A DNA stretch of 64,000 bases from Chlorophyllum brunneum (taxonomy: Eukaryota > Basidiomycota > Agaricomycetes > Agaricales > Agaricaceae), in the NCBI GenBank assembly GCA_963576785.1, contig OY756150.1:1426001-1490000 (forward strand), written 5' to 3'. The notes under the pieces were generated by a model, which saw only the letters and a program-made list of their open reading frames with translations, was not told the origin of the DNA and did not search any database. Position 1 is the first letter of the stretch. Each line of letters starts with the position of its first letter. Of this stretch, positions 1 through 64,000 are shown in pieces. A program made the position numbers and the translations under genes.

Positions 1-157
1 ATTATAGACCAGATGGGTAGGATCGGGGCTCGAGAGGCGTCCATTCTATGAGAATTGGGTTAACTCAATAACAAGGGGTCTGGGGTGTTAACAGACCGAA
101 GCCGAGAGCCTAGAGGTTGAATGAGCATGTGCACTCAATAATAATATTATTACCAAC

Positions 158-873
158 TCACTCTCGCATGATACCATCTAGCTCATGAATCCGGGTCGAC
201 AAGTCCTGTAGCTCCTTTCGGCCCATCTTCGTTTGGATGTTTGTGAATTTCGCGAATTCGGTGTGGAACGAAGCCAGAACAGCGCCCAGCCGCGTTGTGC
301 GTTCCACAAGAGCACGTATCATGTTCGCATGGCCTGCGGAAATCTAAAAACAGGGTATTGAGAGAATGTCGTGGAAAGGAGGACGCGGTGACTTACTTGG
401 GTGAAATCCTGAAGCACATGCATGGCTTCGCCGTCAGGACGAGCCGCAACCATTGGTAATATCGTCGTGCAGAACACTGACAAGGTGAAGCCAGATGAGC
501 TTGGATCTCTTGCATATCCACACGACCCGTTGACTCACCCTTCAGACGGTTGGAGATATTTCCTGCAGTGGTTCGGAACTGCCATAACAGCTCAGAGAAG
601 TCCTGAACACTTATCAGAAACGGAGTAGAACATCCCGGAGTAACGACGTACCCTTCGCACACTGTCCCATCTCGGCCTGAGGGGAACAGTCAAACCCAAC
701 ATGTCGATCGAGTGAAGCATATTGGATACAGAATCGAAATTATCCATAATATTCAGCATTAACGTCGCGAACGCTCCGCAGGCATCTTCAACGTCCCTCT
801 GAACATCCCTGTCAGCGAGAAGATGTGCTGCATCGCTGTAGGCTAAGGTTCTTGGCCTGGAGGAATAAGACAT
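158..873 (-). CDS. Small hypothetical helical protein, four exons
   Basis: I do not recognise the family. Four exons join in phase on the minus strand: 652-873, 539-602, 397-476 and 158-343 (222+64+80+186 nt), giving 183 residues. All three introns are short GT-AG introns (GTACGT, GTGAGT and GTAAGT donors). The protein starts MSYSSRPRTL and ends ELDGIMRE. It looks largely alpha-helical and soluble, with no signal peptide, membrane segment or known catalytic motif visible. The last third has a heptad-like pattern that could form a coiled coil. The consistent reading phase across three introns is the main evidence that this is a real gene. The start is the first ATG that gives one uninterrupted splice model; a longer open frame upstream has a different character and was not used. 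Confidence 0.6.
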
Positions 874-3800
874 TGTGAGTACGATCGAGTGTGATGGAGA
901 GACAAGAATCTGGGTGACGATGAATAGCTGAAAAGTGTGTACTGTTCTTATAGGACATTTCCCGGAGGGACGGCAAACGCGAAGAAAATGGGAGGATTGT
1001 AAAATGGGGAAAGTAGATTTCGGAAAAAGAGTCGTTGCTCGTAAGAATAAACAGGAGGGCTGTGTCACACTTCGAGGTCTTGCAAGCGCTTGATTATTTG
1101 ATGGACGTAAGGTTGATTGCTCTAGAGATCTATGTCGAAGATGAGATTGCGTGTCGATACTCCATTGACTTATGGACAACGACGCGTTAGGAGCTTGAAC
1201 GAATCCCGGAGAAAAATTGTAAACCTACTGTCATAGATACTCCACCATTCTCAGGTCCCCCGCACCAAAGCTCATCGTCATCGTGCGCAGCCCATACGGA
1301 GGGCGCTTTACTCGGCTATTCAATTATTTGCACCCACTGGGAATCTATGAGCCACGGAGCACTTGACACGCAGTCGACCCACCTCCGTCCTCCAACCCTG
1401 ACAAGTAACTTACCATGACAGTCTACTACTCACCCGCAGCATTTAGTATCAACAGCTATCAACAGTGAGAGGCGGAACAGAACATCTGTTGGCCAATCCC
1501 GGAGTGAGCCGGCATGCCATAATTTTGATCGCAACACTTCCACACCCTCGTGCAGCCTTCCAACGCCCAACTTCCCTCGCATGCACCACCCGGCAACGCT
1601 CATCCCGGTCAGGTCACTCAGTTCTTTCGCGTTGAGAGATAATTCTATTCGTAGGCCTTGTAGAACATCCTTCTGTAATCCAAAGAGCTTCTGATCTTCA
1701 GCGCAGTCGAGTGTCACTCGGAAACTAAAAGCCCGGATCAATTTTCCATCAAGCTGGCAAACGGAAGGCAGGCGGCACAATCACCTCCGTCGACTTCCGA
1801 TGTTCTGATCTCCCAGCCTGGCTGATAACCGCACCTAATTAGTCAGTTGGTGCTACACCTAATCAGCGCTACTACCAATGATCAAATTCCGGGAATGAAG
1901 ATCAGTAGATAGCCCCTCCGATAGCCCTCCGATGCGACGCATATTCAGCACTGTGAGTTCTCTCTACCATGCCCGCCCGACATCTGGTCATCATATCTGG
2001 ATAGATTCCGCTGTATCCGCCATAACCATCGCTGATGCCGCTAGATCTGGGCCCAAGGGAAAATTGCTACATACTTGTCCCTATGGCGGATGTCAGCTTT
2101 TTACAATCATAATGACACAAGCCGCTGACCTCGGAAATATTGGCTCTGTTTGAGCGAAAGTGTCTAATCCAGAGTTAAATTTAGGTCGTCTCGACTGATC
2201 CTTTCAGTAGCCTCACCTCACAGTTGAGCCGTCCTCCACCGCTGACGGAATATAGGATGTCGCCAATTAACGCTGACACATTGACAATGACTGTACATAC
2301 AATATTTACCCACAAAAATAGCATCATACACCAGGAACAGTCGCTGTCAGATATAGCACTGCGGTTCGACCTCGATAGCACCCCTATAGTTCATCCGCAA
2401 CGCATCTCAAAATTTTAAATCATATTGTACACGCAAATCCGCCTTGGTGGTGTAGAATAATAGCCCCAAGATCCCCCATCGAACGTTCTACTGCTTGTTG
2501 GTGATCGTTTGAACCATTTGGGTCATTCGATGTTACGAAACCCACGTCACCGAGGCCGTCGCCGGGGCGCACTCAAATATTCTCCGGATGTTGCTCATGT
2601 ACCTCGAGAGGCTTCGTGATTATCGACTGATGCAGACGCTAGTGCGTCCATTGGGACCTGCGGATAGGAACAGAGATTGATGCCGTACTTCTGATTTATA
2701 CAAATGGTATGGTTCCCCCAGTTCATCATAATTCATCATTTACCCGCTCCTCCCCTAAGTCATGTCGAGTCATGGTGTTCGATTGATACTTTGACGGGTC
2801 GGTGGAGTGAGAGAGCCACTACTTCCCAAAGTTTGAAAACAAGAGGGTAAACTATCAAGAAGCCTAAATGCAACTTTTCCCCAATAATCATAAAGCTCAT
2901 TTGAATAGCTTGAACAAGGGACTCAGTGAGAAAAACTCAATAAACCAAACACTCACTGGACCCTATATGCGCTTTATGACATAGTGTTTCAAGTTTTATC
3001 CCTAATTCGTCGGTAATGTCAAATGTGGCACTTAAGTGGCACTCCAAGGCTGGGCACGGTACCTGTGCTTGGTACACATGAACCTGAGGCGAGGTATAAG
3101 GGCTGTGCAAAGTTATATCAGTGCTATCCGTTCCGAGTTTAGGTGTGTTATGGATATGTCTGTGCTCCTCACTAACACGGTCTTCCAAGCAAGGCCATCA
3201 CAACAGAAAATGTATGTTCAATCAGCCTACGGAAAAAAAACCCCGGAGAGGGAGATATATATGAGACAGGCGCCGGTACCGACGCTTCCGAGTCTAAAAA
3301 TGGATTCCGTCGAAGATCATTCTTTGCCCGACACGGAGTGGACGAGGAAATATTTTCCTGCTTTTCGCTATTCGCTTGAATATTAGGAGGAGTGTCAGTT
3401 TTGCGTTGCGACGCGCTATCCTGGCTCGGAGTTAACTGATAATGACGTAAAAACGGAACGCGACCAGGGTTTGAAGTTGACAGTACAGTCGAAATTGTCA
3501 GGGCATGAAATTCAATGGAGACACACATTATGACATACTATGCGACCCTGAGTCCGGGATGCAAGGAGTTTTCCATGATATCCGTTCCGTCGTCTTTAGT
3601 CTCTTCGGAAGCGGATGCGATCAGGAATATTTGTGAGTCGCATCGGAATTAGTCACGTACCGACTTCATCGAGGGGCGGGGCACTTCCACTTGATCAACC
3701 AACAATGCTGCGAATTTGATTCCAATGAAGACTTTACCAGCGCTTTTGAAGTTTGCCTCTCACTATCGGAACTTCTGGCTTTCAGTTTTGCTGATTTGGA

Positions 3801-5252
3801 GTATGGAAGATGGATAGAATGAAATGGCCAGTATTTTGATGGTTAATCGGGCAAGGAATCCCGTCGAACTTGCCCAGATGGGTTCGTACGATAATATGTG
3901 TACTATTGACATACCCTTTAAGGAAAGGATGTAATTGCACGCAGTCGCTTACACTCTCGGACTCCGACTTCAATCACATTCTCTGCGTTCTCATCGGCCC
4001 CGCAGAAGTGAGGCTCAATCAAGCTGATCCATTTTTTCAGTTGTTCGAGGTGCTCACGCACCTAATTCTTAAATGGCAGTCAAAGCCCTCCGTGATGATC
4101 ATTCTGCTCTGGATGCGGTGGGTCATTAAGAACGAACATGCAATGGTTCTTGACTTCCTCCTGGTTAAGACAGTCATAGAATGATGATTAGGAGATGACT
4201 TCTGGTCGTATCTCCGGGGGGTAAGAAATTCCTGCCACAGCAAGGTCCGGATATTTCGATGAGGGAGGGGTGACCAGGATTTCGGAAGACGGCATCAAGA
4301 AGGGCAGGGTACATCTCGTAATGGCTGAGTTGGTGTAGGAACGCCCAAGTGACAATAACTCCCTGTGGTGCGAATATACAAAGTATGACGAAGTGTATGG
4401 GTCCCAGAGCATCAGGGTTGGTAATTTGTGGACTTTACAAGGACTCCCGAATATACACTCAGAGGTATGTTCCCAGTCCGCAGGTTTTGGTGCACTTTTT
4501 GCCGGGGGTTTGTCTAGGGTCCGCAGGTAATTGGCCTGTTTTCTGGTCGCCAGGTGTGTCTGGCAGTCCACAAGTACAGGGGCCAGCCAGTCTAGGATAT
4601 CCGTCATCCATAGGTCGTAGACGGTCCGCGAGCGCCTACAACTTTGAGCCTAATGGTGGCCAGGTGGCACCGATTAAACCTATACCGGCCGGAAAAATTC
4701 CCCAGTTTAAGCTCCGGAACCACGGGTTTTAGCCTACGCTAGGTATTTTACCGATCCGCAGATAATTGGTGGATTTTGGCCCATGGGTCGGGCTTCGGAT
4801 CCGGGAACATACCTCTGAGGGCATGTTCGGGGGTCCCTACTTCACATCATTAATCGGATCATCTTGGGGTGCAGCCATGGCCATGAGGGGAAATGGACAG
4901 GGTGTAGTGTGCGCTTGGTTCCTGACATCCGTTTGGCGTGGTCTTGGCTGGGGTCTCAAAAAAAAGAGGTTCTTTCGGATTGGGAATAACGCAGTTGCTG
5001 ATCTTTTCGGTCCTCGAGATGGTCATCACGATGGCAATATTAGGGTCAACATAACAATGACGCGCGATAACTTATGAGTTTTCCGAGGTCCACTGCTGTC
5101 GGAAAATCATAAATAGATTCATAGAAAGCCAATAGACAAGCCAAACATTCCAAAGCCCGATGTATGATGCCCTGTACATGAAATTCCCCTCAAACCCTCT
5201 GTAAATGAAACATGTCATTCTTCTTGATTCAGAGTCAGAAGTGCACAGAAAG
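874..5252. other. 4.4 kb with no supported gene
   Basis: No splice-consistent model or recognisable domain was found. The longest open frames are 1430-1780 on the minus strand (116 codons) and 4188-4607 on the minus strand (139 codons). Neither resembles a family I know, and neither can be extended across plausible introns. The part around 4440-4830 contains an inverted repeat and several reiterations of a TCCGCAG-(N)-AATTGG type motif, which suggests a decayed mobile element. Confidence 0.5.
4458..4819. repeat. Inverted repeat pair with exact 17-bp core
   Basis: The 17 bases at 4458-4474 are the exact reverse complement of those at 4803-4819. Outside the core there is weaker similarity on the inner side. 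The enclosed 330 bp contains repeated short motifs (TCCGCAG followed by TAATTGG near 4520 and near 4756). The layout resembles a MITE or a fragment of a larger element. No target-site duplication was established. Confidence 0.5.
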
Positions 5253-6386
5253 TCACACCTTTTGAGTACGTCTCTTTAGTGAGGCTGTGAATACGTCGGT
5301 TGCTGTCTGATGGGTAGGGTGTACTCCAGTAGCCAAAACATTCTCTGATTGCAGAATTTGAGCAATCCACCGAAAATCAACATGTTCCCCTTCCCTGTCG
5401 GGGAGAATAGATTCAACAAACCCTACTGAAACGCAACCCGTCGTCTGACAGATCGCGGTAAGCATGTCCAATATACTTGGACGTCTCTTTGTAGTCTCTA
5501 GTGGCTCCATGTACGAGTATCGGGGTAATGGTGTGTGAAACATGATGATGATCTCTGATGCGATGGTACCAATTAGGAGGGTGAGGGGAATAAGGAGGCT
5601 GTTAGCATGCGAAAGTGTGCCTCCTATTTTGAGGCACATATTTGCGAACCGGAGGAGCATACGGAAGCCTGTCTCGAGAATGCGCCGATATCCTTTGCGC
5701 AAGATTGGTAAAGGTACTGCGGCATCTTCGAGACTAGTGTAGGGTTTATCGATACTGGGCGGTATGTGACTTGGTTGGTGGGATATGAGAAGGAGATGAG
5801 TGGTAGTCATGCCTTTGTGTAGGACGTATTTCCTAGCTCTCGCGACAGCACGTGGCTCTCTGTAGACAGGGAATTTCCATGCGAAATACCCCTCCATGAT
5901 CTGCAGAAAGACACCGAGGAGGATCAGAGTCCCTTCGCGAGACTGGTAGTGGATAAAGGCTGAAAGGCCAAGGGCGCCTTGGATGGACAGGACCCCGAGA
6001 ACCCCGAGGTGCTGCCAAGTGAGGGAATTCGTGAAGTGAGCCTCCTCCAATTTGACTTCAGTGACACCGCTTGGCTGCTCCTCATATGTCATGCTATATA
6101 ACGCGTGCATCCAGGGCGCGGTCACGGTACGTGTAGCCCCAGAGTCAATATCGGTGAGCTGTAGCCCTTGAACGAGAAGATGTTGTGGATAGTCGTCATC
6201 GTATGGGTTGTCCTGCCAGCCCATTGATATTGGCATGGGGAGAAATTTGCATGCAGGGCGAAGCATATGTTTGGTCCCAGTCATGCGCTTGGGCGTCATC
6301 GCTGCTGCGACCTCGACATAATTCCAAGATGCTTGGTTGAGGTCGAACTGAGAGCGAATGTTGTCTGCGTCGTCTGCTACACCCAT
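5253..6386 (-). CDS. Predicted multi-pass membrane protein, function unknown
   Basis: One open frame of 377 residues from the first in-frame ATG (6386) to the stop at 5253. The same frame stays open about 110 bases further upstream without an ATG, so a short 5' exon may be missing. The visible architecture is a soluble N-terminal third (about residues 1-130), then hydrophobic stretches at roughly 140-195 and 275-305, with a conserved-looking C-terminal block containing ICQTTGCVSVGFVESILPD. I do not recognise a catalytic family. The length and topology recall the lineage-specific membrane proteins common in Agaricomycetes. It is transcribed divergently from DBP4 across about 340 bp. Confidence 0.7.
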   Translation of the reverse strand: MGVADDADNIRSQFDLNQASWNYVEVAAAMTPKRMTGTKHMLRPACKFLPMPISMGWQDNPYDDDYPQHLLVQGLQLTDIDSGATRTVTAPWMHALYSMTYEEQPSGVTEVKLEEAHFTNSLTWQHLGVLGVLSIQGALGLSAFIHYQSREGTLILLGVFLQIMEGYFAWKFPVYREPRAVARARKYVLHKGMTTTHLLLISHQPSHIPPSIDKPYTSLEDAAVPLPILRKGYRRILETGFRMLLRFANMCLKIGGTLSHANSLLIPLTLLIGTIASEIIIMFHTPLPRYSYMEPLETTKRRPSILDMLTAICQTTGCVSVGFVESILPDREGEHVDFRWIAQILQSENVLATGVHPTHQTATDVFTASLKRRTQKV

Positions 6387-6729
6387 GGGGGGGATTGAGG
6401 GTATGAGGTAAGTTGAGTGTTGCGGTAGCGATTGGGGCGAAAGATGTATTAGGGCGTGGATCAGAGTCACAAGAGAGAGCGTTCGTTCCGCACAAGCACC
6501 AGTCGATCAGAAAAAACGGTCCCTAAAGAGTACAAGTGGGTGTCTGCTTGGGAAGGAGAAACATGGACAGGTGCCAATCATCCGCTAGCAGTGTTGCCCA
6601 GAGAACCCTGATATCAATCCCTGGAGACAGGACTTGGTAAAGTACGATTGACTGTCACATGTCACGCGTAACGTGATTGAATACTGATGTAATTTTCTTT
6701 CTCATTCTGAGAAAGACATACCACAGGAA
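6387..6729. promoter_or_regulatory. Intergenic spacer between divergent genes
   Basis: This 343-bp gap separates the start of the minus-strand membrane protein from the start of DBP4, so it should contain both promoters. It may also contain an unplaced first exon of the membrane protein. No clear TATA element was identified. Confidence 0.4.
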
Positions 6730-9625
6730 ATGTCAAAACCACTGGACCCGGGCTCTTCACGACAGACTGTCGCAAAACAAAAGAAGAAGACCAAAAAACC
6801 TGTCGTAAAGTCTGCGAAACTTAGGCGGGTGGTAGAAAAACAAAAGGTCGATGATCTCGACAAACTGGCCATGGAATACGTGAGTAGCATGCCGCTTATC
6901 GTGCATATCTGGGTTAACGAAAATAGGTGTAGGTCTCGCCAGCGGACCTTAAGCTCTTTGCTGATCTTCCAGTATCAGATAATACTAAACGAGGTGTGTG
7001 TAATATCGCTCAGAGTGTTTCAAGTCTAATAATCCAGCTTTTCGCCAGGCCTGAAGAAGGCTTATTTCGTCGAGATGACAGACATACAAACTCAGAGTTT
7101 ACCGATCTCTCTGAAAGGCAAAGATGTGTTGGGAGCAGCTCGGACGGGAAGTGGCAAAACATTGGCGTTTTTGATTCCAGTGCTTGAAATTTTATATCGT
7201 CGGAAATGGGGTCCTACGGATGGACTTGGGGCGCTTGTCATCTCGCCCACGCGAGAACTGGTGCGTTGTTACTCGTTTTTTTACCAGGCAGGGACTTACA
7301 ACGAAATCAGGCGGTCCAAATTTTCGAAGTGCTTCGCTCTATTGGCGGCTACCACTCCTTCTCGGCTGGTCTTGTTATCGGTGGAAAGAACTTGAGAGAT
7401 GAGAGAGAGCGGTTGTCTCGAATGAATATTCTTGTTGCAACCCCTGGCAGGTTGCTCCAGCACATGGATCAAACGGTCGGCTTTGACGCTGACAATCTCC
7501 AAATGCTTGGTGTGCCCCTCTGTCATTTTTGCGCCAACATGTTTCTGACTCGGTATGCCTAGTGCTCGATGAGGCAGACCGCATCCTTGATATGGGGTTC
7601 CAACGCACCCTTTCTGCACTTCTTTCCCATCTCCCCAAATCCCGCCAAACTCTCCTCTTCTCCGCCACCCAGACCCAGTCTGTCAGCGACTTGGCACGCC
7701 TCAGTCTCAAAGATCCAGTATCTATTGGTATTTCCGCCCCTGGTGAATCCGCTGATAATATTTATATTCCCTCCACACTCGAACAACACTACATTATCTG
7801 TGATCTAGACAAAAAACTCGATATACTGTGGTCATTCATCAAAACCCATCTTCAATCCAAAACTCTCGTGTTCATGTCCTCATGTAAACAAGTCCGTTTC
7901 GTATTCGAGACGTTTTGCCGCATGCACCCCGGTATTCCCTTAATCCACCTACATGGGAAACAAAAACAAAGTGCACGTTTAACGATGTTCAACAAATTTA
8001 CCACGACGAAACATGCTGTACTCCTCGCTACGGATATCGCTGCGCGTGGATTGGACTTCCCGTCCGTGGATTGGGTGGTACAGCTTGATGCGCCAGAGGA
8101 TGTGGAGACATATATTCATAGAGTTGGGAGAACGGCGAGGTATGAGAGTAAAGGAAAGGGGCTATTGGTGCTTTGTCCCAGCGAGGAAGAGGGTATGAAA
8201 GCGGTGCTGGAGACGAAGGGGCTTGAAGTGAACAAGATCAAGATTAGGTCAAGTAAGACACAGAATATTGAAAATCAATTACAAAAATTGGCATTCCAGG
8301 ATCCGGAGATCAAGTACTTGGGTCAGCGGGTACGTCGAACCAACCCTCGTTTTGCCGAGCCTTCCACTTGCTAACATCTTTGTATATGTACAGGCTTTCG
8401 TTTCATATATGCGCTCCGTTTACTTACAGAAAGACAAATCGATATTCAAAATTGACGAGCTACCCGTGGAAAGCTTTGCGGAATCACTTGGCCTACCTGG
8501 CGCACCGAAGATCAAATTCTTGAGCAAAGAGGCGGCGAAGAGACGGAAAAACGCATCGAGGGTAGTTGAGGCAGCGGAAGAAAAGGAAGAGTCGAAATTC
8601 AAGCAAAAGGTCGTTTCTGAGAGCGAGGATGAGCAGAATGACGATGACAATGATGAGGCCAGTGAACAACGGAATAGTGGTGTATCTGGTAGCGAAGCTT
8701 CGTCCGATGAGGAAAGGAGTGAAGAAGACCAGACGCAGGACCTGGCTATGTCAGGGAAAGCCAAGAAAGTACGTTCACTTTCACTTGTACACGAGATACC
8801 GCTGAGTGACTCATAAACAGCCTGGCGTTGTTCGTACGAAATACGACCGGATGTTCGAACGCAAAAATCAGGGCATCCTTTCCGAACACTACTCGAAACT
8901 AATATCACACGATCCCGTTTCAGACTCTGACGACGATTTCATAACTCTCAAACGGGCAGATCACGATCTCGATGACAGTCCTTCTAATACAGCACACAAC
9001 ACCACTTTTGAAGAAGATCTCGCAGCGAATCTTTCAAAAAGGAAATTAAAGTTGAGTAGAGCGAAGCTGGCGATAGCCACAGGGGGCGTTAATACGAGAC
9101 TTGTATTCGACGACCAAGGCAAGCCACACCAATTGTACGAATTGGAAGATGGTGAGAAGTGGTTTGAGGAGCGTGGTGGGCTTTCAGGTGCACAGGAGGA
9201 AGGAAGGAAGTTTGCGGAAGGGGAGAGGAGTAGGATGAAAGTTGCTGATGCTGTGGATCGGGAGGAGGCAAAGGAGAAGAAGAGAGAAAAGAAGAGGAAA
9301 AGGAAGGAGAGGGAGAAGGCTGTGAGTGTTTCCTTGGTGTCTCTGTTATCTCGTGTTGATGATTTTTTCTCAGATACCCGGGTCAGACGGCGAGGGTGCC
9401 AAGACCGTTGTCGGGGTCGCATCACCAGAAGACGATGATGGTTATGTTTCACCAGAATTCAGCCTATCTTCCGAAAGCGAGATGGAGGATGGATCGCCTT
9501 TCGCCAAAGCGGGGAAGGATTCATCGGGGGAGCATCTACCCAGTAAGAGACGGAAGATCGACACGAACGATGACATAGAAGACGATGAAGAGCTTGCTAT
9601 ACGTTTGTTGCGCCAACGGAGGTAG
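6730..9625 (+). CDS. DBP4: ATP-dependent RNA helicase DBP4 (HCA4/DDX10)
   Basis: DEAD-box helicase of the Dbp4/Hca4/DDX10 family. In yeast it acts in the nucleolus in early 18S rRNA processing and U14 snoRNA release from pre-ribosomes. Eight exons join in phase (6730-6879, 6933-6993, 7049-7260, 7311-7509, 7563-8329, 8394-8768, 8821-9321, 9374-9625) to give 838 residues, close to the family length. Visible motifs in order: Q-motif phenylalanine and glutamine region, AARTGSGKT (motif I), PTREL (Ia), TPGR (Ib), DEAD in [13 protein letters not shown] (II), SAT (III), [11 protein letters not shown] (V) and HRVGRTAR (VI). The basic N-terminus (KQKKKTKK) and the long acidic, lysine-rich C-terminal tail are typical of Dbp4. 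A partial decayed copy of its 3' half lies 0.5 kb downstream. Confidence 0.96.
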
Positions 9626-10134
9626 TATGACTCGTATTTCTAGGTGCAGGTGTACTGTATATTATACAAATAAGGCAAGACCCCTGTTCACGAACATCAT
9701 TCTCTCGTGTCGCACAAAAACTCTCGATATCCCCCATGCTTTTGTCCATCTCTTGTTCACCTCATTGCGTTATACCTAAATTTCTTGCTAGCATCTCAAT
9801 ATCACCAGAGCCTGTGTTCATAGTGAGCAATGAACATTGACTTCTCTCATTAATGTCAGCCACAGTCTGTTCTAATATAATAACCTGTCCACCTCCCCAG
9901 ACATGCCTCTGCATGAATTTTCTATCCAATGTTCAATGCCATGGTCACTCCTTGTGCATTCTCGGCTCTGCTGCTCCCATTCATTTTGTACTGAAGATGA
10001 AAACCTTTTCTTAGAACCCTGCCACCCTACCGCAGCTCATTGCCCGAACATTTCCGGGACCTGCACACTTTCATATACCCCATTCCCTGATAAGATAAGG
10101 CCATCAATTGGCAGCATCACATAGTTATCCAGAG
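9626..10134 (+). other. 3' flank of DBP4, no gene
   Basis: About 0.5 kb between the DBP4 stop and the start of its recognisable partial copy. Only short uninformative open frames are present. The DBP4 3' UTR and terminator must lie here. Confidence 0.5.
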
Positions 10135-10645
10135 CCCGACCCTGGGCAAATTTCTTTGCGCTCAGGAGGTGAAACAAGAAAGAGAAGGCCCAAACTCTAA
10201 GCAAACTTCTGAGAAAGGACGAGGGGGGAGCGACGATGATAATGACCAAAAGAGTGAACACCAAAACAATACTGTATCCAGCAATGAGATGTCATAAGGT
10301 GAGGAAAGGGAGAACAATGAGAGATCGAGGGGTCAAGTATCTGGGGAAAGGTAAGAAGGTGCGTCCACACTCTCACTGAAGCTGCTGAGTGACTCATAAG
10401 AGTCTGCACAAAATACGACCCCATGTCGGAACACAAAAGGTATCCCTTCTGAGCAATACCCGAAGGTAATATACACATCCTGAACTCGGACAATGATTCT
10501 GTAACGCTCAAATGGGCAGATTGTGATCCCGATGACAGTCCTGGTATAACAGTACACACGACCTTTGAAGAAGATCTGGCTACAAATCTTTCGAAAGGAA
10601 ACAAAAGTTAAGTAGAGCAAAGCTAGCGATAGTCACAATACGGGA
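10135..10645 (+). pseudogene. Truncated, decayed copy of the DBP4 3' region
   Basis: Sequence here aligns by eye with DBP4 positions about 8580-9085. Shared landmarks include the segment ending CTGAGTGACTCATAA, which lies inside a DBP4 intron; AAATACGACC just after it; GATGACAGTCC; CTTTGAAGAAGATCT; and TTAAGTAGAGCAAAGCTAGCGATAG against TTGAGTAGAGCGAAGCTGGCGATAG in the parent. The copy is riddled with substitutions, small indels and stops, and lacks all helicase motifs. Because the intron is copied too, this arose by DNA-level duplication rather than retrotransposition. It lies in the same orientation as the parent. Confidence 0.85.
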
Positions 10646-10954
10646 CGTGGCCTCCGACATGATTATTATTATAAGCTGAGGCAGACCCCGAATGACATCC
10701 TGTATGCAAGTTTTGGTAGTCAATGTAATCAGATTCCAGATGAGGTTAGAATTCTGGGAGGATCCAACAGAGTTGACGATGCAAAAACATAGCGAATGTC
10801 GATCATTGATGTGTTTATCACAACTCTGAACAGGGGTGGTTCCGTCACCGAATGACACGTGACCGGCCAACGCAGCGGCGGCGAACAAGATTATGACGCA
10901 TTCACTCTCAAAACATATCTCAACAGACACAGTTCAACCTCGTCGCATAGACAG

Positions 10955-13620
10955 ATGACGGGTATATCAGCCCTCCCTCTGGCACAGGAAGAGGGGAGTG
11001 GCCAAACCCATCAAAAATTCAGAGGCGCTTCTAGAATCCTAGGGCCCAAATGGTCACATCTACCAACACTGACGGTCGGATTGTTAGGTGTGCAGATATT
11101 CTGGAGTGTCGAAATGTCATACGGTTCGTTGCAGGGAAAATCCCACCTGTGTCAATGCTAATGGATATACATCTCGTAGCCTCTCCATATCTACTCTCTC
11201 TAGGCCTTTCGAAATCAAAAATGGCCATCGTATTTGTCGCTGGACCTGTTTCGGGATTGATAATGCAGCCCCTAATAGGTACGTCGTATCTTAGACGTAT
11301 GACTGCACGACGCTAGAATTGGGCATCCAGGTATCCTAGCGGATAACTGCACCTCGAGATTCGGGAGGCGGAGGCCGTACATGATGGTCGGCACCATCGT
11401 TTGTATGTTTGCCATGCTGCTACTCGGGTTCACGAGATGGTTCGCGTCGATATTTACAGGATGGAATAATGACTCTGTGCGTTTCGTTTTCTCCTATTCA
11501 TGAGGTTCGCTGATAAAGCGATAGAATAACCTACTGACAATATGGTTGGCGGTGTTTGCTATATATTTTATTGACTTTTCTATTAATGCAGGTACGCGCT
11601 CCTACCGCATACCTCCCTGTAGATGATGTTGATTTAGTTTTGTTCCTAGTAATGGCGGTGGACCGGGCTCTAGTTGTTGATACATTGCCGTCCCCTCAAC
11701 AGCCGCAAGGCAATGCATGGGCTGCTCGAATGGGGGCTATCGGAGCTATCGTCGGCTTTTTTGTGTACGTCCTATACCGCCCGAGCTGGTCTTCTGGCTG
11801 ACCACTTTGTAGGGGGAACGTTGACCTAACAAAAGCCCTCCCTTTCTTTGGGAGGACGCAACTTCAAGTCCTCTCCGTGATTGCGTCGCTCATCCTCTTA
11901 GGTACCCACCTAACGATGTCGCTATTCATCAGGGAGAGGATCCTTCTTCCGAGCACAGATATTACAGGGTATGTGGATACCCCCAACTCGCTTTGTGTCG
12001 TCCTAATAGGACTTGGTACAGAAGATCAAACAGGAAGTCGTTCGTGCAGGAATTGAAAGATATCTGGACGAATATACTAACATTACCTCGTACCATCCGA
12101 CAAATAGTACGTCACTCCTTCTCTACAACTACATTGGCCCTAAACGTACGCCCGTCTAGTGCTTTATCCAATTCTTGTCCGTCACATTCCATCTCACTTG
12201 TTCACAATCGCTGACAATATCCTCCCCAGTGCCTGGCTAGGCTGGTTCCCGATTCTTTTCTACACCACAATTTACATCGGAGACTTACACAAACGCGCTT
12301 CACCAGTCCCATTCACAGTAGACGCTCTGGACGCTCTAGACGCAGAAGCCACCCGATTAGGTTCCCGTGCGCTATTCTGGTCCTCAGTCGTCTCGCTCAT
12401 TGGTAACATCCTGTTACCTGCTGTCGTAACTGAGTCGGCTTTGGCGTCAGGAGAGAACAATCAGAAACCACATCTGAGGTTTGGGTATGGGACGAGAGAT
12501 ATATGGTGGAAGAGGGTGACGAGGTTTGTGAGGGTCCCTGTGCGGATGAGGATACATTTGGCGAATTTATGGGCGTTGAGTCATTTGGTTTTTGCTGGAA
12601 GTATGTTTGCGACGTTGTGAGTTTGGTTCCCTCGATTCTTATACGCGGGGCGCTAATGGAAACGGCGTGCTTAGGTTCACAAGCAGCGTCGCAGGTGCAT
12701 CCTTTCTGATCGCTGTGACTGGATTTTCATGGGCTGTGACACAATGGGCGCCTTTTGCGCTGGTGAGCTTGCCATTGCCTCCGGTCATCTTTGAACTAAT
12801 ACCGCGTTGGCTAGCTTGGAACTGCAATTTTAACAGATTCATTCGAGGACGATGATAATGCCATCCGGTTGTCAGACACTAGGACACATCCACGGAGAGT
12901 CAACAGCAGTGAACTTGTTGCTGACGAGAGGGACGTCTTCCTTCCGGGAGAGGCATCCGATAGTGAGGATGAAGACGAGAATGAATATGAAGCTGCGAGG
13001 AAAGAGGAGCGGAGGAGAGTACTAGGGAACTCAGATGCACAAGTGAGTAGAATGGATATAAGCGGTGTGAGTAATGGGGAAGGGTATCATATGGTGAACG
13101 GCGCTAGCCGCGGCAATGGGGCGGCAAGAGAAGGGCAGAGTGGGAATGGGTTGAGTGCAAAGGCAGGTATTATCTTGGTGAGTTACCGTTACTTCTCCAA
13201 ATGAAAGACTTATGTATGTGTTTTTTTGTAAAGGGCATTCATAACATCTCTATTGTCATCCCCCAATTCCTTGTTACCGGCTTCTCGTCCATCATTTTTG
13301 CCATCTTCGACCCCCAAAACACGGGCGTACCGGAACACCATGGAGTTCCCGTACACGCACCCATTGTCAATGGCACGGATGTGAAAGTGCTCGCAGTGAA
13401 CGTGACTGAACCACTGATGCACGCGGCTAGGAGCACGGTGCTTAAGTGGCTTGAAGCAAGACAGGATATTAGGATACCAGGGCTGGCTGAGGGAGATAGT
13501 AATGCAGCGGTATATGAAGGATCAAATTCTGTTGTTTATATCTTCAGGTTCGGAGGGATCGCAGCGACGGTTGCTGCTGCATTGGCTTGGAGGTTGGCGA
13601 GGGATTTAAAGCACAGATGA
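10955..13620 (+). CDS. SUT/SLC45-type sugar-proton symporter, MFS
   Basis: Glycoside-pentoside-hexuronide/SLC45 branch of the major facilitator superfamily; fungal members such as fission yeast Sut1 move maltose or sucrose with protons across the plasma membrane. About ten exons can be joined. Diagnostic blocks are WSVEMSYASPYLLSLGLSKS (TM1-2, spanning intron 1), the loop CTSRFGRRRPYM after TM2, VDRALVVDTLP, WAARMGAIGAIVGFF, and CFIQFFAWLGWFP, which appears only when two introns are removed. A long acidic, Ser/Gly-rich cytoplasmic loop (about 12880-13180) precedes the last helices, and potential N-glycosylation sites follow it. I chose the ATG at 10955 because it opens MTGISALPLAQ directly ahead of the conserved region; an upstream GTG frame is not usable. 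Transport substrate is inferred from the family only. Confidence 0.88.
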
Positions 13621-14224
13621 GCCTTTTCTTTTTTCTTTTCCTTTTTTCGTCTGGTTTTATGTTTGTGACGGGGATGATTATACACTTTTTTATTGCTGTG
13701 CTTATACATAATTTTTGAAAGCAGTATACTCAGCGTTCACTGCCCACAACCACAGAAGCCGGATGTGGTGGGAGTCTAGTTAGGGTTACCCTCGAGTTTT
13801 GCGGCCACGGTCAAGCCACATCCCGACTTCTCGTTGCGCACAAGAACTCAGACAAAGTGAGAAGTAGCGGTCTGACGGCTCACCGAAGCTGGGAGGGGAC
13901 AAGGATGACATTCGTGCGCTCAGGCATAGACACCCAAGAAAGAAGTTGTTTGAACGAGGGTGTGTGCATCATTGTCAGTATGGGAGGGATGGTGCATGGG
14001 GGAGTCAAACCGGAGTTGCCTCCTAAGTTACTGCGCACTCATTGAATCCACTTGAACCAGGGTTGTCATTCGGGTCCGTATTTTGGAAATTTCGTGGAGT
14101 CATACTAAACTCAATATCGGTGACAGAAAACCAAGGTCCAACGTCTATATACCATGTCTCGCGAGTTACAGACGTGTTAACAATATCTCGTCCATGGAAG
14201 GTATTACGAGCAATTGCTTGCTCA
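13621..14224. other. Spacer with a possible 3' exon on the minus strand
   Basis: Contains the transporter 3' flank. On the minus strand an open frame at 14023-14235 begins AFNEQAIARNTFHGRD and ends NPGSSGFNECAVT. It has protein-like composition and could be a terminal exon of the secreted gene next door, but a donor site giving the right phase is not obvious. Confidence 0.35.
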
Positions 14225-14771
14225 TTAAACGCCACTAGGTGTGGCTCCTACATCCGTCTCCGTAGACGTAAAAGCTGAGAAATCCGAGGTTGAAATCTCA
14301 GAGGTTTCAGCTGGATTTGGAGCTGAAAACCCACTACTCGTAAAGGTAGGCTCTGTGGTAGGAGAACTAATTGGTGCACTGGCGAAGACGGTGGTGGTGA
14401 CAGTGGTCTCCAATGGGCAATTGCAAGTCGCGGTCGAAGACGGCTCGGAAATGGTGCCCGGGTCCTCGGTGGGGCATGGTTCACTGGTCCCCGGGGCTAT
14501 GGGCGGGGTGGAGGTATCCATGATGGGACTGAAGGAGGTGTCTGGGTCAGGTGGAACCAGGGTGCCGCCAGGTGCGGTGGTGACTGTCGGAGTTGAAGCT
14601 GTCGAGACAGTCTCCCCCGGGCGTTTGTCAGTCTGGAGGAGGGTAATGAGTAACTTGCTTGTGTTGCCGTGGTGCTTGGTAACCTACCTCTGCTACTGGT
14701 CCAGCCAGAGTTGAAGGGAACGAAACCGCAATGAAGGACGCAGCGACAATAATTTTAAGGAATGCGTTCAT
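14225..14771 (-). CDS. Secreted Ser/Thr/Pro-rich protein
   Basis: Two exons in phase, 14688-14771 and 14225-14632, give 163 residues. The first exon encodes a clear signal peptide (MNAFLKIIVAASF onwards, likely cleaved after STLA). The rest is dominated by Thr, Ser and Pro with the run TATCNCPLETTVTTT, a composition expected of an O-glycosylated cell-surface or wall-associated protein. A TATA-like element (TATATAAAC on the minus strand, near 14813-14823) lies about 45 bp upstream. The intron is GT-AG (GTAGGT donor). The true 3' end is uncertain: either the stop at 14225 is genuine or a further exon at 14023-14235 is spliced on. No enzyme domain is visible. Confidence 0.65.
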
Positions 14772-16882
14772 GGTGTTTTTGGATGGCTGATTTTTTGCAC
14801 ACTATTCATCCCGTTTATATACAGTGTAGTATGGGCGGTCCGTATTAGTAAACCTAGCAACTTCAAAGCGCAGATATCCTTAACACGCTCCACCTGCTCC
14901 ATAGGATGAAAATTTTGGAGCACAGGATACCTATGCTCTCCATTCGTGTGGATCTTCACCACCCCAGAGTGGCAAATTCGGACAGCGTTTGTACAGACAA
15001 GCTCAACCATTTTCCATGGATACCATTACATCCTGAATGATTAATCAATCTCGCTGCGGATTGGTGTAACAAATCTGCTCCAAGCGCGTCTCCAACCGTT
15101 GCGAATCGGACTCCATAACACTCGGATTACCCTTACGACTCCTGGAGTGAGAAACCAGACGCAGTCAAGTTGGTCTGCAAAAGGTAATATCACCGGGTAC
15201 CGAAGTGAGCCATTAGACTAGGGCAGTTGTAAGCGAACAAGACAGCCAGGGCGCAGACAGAATGCGATGGTGGGCATCTCTTGGCTGATCTATAAATAAA
15301 TTATTTTGGAGCCAAGGCCGAGGCGGCGTTTGGGATTTTTCCTTGGTTATGGATGGTGTGTAGCGTCGCGGATTTGAGGTACGCTCGTTACTCAATGGTG
15401 CGATCGCACCCGCCGGCGAAGCATGCTGTGGAAATCCTTTGTACTTCATTTTTCTATACGGAATGGTACACATGTACTATATCCGTTTCCTTGTTCCTCA
15501 CGTTGGAACACATTCAACAAGGCATTGATACCATCTGAGCTGGGCGGGTAGCACACATACATTGTCTCATGGAGCGTATCGAACTTGTCACATCAGAAGC
15601 ATATTAACACGGTGGATAAGGATGGACGTACCAGAAAGATGGCTCGGTTGAGAAGATCAGCCATCTTTTTTACCTTCTTGTAGTCTTATCTTAAATTTCA
15701 TCCACCAGTATTGTGCAACGGTTGCACCTCCCCAACGCCGATATCAAACGTCCTAATGATGCTATTGGAGACGCGATCGTGGTTATGCTCCTCCCCGTTT
15801 TGGGTATGGCCAAAATCGTTGTCAGACGCTTTCTTCTTGAGGAGTCTGCATATGTACAGGGGTACGATACTCCAGCTGATTTCTTCACTTGCGGTGACTT
15901 CTTCCAGGGCCGGGTCGGTACTTGACCACACCGGAAGGATGTGACGAGATCTGGGCGTAGTCAATCAATGCGCGTGGGTGCGGTTGGTTGGAGTGCCTCT
16001 GGTGATGAGACTAACGAGTTACCCCACGCGAAAAGAGGGGAGCAAGAAGCACGGTGGTATATTTAACAGGAAATGAGAAGAAGTGCACCTTTCTGCGTGT
16101 AACCTCTGGCGGTTTGGAACAAGGATTCGGATGGAGATGAGCTATTAGTGCTGGTTCAAAAAGACACCGAAAGCAACCCACGAGCGTAGGATTATGTATA
16201 TACATGGGGTGAGTCTGCCTGGAGAATTAAACCACAAATTGAAATATGGGTCCCGACAATGTGTATATACGGTGGTGCTTTTTTTTTTTTTGTGTCAGAC
16301 CAAGGACGCCGTGAACTTTCCCAGTTCCGCAAATCTCTTGTTTTGCCTTTTCACGTAGTAACTTTCAAGACCGTCAGCCGAAGTGAATAAGACCAAGCTC
16401 CGAGAGGATCTGGTTGATTGGTAGTCTGTGGGGGAGCGAAGCAAACGGGATGGGGTCCGGACAATTACGCTCCTCTCCATCCCTAACGGGAAGGGTCCTT
16501 ATTTGTATATCACAGTGATCTTCGTAGTCTCGGGAACTGAATCTCGTATACCCTTTCTACGGCCGTTTGGCTTCATCCTTGTTGTGCTCAACGACTTCGT
16601 ATTTCATCTCAGCTCGGGTTACTAACAAGGAAGTTGTTCCGCTTCTGATAAATTAGAAAGCGCAAGTAGTCTGTATGAGGTGGGTTTATATTCAACTTGG
16701 GTGTAGGCGAGATGCCTCGCTGTCTCGCGCTTCGAACCTGCTTTTATCACATCTCCGAACTCTAGCGTCGGCGGGAGAATACACAGAAGAATACCAAGAA
16801 ATACAAGAATCTCGACGGCAAGAATGATACAAAAATCCGGGACATACAAAACCGATCAGAAATATGAGTGTTGTGCTCAACC
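14772..16882. other. 2.1 kb with no supported gene
   Basis: Only short overlapping open frames occur on both strands (the longest about 88 codons at 15698-15964, minus). None extends by splicing or resembles a family. A T-rich tract lies at about 16279-16291. The segment near 14800-14830 is the promoter of the secreted protein gene. Confidence 0.5.
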
Positions 16883-18545
16883 TCAGAAGACAGTACCGTC
16901 ACTTTCGATCTCAATAGGCGGACCACCAGTTTCAGGTCGTTTAAGCTTTGCGATCTCTCGTCCGCCTTTCCACGTAGCAGCTTCCAAGACTTGTGCCAGC
17001 GTGAGTTGAGTGGGGCTGAGACCAAGCTCTGAGCGGATCAAATCGGCGATACGGTCCCTGGACAAAAAGAATAACAATTCAGACACGATGCAAAGATAAT
17101 AGATGGAAGGTTCAGAGTGACGTACAGTTCAATGACGGTCATCGCACGCCATTCTACAATTGCAGGGTGTGAGGCTGGCGCAGTGGGCAGCCCATGTTTG
17201 GTATCCGTAGGAAGCACAAATGGTTTTAGGGTGAGTACACCTAGATCTATGAGCAGTCCACCTGCACAGGAAAATAATAAACGACCTGTTCCGATGAATT
17301 AGAGGATCCCACCATTTCGATATTCGGGTAATCCAGTCATATCCTCCAAACCTTGGACATTCCAACCCAAGAGTTTCTGGAAGATCTCAACGAGACTGTA
17401 CGTCAACCATTGCGTCAACTTGTGGAACGGCACGAGGATATCTGACGCTCCGCCAGTTGCTATCTGGCCAACTGCAGGACAGGGCCAAACGTCGCCGAGT
17501 GGAACACCGCCGAGAGAGGTGCGGGAGGGCCAGATTGGATTCAGACCGTCGATCAAAGCTGTCCAGAGTGCCGCGAGGGGGACTGTAGGAGGTGTTGTTG
17601 GAGTGGCCTGGGATTCCAAAAAGTCTGCATCATCGGATAAGAGGCTTGTTATGTTAACGAGGTGGGAAGAAGGGTTTCGGTGACGTACCAACAATGTTGC
17701 CTGGTCTGCCTTCTGTACCAAAGAATTGAGGGCTTGCGGTGAGTGCTTCACTGAGGTTGAAGAGTAATGAGGCACGGCCTTCAAGCCCCGTCATCGGATT
17801 AGAGTCCGTAACCTGCATCGCTTTCCCCGTACGCTCGGCAGTGATCTTCGCAAGACCCGCCGCTACGAAAATAAAGCTGAATTAGCTTGCATATACAGTT
17901 TAGGCACAACCGTGATTGAAGCTCACCATCGACGCGACAAGGCTGCCCTTTGATACCACTAAAGAATCCATCTTGAAACATATGGACGCTCGCAACGCCA
18001 AGTCCTTCCGATCGAGTGAAGACCTTGTTTGTGCCGGGCTCAGTGTATTTCCATAGATTACCAGCACCAGCATCAAGAAGAACGGAGACGAGGAAGAGGT
18101 CGACTAGCCTCCGAGACTTCTCTTTCTCGTCGATCTCTTGGGACGACCAAGTGGCGAGGAGCGGCTCGATCCTGGGGAGGCCAGCGTCGAGGTGACGCCA
18201 ACGGCCGTGCGGTTGAATCTGTGTATCATCTGTATCGGTACCAGGAATTCGGATCCCGAGAAACAAAGGATCGACATACATTTGCTGGATCGGAATCGTA
18301 GTCTCTCTGTTAGAGATGATGAGTATATTCCATCGTGGGACAGGGTTGGAAGGGCGTACTTTTATAATGTTGAGGCAGAAAGCGACAACATCGGCCTCTT
18401 TCTCAGGATGATAGCTAAAGTATCGGAGCTTGCCCTGTGTGGCGAGCTTGTATACGTTTGAGCAGCGGTCCCGGATTGCGGGGAGTGTACGGAGGTACGA
18501 TGCTGTGGTATGGCGCGTAAGCGGACCCAGTGGGTTCATAGCCAT
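16883..18545 (-). CDS. URC4: Uracil catabolism protein 4 (DUF1688)
   Basis: Urc4/DUF1688 family protein, required in yeasts such as Lachancea kluyveri for the URC route of uracil breakdown as a nitrogen source; its biochemical role remains unclear. Conserved blocks after removing short introns are SYLRTLPAIRDRC at the N-terminus, PHGRWRHLDAG, LLDAGAGNLWKY, TRSEGLGVASVHMF, NPMTGLEGRASLL, WPSR, LVPFHKLTQWLTYSLVE and TGLPEYRNGGLLIDLGVL near the C-terminus. One exon is only 27 nt (about 18280-18306), encoding RDYDSDPAN, and is needed to bridge the N-terminal block to PHGRWRH. The frame is also open to an ATG at 18668; I prefer MAMNPLGP at 18545 because the family begins close to the LRTLPAIR block. 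The stop is at 16883. Confidence 0.92.
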
Positions 18546-19594
18546 GGGTTGTGGATGTAATGAGTTAACAGTGGTGGTTGGGATAAGAGAAAAGGTGGGC
18601 GTTATCGGAGGCTTTTTGAGCACCAGCGTTTGATGCCATGCGTCATCGATAGGGGCTAGCCATGTCATATTTGGGTATTGTACTACTTTGGGTTGAACTT
18701 CATCTGAAGAACTCGGATCCTAAGCTCGGGCAGAATTACCGTTGTGTAGACCATAAAGGCACTCGGGTGACGCTGATGAATGCCCAACCCATCACGATCA
18801 GCGTTGCTACTCGAGGTGGCGTCGTATCCATGATTTACCGTAAGCCACGGATGGGGGTTCAACGTGACTAAATCACCTTTCCCAGTGGATTCTGTGAGGT
18901 CCAACTTATTGTGTCTATGATATACGATGCGCCGGATGATCATGTTCAACGATCCGAAAGCGTTTAACGTTCGGACGGTCACCGACAACAATTGGGACCC
19001 AAGACCTCTCCTACAATAAGTTAGAACTTCCAATAGCTGGAATAGTCGTAATTGAGTTTCACCGATTCCAAATGCCAATTCATGAAGAATGTTGTCCCAT
19101 GGCCTACCGCTGGGTATTCCGGCGCACATAGGCTGGTCCATTCATGCCATTAATAAACAGCACAACACTCGTCTTCGCCAACCATGACCCCCCACAAAAT
19201 TCGATAGAGATTATATTCATGGCTCCACAGTTTTCAACCGACGGTAGACGCCGACATGACTGTGGGAACAGATGCAGTGTGCCCATGCAAACAGCTTTCT
19301 TAGTCCAATCCCACCATCACGACCTAGATGAAAAGACGGCGACAAGAATCACCGGCGGGCGCGACCGGCGGTTCTCACTCCGACTCCGATGTATACATGG
19401 ATAAGACTGTGCTAGCGGCTACGTCTGAGGTCATTGATTCTGTACTCCTTGAAGCAGTAGCTTAGGTGTGCTATAGCCAATGAAGTCCCGTTACCAGACT
19501 TGAGCTCGCCGCATCTTCCTAGCAGGGGTGCCAAGAGACACCAAAGATCGTCTCTGGGTATGAGTAAACTTCTCTTGGCTTCACAGGTTTGTGA
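18546..19594. other. 1.0 kb with no supported gene
   Basis: Holds the URC4 5' flank, or its alternative N-terminal extension up to 18668. A 152-codon minus frame lies at 18683-19141 and starts MDQPMCAGIPSG, but it has no recognisable domain and no supporting splice partners, so I do not call it. Confidence 0.45.
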
Positions 19595-20768
19595 TTGCGA
19601 ACGCTCCCTATAGAACCTACGAACATAAGCTACCTCGAAAATGCGGCCGGCTTCATTATCGATCGCCCAATCATGGGGGGAACGCACATAAACCAGGTCC
19701 ACGGGATCGACGGTGAGTGGCCTCATCTCCCGCCAGAACCGTTTATTCACGACACAATGACACAGTGCTCCGAACAATGATTGAACATATCATACCCGGA
19801 GCCGAACATGACTCTTCCGCCCGGGATGATCCTCCTCGCTGTCATCCAGGCACCCGAACTCAAATTCTCGACGATATTCTCGACCAAATCCATGACCCTG
19901 ATCATAAGACGAAGATGGTGTGGATCAATGGTCCGGCGGGTGTTGGCAAGTCGGCAATCATGCAAACTGTGGCAGAATCGGAATCATCAGATGGTACAAC
20001 GCTCACTTCGATGTTTATTTCGCGACCAATCAAGCGCAACGACCCGAAGAAAGTCTTTCCCACTCTCGCATTCCATCTCGCACGTGTCAATATGGAATAT
20101 CGTCGTTATATTGAGAAGCACCTCATCAACGATCCCACCTTCCTAATGAAATCTATGGACGAACAATTTCGACTTCTCTTCGTTGCTCCCTTTGGTGACG
20201 AACTCACCCATTCGTCTGGTCCGTGGGTTGTGATTCTGGACGGCTTGGATGAATGCAGCGTAGAAGCAGACCAAGGGAGAATTGTCAATCTGATCCAAGC
20301 CTCCATTTCCAAGTGGATTATCCTTGATTCGGAAATCAGAGGAACGACGTACAGGTCTTGACCAAAATCCTTTTCATATACTCGACTTGTTGTATACGCA
20401 AATCATGGACGATATTTCAAAAGAAGACCTCCCTACTGCAAAGCTGCTCTTGGGTTTTCACCTTGTTGAGAATAGTCCGCAATTCATCAAAATTATTTCT
20501 CCGGTTTTCAAGTGTACGTGGCACCGTTACCCACAGACATGATGCGGTACTACCCACCCGCTGACCCCTGCCTTTGACAGTCAGCGTCAAAGACCTAAAG
20601 TCCCAGCCCATGCTCCTCGAGGCATGCGATACCCTGGGATTGGAACAGTCTGCAGTCTATGCTGCTTTGCGCAAGTTGTACTCCGTTGTCGCATGCCCTT
20701 CTGCCAAAGACGCGAACCGTCGATCTATTAGATCCCTATGTAGTTCCTGGTCATATATTGGCGTGTGA
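19595..20768 (+). pseudogene. Truncated NACHT/STAND NTPase (NLR-like) relic
   Basis: N-terminal segment of a fungal NACHT protein of the STAND class, a group linked to allorecognition and non-self responses. Visible are a GGTHINQV motif (about 19677-19700, typical of the leader before NACHT), an intron ending CACAG near 19762, then HPGTR, the Walker A loop GPAGVGKSA (about 19935) and Walker B WVVILDGLDEC (about 20224). Shortly after SISK the frame is disrupted and the central part of NACHT is missing. Downstream pieces in other frames are still recognisable as the post-NACHT helical region (ILDLLYTQIM at about 20378 and AVYAALRKLYSVV at about 20656). No sensor repeats (WD40, ankyrin, TPR) follow before the next gene at 20834. 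Best read as a deleted, frameshifted copy. Confidence 0.75.
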
Positions 20769-20833
20769 AGAAGACGCGGTCACATGACCTCGTTGATTAG
20801 AGGTGGAGTGTTGGTGCAGAGTGCGCAGGTGTA

Positions 20834-23800
20834 ATGTCAGAAACAACCGAAATTCTGTTCAACTCGCCCGCCCTCCACGCCCTCAAACGAGAACAGCTGC
20901 AGAAACTCTGCAAACTGCATGCCATCAAGGCCAACGGAAAAAACTCTGAAATCATCCAACGACTCAAACGCCACGCCCGCACCCTGCCCAACGACGACCC
21001 CCTCAGCATCGCAGCACGCAGCGAATCAACGCCCTTCTCCCCACACCCCCTCAGCAACTCATCAGACACGTCTCCGGATGATGCAGAACTCGGGCACGTG
21101 CCTCGGCCCAGCGAACAATGGGAAATTGTGATGGAGAGCATTCAAGAAGTCGAGGAGAGTGGCTCTTCACAAGGAACCCTCTCTTCTCTGCGCACCCCCG
21201 GAAGATCTGGCTCTGGCGAGTTCGGGACTTCTACCTCGAAATGTAACGATCATTGTTAATCTTCAATATGTCAATCTAAGAACCTTTTTTTCAGCGTCAA
21301 CAGTAGGCTCATCCATCAAAGCCTTCGCGACCTCTCTCGGCCTCAAGCGAACAGATAAATCCAACAGCTCTTCCGCTTCATCTAAAGCCAGTGTTACTGC
21401 TGCTGCGCAAGAAGAACAACTCAACGACGACGAACTCACGCAACATTCCATCCCTTATGCTGCTGTACAACCAGCAACGCCTCCACTCAACGACAACTTT
21501 ACGTTTGATCCAACGACTGCACCGCATACGCGTATGTCATTTGCATCTAATGGTGATCCCTTACCTGGATGTTCTTTACGACCGGGTGTCCCAGCTCCAG
21601 ACAACGCCCGACTCAGTTTAGGTCTGGGACTGACCCCAAATGCAGCTGACACCCCCACCACCACCACCACCACCACCATCCGTCTCGTATCGGCCAACTC
21701 TGAGGATAACATATCACAGGCTGATAAACCCACCGAAGTCTTCCAAACCCCAAAGCTAAAACCATTCAAAACGACGTTTGATTTGGTTATGAGTCCAGGC
21801 GGAGCAACTTCTGATGCTGCTGCTGCTGCTGCTGGCGGAGACTTCTGGGCTCCGGATGTTCGACCTGGAGGATTCCAGAGCTTGTATCCGACTTTGACGA
21901 TTGATGACCTTCCCCCCGTCTTACCACCTAGTCCGATCAAACCTGGTGTTGATAAGACTGCGCCTGGGAGCTTGACGATGGACACGAACACGAACACGAG
22001 TACGAATACTCTCGCTGTCCCTACAGCTACGACATCAACAACAACAACAACACGAAAATCACTCACGCCAGATCCATTCATCTTCGGCTCTTCACTTCCT
22101 CAGCATTCCGTCTCAAACACACAATTCAAAGCCGTTGCTGTGGATGTTCTGGAAGAAATGAATAAACGCTTACGATTATCAGGTGTGGAAGGAGTTGGTA
22201 TGGATATTATTGAGAAATTGAAACCTGGAGAGCATACGAAAGAAGATATCGAAAGAGAATTGAAACCGTTGCCGAATCGAGTTGGTAACGGAGGAGGAAG
22301 ACGTGGTGGTGGAGAGATAACCAAGAAATTTGATGAGGTGCATAAATCCGAGTTTGATAAGATGGAAGGCATTGATGGTACGGCGAGGAGAAGGGGGGGA
22401 ATGGGTGGGAGTACGGCGTTGGAAGTCCCACCGTTGGTGGTAGGGAAGAAACGAAAGTCGAGTGTGTTTGGTGGTCCGGATGGGAAACCGAGGAGGCCGA
22501 CTACAGGACCTGGAGCGATTGGCGCTGTTGGTGTTGGTGGAGGTAAGACGAGTGGAACGACGAGGGTAATAAGTAATGGCAGGAGAGGGAAAGTTTTACC
22601 TGGGTCCTTTGATGACGAGGGGGAAGGAGATGAAGAAGAAGGTTTTGGAGTGGATGAGAGAGGAGGAAAGAGAGCACGTACCAATCTTGATACCGATGGT
22701 GATCCTAATACCATCATCACCGATACTACTGCAAATGGGAACACGAAAGGGAAAGGAGAAGATGCTATGGACGTGGATGATGATGAGGATCAGGAAGAAA
22801 AGAAGAATCAAAGTCACAGAGATAGAGAACGAGAGGTTATTAAGAGGAAATTGGAGATGAGTAGAGCGAAAAGGAGGAGTTCGGCTGGTGGACCTGTGGC
22901 TGCTGCCGCTGCGAGAAGGAAAAGTGGAAGACCTAGTGTTGCTCAGAACAGTGAGTCGTCCGACCTTTTTCCTTTTCGTGTGTGCTGACGTATATTTTTA
23001 GCTCCGAAATCTAAACCTTCGAGGTTTGGGTTCTTGACCTCGGCGAAGAAATTGGTTGCTAGTGTATGGGGCAGGGGAAAAGCCGCGGTAGCAGCACCAC
23101 CAGGAACACCTACACCTGTTACTGCTGCTTCTGGCGTTACCAAATCAACCAACAAGACTGAAATGACGAAAAAATCGAGTTTGGTGAAGAAGAAAACTAT
23201 CCTTGGGTTTGCTCCTGCAAAGACTTCGACTACAGCGGCTGGTACTTGTGGTTCTTCGATGGGTACCGGGACTGCGAATAGTCGACTTTCGGCTGCTACG
23301 GCGAGTTCGAGTACGAGGTCGAGGTCGCCTATACCCCCGTCTTTCAAACCTAATACGGCGAGTAATAGGGTGTCGAGTGTGAGGATGAGTTCTGTGGGTG
23401 GGAGTAGGATTTCTCGTGGGAGCGCTGTGGCTAGTGCTGGTGGTGGAGTTTCGTCGATGGGGACTAGGTTATCGACGACTTCGAATTCTGGCGTTGGTGT
23501 GGGCAGCATGGGTGTGAAGAAGGATGGTGGACAGTTGAGGACGAGTTCGATGGGGAGTTCGAGATTGTTGGCGCCTACGGCTAGTTCGTTGGCCAAGACG
23601 AGGAAGTTGGATTCTATGAGTGGGGGTTCGAGATCTGGGTCTGCGAGTAGTTCACCTGCTGTGACGAATGCTGGGAGCGCAAAGGGACATAAGAAGAAAC
23701 CATCTTTACTCGGTGCGATTACGAATAGTCCCAAGGTCCAGAGGAAGGGCGTATTGTCACCACCCTCTTCGAGGATAGGATCCTCATCTGGACTTGCGTT

Positions 23801-24392
23801 ATGGTCTATCAAGTCACCGAATAACAACACCCCCAAGAAGATTTTCAGTAAACCCGTTACTGTTCATGGTGTTTCTGGGATTCCGGTGTTGGCTAAGAAA
23901 TCCGAAGATGGGGATGTTGTCATGGCCGATGGTGAAGGTGATAGTGGAGGAAAGCCACCGCCGGGGACGGTTACGAGACAGAGAACTATGACGAGGAAAC
24001 CGCGTATATCGAGGTCGAAGGTTATTGCTAGACTTGCGTCTCAACGTGCCGCTGCCTCCTCATCTTCATCTTCCTCACGTACGCCGAAAAATGAGAATGG
24101 TGGTGTACCGTTTACACCACATTCTCGGCGTCCGTTGCCTCCGTCTGTGGGAATGAAATTGGAAGCGTCGGGGAGAAGGACGAGATCGAGTTTTGGTGCG
24201 AGAAGGGGGAGGATGAGTATTCTTGGTTCTGGTTCTGGGGCTTTGTTGACGCCTAGTGGTGGTGGTGGTGGTGGTGGTGGGAAGGGGGAGAGGGAGAGGA
24301 ATGTGATTGCGAGTGCGAAGAAGAGGGTTAGGCAGAGTGAGATTGCGAGGAGGAGGATGAGTAGGGGTAGTGGTGTGTTGAAGAGGGATTAG
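20834..24392 (+). CDS. SAP-domain nuclear protein, 1151 residues
   Basis: Three exons join in phase (20834-21242, 21295-22950, 23002-24392) for 1151 residues. Residues about 8-47 form a SAP domain (ALHALKREQLQKLCKLHAIK, then GKNSEIIQRLKRH), a DNA-binding helix-extended-helix found in chromatin and nuclear-envelope proteins. The rest is low complexity: Thr runs, an Ala run (about 21817-21834), a glycine run encoded by repeated GGT at about 24252-24282, and many basic Ser/Arg-rich stretches such as KRKLEMSRAKRRSS. Abundant Ser-Pro and Thr-Pro sites suggest phosphorylation. The final exon begins PKSKPSRFGFLTSAKKLVA. Likely a nuclear architectural protein; no enzymatic domain is visible, and its partners cannot be told from sequence. 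Confidence 0.85.
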
Positions 24393-24637
24393 CGAGGATT
24401 TTGATGGTCGGCGTACCCATTCGCTCTCCTTTCTTGGAATGTTTTTATTTTGGCTCGAGTTATTTTATCCGCTATGTATGTACGGACGGGGTCTGTACGT
24501 TCTCTGTTTTTTTTTGTTGATCTCCCGTTCTCGCGATTACGATATCCTACGTCGCTTTAGTTTCTTCGTTCTTCTTCGTTCTTGTATCTCGAAGTTGTCG
24601 ACAATTGAAGTCTCTCGGTGTAAATGACATGTATAGT

Positions 24638-25458
24638 TTACTTCAAAAATCCGCATGATGCTCTCTCTACGCAAGACCAGACCAAAAGTACATAAATCAT
24701 GAAGCACTGAAGTCCAAAAAGTCGCCAGAGTAATTGTATCTCGTGCTCGGGTGCATAAGGGCTGTAATCTTTCATGAAATCCGCCGGTCTCACCCCATCC
24801 GGCTGTGTATACACAGCCGCCGTACATTTATACGGAGACATTTCGGACTTGGGGATCCCTGCTTTGGATGTTCTTAGCACTAAAATTGAGAACATATTAC
24901 GAATAACTACTTACCTTTACCCAGTAACCAATATTCCAAAGCAATACCCCTTTCTTTACATTTCGGAACTTTAGTCTCTTCTTCTCTTTCCCCAGTTGTC
25001 CATTCATATTCAACTTCATCAGTATAAATCAAATATCGTGTTTGAGCTATATCGTTGGTGGACCACATCAACACATCAAATCCAACTTCTTCTTGAACAA
25101 CTTTTTGTATCTAGTTGAGAGCGGTTTGGTCTTCTTTGATAGAGGTGAAATTTCGTCCACGGATGGAAGATGCCCAAGAGAAGAACGCGTGAAGTGAGAG
25201 TATGATACCGATGTATACAGGGAGTTTGATTATTTTTGGAGTTATACGACCGATGTAGAATCCTGGGCCGTTGGAACTGCGGTTTGTGGTGTAGTACATG
25301 ATGCCTCCATCAGGTCCGAGATCTCGAGAGACGTAGGGACGGGTTGGTTTTCGGAGATAGGAGGGTTTGGGAGAGGGGTTGGGGTTGGATGATTGTGAGA
25401 GTAGAGGAAATTTGAGGCATGGAGGAGTGAAAGACAATTCAGAATTTATTGTCAACAT
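24638..25458 (-). pseudogene. Degenerate gene of unknown family, one membrane segment
   Basis: Coding-like sequence runs from ATG 25458 (MLTINSELSF) through a hydrophobic segment (LPVYIGIILSLHAFFSW, about 25180-25230) to a TAG near 25111. The same frame then continues sensibly (IQKVVQEEVGFDVLMWSTND) to about 25000. There a single-base shift is needed to enter ETKVPKCKERG, followed by a good GT-AG intron (donor GTAAGT at 24914, acceptor CAG before GGGATCCCC) that joins in phase to IPKSEMSPYKC and ends at a stop at 24638. One nonsense codon plus one frameshift argue for a pseudogene, although a sequencing error or an unusual intron cannot be excluded. The family is not recognised. Confidence 0.45.
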
Positions 25459-26988
25459 AATCCATACCCACCTAAAAAAAGTCTCAGTCCTATCATCACT
25501 ACTGGTAATAAATAAGTAATATTTGCATGATTAGCATGAGTTATACAAATATTGAGGAGGTATGATAGATATTTCAAGAGATATCTATTTTGTGAAAAAA
25601 AAAAAAAAACTTTCAGTCAAACAATAACTACTAAAAAACCAATTATAATACAGCAGATAAGAAATTTGCACACCAGCCTCTGGTGATTATACTTGAGAGG
25701 TTTGAGTAACAGTCTAGTTAGTAGTATTAGACTGCATAGAATGATTCCACTGTAAACTACTAAGCTTGTGTCCTTGTCTGAGTTTCATCCACACCCAACA
25801 GAAACTCTATAAACTATAAGTAGGTATGCAATTATCTTTGTGCAGGATTTATGTTAGTCAATTTTTGGCAGAGTGATGATATATCAACTCACTTCAATGT
25901 AGGCCTGGCAATTAGCAAAGAGAATAACTGAAGGATGATCAACAATGGCAAGAACAAAAGCTGTAATTGCCTATGTAGATTCCAGAGCATAGGATTCAAC
26001 AAACATTGTTACAATGTTTACATATTGCTTGTTTGGAGATGTTCCTATAGGATCTTGTATTAGAATTAATCCAATAAGATGTCTCTAGCTTGCATACCCA
26101 TTAATTTTGTATGGTACCTGTAAGCAAAGATAAGATATGCAATTATCAGGACTGTAACAAGGATTGTATTTGCAGTCTGCAATGCAATAGCAGCAATTAC
26201 TGTCTTATGAGCATTTTTAGCCCCAGTCCTGAATCTTAATATAATCATAGAAATCAATGTTGCTGTAATTTCAACATTTAGTCAATAAAACTAGATATAA
26301 ATTTCAATCTACTCACCTGCAAAAGCAAACAAAACTAGCAATGGGAGAATTACCACAAGACTAGTATATCTTGTCATATTCCAGACAATCCACAGGTGCC
26401 AAACCTTTAAATCCATAAATATGTGAATGATACTACTTTGACAATAAGAAAACCATTGACTTACTTGAATTACTGACAATAAGATATGGATCATACTCTC
26501 AGCAACATAAAGCACAAGTGCTAATGACTCCACACCCAAAACCAGTTCTTTATATGTATATGGTTCTCCAGGGAAATTCTTATGGTGGATATAGGCTTCT
26601 TGGATGAACCAAGTATTTCCTCCTAGGAAAACCAGTCCACAGAGCATGATCACTGAGGTATATGCAAGCATGAACTTGGTTTGGTTTTTCCTGTCAGAAT
26701 CCTGAAGCTGGGGTGGCAATGACTGGATGTAAAGGCAGTAGAGGGCAAATGTAATGCCATAGAGGACACCACTTAAGGCTGTGGATCCCATGAGCTCAAA
26801 TTCTGTGACAAGCAGCATTTTACCCTGAAGTGGGAGATTTTTGCCCATTGGAAACTGGGAATGTGGGAAGAGGAATGAGTAGTAGAAGCATCCCTGGAGT
26901 CCTACATATATACTACCCACTCATTCCCAAGTTGTCATGATGGCATTCATTGTACTTTGGTGTTGGTATCAGAGAACTTGGATACCAA
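25354..26988. other. CpG-free, AT-rich block of 1635 bp
   Basis: Reading every base from 25354 to 26988 I find no CG dinucleotide on either strand, while flanking DNA on both sides has CpG at ordinary density. The block is also visibly AT-rich and contains a poly-A tract at about 25595-25609. It includes the whole degenerate 7-TM gene and the first part of the degenerate gene at 24638-25458. Complete loss of CpG is the expected result of long-term cytosine methylation and deamination of a silenced repeat. Confidence 0.8.
25700..26818 (-). pseudogene. Decayed fungal 7-TM membrane protein
   Basis: Resembles the large Agaricomycete family of seven-helix membrane proteins of unknown function. 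From ATG 26818 (MLLVTEFELMGSTAL), exon 1 holds about three helices. A GT-AG intron at about 26404-26463 joins to VWHLWIVWNMTRYTS, and further exons give FRTGAKNAHKT, then IAAIALQTANTILVTVLIIAY. After RYHTKLMGMQARDILL the frame must shift by one base to continue into SPNKQYVNIVTMFVES. A TAG then follows ALEST, and in the block VYRVSVGCG the expected Trp codon reads TGA. Both nonsense changes are C:G-to-T:A transitions, matching the CpG-free surroundings. Helices are otherwise well preserved, so inactivation may be recent. Confidence 0.6.
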
Positions 26989-29900
26989 CGCAAGGTCCCC
27001 AGCATGTTTCAATTGAGGTGAGATGAATACATTCTGAGCTATCAGCCTCAAGATATGGACATGAATAACCTTCTTAAACCACACGGGCAATGATTTATGC
27101 CTCAGTTTACTTCTAGTAACCAAGGTGAGCCTCCATCGGACATGACATAGTACGTGTGTTAGCCTGTAAATGTTTTGTTATCAGATGGTCGCCGGTGTCA
27201 AAGTTTTGAGTGCACCCGATACCATGTTGTCTCATCAATCATCTTCAGTGTTTGCACTCGCATGATCTAGGGCCGGTCATGCGAAACCCCCGTACACTCA
27301 AGCAGCTTATATTGATGAGTCTGTAGCCTGAGGTGTAAATATACTTATACCGTGAAGCGCATGATATCATGAAAGCTGAGCAAGGGGAAGGCGGAGGTCT
27401 GGAATGAACCACCATGGTCAATTCATGTTACAACCCTGTATGTCTTTCTCCTCCTTCAGACTATGTCTTTATTAACATCCGACGCTCATCAACTGTGTGA
27501 ATATAGCTTTTGTTCCTTTGCGTGAGGGAAAACTGAGGATGATTACTGCAAATAAGTCACTGGAAGGACTTCATCCGTTGTATTTGTTGTTGGGGAGTAC
27601 GTCTTCTGCAACATGGATGTGGAATACGCGGGTGGTGTTTTAATCGGGGTGTGTCAGTATTAGGATGCATTGGATTGTAGCGAGATGTTGTCATGTTGCC
27701 ATACACTTCTTTTCTAATCAATTGTTGTTGTTTCTGACGAGGGTTGTGTAGATTTGGCGAATATGTATTGAAATAACCACGGGTGTTTTCAATGAATGTC
27801 CTTCACGCTCTTGTACGTCTGTCATCATCAGATCTTTACTTGATAAGTCTGCTAAACACAGGTTCCGTAGTTTCGCGCTTTAAAGGAAATTCTATCCCCG
27901 ACATGTGAATTGAAGTACTTGGTGTTAAAGCACCCCTCATACGAGCCTAGACGCTCCCAAGAAGTCCAAATCGCGTACCTCCACCGTCTGCTTATGGACT
28001 GTCTTTGGGCACTTGTACGTCCCCTATGCCGACGTTCGAAACTGAACTTCAAAAATAGTATATCCAGCATGATGTATCTCATCTACGAGACCCATGCTCG
28101 CTTCTGAACATGCTGCTTCCATCAACGCACTAACTTACGCGGGCGGTGATAACTGTAGTGATTTACTGGTACATACGTGTCTACCCGTCAACTGTGTGTC
28201 CTGGATCTCAAGTTCGGTGCTCGACAAGAAATCCCGACTCCTGTTTCTTCCCGGGCACCTTTTGTTGAATCAGGGGCCCATCACGTAGACGTCCTAGTGT
28301 TGCAACAGCCCGAATTCAAGCCCAAATCCAAGACAACCTGGAGCCTGGGATGATCAAGTGCCCCACCAGCGGTAACCGAAAGCACGGGAATCACGACAGC
28401 CGGTCCTATCCGGAGGCAGTGGGAGAGGACACTGAGTCGTAGAACAAGAGGATCGTCGTACGGAAGCAATTTGAACTGTGGCCTGCGGAGTCCGGATATA
28501 AGCTTTGAGGCCGATTAGTGTTCGACGATGTTGGTTGACATTTGGGATGGAGGGTGGTGAGGATTTGGAGTACAGGTTTCGATGGGCTAGGGAAAGCTCC
28601 TCCTTTCGGTTGGGATTGCGGTCTGGCCTGGATGCATGGGTACTCGTCAAGGGGCGTGGATTGTCGTGTTTTTCCCCCTGAAAGCTCTGGGGAGTTGGCG
28701 GGCAATACGCGACAAGCATCCACGGCCTGGGTGATATTCAGTACCCTCGTTGATGAATGAAATCCAATCCGACAATTCAGTGGTCATCGCAAAATGAGAT
28801 AGTATGGCGTACCTCCCTGCGTAACCAACATTGACGCATAACATCCTTCACCACACAGACCTCCTACGCTCAGCTCCATTCTGTAACGAGAATCAATGAC
28901 GTGGCCTGGAGATGATGAATGACTCATCCAATCTTGTGTCTACCTTCGTACGACACGTACCTGTGTCGCGGTAAAGGAATATTTGCAGCCTGTCGACTAT
29001 CAGGAACAGCGATTTCGTGTGCAGTTCACCCTCCTCATGAACGGATTCGTATTCATGTACCACCGCCTCCTCCACCGCAAGCTTATGCAACTGCTCCCTC
29101 CCAGTATCAACCCATAGTAACCACTCACTCAATTCCTTTCGTTTTTCCACTTCCTAAGCCTCCCAACAGCGAAAGTCAGAGTGCACGCACTGTCCCTCCT
29201 TTTCAACCACAACAATGATATGTGGTACCGCGCTGTCATCATTGTATGTTTTAAAAACATCTTAACATATGGCTAGTAGGGTAGAACCCTTATACTGTTA
29301 AATATACTGCTTTCATACGGAGAATAAAGTCAATGCCCATCTTCTAGGCTGAACGCTCTAGATCGGAAGGGGTTATCAGTGAAATGCCACAGACGTCTCC
29401 AACGAACCGCCAGACTTATCACAGATCAATCTATCATAAGGAGGCAGTCTAGCTAACGTCAACTTTGTTCTGAACGCGAGGGCCTCCGTTTCGCAGTCAT
29501 ATCTGTGTTGAAACACCACGCTTCTACTCCAGGTTCAGTGGCGTTATGAAATGGTATCCAAATCAGTACTGCCAAACACTGACCTGAATGAGGAGTACAT
29601 GTATAATATACGATCTTGACCAACAGTGAGTGACGAAAGACTTGACACGGCCAACCTGGCCTTGTGCACGACATGTGTCAGTGGGGCCTCAGCGCAGATT
29701 ATTACCGCGGGCTTATCACCCAGACTGGCGCTGCTCCAAAGTACCAAGGGAAAATGAGGGCGTGCCGTGCCCTTGGCAATAAAACCTGACAACAGACAGC
29801 ATCGTTCGGTCAACTTTCTGTCAAGCCATCTGATAGATTGTGCCCTCCAGTAACTCTTTCAGCCTGTCAAATTCCTGAAGAGAGCTGGCTCCAGTGAGCA

Positions 29901-30092
29901 TGAATTTGTTGCTTCGCTTAATAGGCATCCGTGCTGAGGTTAGCCTATCCTTTACCTCAATAATCGCGCGGGTACCTCGCGATCGGACCAACGTTCCAAA
30001 CCCCACATCCGGACACCAAAATTTGAGCGTACGTATAACAACGCTGACCCCCAAGATCAAAATACTTAGTTCACCTCCGGCACGAGTAGACT
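26989..30092. other. 3.1 kb with no supported gene
   Basis: CpG density returns to normal after about 27100. Open frames are short. Two overlapping frames at about 28893-29218 on opposite strands (the plus one has a proline run near 29060) look mildly protein-like, but neither has splice partners or a known domain. Function not assignable. Confidence 0.45.
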
Positions 30093-30275
30093 ATGAAGTT
30101 CAATACTGTTGTGACCCTCCTCACCTTTATCAAAAGAGCTAACGCCATGACTTGCGAAGACGCGGGTGGAACTTGTGTGGACAGCGCCCTAGCTTGCCCT
30201 CCGGGTAGTAGGTCTGTTTTCCCGGATTTTCCATGCTCAGATGAAACGAAGGCGTGTTGTTTTCTTTTTCATTAA
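30093..30275 (+). CDS. Small secreted Cys-rich protein, defensin-like spacing (copy 1)
   Basis: Intronless 60-codon frame starting MKFNTVVTLLTF. The N-terminal about 18 residues form a weak signal peptide (FIKRANA before the mature part). The mature part of about 42 residues has six cysteines with spacing C-x6-C-x6-C-x12-C-x6-CC, ending CCFLFH. The same first four intervals and the terminal CC occur in the second copy 1.2 kb downstream, so the two are paralogues. The spacing resembles the beta-defensin/big-defensin arrangement, which also ends in an adjacent CC. A secreted, disulfide-rich peptide such as an antimicrobial or effector is a reasonable guess; activity is unknown. The leader is less hydrophobic than that of copy 2, so secretion is uncertain. 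Confidence 0.6.
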   Translation: MKFNTVVTLLTFIKRANAMTCEDAGGTCVDSALACPPGSRSVFPDFPCSDETKACCFLFH

Positions 30276-31277
30276 TACCTTACTACACCTATCGTCCTAT
30301 ATTAGCTTTAAAATGCCCAGTTGTAAGATATAAACAAAAGAGGTCCGCTTATTTGAGATACTAAGTTGCAAACGTGCTTCATTTTATTTTTCGGGCGGAT
30401 AGTTTTGTCAAAGGGCAAAAATGAGGGAAGTCTGCATACAAATCAATACGTACATGTGTCGCATTCCTTCACCAAATGACTCTCATGCTTTGTATTTTTT
30501 TAATCGGCGGAAGCAGCGGACAATGTTTTTAAGGAATAGCTGAGCGGTCCATGGTCCTTGGTCGGCATAATCACATAGCCTAACGATCAAATATCTACGA
30601 TTCTCCTCAAGGATACTTATTAGCTTCTGAATGAAGTTCCGCATCCCCTCGATAAACATCGCCAAGCCAATCACAAGTTGAACTAGAAGCATCGCTGAAA
30701 CTAACTTGGAACACGGCCACCCCCTCCGGAGCCAGCTTTCAGAGATGCTTGATCAAGTGAGGCAGACCCCTAACTCGATATGGCAGGTTGGTCTGATGAA
30801 ATTGAATATCGCCAGCCGACATCCCAGATAGAAATCTCACTCAGTAGGGATTTATTGACAATAAAGGAGTCCTGTTCATTCGGGCGGTGCTGGTATCCAA
30901 CCTGCGATCAATTCTAGAGTGGAGAAAAATGGACGCTTTACGTTTTTCAGATCTCCGCCCGCGACATGCAGCGTCCAAGACATTATCTCTACCACCTCGT
31001 TATCAGCCCTTTTGACTATCCATTTTCGGGCCACTCCAAAGGTTGCAAGGTTATAAAAGCCCCCTCTGTAGTCCTTGTTAGACCAACAACAACCCACCTA
31101 CCGGGAACACAGTCAGTGTTTTGCGACCTACAACTCTTGACCTCTTCACTTACCTGCTCGTATCACAGAGCTCAAATTTTTCACAACAACTAGTCTTCGA
31201 ACTTCACTACCTGATTTGAACGTGTGTCTTCTACACATCGGTGCATAAAGTCTGGTTACTCACCTTGTCCCAGATCA
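30276..31277. other. Spacer between the two Cys-rich genes
   Basis: Contains no supported gene. A 69-codon minus frame at 30483-30692 (starting MLLVQLVIGLAMF) lacks a family match. The right half carries the promoter and leader of copy 2. Confidence 0.4.
31052..31058 (+). promoter_or_regulatory. TATA box of the second Cys-rich gene
   Basis: TATAAAA on the plus strand, about 220 bp before the ATG at 31278. It implies a 5' leader of roughly 190 nt. A leader intron is possible, since CCCAG lies just before the ATG at about 31269-31273. Confidence 0.45.
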
Positions 31278-31492
31278 TGAAATTCAGCATTGCCACTGCT
31301 GTTGCTATGGCCCTCGCTTTCGCCGTCAGTGCCAACGCAGTTTCTTGTCAGAATCAGGGTGGATCCTGCAACGACGGTGACCGCGACTGCCCCGCTAAGA
31401 CCCACAGTGTCTTCTGGGACACTGGATGTGACTCGGCCTTCTGGCCATGGGAGGAAGATGACAAGTGCTGTGTCCCCGACCCGACCCCTTGA
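31278..31492 (+). CDS. Small secreted Cys-rich protein, defensin-like spacing (copy 2)
   Basis: Intronless 71-residue protein. MKFSIATAVAMALAFAVSANA is an excellent signal peptide, likely cleaved after ANA. The mature 50 residues carry six cysteines as C-x6-C-x6-C-x12-C-x12-CC. The first four cysteines are spaced exactly as in copy 1, while the fourth loop is six residues longer and rich in Trp and acidic residues (FWPWEEDDK). Shared landmarks with copy 1 are GG before Cys2, CP after Cys3 and SVF before Cys4. The in-frame ATG at 31278 was preferred over the alternative start at 31241 because it begins the signal peptide. Secretion is a confident inference; function is not known. Confidence 0.78.
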
Positions 31493-33908
31493 TCGTCTTG
31501 CTTTGCGAACTGTGCATACAATGTACTAGTGTTCACTGTAATCTCGAGATCGAATGCCATAACCTCCTATTCAACCAAGTCGACAATTTATTTATAAGAG
31601 CCTAAGAGCATGCCTCTGGACGTGCAAGATAAGGTCAAAGGTCCAGTAACCGCTGTCAGTTTGATGTCTCGCTTTGTTTTGCGAGTCCTCCGGTTGTGCG
31701 ACGGCAAGGATTTCATAGTGGACAAGTGCGACAACGTGATTCTGGTGAGATCCGGGCAGCGAAGCCTGTGCGTCGTGACACAACCAAGCAGGTTCCATCT
31801 GTGGCTTACGCCGTCACCCGGCATGCGCGGAACAATGGGGGCGACTCGTTCTTCTAGTCCATTACTGCAGAAATATAACCGGTCATGGTACTTTCACAGT
31901 AGGAATAGTCCACATGCACGTCTTCACATCCATTAGGGAGAGTGGCCTAGTAGCACGGTGGCGGTATATTGGCCGCTAAGGAACGATGCTTGTTGTAGAT
32001 AGTGCGCTACTTCGAGCAAGTGAGGAATAGGTCATCAGAGGTGATTTAGGTGGTCGCGTCGAAGCAGCACGGCACCTGGAGGCGGACGAAATAAGGGTGG
32101 ACGCGGCCATGTGGTATGGGTTCGTTCACAGATGCTGGATGAAGTGTCAGTTGGGAGGAGAAATAATAGGCTCAGGGCACGACTCGTTGGACACGGGTGT
32201 ACACCAGAATGGTCAACAGCTTGTGATCCTCAATCGGAGTCGGGGCCAAATGTTCGGCCTCTTGCGCAATATCCATCAAGAATTCTAGTGAAGTCTAGCT
32301 AAAGCCTCTACTCGTCAGCTAGGGGAGTAAGTGGGAAAATACATGACAGAGCGTACTTAACGAGACCCACAGATAAAGGCCGGCCGATCCAGGGAATATG
32401 TCCGTAAACAAGAGCGTCGAGAGAGAAGTGGCGGAGTGCTTCAAGTGCGTCCAGCAATGCACTGCTAACAGCCATCATCAAAGGTTAGTATGTTTGGAGT
32501 GGCGACCTGAAGATAACAACATTCCTAGGATTCGATAACATGATGTTTAAGGAAGCTCTTTGTAAGCCAGTCTCTTGCACTTATTCCCACAGTAAGTGTT
32601 CGAAATACAACATGACTGGTATGTACTTCCTCCGATACCAACCCTCAAACATATACGTCCTAAACTTATGTTGAGGATGTAGCTGTGATTTTGTCAAGTT
32701 CTGCGGGGAGAGTGCCCGCGTTCCCGAAACAGGCTTCCGTTACCTTAAATCTGGCAGATGGTGGTTGAGGTACAGCCGCGCTCTCTCGCACACGCATAGC
32801 CTCCTCGTCCTTCTAAATCAGACTATTGCGTCAAAAATATGGTCACCCCAAGCCATCATATATCATCAGGCCTGTCAGGAGTCACAAGCGGCCATCATTT
32901 TCGCGAAGCACGTTGTTCTGGATCGAACAAGAAATGCCATACGCTCTATATCAAGCCTCAGGACAATCCCATTGCCTTCCATCAATCCATCCATGATTAT
33001 CCTCCAAACAAGCTGGTAAGCATGTGGCACATTCCCTCCCGTCGAGAATTCCGTCCCCAATCCGAAATGGACCCCATTTCTCTGTAGCCAATTGGTGCTG
33101 GTGCATTGAGAGGTGCACTGCAAGTTTACTGCACAACAATCACAGGGACCATCCGCATCCAACCCCAGCCAAGCCTGGTCAATCTATCCACACTAGCAAA
33201 TACCGCTGAAATCATAACGACAATCATTACGCCAAGAGAGGCCGCATTTCCTCCCCGTTGCCAAACCAACTCAAAGCACGACGAATCCAATGACTAGGCT
33301 GCGGCCCTATGTATTGTATGCCGTGATATGGGAGAGCTTTGTTTGAGATGATCTTATCTCTGTTACCACTCTTCGAATGGTTGTCTTTTGATCCCTGTAC
33401 GCCCGGCTGACCCCGGAATACCTTTCCTTTCTACGATACTCCGAGAAGTTGCCTTCTTCCCAGCATCGCCACCGTCAAAGGAAGGATAACCGCCTCCAAG
33501 TAAAGGATATTCACATGTTCTCCGACGTTTTCTCAAGTCAAACAAGGTATCAAGTTCACAAGGTCGTCTCCATTGAATTCCAAGGTTACCTGACACCGAG
33601 AATAGAACGGGTTCATCTGTCAACGTCGCATCTGTCCATTTATGAGCTACGTTGGAGACGATGGTGTTCACGTATCGCAAGGCTCATAAAGTAGCCACTA
33701 ACTGGGGCCTAGTGAGCTTGGCGTTCCATAAGCCCTTGATCTATGGATATATAAAGGCCAGTTGTACTCTTCATAGCTTCGTTTCTAGTTCCCCAACACC
33801 CATTCCTTAAACAGAGTCGAAGGTGAATCGTTGGTCCATTGTTGCCGCTTTAATGCTCCAGTTACTAACGGTTTCTATTCTAGTCAACAGACAAACCAAA
33901 GGCAAATT
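31493..33908. other. 2.4 kb with no supported gene; promoter of HET-like gene at right end
   Basis: Many short frames on both strands but none with a known domain. The minus-strand frame at 32875-33162 looks mildly coding but has no splice partners. The right end carries a TATA element at 33748. Confidence 0.45.
33748..33755 (+). promoter_or_regulatory. TATA box of the HET-like gene
   Basis: TATATAAA on the plus strand, about 160 bp upstream of the first ATG (33909) of the HET-like protein. It is a strong match in an otherwise mixed sequence. Confidence 0.55.
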
Positions 33909-36185
33909 ATGCCTAGCCTAGCGAAATCTTGGCGCATATTCACAACCCATGTACAACCCGGACGTCTACTTCAGGAGGATGCGGGAGTCAAGGCAGGTCT
34001 CTGGTTCGGCCGTAAACCGGATAGCCCCCTTCACGGTCTCGCCAACTTCCTCCGCCTCTTCTTCGCTATAGTTCTGGCGCCAATATTTGTATTCATTCCC
34101 GCCAAGGGGGATTCCGTGAAGGAATTAGCAAAACGGATTTTATGGGGAATCGAATGGGCTAGAACTCCGGATGCTGTTTTACTGGAATCCCCAGGATCAT
34201 TGGCGTCCGAGAAGAATAAGCTCAAAGTCGGTTCTAGAGGCCAGTATGCGGTTACCAGCAACAAGCCAAAGTGGTTACTGGAGGTCGGATTCCGCGGAAC
34301 GGAGATCGTATCCCTGGAGCAAGTGAGGTACGAATGGGAGAGAAAGAGGCAGAAGGGAGGTCCGAAGAAGTCTCGGCATTCTCCCGATGTCAAGGAGAGC
34401 TTGCAGCGGCGAGTCGAAAGTTCAGGTTATACGGCAATCAGCTATGCGATGAAGAGCGCCGAGAAGCTCTTTTCCGAATTAGGGCGTCAGCATGACACCC
34501 AACCTCACGGAGAGCAGCGGAAGGATCGTCTTCGGAAGCGCAGAAATGTCGCACGGGCCCTATTGGACGAGTATGCTCGTGCTCGGGGGAAACTTGATGG
34601 GACAAAGGATGGGACAGAGTTTATTTGGTTGGATGAGTACTGTCTCTCTGACCCCAAGGACGAGGACAACGAGGAGGAGACAAAGAAGCAGAGGGACAAG
34701 GAACTTGGACAATTGACGGATATTTTCCGAGGAGCAAGACGTGTTGTCGTCTTCTGTCATGTTGAAGATTGCCACCATACGGATAACGATTGCCCTTGGG
34801 TCAATCGGCTGTTCACCTTGGGCGAAATCCTGCACGCTTCCAAAGTGTTGAGGATGACAAGGACGGAGGATGATATCACGAAGAGCCTTGTAAGCCGCAT
34901 TACCGTCATTGCTGGCCAGCAGTTCCGTTCCGACATGCAGGCATGTGCCGAGGAAGACAAGATGTGGCATCTGTACAACATCATGCAACACGCAACAAAC
35001 TCCGGTGCCGTTAGCTGGCAATCCGCTATCCATTCCCTTGTCGTTGAAGCCATCCGTAGGGACGAAGCAGACGGGTTCGACGCACATAAATACCTTGGGA
35101 AAGCCTTGAATGGTTTGTTACCTCGTAGGTCGCAGTTGGAGGACTTACAAGGCGTTAACGGGTGGGCGGACCTTGCGTGGCTGTTGGAGTTAAACCAAGG
35201 GTATTATAATGCCGCCCTCCTCGCCGCCGTATGCAAACTTGCCGACAGCGATGTGAAAGACTATAACTGGTGGGGGAAACCAATTGCGCCGAGAGAAGGA
35301 TCAGAACGACTTGAACCTCTGGTCACTGCCATTCCTACCAAATACGGTACATTTGGCAATGGTCCCACCGAACCCATTCTCTCCATTATTGGACCCAAAT
35401 CCGTCGCTCTCACTCACTGGTTGGAACGTGATTCTGGAGCTTTTTCTCATAGGCGAGAGATGAAAAGCTTGAGATGGTGCACGTTCTGGATCTCTTTTAT
35501 TTTCGTCGTCCTCGGGATCATAGTCGGGGTCACCGCCGCCAGTGTCGGAGGCGCAATTGCTCTCATCTGGATCGGATTCATTATTTACGCTATGATGACT
35601 CTCTTAGCGGGAACGATGTTCGTGAAGAAGACTGCCTGGATTGTATTCGAGGACCATAGTATTGGAGGTCGTGATCCTATGCAATGGCTGCGATCCCAAG
35701 ATCCCTCTTTCGTCAATGCCTCCGAATGGGGCCCACGTCAATTAATCCCACAATGGGATACACCCCATCCTACTCCGAGCCCGCGCGGCAGTCCACCTCG
35801 CCCCTATGCGGCCACCCTCGTCGATCTCCGAACTGGCGTACTCACCAAGGCCGCTATCACGAGCAAACCAAACGGCATGGTTGTCCTTGCCGTGCATGGA
35901 AGCGGTATCACATGCATGTTATTGGATAGGGATGTAATGGCGGGATTCGTTGATAACCCCACTACTGCGGTTAAAGTGGGAATGGTGAACTTACCGCCGT
36001 TCGTACTTGCACAATCGGAAGAATCTGGTACTGTTTATGTCGGGACAGGGGTTAAGAGGGAGCCTGTGAGTTCGACTAAAGCCGTGTATCATCGGACGGA
36101 GGAATCCAGCCGGGACGATGTGGAGAAGTTTGGTGAGAGCCCAAATTCACCGTCTCTGCCAGGCAAGCACCACCACCACTCCTGA
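33909..36185 (+). CDS. HET-like domain protein with C-terminal membrane hairpin
   Basis: Single-exon gene of 758 residues starting MPSLAKSWRIF. The central region carries hallmarks of a HET (heterokaryon incompatibility) fold in order: YTAISYAMKSAEKLF (about residue 175), FIWLDEYCL (about 240), and a stretch from ELGQLTDIFRGARRVVVF to CPWVNRLFTLGEIL, matching the usual SYxWG, iWiDxxCInQ and W-x-RxWTxqE blocks in degenerate form. Near residues 515-590 two long hydrophobic helices (WISFIFVVLGIIVGVTAAS, then IALIWIGFIIYAMMTLLAG) form a membrane hairpin, and a short one lies at about 45-70. The tail ends in a His run. HET domains trigger non-self cell death in ascomycetes; in basidiomycetes the role is mostly untested. 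The glycine and tryptophan of the SYxWG block are absent here, so I call it HET-like. Confidence 0.72.
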   Translation: MPSLAKSWRIFTTHVQPGRLLQEDAGVKAGLWFGRKPDSPLHGLANFLRLFFAIVLAPIFVFIPAKGDSVKELAKRILWGIEWARTPDAVLLESPGSLASEKNKLKVGSRGQYAVTSNKPKWLLEVGFRGTEIVSLEQVRYEWERKRQKGGPKKSRHSPDVKESLQRRVESSGYTAISYAMKSAEKLFSELGRQHDTQPHGEQRKDRLRKRRNVARALLDEYARARGKLDGTKDGTEFIWLDEYCLSDPKDEDNEEETKKQRDKELGQLTDIFRGARRVVVFCHVEDCHHTDNDCPWVNRLFTLGEILHASKVLRMTRTEDDITKSLVSRITVIAGQQFRSDMQACAEEDKMWHLYNIMQHATNSGAVSWQSAIHSLVVEAIRRDEADGFDAHKYLGKALNGLLPRRSQLEDLQGVNGWADLAWLLELNQGYYNAALLAAVCKLADSDVKDYNWWGKPIAPREGSERLEPLVTAIPTKYGTFGNGPTEPILSIIGPKSVALTHWLERDSGAFSHRREMKSLRWCTFWISFIFVVLGIIVGVTAASVGGAIALIWIGFIIYAMMTLLAGTMFVKKTAWIVFEDHSIGGRDPMQWLRSQDPSFVNASEWGPRQLIPQWDTPHPTPSPRGSPPRPYAATLVDLRTGVLTKAAITSKPNGMVVLAVHGSGITCMLLDRDVMAGFVDNPTTAVKVGMVNLPPFVLAQSEESGTVYVGTGVKREPVSSTKAVYHRTEESSRDDVEKFGESPNSPSLPGKHHHHS

Positions 36186-37428
36186 TTTTTTGACGAAATG
36201 GACTACAGCTATTTTTTTATTTTTTATTTCGCTACCTGTGTAAACTTAGTCTGTTATGGCCCGATAAAGTCATAAGCTTGGAACTTACGGTTGTTACTTG
36301 AGGACAGAGGTCGGGATATAGTAAATGACGTAACTGACTTCTACCACTTGGGATAATCTATTTCCAATCATCTCCATTTCCCCGTTTGTGAGTGAGACTG
36401 CGACCCGATGAACAAACTTGAACACCACCCCGCTTGAGTCTTGATATAAGCTCATAAAAGCCTGGGGTGGATTCACGAGTTGGTTGAGCTAGGATAGGCT
36501 TGTTATCAGTATTTCAATATTGACCCGCTTAGATAATGTATAGCATCCATGTATCATGCATCTTGGGTTGGAGTGATGCCTATGAGAAAATAGTCTGATA
36601 TATATTGTGTCAAATCGTAGTTAATGCTTAGGCAAACCATGCAGAGTTTTGGGAGTGGTGGACTGGAATCTCGAAGAGGGGGAGATTCCAGGGTGTGAGC
36701 CCGAAGAGAGGACATGGACAAGTCGCCCGAAACGTCCCTTCGAGGGTCACTGCACGGTTTGTCAGCTTGGTATAATACTATTGACTATGCAGTAAATCGA
36801 TAGGGAGAAGGTTTGAGGTAGGTGGGTGGGAAATAAATTTGAATATTGTCTAGGGGATTTTTGTCGAGTCGGACGCGAATGAGGTGGACAAGGGAGTACA
36901 CGCAGTATAGCTGGGACTGTCTATTCTAATCTCGTGACTTGTCACATGTCCCGAAAGGCCGATAAAAGCTGGACGTTGTACACCTAAACGCTCATTTATA
37001 ACAAAATAGAACTACCTTTACACCCAAAAAAATCTAACTACTCATCGGAAATTATCAAATTATCAGTATATACATGGAGCTAAGAATATAAAAAATCATG
37101 TATACGGACTTGGCTGCTATGAAATTTAAAACTGAATGCGACTCGGTGCTGAAGCGCTGAAGGCTAATAAATGACTGGAAGAGAGATGTATATATAGGTC
37201 AGTTGGAATAGCTCGGCTCAAACATCGAGCGCACACATGTAAAAAAGTTCAAGGAGCACGAGGACACCCGAGGTGGTACTGGTGTTTACATTCCCACGTT
37301 TTGGGAGCACAAGAGAGTGACGGGACGCCCAAAGGCGGCGTTATTCAAAAGTATAAGGTAAAAAAGTGTTTAAAGGAATGGGGAGAGTGAACAAACGTAG
37401 CGAACGTGAGTATCAGAAACTGGAAGAA
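36186..37428. other. 1.2 kb with no supported gene
   Basis: Tail-to-tail spacer between the HET-like gene (+) and the F-box-like gene (-). AT-rich around 36990-37140. The plus frame at 37366-37713 is an antisense shadow of the F-box-like gene. Confidence 0.55.
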
Positions 37429-38475
37429 TTAATCAATGAATTTGTGGGGTATGGGGAACTTCCATTCTCGGGTCGAGTTCCGGAGCCAATCCAACATTGC
37501 ATAGTCCGAGTCAACACGATCTTTGGCTGGGACAGTGATGACTTTGATTCGAGGCTCGAGTTCCATCACTTTCCTAACCGTCCGATCATGCAAAAGAGCA
37601 TAGAAACCTTTTCTCTTGTTGGGCGCTTCGACTCGGACTTCCTCAATTTTGTCGAGGAATTCATCTGGGAACCTATCGAAGGGACGAAATTGGAGATTTT
37701 GTTGAGGATCTAAACCGAATACGGAAGCGATGTGCTCGAGAAGGTCGTCCGCCGTTTTTTGAGATTGGAAGAATATGTGCGTGACGTTTGGGGCGCGGAT
37801 GAGAATCTCGTGGAATGTGGCGGGGGAATGGTCTGTGAAGCCGGTGAAACGTAGGCGCTTAAGGCACGGATAATCTACTGTGGGCGGCATGACGGTTGGT
37901 ATGGATGGAAAGCCATTGAACAGAGTAAGTTCGACCAGGTTGGGCATGGGAACTTTGAGGAGGATTGTAGGACGAGCGATGGAGGAGCAGATGTAGAAGG
38001 TTCGGACGGTTGGCGCGGCCATTTCAAGAATGCCAAAAAATGATTCGCAGGCATGTTTCTGCAACAAAGTTGATATTAGCAAGCATCAAGGGGTGGGTGA
38101 AAAAGACTTGACGCGCACATAGTGCATATCAATGCTCCATTGATAATCATCCACCGGCTCCGTTTCGCCAGGACAGACTTGCTCATGTGCGGAAATGAAC
38201 AAGTGCATGATGCGGCGTAGGTGGGGAGGTTTATTGATGAGAACCGCGTAGCAATTTAGAATCTGGCGCATGCTCCAAACTGCGAGGGAGCGGTACTTGA
38301 CATCCTCGGATACATCGTGGATGTAGCGAGAGACGAGGGACAGAGAGCGTCCTGTGTAGCCGTTGTCGTCGCAGGCATGGATAAATATCTTTTTACATAT
38401 CTCTGGAGGACATTGCTCAAGGAGGGATTCACGGGAGGAAGGGAGTAAGGAATGGGGAGGACTCTGAACGGACAT
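37429..38475 (-). CDS. F-box-like domain protein
   Basis: Two exons (38113-38475, 37429-38058) join in phase to give 330 residues. The N-terminus holds an F-box-like motif, LEQCPPEICKKIFIHACDD (about residues 20-38), followed by LSLVSRYIHDVSEDVKYRSL, the arrangement of the many Agaricomycete F-box proteins that recruit substrates to SCF ubiquitin ligases via Skp1. The remainder has irregular leucine-rich-like segments (MPNLVELTLFNGFPS, CLKRLRFTGFTD) with no clear ligand-binding domain. The intron donor is GTCAAG, slightly weak, and the acceptor is TTGCAG. The substrate is unknown. The family is greatly expanded in Agaricomycetes and often evolves fast. Confidence 0.75.
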
Positions 38476-39697
38476 GGTGGTGGTATGGAAGAAAGGAGAG
38501 ATGAATTGAGTTTTTGAATGGACTCGTCCTTTTTCATCATTTCTGTCGCGTATATTCAGCAACCCTGAGGTGTCTGTGCTTACAAAATCTTACGTCCTGA
38601 AAGGTTAGCCTGTGAAAACTCCGCAATCACAGGTAATAGGCGGCACCGACGTGACGTTGAGAGGTCATATTCATGAGCACGGACGGAATGGAAGTCTCTG
38701 GAGGTCGGTCTTCTGTTATTGTTGACGATCGTCATGGTCAATCAAACTGCCTTTTTGGGGTCTCCACAACGGCATTCAGGGGTAATCACTGGGGCACTTA
38801 GCCGCCGGTGCAAGCCTCCGCGATTAGTCCAGACAATAGGCTTTGATTGCAATTACATATCATCGCAGTGTCCCGTAGGAGCTATGGTTTTGGGGGGTTG
38901 CTGATCGAAGGGAATGGTACCACAGAGAAAAAGCATATAGAGGTTGAAGCACAGCGGCGAATTTGTTGTCCTCGCCCTTGTCATAGCTCCGCGAGTATTT
39001 CGGAACATGTTATGCTTACAGGAACGCGAAGGGACTCGGTGAGAGAGCGTAGCACTAGTGAGTTCCGAAAAAGCTCGTCCCTCGATCACGATACCATTCA
39101 AATCCTGCATTCTCTGCTGCGTCATCATATCATATCACATCAAAAAAAGAAAATTCACAATCTGAGATCTGATCTCATGAGACGCTGAAGATGCCAGAAT
39201 TTTGTGCGACTTAGAACTCCGTCGACACTATTGTTTGTCCAGTGAGTCGTTCTTAGACCTTGACGAATCAAGAGGGTGATGGCATGGAGGTGAAACGCGA
39301 GAGGTGGGCAGGAAAGTCCTCTGCGGGTTTTCCTAGACATTTCCGTAATATTACGAAGTGCTTGAACGATTGGGCAATAGCAATTTCAGAGGGTTGGGCC
39401 AGACGCTTTGTCCTTAATACAACGGTGCCATCCGGCACATTGCACTAAATTTCGAGTCTTTGAACATTCCGAAGGAATAACGAGCCGAGCACGGCGTACA
39501 CGACACGGCCATGGCCAAACAACTGGTTGAAGGACCTTCTGAGGTATAGTTTGGTAAATATTCAATTTGGTCACCGACGCAGCGTCGTCAGTCGGGTACG
39601 TACAAACTGCACCCGGTACACTTCCTCATACAGCCTACAACGCAACATATCTCCAGAATCAAAGCAACACTTCAAACAAAATCCCACACTCCACACT
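38476..39697. other. 1.2 kb with no supported gene
   Basis: Upstream flank of the F-box-like gene and downstream flank of the caspase-like gene. No frame with a recognisable domain. Confidence 0.5.
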
Positions 39698-42037
39698 CTA
39701 AATCTCAACAGCACCCCCAATCTCAAACTGCACCACACTCTTAACAACCGTATCCCAAACCTCCACATCCGGTTTAAACACACTCGAATACGCTGAAGGC
39801 TGCCCGGCCCGATTCCGGCTTGTAGGACCATAATACGGACATTCCTGTCCTATACTTCCTAGATTCACAGGGGCAGTCGTTACGAACAACTTGAAAAACC
39901 CAACATCCTTCGATTCACCATCGCGGAGCATGAATTCCCAAGGGTCAACTCCGCCTTCACCGTATCCTATAGTAAATTCGGATTTTGGAGGGAGAATGAC
40001 GTCGATTTTGTGTGTGTTGATTGAAGTCCCCGCGCCTGTGGGTGGAAGGTACCACGGAGCTTGTGGAAATGAATGAGATAAGGACTAGATGCAGAGAGGA
40101 GACGATGTGACGTACTGATTGATAATTCGGAAGGGTCAAAGTAAAATAGATGAGGGTATAATGGAAGATCCGTGAAATTGTCCACTGTGACGCTGTACCT
40201 CTTTTCTTTCTCAACGACAACCACAGCGGGGTCTCTCTCAAACATATTTGAACCAACAGGTTTACCGACAAGATCGTACTCGGCATTATACTTCATTTCT
40301 AATTCTCTCATCTCCATCTTGACATTGATATTGCCGTCAGTGGAGGTGATATTGGGGTTGGTACGGAAGAGGTGGAATCGGAAGTTGATGGCACATCCAA
40401 TGACTTGGTGTAATAGCCATGTGTTGTTTGATGGGATTGTGAACGGGGATCGTGTACCAATATGTTTGGCGGCGAGTGGAAGATTATGGTCGATGTAGAC
40501 GGTATCACCCTCCAGCGTAAGCACAAGATCCGCGGCCTTTGGATCTGGGATAATGGTTATCGAATGTGCAACGCGGAATTCTTCACCATACAACGACTCA
40601 AGCCACGTCAAGTTGTTCGAGGACAAAATGAGAGACTCCGAGGGGCGTTGAATGATCCTACAATAAAACATACGACGGAGCGAGAGTACTTGCGTCGCGG
40701 TATGAGGGAGTAAGAGAGTTGAAGAGGTACTATCAACTGCAGTAACGACGAGAGTACCAAGTGAGAGATTTGGTTGTTGTCGAATAGGGAGGAGATTGGA
40801 TTCATGCACGGAGACTGTACACCCTACAGTGATACCCTGCATGATCCCAGCGTCCATAGTCAAATGGTCACCCTTTTTGAAACCGAGAATGAAACTCGGA
40901 TCACCACCTTCAATTCGGTGATTAAACAATCGCCTATTAACTTCCACTCCTTCACAATGAGCATTCTGCCTTTATAAAACGTCAGTAAAAAAAACATATG
41001 GCATGTGCGTTGGAAGTTACTGCATACCACTTTGGCATACTCAATCGATGCATGAGACTGGTATAAGTCAAACTCTCCACCCTCGCTTCATTCAACACTT
41101 TCAACAACGCATACGTAAACACGCCATTCGGTTGTTTCGGATGTTCATGAGCGAATTGTTCTCTTCCACAAGCTGCAAGTAACACATGAGAAGATAAATT
41201 CTTCCCAGAAAACCCTTTAACTATCCCAACACCACGAGAAAGACTACCGATGATCTTGTCATCGTAATCATATGGAAGACGTGGTGGAGTGAATATATGT
41301 CGAGGTTGATATCCTTCAAGTTCTGGCTGGTTGGCTTCCTTCGAGTTTCGTGTTGCTCCAGCAGAATGGCAACAATCCAAGATTAGCGTCTATATCATCA
41401 TCGTCAATGGTATTTACTGTTTTAAAAAAGGAAAGACTTACGATATTGTTTCCTCTCGTCTCCGACAATCGATTAACCAACGCCGCAATAGTCCTATCCG
41501 GAATCGCCGGAACTTCACATTCCTCTTTCCCAACCTTCACACCAACCTTCCTTCCATCCTCATCCATCACACAAACTTCCCTTTCTCGAACTTCCACAAC
41601 ACCGATATCAGCAGGACACAAAGCCTCATAATACTCCCCCTCCCCCTCTTCCCATTCCTTCGGTTTCTCTCCCCTCGTACCATGTCCAGCAAAAAACACA
41701 ATAATACCAATACCTTCTTCCTCAGATTTTTCAAGTCGAGGAGGAGAAGTGAGGTTTTTGAGAGCTTCGAAAGAGGTGAGGATGGATGAACGGGTTGCGG
41801 ATTTGTTTCGGAGGTTGATGAGATGGGATTTGGGGATGTGGAGATGGGAGGTGAGGTATTGTTCGAAATCGTCAGCGTCTTTTGTAGCGGAGGTGAGGTT
41901 TGGGTAGGAGGGGGAGGTGTAGGTGTTGATACCGATGATGAGAGCGTATAGAGGTGGAGGTTTGAAGTAACTGGTGTATGAATGGGACGTTAGTTGAGTT
42001 TTTTTTTTTGGTTAATATGTACATACGTCTCGTCCAT
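39698..42037 (-). CDS. Caspase-like C14 peptidase with C-terminal extension
   Basis: Caspase-fold cysteine peptidase (family C14), of the kind abundant in Agaricomycetes and related to metacaspases. A tiny first exon (MDET, start 42037) is spliced to YFKPPPLYALIIGINTY, the first core strand. The catalytic His lies in FFAGHGTRG (about 41685) and the catalytic Cys in LDCCHSAG (about 41370); this exon pair is joined across an intron near 41400-41440. After the peptidase domain comes a long extension of roughly 400 residues: a beta-rich region (GDHLTMDAGIMQGITVG onwards) and a terminal domain with DVGFFKLFVTTAPVN and a final EVWDTVVKSVVQFEIGG. Both dyad residues are present, so it is likely active. 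In fungi these enzymes are associated with stress-induced or regulated cell death. Exon edges inside the C-terminal half are approximate. Confidence 0.85.
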
Positions 42038-42227
42038 TTGGTATTTTCACCTGGGTATGTGCCCCTCCTGGGATGAATACAGTTAGTGCGAAAAGCTGTA
42101 TCGATCTAAATCAGACGCTCAAAGTCGGAGATAAGTAACAATCCATCAACTGCGTCATCACATTGACTTCCACAAACAATAAATCTAATCTCGTAAATGA
42201 CATACACGACAAAAAAACATTAAATAT

Positions 42228-44322
42228 CAACTCAACAACGTCCGCGACGGAGAAGTGCTCATTGGTAATAACGCAATGACATAAGTGGCATTCACAACTC
42301 CATCTTCTTTAACCCTCAACCAACGTCCAAATCGGTGTTCCTGGCCTACACCAGCTGTTATCAATACCGGAGGTGATGCCGTTTCCAATATTGGTGTTGT
42401 TGTTGTATGTAACCATGAGGTGTTGGCATCCGTGGTTGACTCAGCAGTGGTGGAAGAGAAGAGGGATTTGGGCGGGGAAACAATTTGGAGAGAGTTTATT
42501 ACACCAGGGATGGATACGTTCCCGATAAGAGTGAATGATTTGAGTTTGGTGTCAAGTTTCCATAGTCGGATTTGACCTTCCCATGAACCTACAAAGTGGT
42601 GTGGTAGTGGTGAGTGAGCGAGTAGGGTGGCGAGAGGTATATATGTAGGTTTGGGATAAGAAGGTTTTGGGCACTTACCGGAAACGAATAGATCTGAATA
42701 ACGAAGTGCTGCGAGCGCAGTGATCCAACGTGGTGTTTTGATTGGACCTTCTGTTGTGGAGTGAATGGTGTTGAAACCATGTGCAAGTGGTTGCGTGAAG
42801 ATTGGTTTTTTTTTAGTGGTTGTCCAGAGAGAGATTGACCTGTGGAAGTTGAGTTAATTATCAAGCCGAGGGAGAATAGAAGTATGCGTACCCGCTATCA
42901 CCACCGCTAACAAACGTGGTTTCGTCGATCATGGCTATACTTTCCAAGCTACCCTCAATAAATTGTTTTGTGCCTTCTCGTTCTTTATTTTTCGCGCCCA
43001 TGTTTTCAGATTGATGATCCTCGTGTCCACCAGGACCATCAACGTCATCATCATCCGCGCGTAAACCGCCCTCTAGAATCTCGCGTATTCGACTCCGTCC
43101 ACCGCCACGAAACACGAGTTGAGTTTCTTCAGTAATCTTCCAATAACGTGCAGTTTTATCTCTTCCTCCTACACTAACACAGTTATCCCCTCGTAGAGAA
43201 TCAATAGCGAGGATGGAGTCTTGATGACCGAAAAGTGTTTCGATGTAACCCATTACAGCGGGTGAGAGATCATAAACTTTGAGAGTGCGGTCAAAAGAAG
43301 CGGTGAAGAGTTGGTGTGTGGATTTTCGGAACGAGAGGGCCTGTGAAGTGTGGAATTATGAGATTTTGGAGATGAGGGGAGATGAGATGGCGCACGGAGA
43401 TGATGTCTTTGTGATTCATGGGTCCTTGGAATGTTTTAATCCATTCATCGTTGACTGCGTCCCACACTACAAGCCGGCGATCGCGACCACTACTCACGAG
43501 GTATTTACCATCAGAGCTGAGTGCGAGCGCAAGGACTTCGTCCGTGTGGCCTTTGACCTCAGTGGTGAAGTCGAGAAACTTGGCCTTGCCTTTGCGTTTT
43601 GAGTTGTTGGTGGTGGAGGAGGAGGGTTGAGGTTTAATTTTGTGGAATGTTGCGAGCTTTTTGCCAGATAAGAGGTCCCATTTGATGATGTTTCCTTCTT
43701 TTCCTGATGTGAAGAGGGATTTTCCAGACTCGGATGCAATGGCTGAGGTGATAGAGAAACGATGTCCACGTGTACGTAGGATGGGAGGTGAAGAGAGATT
43801 GTACTAGTGAAGGATGGGTGAGAATGGTGAGTGCGGAAACGGAGATAATGCATACGGAATCTGCGACGAAGAGATGGACTTTGCCCGAGTGTTCAAGGAC
43901 GTCTTGTTTTAGACGTGTTGATATGAGCTCTTTGTCAATCTCAGCAGCGTCGAATTCGCCATCCGCTGATGCTGTGATCAGATTTTCGGTATCACTGTTT
44001 TTTAAGAAGTGGCATTACCAAGAGATTCTTTGACGCTGTCGAGATAGAGCTGAGCAAGGCGCAGTCGTTTTTCCGCGGGAGTTTCGTCCTCGTCTTCATC
44101 ACCGCTTGCACCTGGATCTGGATCTTCTGGACGTAAATCCAGGTCATCTATGCCTCCCCATTCTTCATCCTCGGAGTGGTCAGAGAGTTCCTCATCGACC
44201 TTGGCTCTTTTTGGGACTGGTCTGCTTTTTTTCCTCGTCAGGCCATTTGTGCGTGGTTTGTGAGATGGATCTGTGCGTTTTCGTTTTCTGGACTTTGCCG
44301 AGGCGAAAAAGGAGTCTGGCAT
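42228..44322 (-). CDS. RRP9: U3 snoRNP protein RRP9 (U3-55K)
   Basis: WD40-repeat protein of the U3 small nucleolar ribonucleoprotein, which binds the U3 B/C motif and acts in 18S rRNA maturation in the nucleolus. The N-terminus (MPDSFFASAKSRKRKR, start 44322) is strongly basic, followed by an acidic patch and EKRLRLAQLYLDSVKE, a hallmark of the family. Spliced downstream are AEIDKELISTRLKQDVLEHSGKV and WD repeats including SSGRDRRLVVWDAVNDEW, SLRGDNCVSVGGRDKTARYWK and ETTFVSGGDSGY. The C-terminus ends near NATYVIALLPMS. There are several short introns, and the stop is at 42228. It is divergent from the alanine aminotransferase gene across 213 bp. Functionally it pairs with DBP4 elsewhere in the window (both early ribosome assembly), without implying linkage. 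Confidence 0.9.
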
Positions 44323-44535
44323 GGGTGATGCCCTTGTCAGAAAAATTCTATTCCGTGGGTGGTGTATTTGTGCATGTGTGCTTCCGAAGGTGATAGATTT
44401 ACGTAAGAATTGCGGATCAGCATCGACTCCGAGCTCGTAGCGACCCGGGTTGAAATAAAGTGATGATTCAATGGCAAAAAGCGCGGTATCGCCGACGGAT
44501 ATACATAAGCTGCACCGAGTTGTAGGACGACCGCC
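44323..44535. promoter_or_regulatory. Shared divergent promoter region of RRP9 and alanine aminotransferase
   Basis: Only 213 bp separate the two start codons, so both promoters must overlap here unless one leader is very short. No clear TATA was seen. Confidence 0.5.
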
Positions 44536-46144
44536 ATGGCAGGTCACGGGATGCTGGCCAGATCCTTTGCGCGCCCTCTTCTCGCCCGTTCCTTCGTCTC
44601 TTCCTCTACCAAAATGCGTCCTCTCACCCTCCAAGACCTCAATCCCGCCTTCCTCAAGGTCCAGTACGCCGTTCGTGGCGAACTCGCTATAAAAGCAGAG
44701 GCTCTTCGCGACGAGCTCAAGCACCCTGGCCATGGTCTTCCTTTCGACAAGGTCATCTCGTCCAATATCGGAAATCCTCAACAGAAGGGACTTGACCAAC
44801 AGCCAATAACCTTTGCTCGCCAGGCATGTGGTCCCCGCTCTTTCGGTTCCCATGATGATTCTGACTCTACCCCAGGTTGCGGCTCTCACAGAGTGGCCTG
44901 CTCTTGCCGACCTCGCCCCGGCAGTTTTCCCTCCTGACGTTGTCGCTCGGGCAAAGGAGCTTATACATGAGATTGGTTCTATCGGTGCCTATTCTCATAG
45001 TCAGGGTGTACCCTTCATCCGCAAAAACGTCGCCAAATTCATACAAGGTTGGTTGATCATCTTCTAAAAAATTTCAAGTCTAATTATCATCACAGAACGT
45101 GATGGATACCCTGCTGATCCCGCCAACATCTTCTTGACCGCTGGTGCTTCTGCGGGCGTCTCACTCTTGATCTCCATGCTCATCACTGGATCCGACTCGG
45201 GTATCCTCATTCCTATTCCACAGTACCCCCTCTATACCGCGACGCTTGCCCAATACAACGGCGCACCTATACCTTATTATTTGGACGAATCCTCCGACTG
45301 GTCCACTTCTGTAGAGTCTATCGAAGCCGCTCTCAAAGAAGCTATTGCAAAAGGCATCAATCCTAAAGCCCTTGTCGTCATCAATCCCGGTAATCCTACC
45401 GGTGCGCTTCTTGATGAAGCCACGCAGGAACGTCTCGTCAAACTATGCGAGAAGCATTCGTTGGTTCTTCTTGCCGACGAAGTTTATCAAGTCAACCTTC
45501 ACCAACGCGAGACCCACGGCTTCACTTCCTTTAAAAAAGTCGTCAGCAAACTTCGTTCACCTATCCCACTCATATCCTTCCACTCCACATCCAAGGGTGT
45601 CACCGGTGAATGTGGAAGGCGTGGTGGATATTTCGAATGCACCAATATCTCTCAAGAGATCCTGGCCCTCATTTACAAGATGGTTTCTGTCGGATTATGT
45701 CCGCCAGTCTCGGGTCAAATCGGCGTTGATTCGATGGTACGCCCGCCCAAACTCGGTGAACCGAGTTATGAACTCTGGAAACAAGAAACGGACGCCACGC
45801 ACGCGGCTCTCGCATCTCGTACGCACATCATGGCAGAACGCTTAAATAAACTTCCAGGTGTATCTTGCGTCAACTCTCCCGGAGCGTTATATCTCTACCC
45901 TCAAATCCGTCTTTCACAAAAGGCGCAAGAAGTGGCAAGGAAACATGGTAAAGAACCCGATGCATTTTATGCGTTGGAGTTATTGGACAAGACCGGTATT
46001 TGTGTTGTTCCTGGGAGTGGATTTGGGCAAAAGGAGGGAGAATGGCATTATAGGTTGACTTGTCTTTGTCCTGGTGTGGAAGAATATGTGGGCAAGTTGG
46101 AACAGTTTCATCGGGAATTTGTGTCTTTGTATGGGGAGAAGTAG
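44536..46144 (+). CDS. ALT1: Alanine aminotransferase
   Basis: PLP-dependent enzyme that interconverts alanine plus 2-oxoglutarate and pyruvate plus glutamate. Three exons in phase (44536-44823, 44876-45047, 45096-46144) give 502 residues. Diagnostic blocks: ISSNIGNPQQKG, FRQ/FARQ-VAALTEWP, SIGAYSHSQGVPFIRKNV, FLTAGASAGV (cofactor phosphate region), INPGNPTGALLDE, LADEVYQ (Asp contacting the pyridine nitrogen), and FHSTSKGVTGECGRRGG with the Schiff-base lysine. The first about 25 residues (MAGHGMLARSFARPLLARS) are Arg/Ser/Ala-rich without acidic residues and fit a mitochondrial presequence; a second start at MRPLTLQDLNP could give a cytosolic form. Intron 1 begins GCATGT, making it a GC-AG intron. 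A decayed copy lies at 48.6-49.9 kb. Confidence 0.95.
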
Positions 46145-46363
46145 AAAGGGTGGTTTTTTTAATACCCATATAGAACTATAGACACGAGTAGAGCGGAATG
46201 TGTGTGGTAGGAGGGAGAATAGATGAGTTTGTATTTCGTACAGCCGACTATATTTTAAGACCCAAGCGCCAGAAGGTTCTGGTCGTGAGAAGATAAGATA
46301 ACGTTCTGTGCTCATAACTCAAAGTCACCTTCCTGCTGTATACCCAATAACTCAAAAAGCACA

Positions 46364-46889
46364 ATGTCAACTCCCCAAGAAATCACTCTTACCAATATCC
46401 TATACAACATCCAACGCATACGGGACAAACTCGCCGTCACAGCCGGAGCTCTCACCAAAATTGTACTGTGTTTCCTACCATCCCACATCAAATATAATTT
46501 ATTTGTAATAGGTATTCAGTGAAGAAGATACACTCTCAGATATGAATCTCGAAAACGCACGGGCATCAATTGGATTAGAATTCCAATCTCTAGTTCAAAA
46601 TATCCGAGCTATGAAACCTACGTATCCGATCATCAAAACTCATCCGGATATACGATATAATATCGATCAACTTATTGCGCGTCGGAATTGGCTTAGTCAT
46701 GAGTATGGGACGACTGCGCCGGTTAGGTGGAGTGAGATTGCGGATAGTGTTTTTGGTGATGTTCCTAGGATTGAGAAGGCGGTTATTAGTGCGCTTGGGG
46801 AGTTGGGGGTACCGGTACCTTTTATGGATTTGGAACAAGGTGGAGAGGATGTTGGCGGTTGTGTAGAGGTTGTGACGGAGGTGGTTTAG
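46364..46889 (+). CDS. HepT-like HEPN protein, RX4HXY (candidate RNase of a HEPN/MNT pair)
   Basis: Two exons join in phase (46364-46462, 46512-46889) for 158 residues. The protein is all-helical and follows the layout of prokaryotic HepT (DUF86): a first helix (TNILYNIQRIRDKL), an extended linker with SDMNLENARASIG matching the conserved second-helix block, and a third block IDQLIARRNWLSHEYG containing the catalytic signature R91-x4-H96-x-Y98. It then continues with VRWSEIADSVFGDVPRIEKAV, like the end of HepT. In the bacterial family this motif forms the RNase site of a dimer, and the tyrosine is the residue AMPylated by the partner MntA. The length is slightly above the usual 110-145 because of the N-terminal exon and an acidic, valine-rich tail. 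The predicted partner lies immediately downstream on the opposite strand, 84 bp away. RNase activity is inferred, not shown. Confidence 0.82.
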
Positions 46890-46973
46890 GTTGTACCAGT
46901 CCTGTGAGGATTTGTTAGTCGAGTACTATTGATCGTTAGATAGGGGAGAACTCACGTCAAGTGGTTGTAATGA

Positions 46974-47913
46974 TCATCGTATGATGTCTTTGTACATAAC
47001 TTCATCAACTTGATTTCCTTCTTCAAATGCGTCTGCTAGTCTTTTTGATGCGAGCATATGACGAAGGTAGGCTAGTCCGCCCACAGCGCAGCCAGTATCG
47101 AAAGACCACATAGCGGTTTTGGTGGGTTGAAGGAAATCCCAGATTGTTTTCCAAATTGGTGCGGTTCCTGGTGTGATGGATAGTTCTTCTTTTTTGAGGA
47201 TTAGGCGGATTTTGGTGGCGTAGTCGAAAGCCCATCGGACTAGCATGGTTCGGATGGGATGATGTCGGGGTTTGATATCCAACAAGTTGACTATTTTCTC
47301 GAGCTCTGAAATACACACTTGCCGCGCGGGTTCTTGAGAAGGTTGAATGAAATTCTGACTGGGGGGTCAATTTTGGGTTGGAGTGTTGGTGGAGCTTTAC
47401 TTACGTCGTAGGTTTTGATAGTGGACACTTGGATTTTGATTCTGTTAACGGATTTAGCGATATGTTCGAGTCTTTGTTGACCGTCGTGGATATAGGTCAT
47501 GGCTTCTTGACGAAGATGTTCAATGTCTTTCCTATCTCCATACACTGTGCGACTTGAAAGTAAAGCCTCCACTCGGACATGACCCCAAGCCCAATCAGGT
47601 CCTTGCCATATACACATAAAAGATATCTCGCGACCACAAGCTTCTTGCAAGTCTAACAGAAAAGAAAATATCAGAGAAGAAATAAAGAAAGCGAGAGAAG
47701 AAAAGATAAATTACCTTCACGAAGATCGACAGGTTCTCCAGATTGCTGGTGTTGTTTGAATACGACGAGAATGTCGACGTCGGATTGGGGATGAGCACGG
47801 TTACGGGCGATGGAGCCGAAGATTCCCGCCCAGAGTATGTCTGTTTTGTATGCGGGTCCGAGCCAGATGGGAGCGAGGCGCTGTTTCATTTGGTCAAAGG
47901 TGGGAGTGGTCAT
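46974..47913 (-). CDS. MntA-like minimal nucleotidyltransferase with helical C-terminal extension
   Basis: Three exons join in phase (47715-47913, 47405-47652, 46974-47303) for 258 residues. Residues about 20-66 are a DNA polymerase beta-type minimal nucleotidyltransferase (MNT): the strand DILWAGIF, then G33-S34-x10-D45-x-D47, which exactly fits the GSX10DXD signature of MntA, then ILVVF. After exon 1, VRVEALLSSRTVYGD resembles the usual end of the MNT fold. Beyond about residue 115 there is an extra helical region of 140 residues (QEAMTYIHDGQQRLEHIAKS, then PIRTMLVRWAFDYATKIRL) without a clear family. Bacterial MntA proteins are usually about 100-140 residues, so this one is larger. MntA neutralises HepT by transferring AMP to it. 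Here the HepT-like gene is the convergent neighbour. Intron 2 uses the second of two adjacent AG acceptors (TTTCAGAG). Confidence 0.82.
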
Positions 47914-48583
47914 TGTGCTCCAAGCGGTCTTCCATGCATGAACCTGAGGGGATTTGATTGAATCACGTGGAAATGGAGGGTACGATCACGTGATACCCAA
48001 GCCTGTTGGGACTGGATGTTTCACTTGCAGTTACATCCCGCCGCTGATCCAAGTCCACTCCTGCGACGGTGCGCACTCATCTATTGATGAAGAGACGTGC
48101 ATCAACAGGACAAACTGTGCTACCCGATGCCAAAACTCTATATATCCCGGTCTATGAGAACTACAGTATGACGGATACGGTCCGCCAGGTTCCTGCTCAA
48201 CCTGAGCATATGTTGGACCCGCCTATCCGGATGATTTCATCTCAACTTCTTAAGCCGACCTTGTGAGAACGCGGTTGTAATCGCCTTCTTGAAGCTTCTA
48301 CGTACATTTGGAAAGCCAATACAGATTAGATAGAGCACCCAGAGGACCGTACGTCTCGAGTGTCAACTTTTTGAATGCACCCCGCGCTTTGTCCTGTCTG
48401 GCCCGGAGCCAATCGCGTGGTGTCCCCGGAAACCCTGCTTTCTGGCTTCAGGAGGCGAATGACGCCACAATCAACAGCACAGGCGCAAGTATCCAGATCT
48501 TCTGCACCCTATAGCAAATCATATCTGGAAACACACCGGAAATAAATTCATGCGACTCACTCCTTCTCTTCCTCCACAGGACC
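47914..48583. other. 0.67 kb spacer
   Basis: Upstream of the MNT gene and just before the decayed aminotransferase copy. No gene visible; it should carry the MNT promoter on the minus strand. Confidence 0.5.
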
Positions 48584-49905
<1,322 letters not shown>

Positions 49906-50272
49906 ATATACCCATGTAGATTGTGTTCGTGGGATTATAAACATAGCCGAGGGAACGTGTCCTAGCACGAGGAAAAACATCACATAAACCCAATTTCTAT
50001 CAGACGAGCTTGTCGGACAGCGAACTCCATCCTGTGGCGTAAATTGCGCAACTATAACGAGGAGGACTGCTTAGTCATCTGGCTGGTCCGTGCACGGAGG
50101 TGGTTAAAGGAGGACCGGGCCTGTCAACGATCGTCAACAAACCCGAATCGTTGTCCTGCACGCTCTAGATGATGATTAAATACACCCAGCACATCCTGCC
50201 CTTCCTTCCTCCCCAATAACACTCCCCCAGCTGCCCCTGGCTGGTCTCTACCAGCGCATATACTCACTCACC
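49906..50272 (+). other. Promoter region of the copper-fist gene
   Basis: Spacer of 367 bp with pyrimidine-rich sequence (about 50195-50270) directly before the start codon, as is common in fungal promoters. No copper-response element was identified with confidence. Confidence 0.4.
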
Positions 50273-52438
50273 ATGGTCAGTGCTGAGCATATATGCGTCA
50301 TCGTCGTCTCACACAGCGTACCCAGGTCTTCATTGAAAGCAAAAAATACGCCTGGTAGGCCTCTCTCTCTCTGGGTGTATCTGCTGCGGACACTGCTGAC
50401 GACGTATCAAGCGAAACCTGCATCAAGGGCCATAGGTCCTCTGCGTGCAAACACACCGACCGCCCACTGTTTGAGATTAAGAAGAAGGGTCGCCCTGTGA
50501 CCCAGTGCGAACATTGCCGAGAATTACGGAAAACAAAACAAGTCCATGTTAAATGTATCTGCGAACTCAAGACTGATACAATTTTCACCAACAAGAAAGG
50601 TGTGTCTCTCATTTTCTGTCCTGTTTTGTTAGCGGTTGGCTCATTGATAAGGCTCCGTTTATTTTCGTTTTCTCGTCTAGCTGGTGCAAAGGCCCCAGAG
50701 AGCGCCGCCGCGTTTCCCAATGGTCTGCCTGAAGCGCTGGCTATGGAGGCGTCGGTTGCACATCACCCAGATGCTCGTCCGACCGCTATGATCTCTGACC
50801 CGTCGTCTGTTCATGGTGGTATGCTTTACTTCTGGGCGATCTCCCCACGTCATTGTGCTGATATACATCTCAGGGGTAGTAGCTTCGTCTACCTGTTGCT
50901 GTATGACGGGTGAATCGTGCAACTGCTGGACTCCAAGGAAGTCGAGACCACGCCGCAAGACCGATTCCGCGCTATCTACCTCTGGTGTGGTTGTCAGTCC
51001 CCTAACCAAACCCCATACGGCCCCCAGCAGTGCTGCTGCCGCTACAGCCAGTGCTCTAGATGTGCATAGCCCCTCCTCTCCAAATGAAGCCCCTACCCCG
51101 CGTGCTGCTTCGCACATTCTTGCCCGTATCTCTGAGCTTCGCCCAGTTCTTCCCCGCCCTAGTGCCCACCACGACCCCTCTTCGGGTGTTGCCCACGGAC
51201 ATCCCAATCGTCATCATCATCATCACGAGAGCACCTTCTTCAGTCCCTATGGACGAGCCTACGACATCAATCACCCACATCCTCTCCCACACACTACCGC
51301 CGATGACACTAATCCTCTATTCTCATCCACATCCACCTTCGGTGGCTCTTCGCCCCCGAAACCCCAAATTTATGACAGCGGTATTACAAACTCAATACCT
51401 GTCGCCCCAAATGGCGTGTCGAATTCAAACGGTGCTGCTTCCATTACCTTTCCCTCCCCGTGTGGTTGCGGCGATGGATGTAGCTGCCCTGGGTGCTTCC
51501 ATCATAACAATGCGCCCTTTGCGCCGTCCCTTACTGCCTACCCTACTTGCTCCAATCCGGCCTCATGCCATGCCTGCCTTGACTGCACAATACTTTCGCT
51601 TCCTCCTGATACGGCCTTGTCAATACCGGAACCGCAGCAGACCGAAGCGATTGATGAATGGATACGTCAAGTTGAAGCTAACCCTGATTCCTCAACGATG
51701 ATGACATTGAGTGGTGCAGTGGATGGTGGTGGCCAGTTTAACGGGTGGGATAGCCTTGCGCAGTTGACTGCTGGTCGCCGTCAGTGCACAACGTGTACCT
51801 CCTTCTTTTGCACCTGCGAGAAGGATGGCGATCATCCGTCGAATGAGGCGGCCTCCTGTTGTGACAAGCCCAAACTCCCGTCATCGGATATGGGCACGGT
51901 GATCCAGGGAGGATACAACTCGTCTGATTTTTTGGGTTATCCGATGCTTGGTATGCAATCTGTGGGTGATGTCTACCTTGATACAGCTACTATGGAGGCT
52001 TTACGTAGTCGCTCGCCGTCGATATCCCCTCACACAACCCAAGACTCGTTTGCCCCTCAATTCCTCTCAACAACGTTCTCGTATCCCGCATTGGTCGACA
52101 GGATGCCTGCGTCTCAGCAGAGTATGTACATCAACGGACGTGGATTTTACTCCGATCCCTATCTGAGCCTAAGCTCAAACGAACGTGCGGTGGACGGGTT
52201 TACGGTTCTTAATACGGCTACGCCTTTTTTGGCGCCCCCGCTCTCCAACGTGGACTATCCGCCTGGGACCTATGCGGTTAGTAACCCGGATTCGGATACA
52301 TCGTCTTATGACTCTGTGGATGATGTTCCACCGCCGCCGCCACCACCACCACAAATGCCACTCGAGCCACAATTCAAACAGATACATAGGTCATCTGTAT
52401 CCCCAGTGTCTTTTGAGGGGGTGAGGACATTGTACTGA
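50273..52438 (+). CDS. Copper-fist transcription factor (Mac1/Ace1/Amt1 type)
   Basis: Five exons in phase: the ATG alone (50273-50275), 50326-50354, 50412-50599, 50681-50815 and 50880-52438, giving 637 residues. Residues 1-40 form a canonical copper-fist DNA-binding domain: MVFIESKKYACETCIKGHRS, then ACKHTDRPLFEIKKKGRP with the zinc-binding C-x2-C-x8-C-x-H pattern and the RGHR/K-GRP minor-groove contact. QCEHCRELRKTKQVHVKC follows. Downstream are Cys-rich clusters (PCGCGDGCSCPGC, CHACLDC, CTTCTSFFCTC) like the copper-sensing C-terminal regions of Mac1 and Grisea. These factors regulate copper uptake or detoxification genes in the nucleus. The class (activator in starvation or in excess) cannot be decided here; the single C-x-C-x4-C-x-C-x2-C cluster favours the Mac1/Grisea type. 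The intron directly after the start codon is required to obtain MVFIESKKYAC. Confidence 0.95.
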
Positions 52439-54501
52439 CATCACCTTGGGTCCGAAGTGGACCCGAAAGTTTCTCATTCGTCTGATTTTGTTGATGTGAC
52501 CCTGTGTCGCCTGTACAGCTTCCTAGTGAACTGTGCTTGGGTGTATACACTTCTCGATGTGTTTTATTTAGTCCAAGTTTACCCTTCGGCTATCGCCTTC
52601 TTTGCATTGGTTTTTCTGTGTTTTTTCTTGATTAATCTTATTTTTCGAGCATGTTCCTCCTGCATGTGACAATCCCGTTGAACCTTTAAACGATTCAATG
52701 CAAGTTACAACACTACATTTCATCATTCGCATATTTTTCAAGACGTGTGCCAATCATACTGCCTTTTTTGAGAAAGTCCTGTGTGCTCCGGACCGCTGGA
52801 AATGGTGGTAGTTATCAACATCAGGCGTCCGCCACGTTCTGTGAGTTGACACCTTACCCCATGATAATGGTGAGAAGACACGAGAAGACCGATGACGACA
52901 TTGGACGGTGACGCAGTTGCATACCACACGGTCGAGGCAGTGTCGATCAACAGAGTGGGGCACCCCCGGATGACCACCGCTCAACTTAAATTAGAAATTG
53001 ATGGCGTCGCTTGGGGACGAAGCACGGCTGGAAAGCTGGACAAGGACTGGATTTGGGTGTGTGTTTCCCTCTGCTTGTACATCCCTTTATTCCTTTCCCC
53101 TTGCGTATTCCTCGGTGATGGGGGCAGTCCTTGCCCGGAATCGTACATGTGCACTGTTGCTTATTGGATAATGCACTATTCCCGATTCGTGGGTAGTTTT
53201 ATCTGTGGTGTAGTACTTAAGAAAAGAGGAGTTGTGTGCGTGTGAAGGTGTGGGTGTTGGATAGATTGACAGGGAATTGGAAGTAGTGTTGAGGTGCGAG
53301 TGTGGGCGGATTTTCGTTAATAGAGTTGGTGTGCGGTGCTGGATGATTAGTATTGGGGTGGGATGGGAGATGAGGTATTTCCGTATATCGCGGATGAGGG
53401 AAAGGTCAATCATACTTAAGTCCTTGGAGTTTTATGAGGTGACAACTAAGTTCCGTTTGTGCTAAGTAGATAAGATCATGTTTTGATGTGCGCCCAGGTG
53501 TTTAGTTACTAACACTCGATTTTATCTCTGCACGGGCTAAGTTTTTCGGTTTGGCTTGTGGTAGGACACTTGCTGGAAAAATTCAAATTTAAAAGAGGCT
53601 CTCCTGACGTCGGAGGCGAAGCTCGGATCATCATGAAATTAATTTCATGTCAGTCACGGTTCACCTATGGTGCGCGGGCGATCTCACTAAAGGAGCTAAT
53701 AGGTGGATACACACTGGGGACTTGAGGATGGCATTCGGAGGTCAAGAACGAATACCTACATTTATATCTATACCTACCTCGTACCCAGATGTATCATTGA
53801 TGATGATGTAAGCAGCAGACAACATCGCAACTCTCAAGCGCCAGTGGCATGCAGGTTTGTTCCTGGATGAAGTAAATACCCGTTGGGCTGGTATAGGGGC
53901 ATGGAACCCTGACCCGGTCAGTTCTGGTCCCGAGGACTATACGTTATATTTGCTTTTTACCTTGGACCACTCGTGGTGAGAAGCTGGCCTGAGAATATGG
54001 ATTTAGGAAGTCGGCGACAAACATCTGGGGTGGAATGATGACGAGAATTATTTCGTTCGCTTGTTTTGTAAAAGAAGAAAATCACTTGTGGGTACTCGAC
54101 TGGGCACCGGTGCTAAAATCACGGCTGGAGATGTCGAAACACTAATGTTATTGATTCGATATGATACTTTATTTTTTTCTGGTCTGGTATTGCCATTGAA
54201 CTCACTGCTTCAGCGATTTGGTGTAGCGTTGACTATTATCACATCTTTACGGCCTCTACTCACGGGTTATCATTCCGTAAAGGTCGACCTCTTCACCACC
54301 ACCTCAATAATCCCCACCCGCCAACAAAAATTTGTTGCGCGAGTGTGCCGAGGGAAGCTGTCAAGGTCTTATGAGATGAGTTGGAAAGTCTTTCAACAAG
54401 GCTAAACCTGATTTCGCAAGTTTCGTCGTGTCTGACCAGATTAAATGCCAAGTCAGGGCTCCAATTGAACCTGAACTAGTGTTGTGATCCAACAAAGTTT
54501 A
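52439..54501. other. 2.1 kb with no supported gene
   Basis: Both strands at 52740-53060 have moderately protein-like frames (plus 52892-53245, minus 52738-52977) but no recognisable domain or confident splice model. The rest is AT-rich and shows nothing further. Confidence 0.45.
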
Positions 54502-54621
54502 ATGGATCCAACGGCGAAATTAGAAAACACCGGATTACCAACTTTGGAAGGTATTCATCAGCGACCCTTGGAACAACGGCCGAACCGGACTTTCATTTGG
54601 CCCAAATCATCACAGGCAGCT

Positions 54622-55983
54622 ATGTCGACTCAGCATCCCTCTGGTAACATCGTCATCATTGGCGGTGGCATTATTGGCTGTACAACGGCCTATTATCTCT
54701 CCCGTCTCCGGTCTGGTCACCGTGTAACTCTCCTTGAAGCCTCCAAACATGGAGTTGCGCAAGGTGCCTCAGGGAAGGCTGGGGGTCTCGTTGCCAAGTG
54801 GGCTTATCCCAAGGAGCTTGTGAATGTCTCTTTTCGCGAACATGTAGCCCTTGCAGAAGAACATAATGGCGCCTCTCGTTGGGGGTGGCGATATGTGAAC
54901 TGCGGGTCGTGGGAGGGACGTGGAGTAGTCGATGATACTCTGAAAGGCTCTGGAGACGAAGGAGAAAGGCAGAAAAAGAGCCTAGAAAAGACTCTGGGTC
55001 TAACTAATAGTGGCGCAAAGCCTGCAAGGAAGGCTGTCAGGGTGCGGCGCAAGAAGGCTAAGTTACCGGACGATCTTACATGGGTCTCTGAGAGTTTGAC
55101 GGACTCTTACTCTCCCATGGCTCCACAAGGGGCCACTGCTCAGGTTTACCCCTACGAATTCACGTCGAGTATGCTCGAACTCGCGCGAGTAAACGGCGTA
55201 GAGTTTGTTGCTGGACAAGCAACGTCAATAGGAATAGATGAGCCCACGGCGGATGTGCTCGACCGCAAAGTGACTAGGGTCGAGTATCAAGATCCTTCCA
55301 CGGGAACGACGAGGACAATCCCGTGTTCTCATGTCATTCTAGCCGCTGGTGCTTGGTCACCTACACTACTTCCCGAGTTTGACCTGCCAGTCTCGGCCAT
55401 ACGAGCACACAGTATCACACTACAGCCCCGGAATGGGGAAGTTATCTCGCCCTACGTTCTTTTCACAAACGTCGATCTCCCATCAGCACAAGATGGCCGG
55501 ATTATCGACGCGTCGCCCGAAATTTATGCCCGACCTAACAACGAAGTCTACGCTTGTGGACCTGGCGACGATTCTACCCTCCCTGATACAGTGGATGACG
55601 TGGTAATCGACCAAAACGCCTGCAACACCATTCGGGAACACGTTTCGAGCGTTTCAGAGGTATTGCGAGAGGCAACGGTTGACAAACGCCAAGCTTGTTT
55701 CTTGCCGCTCGTGAGCACTGGTGGAGGTCCAATTATTGGGGAAGCTAGTAAATTCGCAAAGGGGTTGATTATTGCGACCGGTCATACCTGTTGGGTGAGT
55801 AATCGACACTACTTGCACTATCTCCATCCTGAGAGAAAATTGCCCTTCACTTCTGGTCCATGGAAAAACACATAGGGCATATGTAATGCCCCAGGTACTG
55901 CTCGAGCCATCGCTGAGCTGGTCGAGTATGGCGAGATTCGATGTGCTGATCTAGAGAAATTGCAGCCGTCGATCTTCTTTTGA
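54622..55983 (+). CDS. FAD-dependent oxidoreductase, TDA3-like (DAO family)
   Basis: Two exons in phase (54622-55794, 55876-55983) give 426 residues. The N-terminus has a Rossmann dinucleotide-binding motif, NIVIIGGGIIGCTTAYYLSR, then ASGKAGGLVAKWAYP, characteristic of the D-amino-acid-oxidase superfamily members near yeast Tda3. Later blocks are ATAQVYPYEFTSSML, CSHVILAAGAWSPTLLP, a substrate-side strand ending QACFLPLVSTGGGPIIG, and ATGHTCWGICNAPGTARAIA across the intron, which closes the FAD site. The family catalyses flavin-dependent oxidation of unidentified amine-like substrates; Tda3 has been tied to endosomal trafficking in yeast. A longer start at 54502 (MDPTAKLENTG) is in frame. I chose 54622 because homologues begin just before the Rossmann motif. 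A basic Lys/Arg-rich insertion (VRRKKAKLP) is present. Confidence 0.88.
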
Positions 55984-57483
55984 GAGCCATGATTATTTGC
56001 TATGGATGGAAGTGAGCGAAGCATCGACATAGCGCCGACATCGTACGAGATATCTGCGAAGGACGTACGTTCTTATCCCACGGCGTGAGTTTAGCGGCTT
56101 TCAAAAAAATGGGGTGAGCCCTGAAGGAGATAGCGAGTAGTACAATGTTGTAGTGTTTCGCATTGTTCTTCCGAAATCGGAAATCAAATAGTATTACAGG
56201 AGTAGTGCACATTCCTTCCGAGGGTGGATCAAGAAACTGATACGAAGGATTTGTTTCTGGGAGGTTGTCCTCAGGAGCATGGGTCACATTGTGGCGTGCT
56301 GAGACTGCTGGGTCCTTTCTCGTAAATTTCTCGAGTGGCCAGAGAGAACGGGATATTACTCATCCAATTTGAATCAGTTCTTTATGTATCGAGGGATCAG
56401 GAGGCAACGAGAGTTTTACACGTAGCACGCGGTGACGAGGTTCCTGGCAACGACGGGGGTCGGTAAGTCTGTATCTTGTAGTCGTAATGAGGTCGTAATC
56501 GTGAATTGTGTTCCTCATCAGAGAGCGAGCGGACCGACCTGTATGTCAATGCATCACGTTGAACAGCCTTTAGTAGAAGTTTACACAGTGGCTCCACGTA
56601 GCACATCTATTCAAGGAGGTGAGATCCCAGAATCAGAATCAGCCGAGAACCGGGAATTTGGCCCAGAGTTTTGTAAGGAACTATCCATTAGTCTGGGCAG
56701 AAACACGCTTGAAGAGGGAAAAGTGCATGAGAACTGCCTCATGAGTGAGGTCTAGTGAAGGACAAAGGAAAGCCACATAAGGCATAACTATTCTGCAAGA
56801 AAGATGGATATGTGGTGTTCGGGGTCGGACATGACATTCATTGTAGTGGTGGATCAAACCAGGATCAGACTTCGTGCTGAATCCTGTCAAAATTTTGGGA
56901 AAAGAACGCCGTGCCGTCGGATCCCGGAGCCAAGGCATGTATGTAGTGGCCTCACTTTCGGAGGAGATTAGTGAGGACCAGCGCGAGTTGCAGCGCTGAG
57001 CGCATCAGCCCACATCAATCGCGTGACTTCTATCGGGGCGCTGGCATGCCTACCGCAGCAGCTTGGGAGAGACGGTCGTGAAGTCGGAGGGGAGTGCGGG
57101 ACGACAATCAAGAGTAGATATGAGCAGATAAGGTTTACAAACGCTAAAGTAGGATAGTGAACCTTAGATCTCAGCAGAAAATCAGGATGAAAAGATGTTT
57201 GTGTGAAATCAGATGGCGATCAGGGATTAAGCTGTCGAAGGTGCCTCGTGGCTTGAAGCGAAAAAAAAACATAACATTCGACCCTTCTCAATTGGCTCCA
57301 CCTTGCCACTGCAGCAATTATGCCCAATTAGCGCGCTGTCATATATATAGTCCGTCATTTTTTCCCCGTTCCTCATTCCCTTCCGTTCCTTGTTTTACGA
57401 CCCCCCTTCCTTGACTGATTTATTTTTTTCCGTTCTTCAACAACAACTAGGCACTTCATTCCATCCTTTTTCCTGATCCCCTC
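55984..57483. other. 1.5 kb with no supported gene; promoter of Clp1-like gene at right end
   Basis: Short frames only. A TATA-like CATATATATAG lies at about 57341-57351, some 140 bp before the start codon of the next gene, followed by a pyrimidine-rich tract typical of basidiomycete promoters. Confidence 0.5.
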
Positions 57484-58237
57484 ATGTCTAGCTGGGCCGC
57501 CACTAACGCCGATCCGCTTGAGTATGTTAACTTTTCTTGTTCTCGCCACTCTGATGCTCATAACTCGCTCGATTTCCAGCGCCCTCTGCCGTCATTTCAA
57601 TGTCGTCAATGCCAAATACGTCCAAGGCCCACTCGAGGAACGGTTTGAGATGACACTCACCACCCTCAACGGCAGTCTCTATCCAACTCATTGTCTGGCC
57701 GTCACACAAACCAATGCGCCGCCTGGTTCACCGATCCTCATCATCCCCGTAGACTCCGGATTATTCTCGAGGGTATTTAACCAATATATCAACTGGCCTA
57801 AGGAGGACGATCTACCTCCGGAAATTCCTCTCGAACCAGAGGTACCAGATGAGACTCCAGTAACGATACCACAGTTACCCGAGGGACCCGTGAAGATATC
57901 CCTCCCAGTCGTGCCACTAGTGGTCCCGCACCTTACCTCCTTCTCCCTACTTACGCTCTTCGGGCTTGGAATTGAAACCGACGTCGAGAAACTGCCATAC
58001 CGTCTCCTTCCGACCCCTGTCGTCGCAGAATTTCCCGCACCAGCGGCAATGGCAGAGATATTTGCAAGGTTTCCTGAACAGCAATTCGAGGGATACCATA
58101 TGTATATTCATGGCATCTGGAAAAACATCCTTTCCTTGGGACTCAAGGATAATAGGATAGTGGAGATCGTTTCCACTGCCTGGAGCGTCGCCTCCGAAGC
58201 ACGGCGGATCCGGCAACGAGCCACCCAACGACGTTAA
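57484..58237 (+). CDS. Clp1-like protein (short paralogue)
   Basis: Two exons in phase (57484-57521, 57580-58237) give 231 residues starting MSSWAATNADPLD. The C-terminal half has the layout of the Clp1/BTB-like region: LPVVPLVVPHLTSFSLLTLF, then YHMYIHGIWKNILSLGL and a final EIVSTAWSVASEARR, matching HGMWQNACALGVFDDELW in the longer Clp1-like gene 1.3 kb downstream. It also has a conserved N-terminal block, HFNVVNAKYVQGPLEERFE. Clp1 (clampless1) is needed for clamp-cell formation and the A-regulated dikaryon pathway in Coprinopsis and its smut relatives. This protein lacks the long Ser/Pro-rich Clp1 N-terminus, so it is a paralogue with unknown role. The pair is convergent. Confidence 0.72.
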
Positions 58238-59526
58238 ATCCCGCTGGAAATCGGAGCCTGGACGACAGGCTTGGCCGTTACGGCTCCCAGCTTCTAGATT
58301 TGGCTTCCCACCGAGCTGTTTCGATGCAGAGAGATGGGCTTCACAGCTACATCCCATAATCCCCGCCACCCACCCTGTCATTGATGTTGAACATTGATCC
58401 CCGCCGACACATCGCTTCTTGACTTCGCGCTTCCATATCACCCATCCACGTACCCTCCACGGACTATCTTCTTATAGCGATCAGGGCTATAATGTTCTGA
58501 TACGACTATCGGATGGGTTTCAAAGGACATCAGGATCATTGACTCGTGGCGTTTCTTTGTCCTACTTTTTCGTTATTTGCTTTGCTTTCCCCTTCGTTGA
58601 TATTCATCTTTACTTCTCCTCTTACGACCATTAATCCCGACCACGCCCCTTAGCCCCGCCAACGAAACGAATTTGTAGCTCATCTCATTATGCCCCTACT
58701 ACCTATAATATCCTCTATATATAATGTCGACATCTTGCTAAATATATTAGTATCTTCAGTAATGTCAGGGTGTCTCGACTTTTGACTCTATCTATCACCA
58801 GCGCACTTTGTGCTTTATGACTATGTCAGGGCTGCAATCCCAGTCGATAAAAATGGTGAATTCGGGCCCATTGTGCGATATACGAGGAAATTCTCACACT
58901 GCTGCGCTCACGGCCATCCTGGTAATCTTGAGAATAGAGTACATAGCCTGGAAAAAAATCGACGTAAGGTACCATTTCTTAAATTGTTCGTCCGCAGAGT
59001 TTACTTCCGGAATTTCAAAATACTCTAGATTACAGAAAGTAAAAATAGGCTCTCCGCTCGACCGGTTATCAGCGTTATCAACGCTGACCCTCATTCTGAG
59101 CGTCATTTCCTGTGTGCATGCGTGTCAGTAGTGTGTGTATATTGAAGTTATTTTGTGGAAGCCACGGTTTCAACGGCCTGATACAGTTGTTGCTACGCTC
59201 CGTGAAATTTTTTGTAGGATTGGCTGCCGGTTGTGTGCGCAGATCTCGGAGGGGATTTTATACATATATTAGAGAGATTGTATCCATCGCAACCACTTGT
59301 GACTTGCCACCTTGCTAAATAACTTTGGACCGATCTCGGGGGAAAAATTTAATTATATTGATAATGCATTAGGCGGTTTCAAGAAACTGTACATGGATTC
59401 TAATTTTTCGTATGTACACACAAAGCATGCTCGGGTAAGAAATAATGATAATGTGTCAATGCATATGGACAAAGAAACGAAAATGTAGGATGGCGTCATG
59501 GAGACATCAGCCAGGCACAACTGTAA
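58238..59526. other. 1.3 kb between convergent Clp1-like genes
   Basis: No coding signal beyond short frames. It contains the 3' flanks of both genes, and the stretch 59340-59460 is AT-rich. Confidence 0.5.
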
Positions 59527-60778
59527 TCACGATGCAACCTTGGAATCTGAGGGTGAAGTGGATTTCCCGTCTGCTCTTGAAGTCTCGCTCGATCCCTGTT
59601 CATCCTCAAGCGCCGTCACAGCGGATTTGATGGACTCGAGAGCCTCTGGTTTCCCAGTGCACACTGCCAGACTCATCAACAAAAGCTTCCATGCGAAATC
59701 CATCGTACTCCAGAGTTCGTCGTCGAATACACCCAGCGCACATGCATTCTGCCACATTCCATGTACGATGGACATGTGTTGAATTAATCCAGGTGCACTA
59801 AACTTGGTACCAAGTACTCGTGCGAACGTTTCGTGTTGATCCGGTCGATCAATCAGCGTGGCAGGGAGCATAGCGATGGGTATGAGGTGGCGGAGGAGGG
59901 CATCTGTACGTTTGAGATAAAGGTACTCGAGGAGGATGGGGAAGGTTTTGGGTGAGTGGAGGAAGAGTGGGCGAACAGGAAGTGAAATTTCCCCGGAACT
60001 AGAGTCTGCTTCGGATAAGGGGTGGTTGAGTGACTCGGGGAAGGGCGGGAGTTTTGCGCAGTGGGCAGCAAGGATGAGACTGTGGACAGGGAATAGAGTG
60101 ACTTTAGTCTTGGTTTCTTTTGCGTTTTTGGGTGTGGGGCCATGTATAGCCATCATATGTGTGGGTGCCACTAGTGTCATATCCTCGACAAGTATTGATA
60201 TTTCTCGCGGCAGCGTGCCCCTCGATAGGATATCCCTGTCCTTCGCGGTATACTTTCGTAGGGCCTGATACATGCTGTATGGTGTGACATTAGTCGAATG
60301 CATGCACATTATCTGGTTCAACGTACCTTGGGCCTAGAGTATTTACCGTCAGAGTATCGCGAATGTAGCCGAGGTCAGTCGCGGCGAGCTCGGGATCGAT
60401 GACCTCGATCGAACTTTTGGGCACTTCGACGTAGTCGGGCCGGCCAAGATAGAGAGGAAATGTGATAGGGATACTAGAAGGATGGGCGAGAGGTGAAGCA
60501 TCCTTCATTTCAACATCTGCCACAGGAGGTGATGGTGTTCGGGGATTAATAGGAAAGGACATGCAGATGAGATTGACTGGCGACTTGATCATACTGCGAC
60601 GCCTGGCTTGCTCGACAGTGTATTTCACCGTCTTGGACCCCGTAGTTCGGGCACGTCGACGGCTAGCAGCAGCATGAAAACTGGTTCGAAAGTTATGAGA
60701 AGTGGCACTGCCACTCTTGCTGGGAGCAGCATTCTCGTTGTCCACACGCTTGCCGAAGCTCTTGGCTTTCAGAACCAT
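59527..60778 (-). CDS. clp1: Clampless1-like protein Clp1
   Basis: Two exons in phase (60347-60778, 59527-60264) give 389 residues, starting MVLKAKSFGKRVDNEN. The layout fits Clp1: a basic, disordered N-terminus (residues 1-60), the PPVADVEMKD patch, an IPITFPLYLGRPDYVEVPKS segment, then LGYIRDTLT joined across the intron to ALRKYTAKDRDILSRGTLPR. The BTB-like part follows: FPVHSLILAAHCAKLP, then LPVRPLFLHSPKTFPILLEY and HGMWQNACALGVFDDELWST near the C-terminus. In Coprinopsis and Ustilago, Clp1 acts in the nucleus downstream of the mating-type homeodomain proteins to control clamp development and the cell cycle. The intron runs from GTAAAT to GTATCAG. The presence of this gene strongly supports a basidiomycete source. 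Confidence 0.86.
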
Positions 60779-62389
60779 AGTGGGAGGGAAAGGGGGAGGA
60801 GGAAGGGGAGGAGTGAGTTGAGGTGGATTGACAAGGAAGACGGGATCCACAGAGTTATATAACGTCGGTCAGGAGTTGGTGCATAATAGAAAGCAAACCT
60901 GGGTCGGGACCAATCCATCAAAACCAATCCACACAAATTTCCTTAAATGGCGTTTGTGGGTGTCCATCAGAGGGACCCACAATTACCACTAACGGTAATC
61001 ATAGTTCCCCTTCAGACATAGCCAGGATTTCGGAACTGGCCGGGGGCCAATCGCCGCATTTTTGACAACAACCTGTCATCAAGTCGAAGCGCAAGCACCA
61101 GGGCAACCCCGAAACTATTGTGTTATTGTGTGTGTGTCCCCGTGTGACCCCAGAGAACAAATGCCAGAGCAACCAAAGGCACCAGAGTTTTCATGACTTA
61201 CCCCGAGTACGACTACACAATACCGAGATGTTGTTCAAGTCAGCAAGTTGGCAACCAGGAGAAAGCACAATAATTACATGTACTAGCTTTTTCGGGTTTG
61301 TCCGAGCCTCGTTTGCGATCGAGTCCCGATCCAATTCTTGAGGGTGGAAGTTCCACTACAGTTCCCGGCCCAACATGAGCAGCCCATCGAAAGAGATCCT
61401 TCCCCCAAGATTTGTTGATGCTATGGGCGAACAGGTTAAATTTTCTTCTCCCCCCCCACAAAGTAGACTTCTTGCCTCATGCTACGTCACGGTCGAACAA
61501 AAGGCCCATGGAGAAAGAAGGGACAAAGTGAAAGCACTAGCACAACGCAGCTCTAAAGCCATACGTGGGAACAGGCATGTCATGCGGTCCAGCATCTAGG
61601 GTTTTCCGGTCTTCAATCTAGTCATCGGCACCTTAAGCTGCTTCCTTGTTTCTCATGACGGCCGAAAGAGCTGGACCCACAACAGCAACGAAAAAATAAA
61701 AAATAAAATCCAAGAGTGCCTAATCCTTCTTCGGACGCCGTAGCCTTGTTGCAAAAGCCAGGAGCGTTGTTGATCACAGAGGTCTGGAAAGACTGGAATT
61801 GGGATAAGGACTGGGGGAGTTTGATCTTCGGGATTTTTATGCATAGCATGGCCTCGTTGAAGCGAGATTATCCGTGGGCAGCCTTGAGTAAAGAAGTTCC
61901 AAATGTAGTGTGGCGCAGGGCGAGTTCTACTTGTGTCCCACCCTTCTCATCGCTTGTAAATCGTGGTGTAGCAACGCTGCCCAGTAGTGCTTTTACCCTA
62001 ACATCATTCATGAGCATGTATGACGGCACATATCGCTTGAAACCAAGCAACGGTATGAAAACGCCCCAAAGGCATGGCCTGTGCACCTTGCATGTCCAGC
62101 ACCTGTAAAAGCTTGATTAAGACCCTTTCGAGTAGGCAAAAGGCAGCACCTCACCGAGCGTGTACTCCGAGTTGCTCCAAGAGCTTCCTGTTCAAGTGTA
62201 TGAAAGGATGAAGGAGTAGTAGTCTGAGTATTTGAATGTGGCGTTTGCATCAAATCTACGTTCCATTTCAGGCGCACAATTAGTAGCCCCTCATTGTCCG
62301 TCAGCTGATAGCAATCACCGATAAGATAAGATAAATACATTTGATGTAAAGTTGTCCACGTTACTATTTCTCATTGTTCTCCCCATAAG
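60779..62389. other. 1.6 kb with no supported gene
   Basis: The plus frame 61716-62108 (130 codons) and overlapping minus frames at 61868-62340 are of similar quality, and none contains a known domain. The first 200 bp are the clp1 promoter. No repeats stood out. Confidence 0.5.
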
Positions 62390-62461
62390 TCTCTGTTAGT
62401 ATATCGGTTAGTACACGCGCCTGTCACGCGCGAAAGCGGGGTTCGACTCCCCGACAGAGAG
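62390..62461 (+). tRNA. tRNA-Asp (GUC)
   Basis: A 72-nt cloverleaf without intron or encoded CCA. The acceptor stem TCTCTGT pairs with ACAGAGA, position 8 is T, the D-arm contains TCGGTTAGTA, the anticodon arm is CGCGC-CTGTCAC-GCGCG with anticodon GTC, and the T-arm is GCGGG-GTTCGACTC-CCCG with the B box GTTCGA. The layout matches the common eukaryotic tRNA-Asp. A run of five T follows at 62462-62466 and serves as the RNA polymerase III terminator. Confidence 0.97.
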
Positions 62462-62836
62462 TTTTTGCAGGCTGCGAAGAACATTCCTCAGTGGCAACCC
62501 CCTAGTTCGGCTGTGCATCCTTTGTGTACAGATGGAAGAATAATAAAAAATCATGATTCAATCCACTGTGCCAAAGAGACCTCTGTCTCGTGGTTCAAAA
62601 GCTGAATCTTTTTCGCAATCTGGGTTCCACGACAATTGTGAACCTTCCGCGAAGGTCTCAAACCTATTACGAGATTGTGGATCGATGAGTACTATGAACG
62701 TCGTGAGGTTTAAAATAGATTCTTCGGCTGACGGACGATCGAGTCCCGCATTTTTATTCTGAGGCATGCCAGCCACTATGTCTTTGGACATAAAAACCCT
62801 GTTCGCACACAAAATTGCTCTTCATATATTCATACC
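62462..62836. other. 0.37 kb spacer with Pol III terminator
   Basis: Starts with the T-run terminator of the tRNA and contains the promoter of the acidic protein gene. The minus and plus frames at 62553-62812 have no recognisable content. Confidence 0.5.
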
Positions 62837-64000
62837 ATGTTCTCTATATTCATATCATACCTATCTACTATATGCGCGTTCTTATTGAACGTGCTTTCTT
62901 CCTTTCGGTTTACAAGCCGGATCAGTGCGACACCCGACAGTGATATTGAGCTGTGTGTTGGTGCCGTTGAGGTTGTGGAGGTGGTTGAAGGTATGTCTTC
63001 TTGATTGTTGATTGCACGATGTATTAACGTATTCTTGAGTTCATGTCTTGGAAGAGGGGAGGGTTAATGCGTTGCCTAAGGTGGCAGACATTATTTACTG
63101 CCCAGGTTAGTTGTTGACAATTTAAACGTCGTGTCGTTACTCATTTTCGGATATTATAGCGTACGCTAACGCGGCGGATATAGCTACGGTTCAAGAAGCT
63201 TTCCTTCCCTCCAAACTCGCCGAAGCTATGGAACGTTATAGTACTTGCGTGGCTGACAAGCTAGAGCAAAGTTACAACCGCGATTCTGTCATCTCTACCG
63301 AGACAGACACATCGGGGGATAATTTCTTCAGTGAAGGACAGTCCATTGCTTCTTCTGTTACCTCCTTGGATGAGTCGGATGTCGAGGAGTACAAGGATGA
63401 GGAAGTCGTGGATATAGTTCAGGAAATTGTTGTCAAGGAGGTTCTTGACGAAGACGAAGAGGACGAGGAGTCGATCGACGAGAGTAAGTGCATTGTTCGT
63501 GAAGAGGATGAATTGGTGGCTGACATCAGTACCATCTAGCACTTGATTATTACTCGTCTTTCTCCGAGGAGGGTGAAGACGAGATGGAAGACAGTGAGGA
63601 CGAGCATTACTTCTCCTTTTCCGAAGACGAAAATGAAGAATTCAAAGAGGAAGTCAAGGACCTGGTCGAAGAGGTCAAATATAAGGAAATTCAGAGTGAA
63701 GAGGACAACGGGCTCGGGGTGGAGGAATTTGAGAAGAAGGATGAGGAAACTGACTCCACCAGCGCCCCGAAGACCGAGGTATGCTCCAAAGAGACCGCCG
63801 TCGAATTCGGGGAGACCGTCATCCCGATTCCTCTTTCTGCCGACTTTGAGAAACGTTCTTCCTTCCTTCGCACCCTCCCTGACGTCTCTCTCGATATCGA
63901 AGCTCCGAAACCTCCTCGTCCAGTTCGCGATTCCAAGGAAGAGGACTTGACTGATGTCCTGGAATTCATGGAGCGATGTAAATTCGAGCTTCCGGCTCCG
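62837..64000 (+). CDS. Acidic hypothetical protein, truncated at window end
   Basis: Exons at 62837-62990, about 63055-63105, 63160-63483 and 63540 onward join in phase, and the frame is still open at the window edge. The start MFSIFISYLSTICAFLLNVL is hydrophobic and could be a signal peptide or anchor. The body is extremely acidic, with runs of Glu and Asp (for example ESDVEEYKDEEVVD and LDEDEEDEESID, later SEDENEEFKEEVKDLVEEV), then IPIPLSADFEKRSSFLRTLP. No known domain is visible in the sequence available. Coiled-coil or disordered acidic regions of this kind are common, so no function is inferred. Exon 2 uses an AAG acceptor, which is unusual but gives the right phase. Confidence 0.6.

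What the first reader, a model, noticed from the sequence alone, without database searches (positions are those of the whole stretch)
46364..47913. Complete HepT/MntA-type (HEPN/MNT) gene pair in a basidiomycete nuclear genome
Two adjacent genes encode a HEPN protein with the full R-x4-H-x-Y catalytic motif (R91, H96, Y98) and a minimal nucleotidyltransferase with a perfect G-S-x10-D-x-D motif (G33-S34, D45, D47). In bacteria and archaea these two families form one toxin-antitoxin system in which MntA silences the HepT RNase by AMPylating the tyrosine. Here both genes contain spliceosomal introns, join in correct phase, and lie between ordinary fungal genes, so they are not bacterial contamination. 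All active-site residues, including the modified tyrosine, are retained, which suggests an active pair under selection. I know of no described HepT/MntA module in a eukaryotic nuclear genome, but I cannot check literature here. Possible roles include allorecognition, antiviral abortive response or RNA regulation.
Basis: partly seen in the sequence, partly recalled or inferred. Interest (0 to 1): 0.93.

Follow-up and report, generated by a model that had tools for sequence, protein, structure and literature searches.

The report
Mushroom kin of bacterial toxin-antitoxin pair
In what is likely a mushroom-type fungus, two neighbouring genes with predicted introns encode proteins whose predicted folds best match a bacterial toxin that cuts RNA and the partner enzyme that silences it; every named relative found is a mushroom, so a bacterial-type toxin switch was likely adopted by fungi, although one metal-binding residue of the silencing enzyme has changed.

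Summary

Corrections: the residue matching MntA Mg ligand D71 is Ser in 19 of 19 aligned fungal MNTs, against Asp in 46 of 51 bacterial MNTs beside HepT. The fungal MNT is not minimal (275 aa, long helix plus further helices). Catalytic His is lost in 9 of 24 aligned HEPNs, while the AMP-acceptor Tyr is kept in 23.

Best reading: a domesticated HepT/MntA-like pair in which MNT would restrain a HEPN RNase by docking and likely by AMPylating Y98. Filed as a new variant, not as a proven type VII member. No activity was tested.

The parts
46364..46462 (+). HEPN gene, exon 1 (residues 1-33)
   Evidence: aligned with relatives
46463..46511 (+). HEPN intron, 49 nt, GT-AG (predicted)
   Evidence: read through at the same place in P0033, P0039, P0040, P0053
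46512..46889 (+). HEPN gene, exon 2 with stop (residues 34-158)
46683..46706 (+). RX4HXY motif RNWLSHEY, residues 91-98
47715..47913 (-). MNT gene, exon 1
47653..47714 (-). MNT intron 1, 62 nt, GT-AG (predicted)
   Evidence: read through at the same place in P0027
47405..47652 (-). MNT gene, exon 2
47355..47404 (-). MNT intron 2, 50 nt, GT-AG (predicted)
   Evidence: read through at the same place in P0006 and P0022
46974..47354 (-). MNT gene, exon 3 with stop
47773..47817 (-). GSX10DXD motif GSIARNRAHPQSDVD, residues 33-47
47621..47623 (-). Ser77, at the position of MntA Mg ligand D71
   Evidence: D71 role from PMC7641770, passages

Best explanation
These are two neighbouring fungal genes with predicted introns whose predicted protein folds best match the bacterial HepT RNase and its MntA partner; the HEPN protein is predicted to cut RNA, and the MNT protein would hold it silent by docking on it and likely by attaching AMP to tyrosine 98. 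Shown here: the motifs, the reading frames that need splicing, the mushroom-wide families, model folds, contig-level linkage in other mushrooms, and the loss of the third metal-binding aspartate in the fungal MNTs. Inferred: common descent with prokaryotic HEPN/MNT pairs, probably after transfer from bacteria. Also inferred: the long helix after the MNT core (residues 107-145 of the P0012 model) does the job of the long C-terminal helix of bacterial MNT. The Asp-to-Ser change would slow AMP transfer or make it a switch, so docking probably carries more of the control than in bacteria. Release would let HEPN degrade RNA and stop growth as a stress, antiviral or self/non-self response; that last step is a guess.
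Confidence: 0.55

Rival explanations
1. MNT is a pseudoenzyme: it may bind ATP and Mg at GSx10DxD but does not transfer AMP because the third aspartate is Ser. It silences HEPN only by binding, through its long helix and extra helical part, and Tyr98 is kept as part of the docking face.
For: Ser in 19 of 19 aligned fungal MNTs; long helix and further helices.
Against: In S. oneidensis a D39E/D41E MntA still binds HepT but neutralises it less (PMC7641770, passages); GSX10DXD stays exact in 17 of 26 relatives; 2 of 51 bacterial MNTs have Ser there beside an intact HepT motif.
Confidence: 0.22
2. The pair is no longer a toxin system: MNT with its own helical C-terminal half is a kanamycin-nucleotidyltransferase-like enzyme or regulator, and HEPN is a non-toxic RNA-binding or substrate-binding partner.
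Against: The ANT match is poor as a whole (TM 0.30, rmsd 15.8); MntA chains score higher on realignment; the C-terminal part shows no profile similarity to HEPN; RX4HXY is exact in the window and 14 of 27 HEPN relatives.
Confidence: 0.14
3. Chance neighbours: an orphan nucleotidyltransferase beside a four-helix protein that only resembles HEPN.
For: Weak Foldseek E-values; PF01934 below cut-off; little similarity outside the motif.
Confidence: 0.07
4. Bacterial contamination or assembly artefact.
For: The two families are prokaryotic in type.
Against: Intron positions shared with other fungi; 2.1 Mb contig of a 38.9 Mb, 14-contig genome; flanking eukaryotic-type genes.
Confidence: 0.01

Closest known systems
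HepT/MntA (HEPN/MNT) type VII toxin-antitoxin, e.g. S. oneidensis SO_3166/SO_3165 (PDB 7bxo, 6m6u)
   Same: RX4HXY HEPN beside a GSX10DXD nucleotidyltransferase; best structural realignment for both proteins
   Different: Nuclear genes with introns, convergent; MNT 275 aa with extra helices; D71 ligand is Ser; HEPN below the PF01934 cut-off; activity unknown
Kanamycin/aminoglycoside nucleotidyltransferases (ANT(4'), PDB 6un8, 1kny)
   Same: Pol-beta NT domain followed by a helical domain; Foldseek rank 1 for MNT
   Different: Poor whole-length fit (TM 0.30, rmsd 15.8; rmsd 12.8 over 206 for 6nmk); a HEPN gene next door
Eukaryotic HEPN proteins (Sacsin, Swt1, Las1, KEN/RNase L type)
   Same: HEPN superfamily in a eukaryote
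   Different: Those in the passages seen are other HEPN families or parts of larger proteins; the table row for HEPN-M/DUF86 lists Bacteria and Archaea only (PMC3710099, passages)

Membership tests
HepT/MntA type VII TA (Class I HEPN/MNT) | HEPN fold of the first protein | tested here: met
HepT/MntA type VII TA (Class I HEPN/MNT) | RX4HXY in HEPN | tested here: met
   Window residues 91-98; 14 of 27 relatives
HepT/MntA type VII TA (Class I HEPN/MNT) | HEPN belongs to PF01934 or PF08780 over cut-off | tested here: not met
   Window HEPN no Pfam match; best member 19.2 bits against 23.5
HepT/MntA type VII TA (Class I HEPN/MNT) | MNT in PF01909 with GSX10DXD | tested here: met
   35.8 bits against 21; motif 33-47; 17 of 26 relatives
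HepT/MntA type VII TA (Class I HEPN/MNT) | Third Mg ligand (D71 of S. oneidensis MntA) | tested here: not met
   Ser in 19 of 19 fungal MNTs aligned; Asp in 46 of 51 bacterial
HepT/MntA type VII TA (Class I HEPN/MNT) | Two-gene operon with MNT directly upstream | tested here: not met
   Convergent here; MNT found within 420 nt upstream of the HepT motif in 51 of 63 bacterial loci
HepT/MntA type VII TA (Class I HEPN/MNT) | Conserved pairing of the two genes | tested here: inconclusive
HepT/MntA type VII TA (Class I HEPN/MNT) | RNase toxicity, AMPylation of Tyr, neutralisation by MNT | not testable with these tools
   Needs bench work
Aminoglycoside nucleotidyltransferase (KNTase-like) | NT domain plus C-terminal helical domain in the same arrangement | tested here: inconclusive

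The most novel reading that the evidence does not exclude
A bacterial-type RNase/antitoxin pair lives as spliced nuclear genes in mushroom-forming fungi and has been rebuilt there: split into convergent genes, the antitoxin enlarged by a helical domain, and its AMP-transfer centre reset by a fixed Asp-to-Ser change. It would be the first described nuclear HepT/MntA module, run as a nucleotide-gated clamp on an RNA-cutting cell-death or defence enzyme.
Probability: 0.4. Interest if true: 0.9.

Novelty: new variant of a known kind. Interest (0 to 1): 0.74.

Why it matters
[quoted passage not shown] A spliced pair spread over several mushroom orders would show that such a system can be taken into a eukaryotic nucleus and kept. 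Its fixed Asp-to-Ser change makes it a natural test of whether AMPylation or physical docking is what silences HEPN, and it offers a candidate RNA-level cell-death or defence switch in fungi.

Tried and rejected
Considered and rejected: contamination (intron positions shared with other fungi). A cell-death gene island as proof of function: the window also holds a caspase-domain ORF, a HET-like ORF below its cut-off and a NACHT-type ORF, but NACHT-type matches are everywhere in this genome (150 matches among 150 scored of 225 candidates), and the HET-like ORF did not ring in the genome scan, whose single match lies elsewhere. The caspase neighbour (1 of 2 genome matches at E 0.001) was noticed after the fact, and such counts are lower bounds.

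Full report
What is there. The window lies in contig C12 of a 38.9 Mb, 14-contig genome. The HEPN gene runs on the + strand, exons 46364-46462 and 46512-46889, 158 aa. The MNT gene runs on the - strand, exons 47913-47715, 47652-47405 and 47354-46974, 275 aa. They converge with 84 bp between the stops, so their 3' untranslated ends would overlap (inferred). The three predicted introns are GT-AG and 49, 62 and 50 nt long, none a multiple of three. Relatives predicted by others carry read-through inserts at the same places: P0033, P0039, P0040 and P0053 for HEPN, P0006 and P0022 for MNT intron 2, P0027 for MNT intron 1.

More than chance. Shuffled versions of each protein show the motif in 0.275% (RX4HXY) and 0.267% (GSX10DXD) of 100,000 trials. 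MNT passes the Pfam cut-offs of PF18765 and PF01909. HEPN itself has no Pfam match; of 28 family members 13 match PF01934 (HepT-like), best E 0.0011, while every other family is hit by one member. Six matching members looked at singly score 12.3 to 19.2 bits, below the cut-off of 23.5.

Relatives. A single-sequence search with HEPN found 3 proteins. A profile search (7993 best candidates scored) found 27 at E 1 or better. The MNT search found 26, with 12 named species; six of these were looked up as Agaricomycetes and six (Leucocoprinus, Lyophyllum, Leucoagaricus, Agaricus, Gymnopilus, Flammula) are mushrooms by recall. Five named species have both. In Pholiota, Neolentinus, Crassisporium and Grifola a HEPN and an MNT sit on contigs of exactly the same length (132,953; 457,699; 359,309; 1,138,767), which I read as the same contig (inference). 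In Amanita no lengths match. With an assumed genome of 30 Mb (my assumption) these contigs are 0.4 to 3.8% of a genome, so four coincidences are unlikely. Gene distances were not seen; in Grifola the tags are 11286 and 11302, so the genes may not be direct neighbours. Seven named species have a listed MNT but no HEPN, and three (Bondarzewia, Stereum, Sparassis) a HEPN but no MNT; small spliced genes are easily missed, so these absences are weak. P0035, P0041 and P0044 diverge abruptly after the motif region and may be faulty models or relicts.

Corrections to the finding. (1) In S. oneidensis MntA, D39, D41 and D71 bind the two Mg ions (PMC7641770, passages). From 66 bacterial HepT loci, 63 were examined and 3 fragments dropped; 51 have an MNT within 420 nt upstream of the HepT motif and in 12 none was found by my rule. 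At the D71 position these 51 have Asp 46, Glu 2, Ser 2, Asn 1; 19 of 19 fungal MNTs with the motif pattern, the window included, have Ser. Of fungal rows left out of that count, P0013, P0016 and P0019 also show Ser, P0028 is garbled there, and P0022, P0025, P0026 and P0029 do not show the stretch. The fungal active site is changed as a lineage trait; the two bacterial Ser cases sit beside intact HepT motifs. (2) The fungal MNT has about 170 residues after the nucleotidyltransferase core, starting with a 39-residue helix (107-145). In bacteria the long C-terminal helix of MNT can insert into the HEPN dimer cleft and helps AMPylation, although one MNT without it still AMPylates (PMC11586414, passages). 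(3) Over 24 aligned HEPNs (4 of 28 rows dropped for gaps at the counted columns), R90 is kept in 24, R91 in 21, H96 in 15, Y98 in 23: the tyrosine that takes AMP in bacteria is kept better than the catalytic histidine. (4) The genes converge, unlike the bacterial order.

Mechanism. Most likely HEPN is an RNase held by MNT through docking of the long helix and, probably, AMP transfer to Y98. The double change in Pholiota (His to Arg in HEPN, a 4-residue shorter MNT motif) and the intact motifs on both sides in the window, Neolentinus and Crassisporium fit a coupled pair; Amanita fits less well, with His lost in 3 of 3 HEPNs but the motif intact in 2 of 3 MNTs. In S. oneidensis binding without AMP transfer neutralised less (PMC7641770, passages), which speaks against docking alone. 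No activity was measured.

Surroundings. An aminotransferase (PF00155, 45068-46141 +) precedes HEPN, and pieces of a copy, 75-81% identical, lie at 48604-49829. Between MNT and that copy is a relict of a CDC20-type WD40 gene (48046-48559). The same MNT-CDC20 block occurs at about C12:1.77 Mb (L007), where the CDC20-type reading frame is long (PF24807, 216.6 bits over a cut-off of 200) and the MNT is a relict, 48% identical over residues 2-59. The pair sits in a segmentally duplicated stretch.

Literature. I searched the held library for HEPN/MNT with fungi and toxin-antitoxin (6 papers), HepT/MntA with eukaryotes, HEPN with basidiomycetes, toxin-antitoxin in fungal genomes, DUF86 with fung- (20 of 32 listed), HEPN with AMPylation and HEPN/nucleotidyltransferase/mushroom. 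No listed title or abstract start describes such a pair in a nuclear genome. I saw passages of PMC3710099, PMC7641770, PMC11586414, PMC2701414 and PMC4102429 (the last lists a HEPN domain in a table on fungal domains), otherwise only listings. Databases already name single proteins: a UniRef name for P0003 begins 'DUF86 domai'.

Verdict. In design it works like a HepT/MntA pair, but the Pfam cut-off, the operon order and one catalytic ligand fail, so I call it a new variant of a known kind.

Noticed in passing
window 41319-42011 (-): Caspase-domain (Peptidase_C14) ORF about 4.4 kb from the HEPN gene; one of 2 matches in the whole-genome scan (lower bound).
   Followed up: partly
window 33789-36182 (+): 798-aa open frame with a HET (heterokaryon incompatibility) match just below the cut-off, 20.9 of 22.5 bits; the genome scan's only HET match lies elsewhere.
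   Followed up: partly
window 19717-20358 (+): NACHT-type (NPHP3_N) ORF, a very large family in this genome: 150 matches among 150 scored of 225 candidates.
   Followed up: partly
window 48046-48559 (+) and L007 3401-4591: Relict of a CDC20-type WD40 gene beside MNT; at C12:1.77 Mb the reverse holds, with a long CDC20-type frame beside an MNT relict, as if one block was duplicated and each copy decayed differently.
   Followed up: partly
window 45068-46141 (+) and 48604-49829 (+): Aminotransferase gene and pieces of a 75-81% identical degraded copy flank the HEPN/MNT pair.
   Followed up: partly
P0001 to P0053 family: In fungal HEPNs the tyrosine (23 of 24) and the first Arg (24 of 24) are kept better than the catalytic His (15 of 24).
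   Followed up: partly
window 62390-62461 (+): A tRNA gene, the only Rfam match in the window.
   Followed up: no
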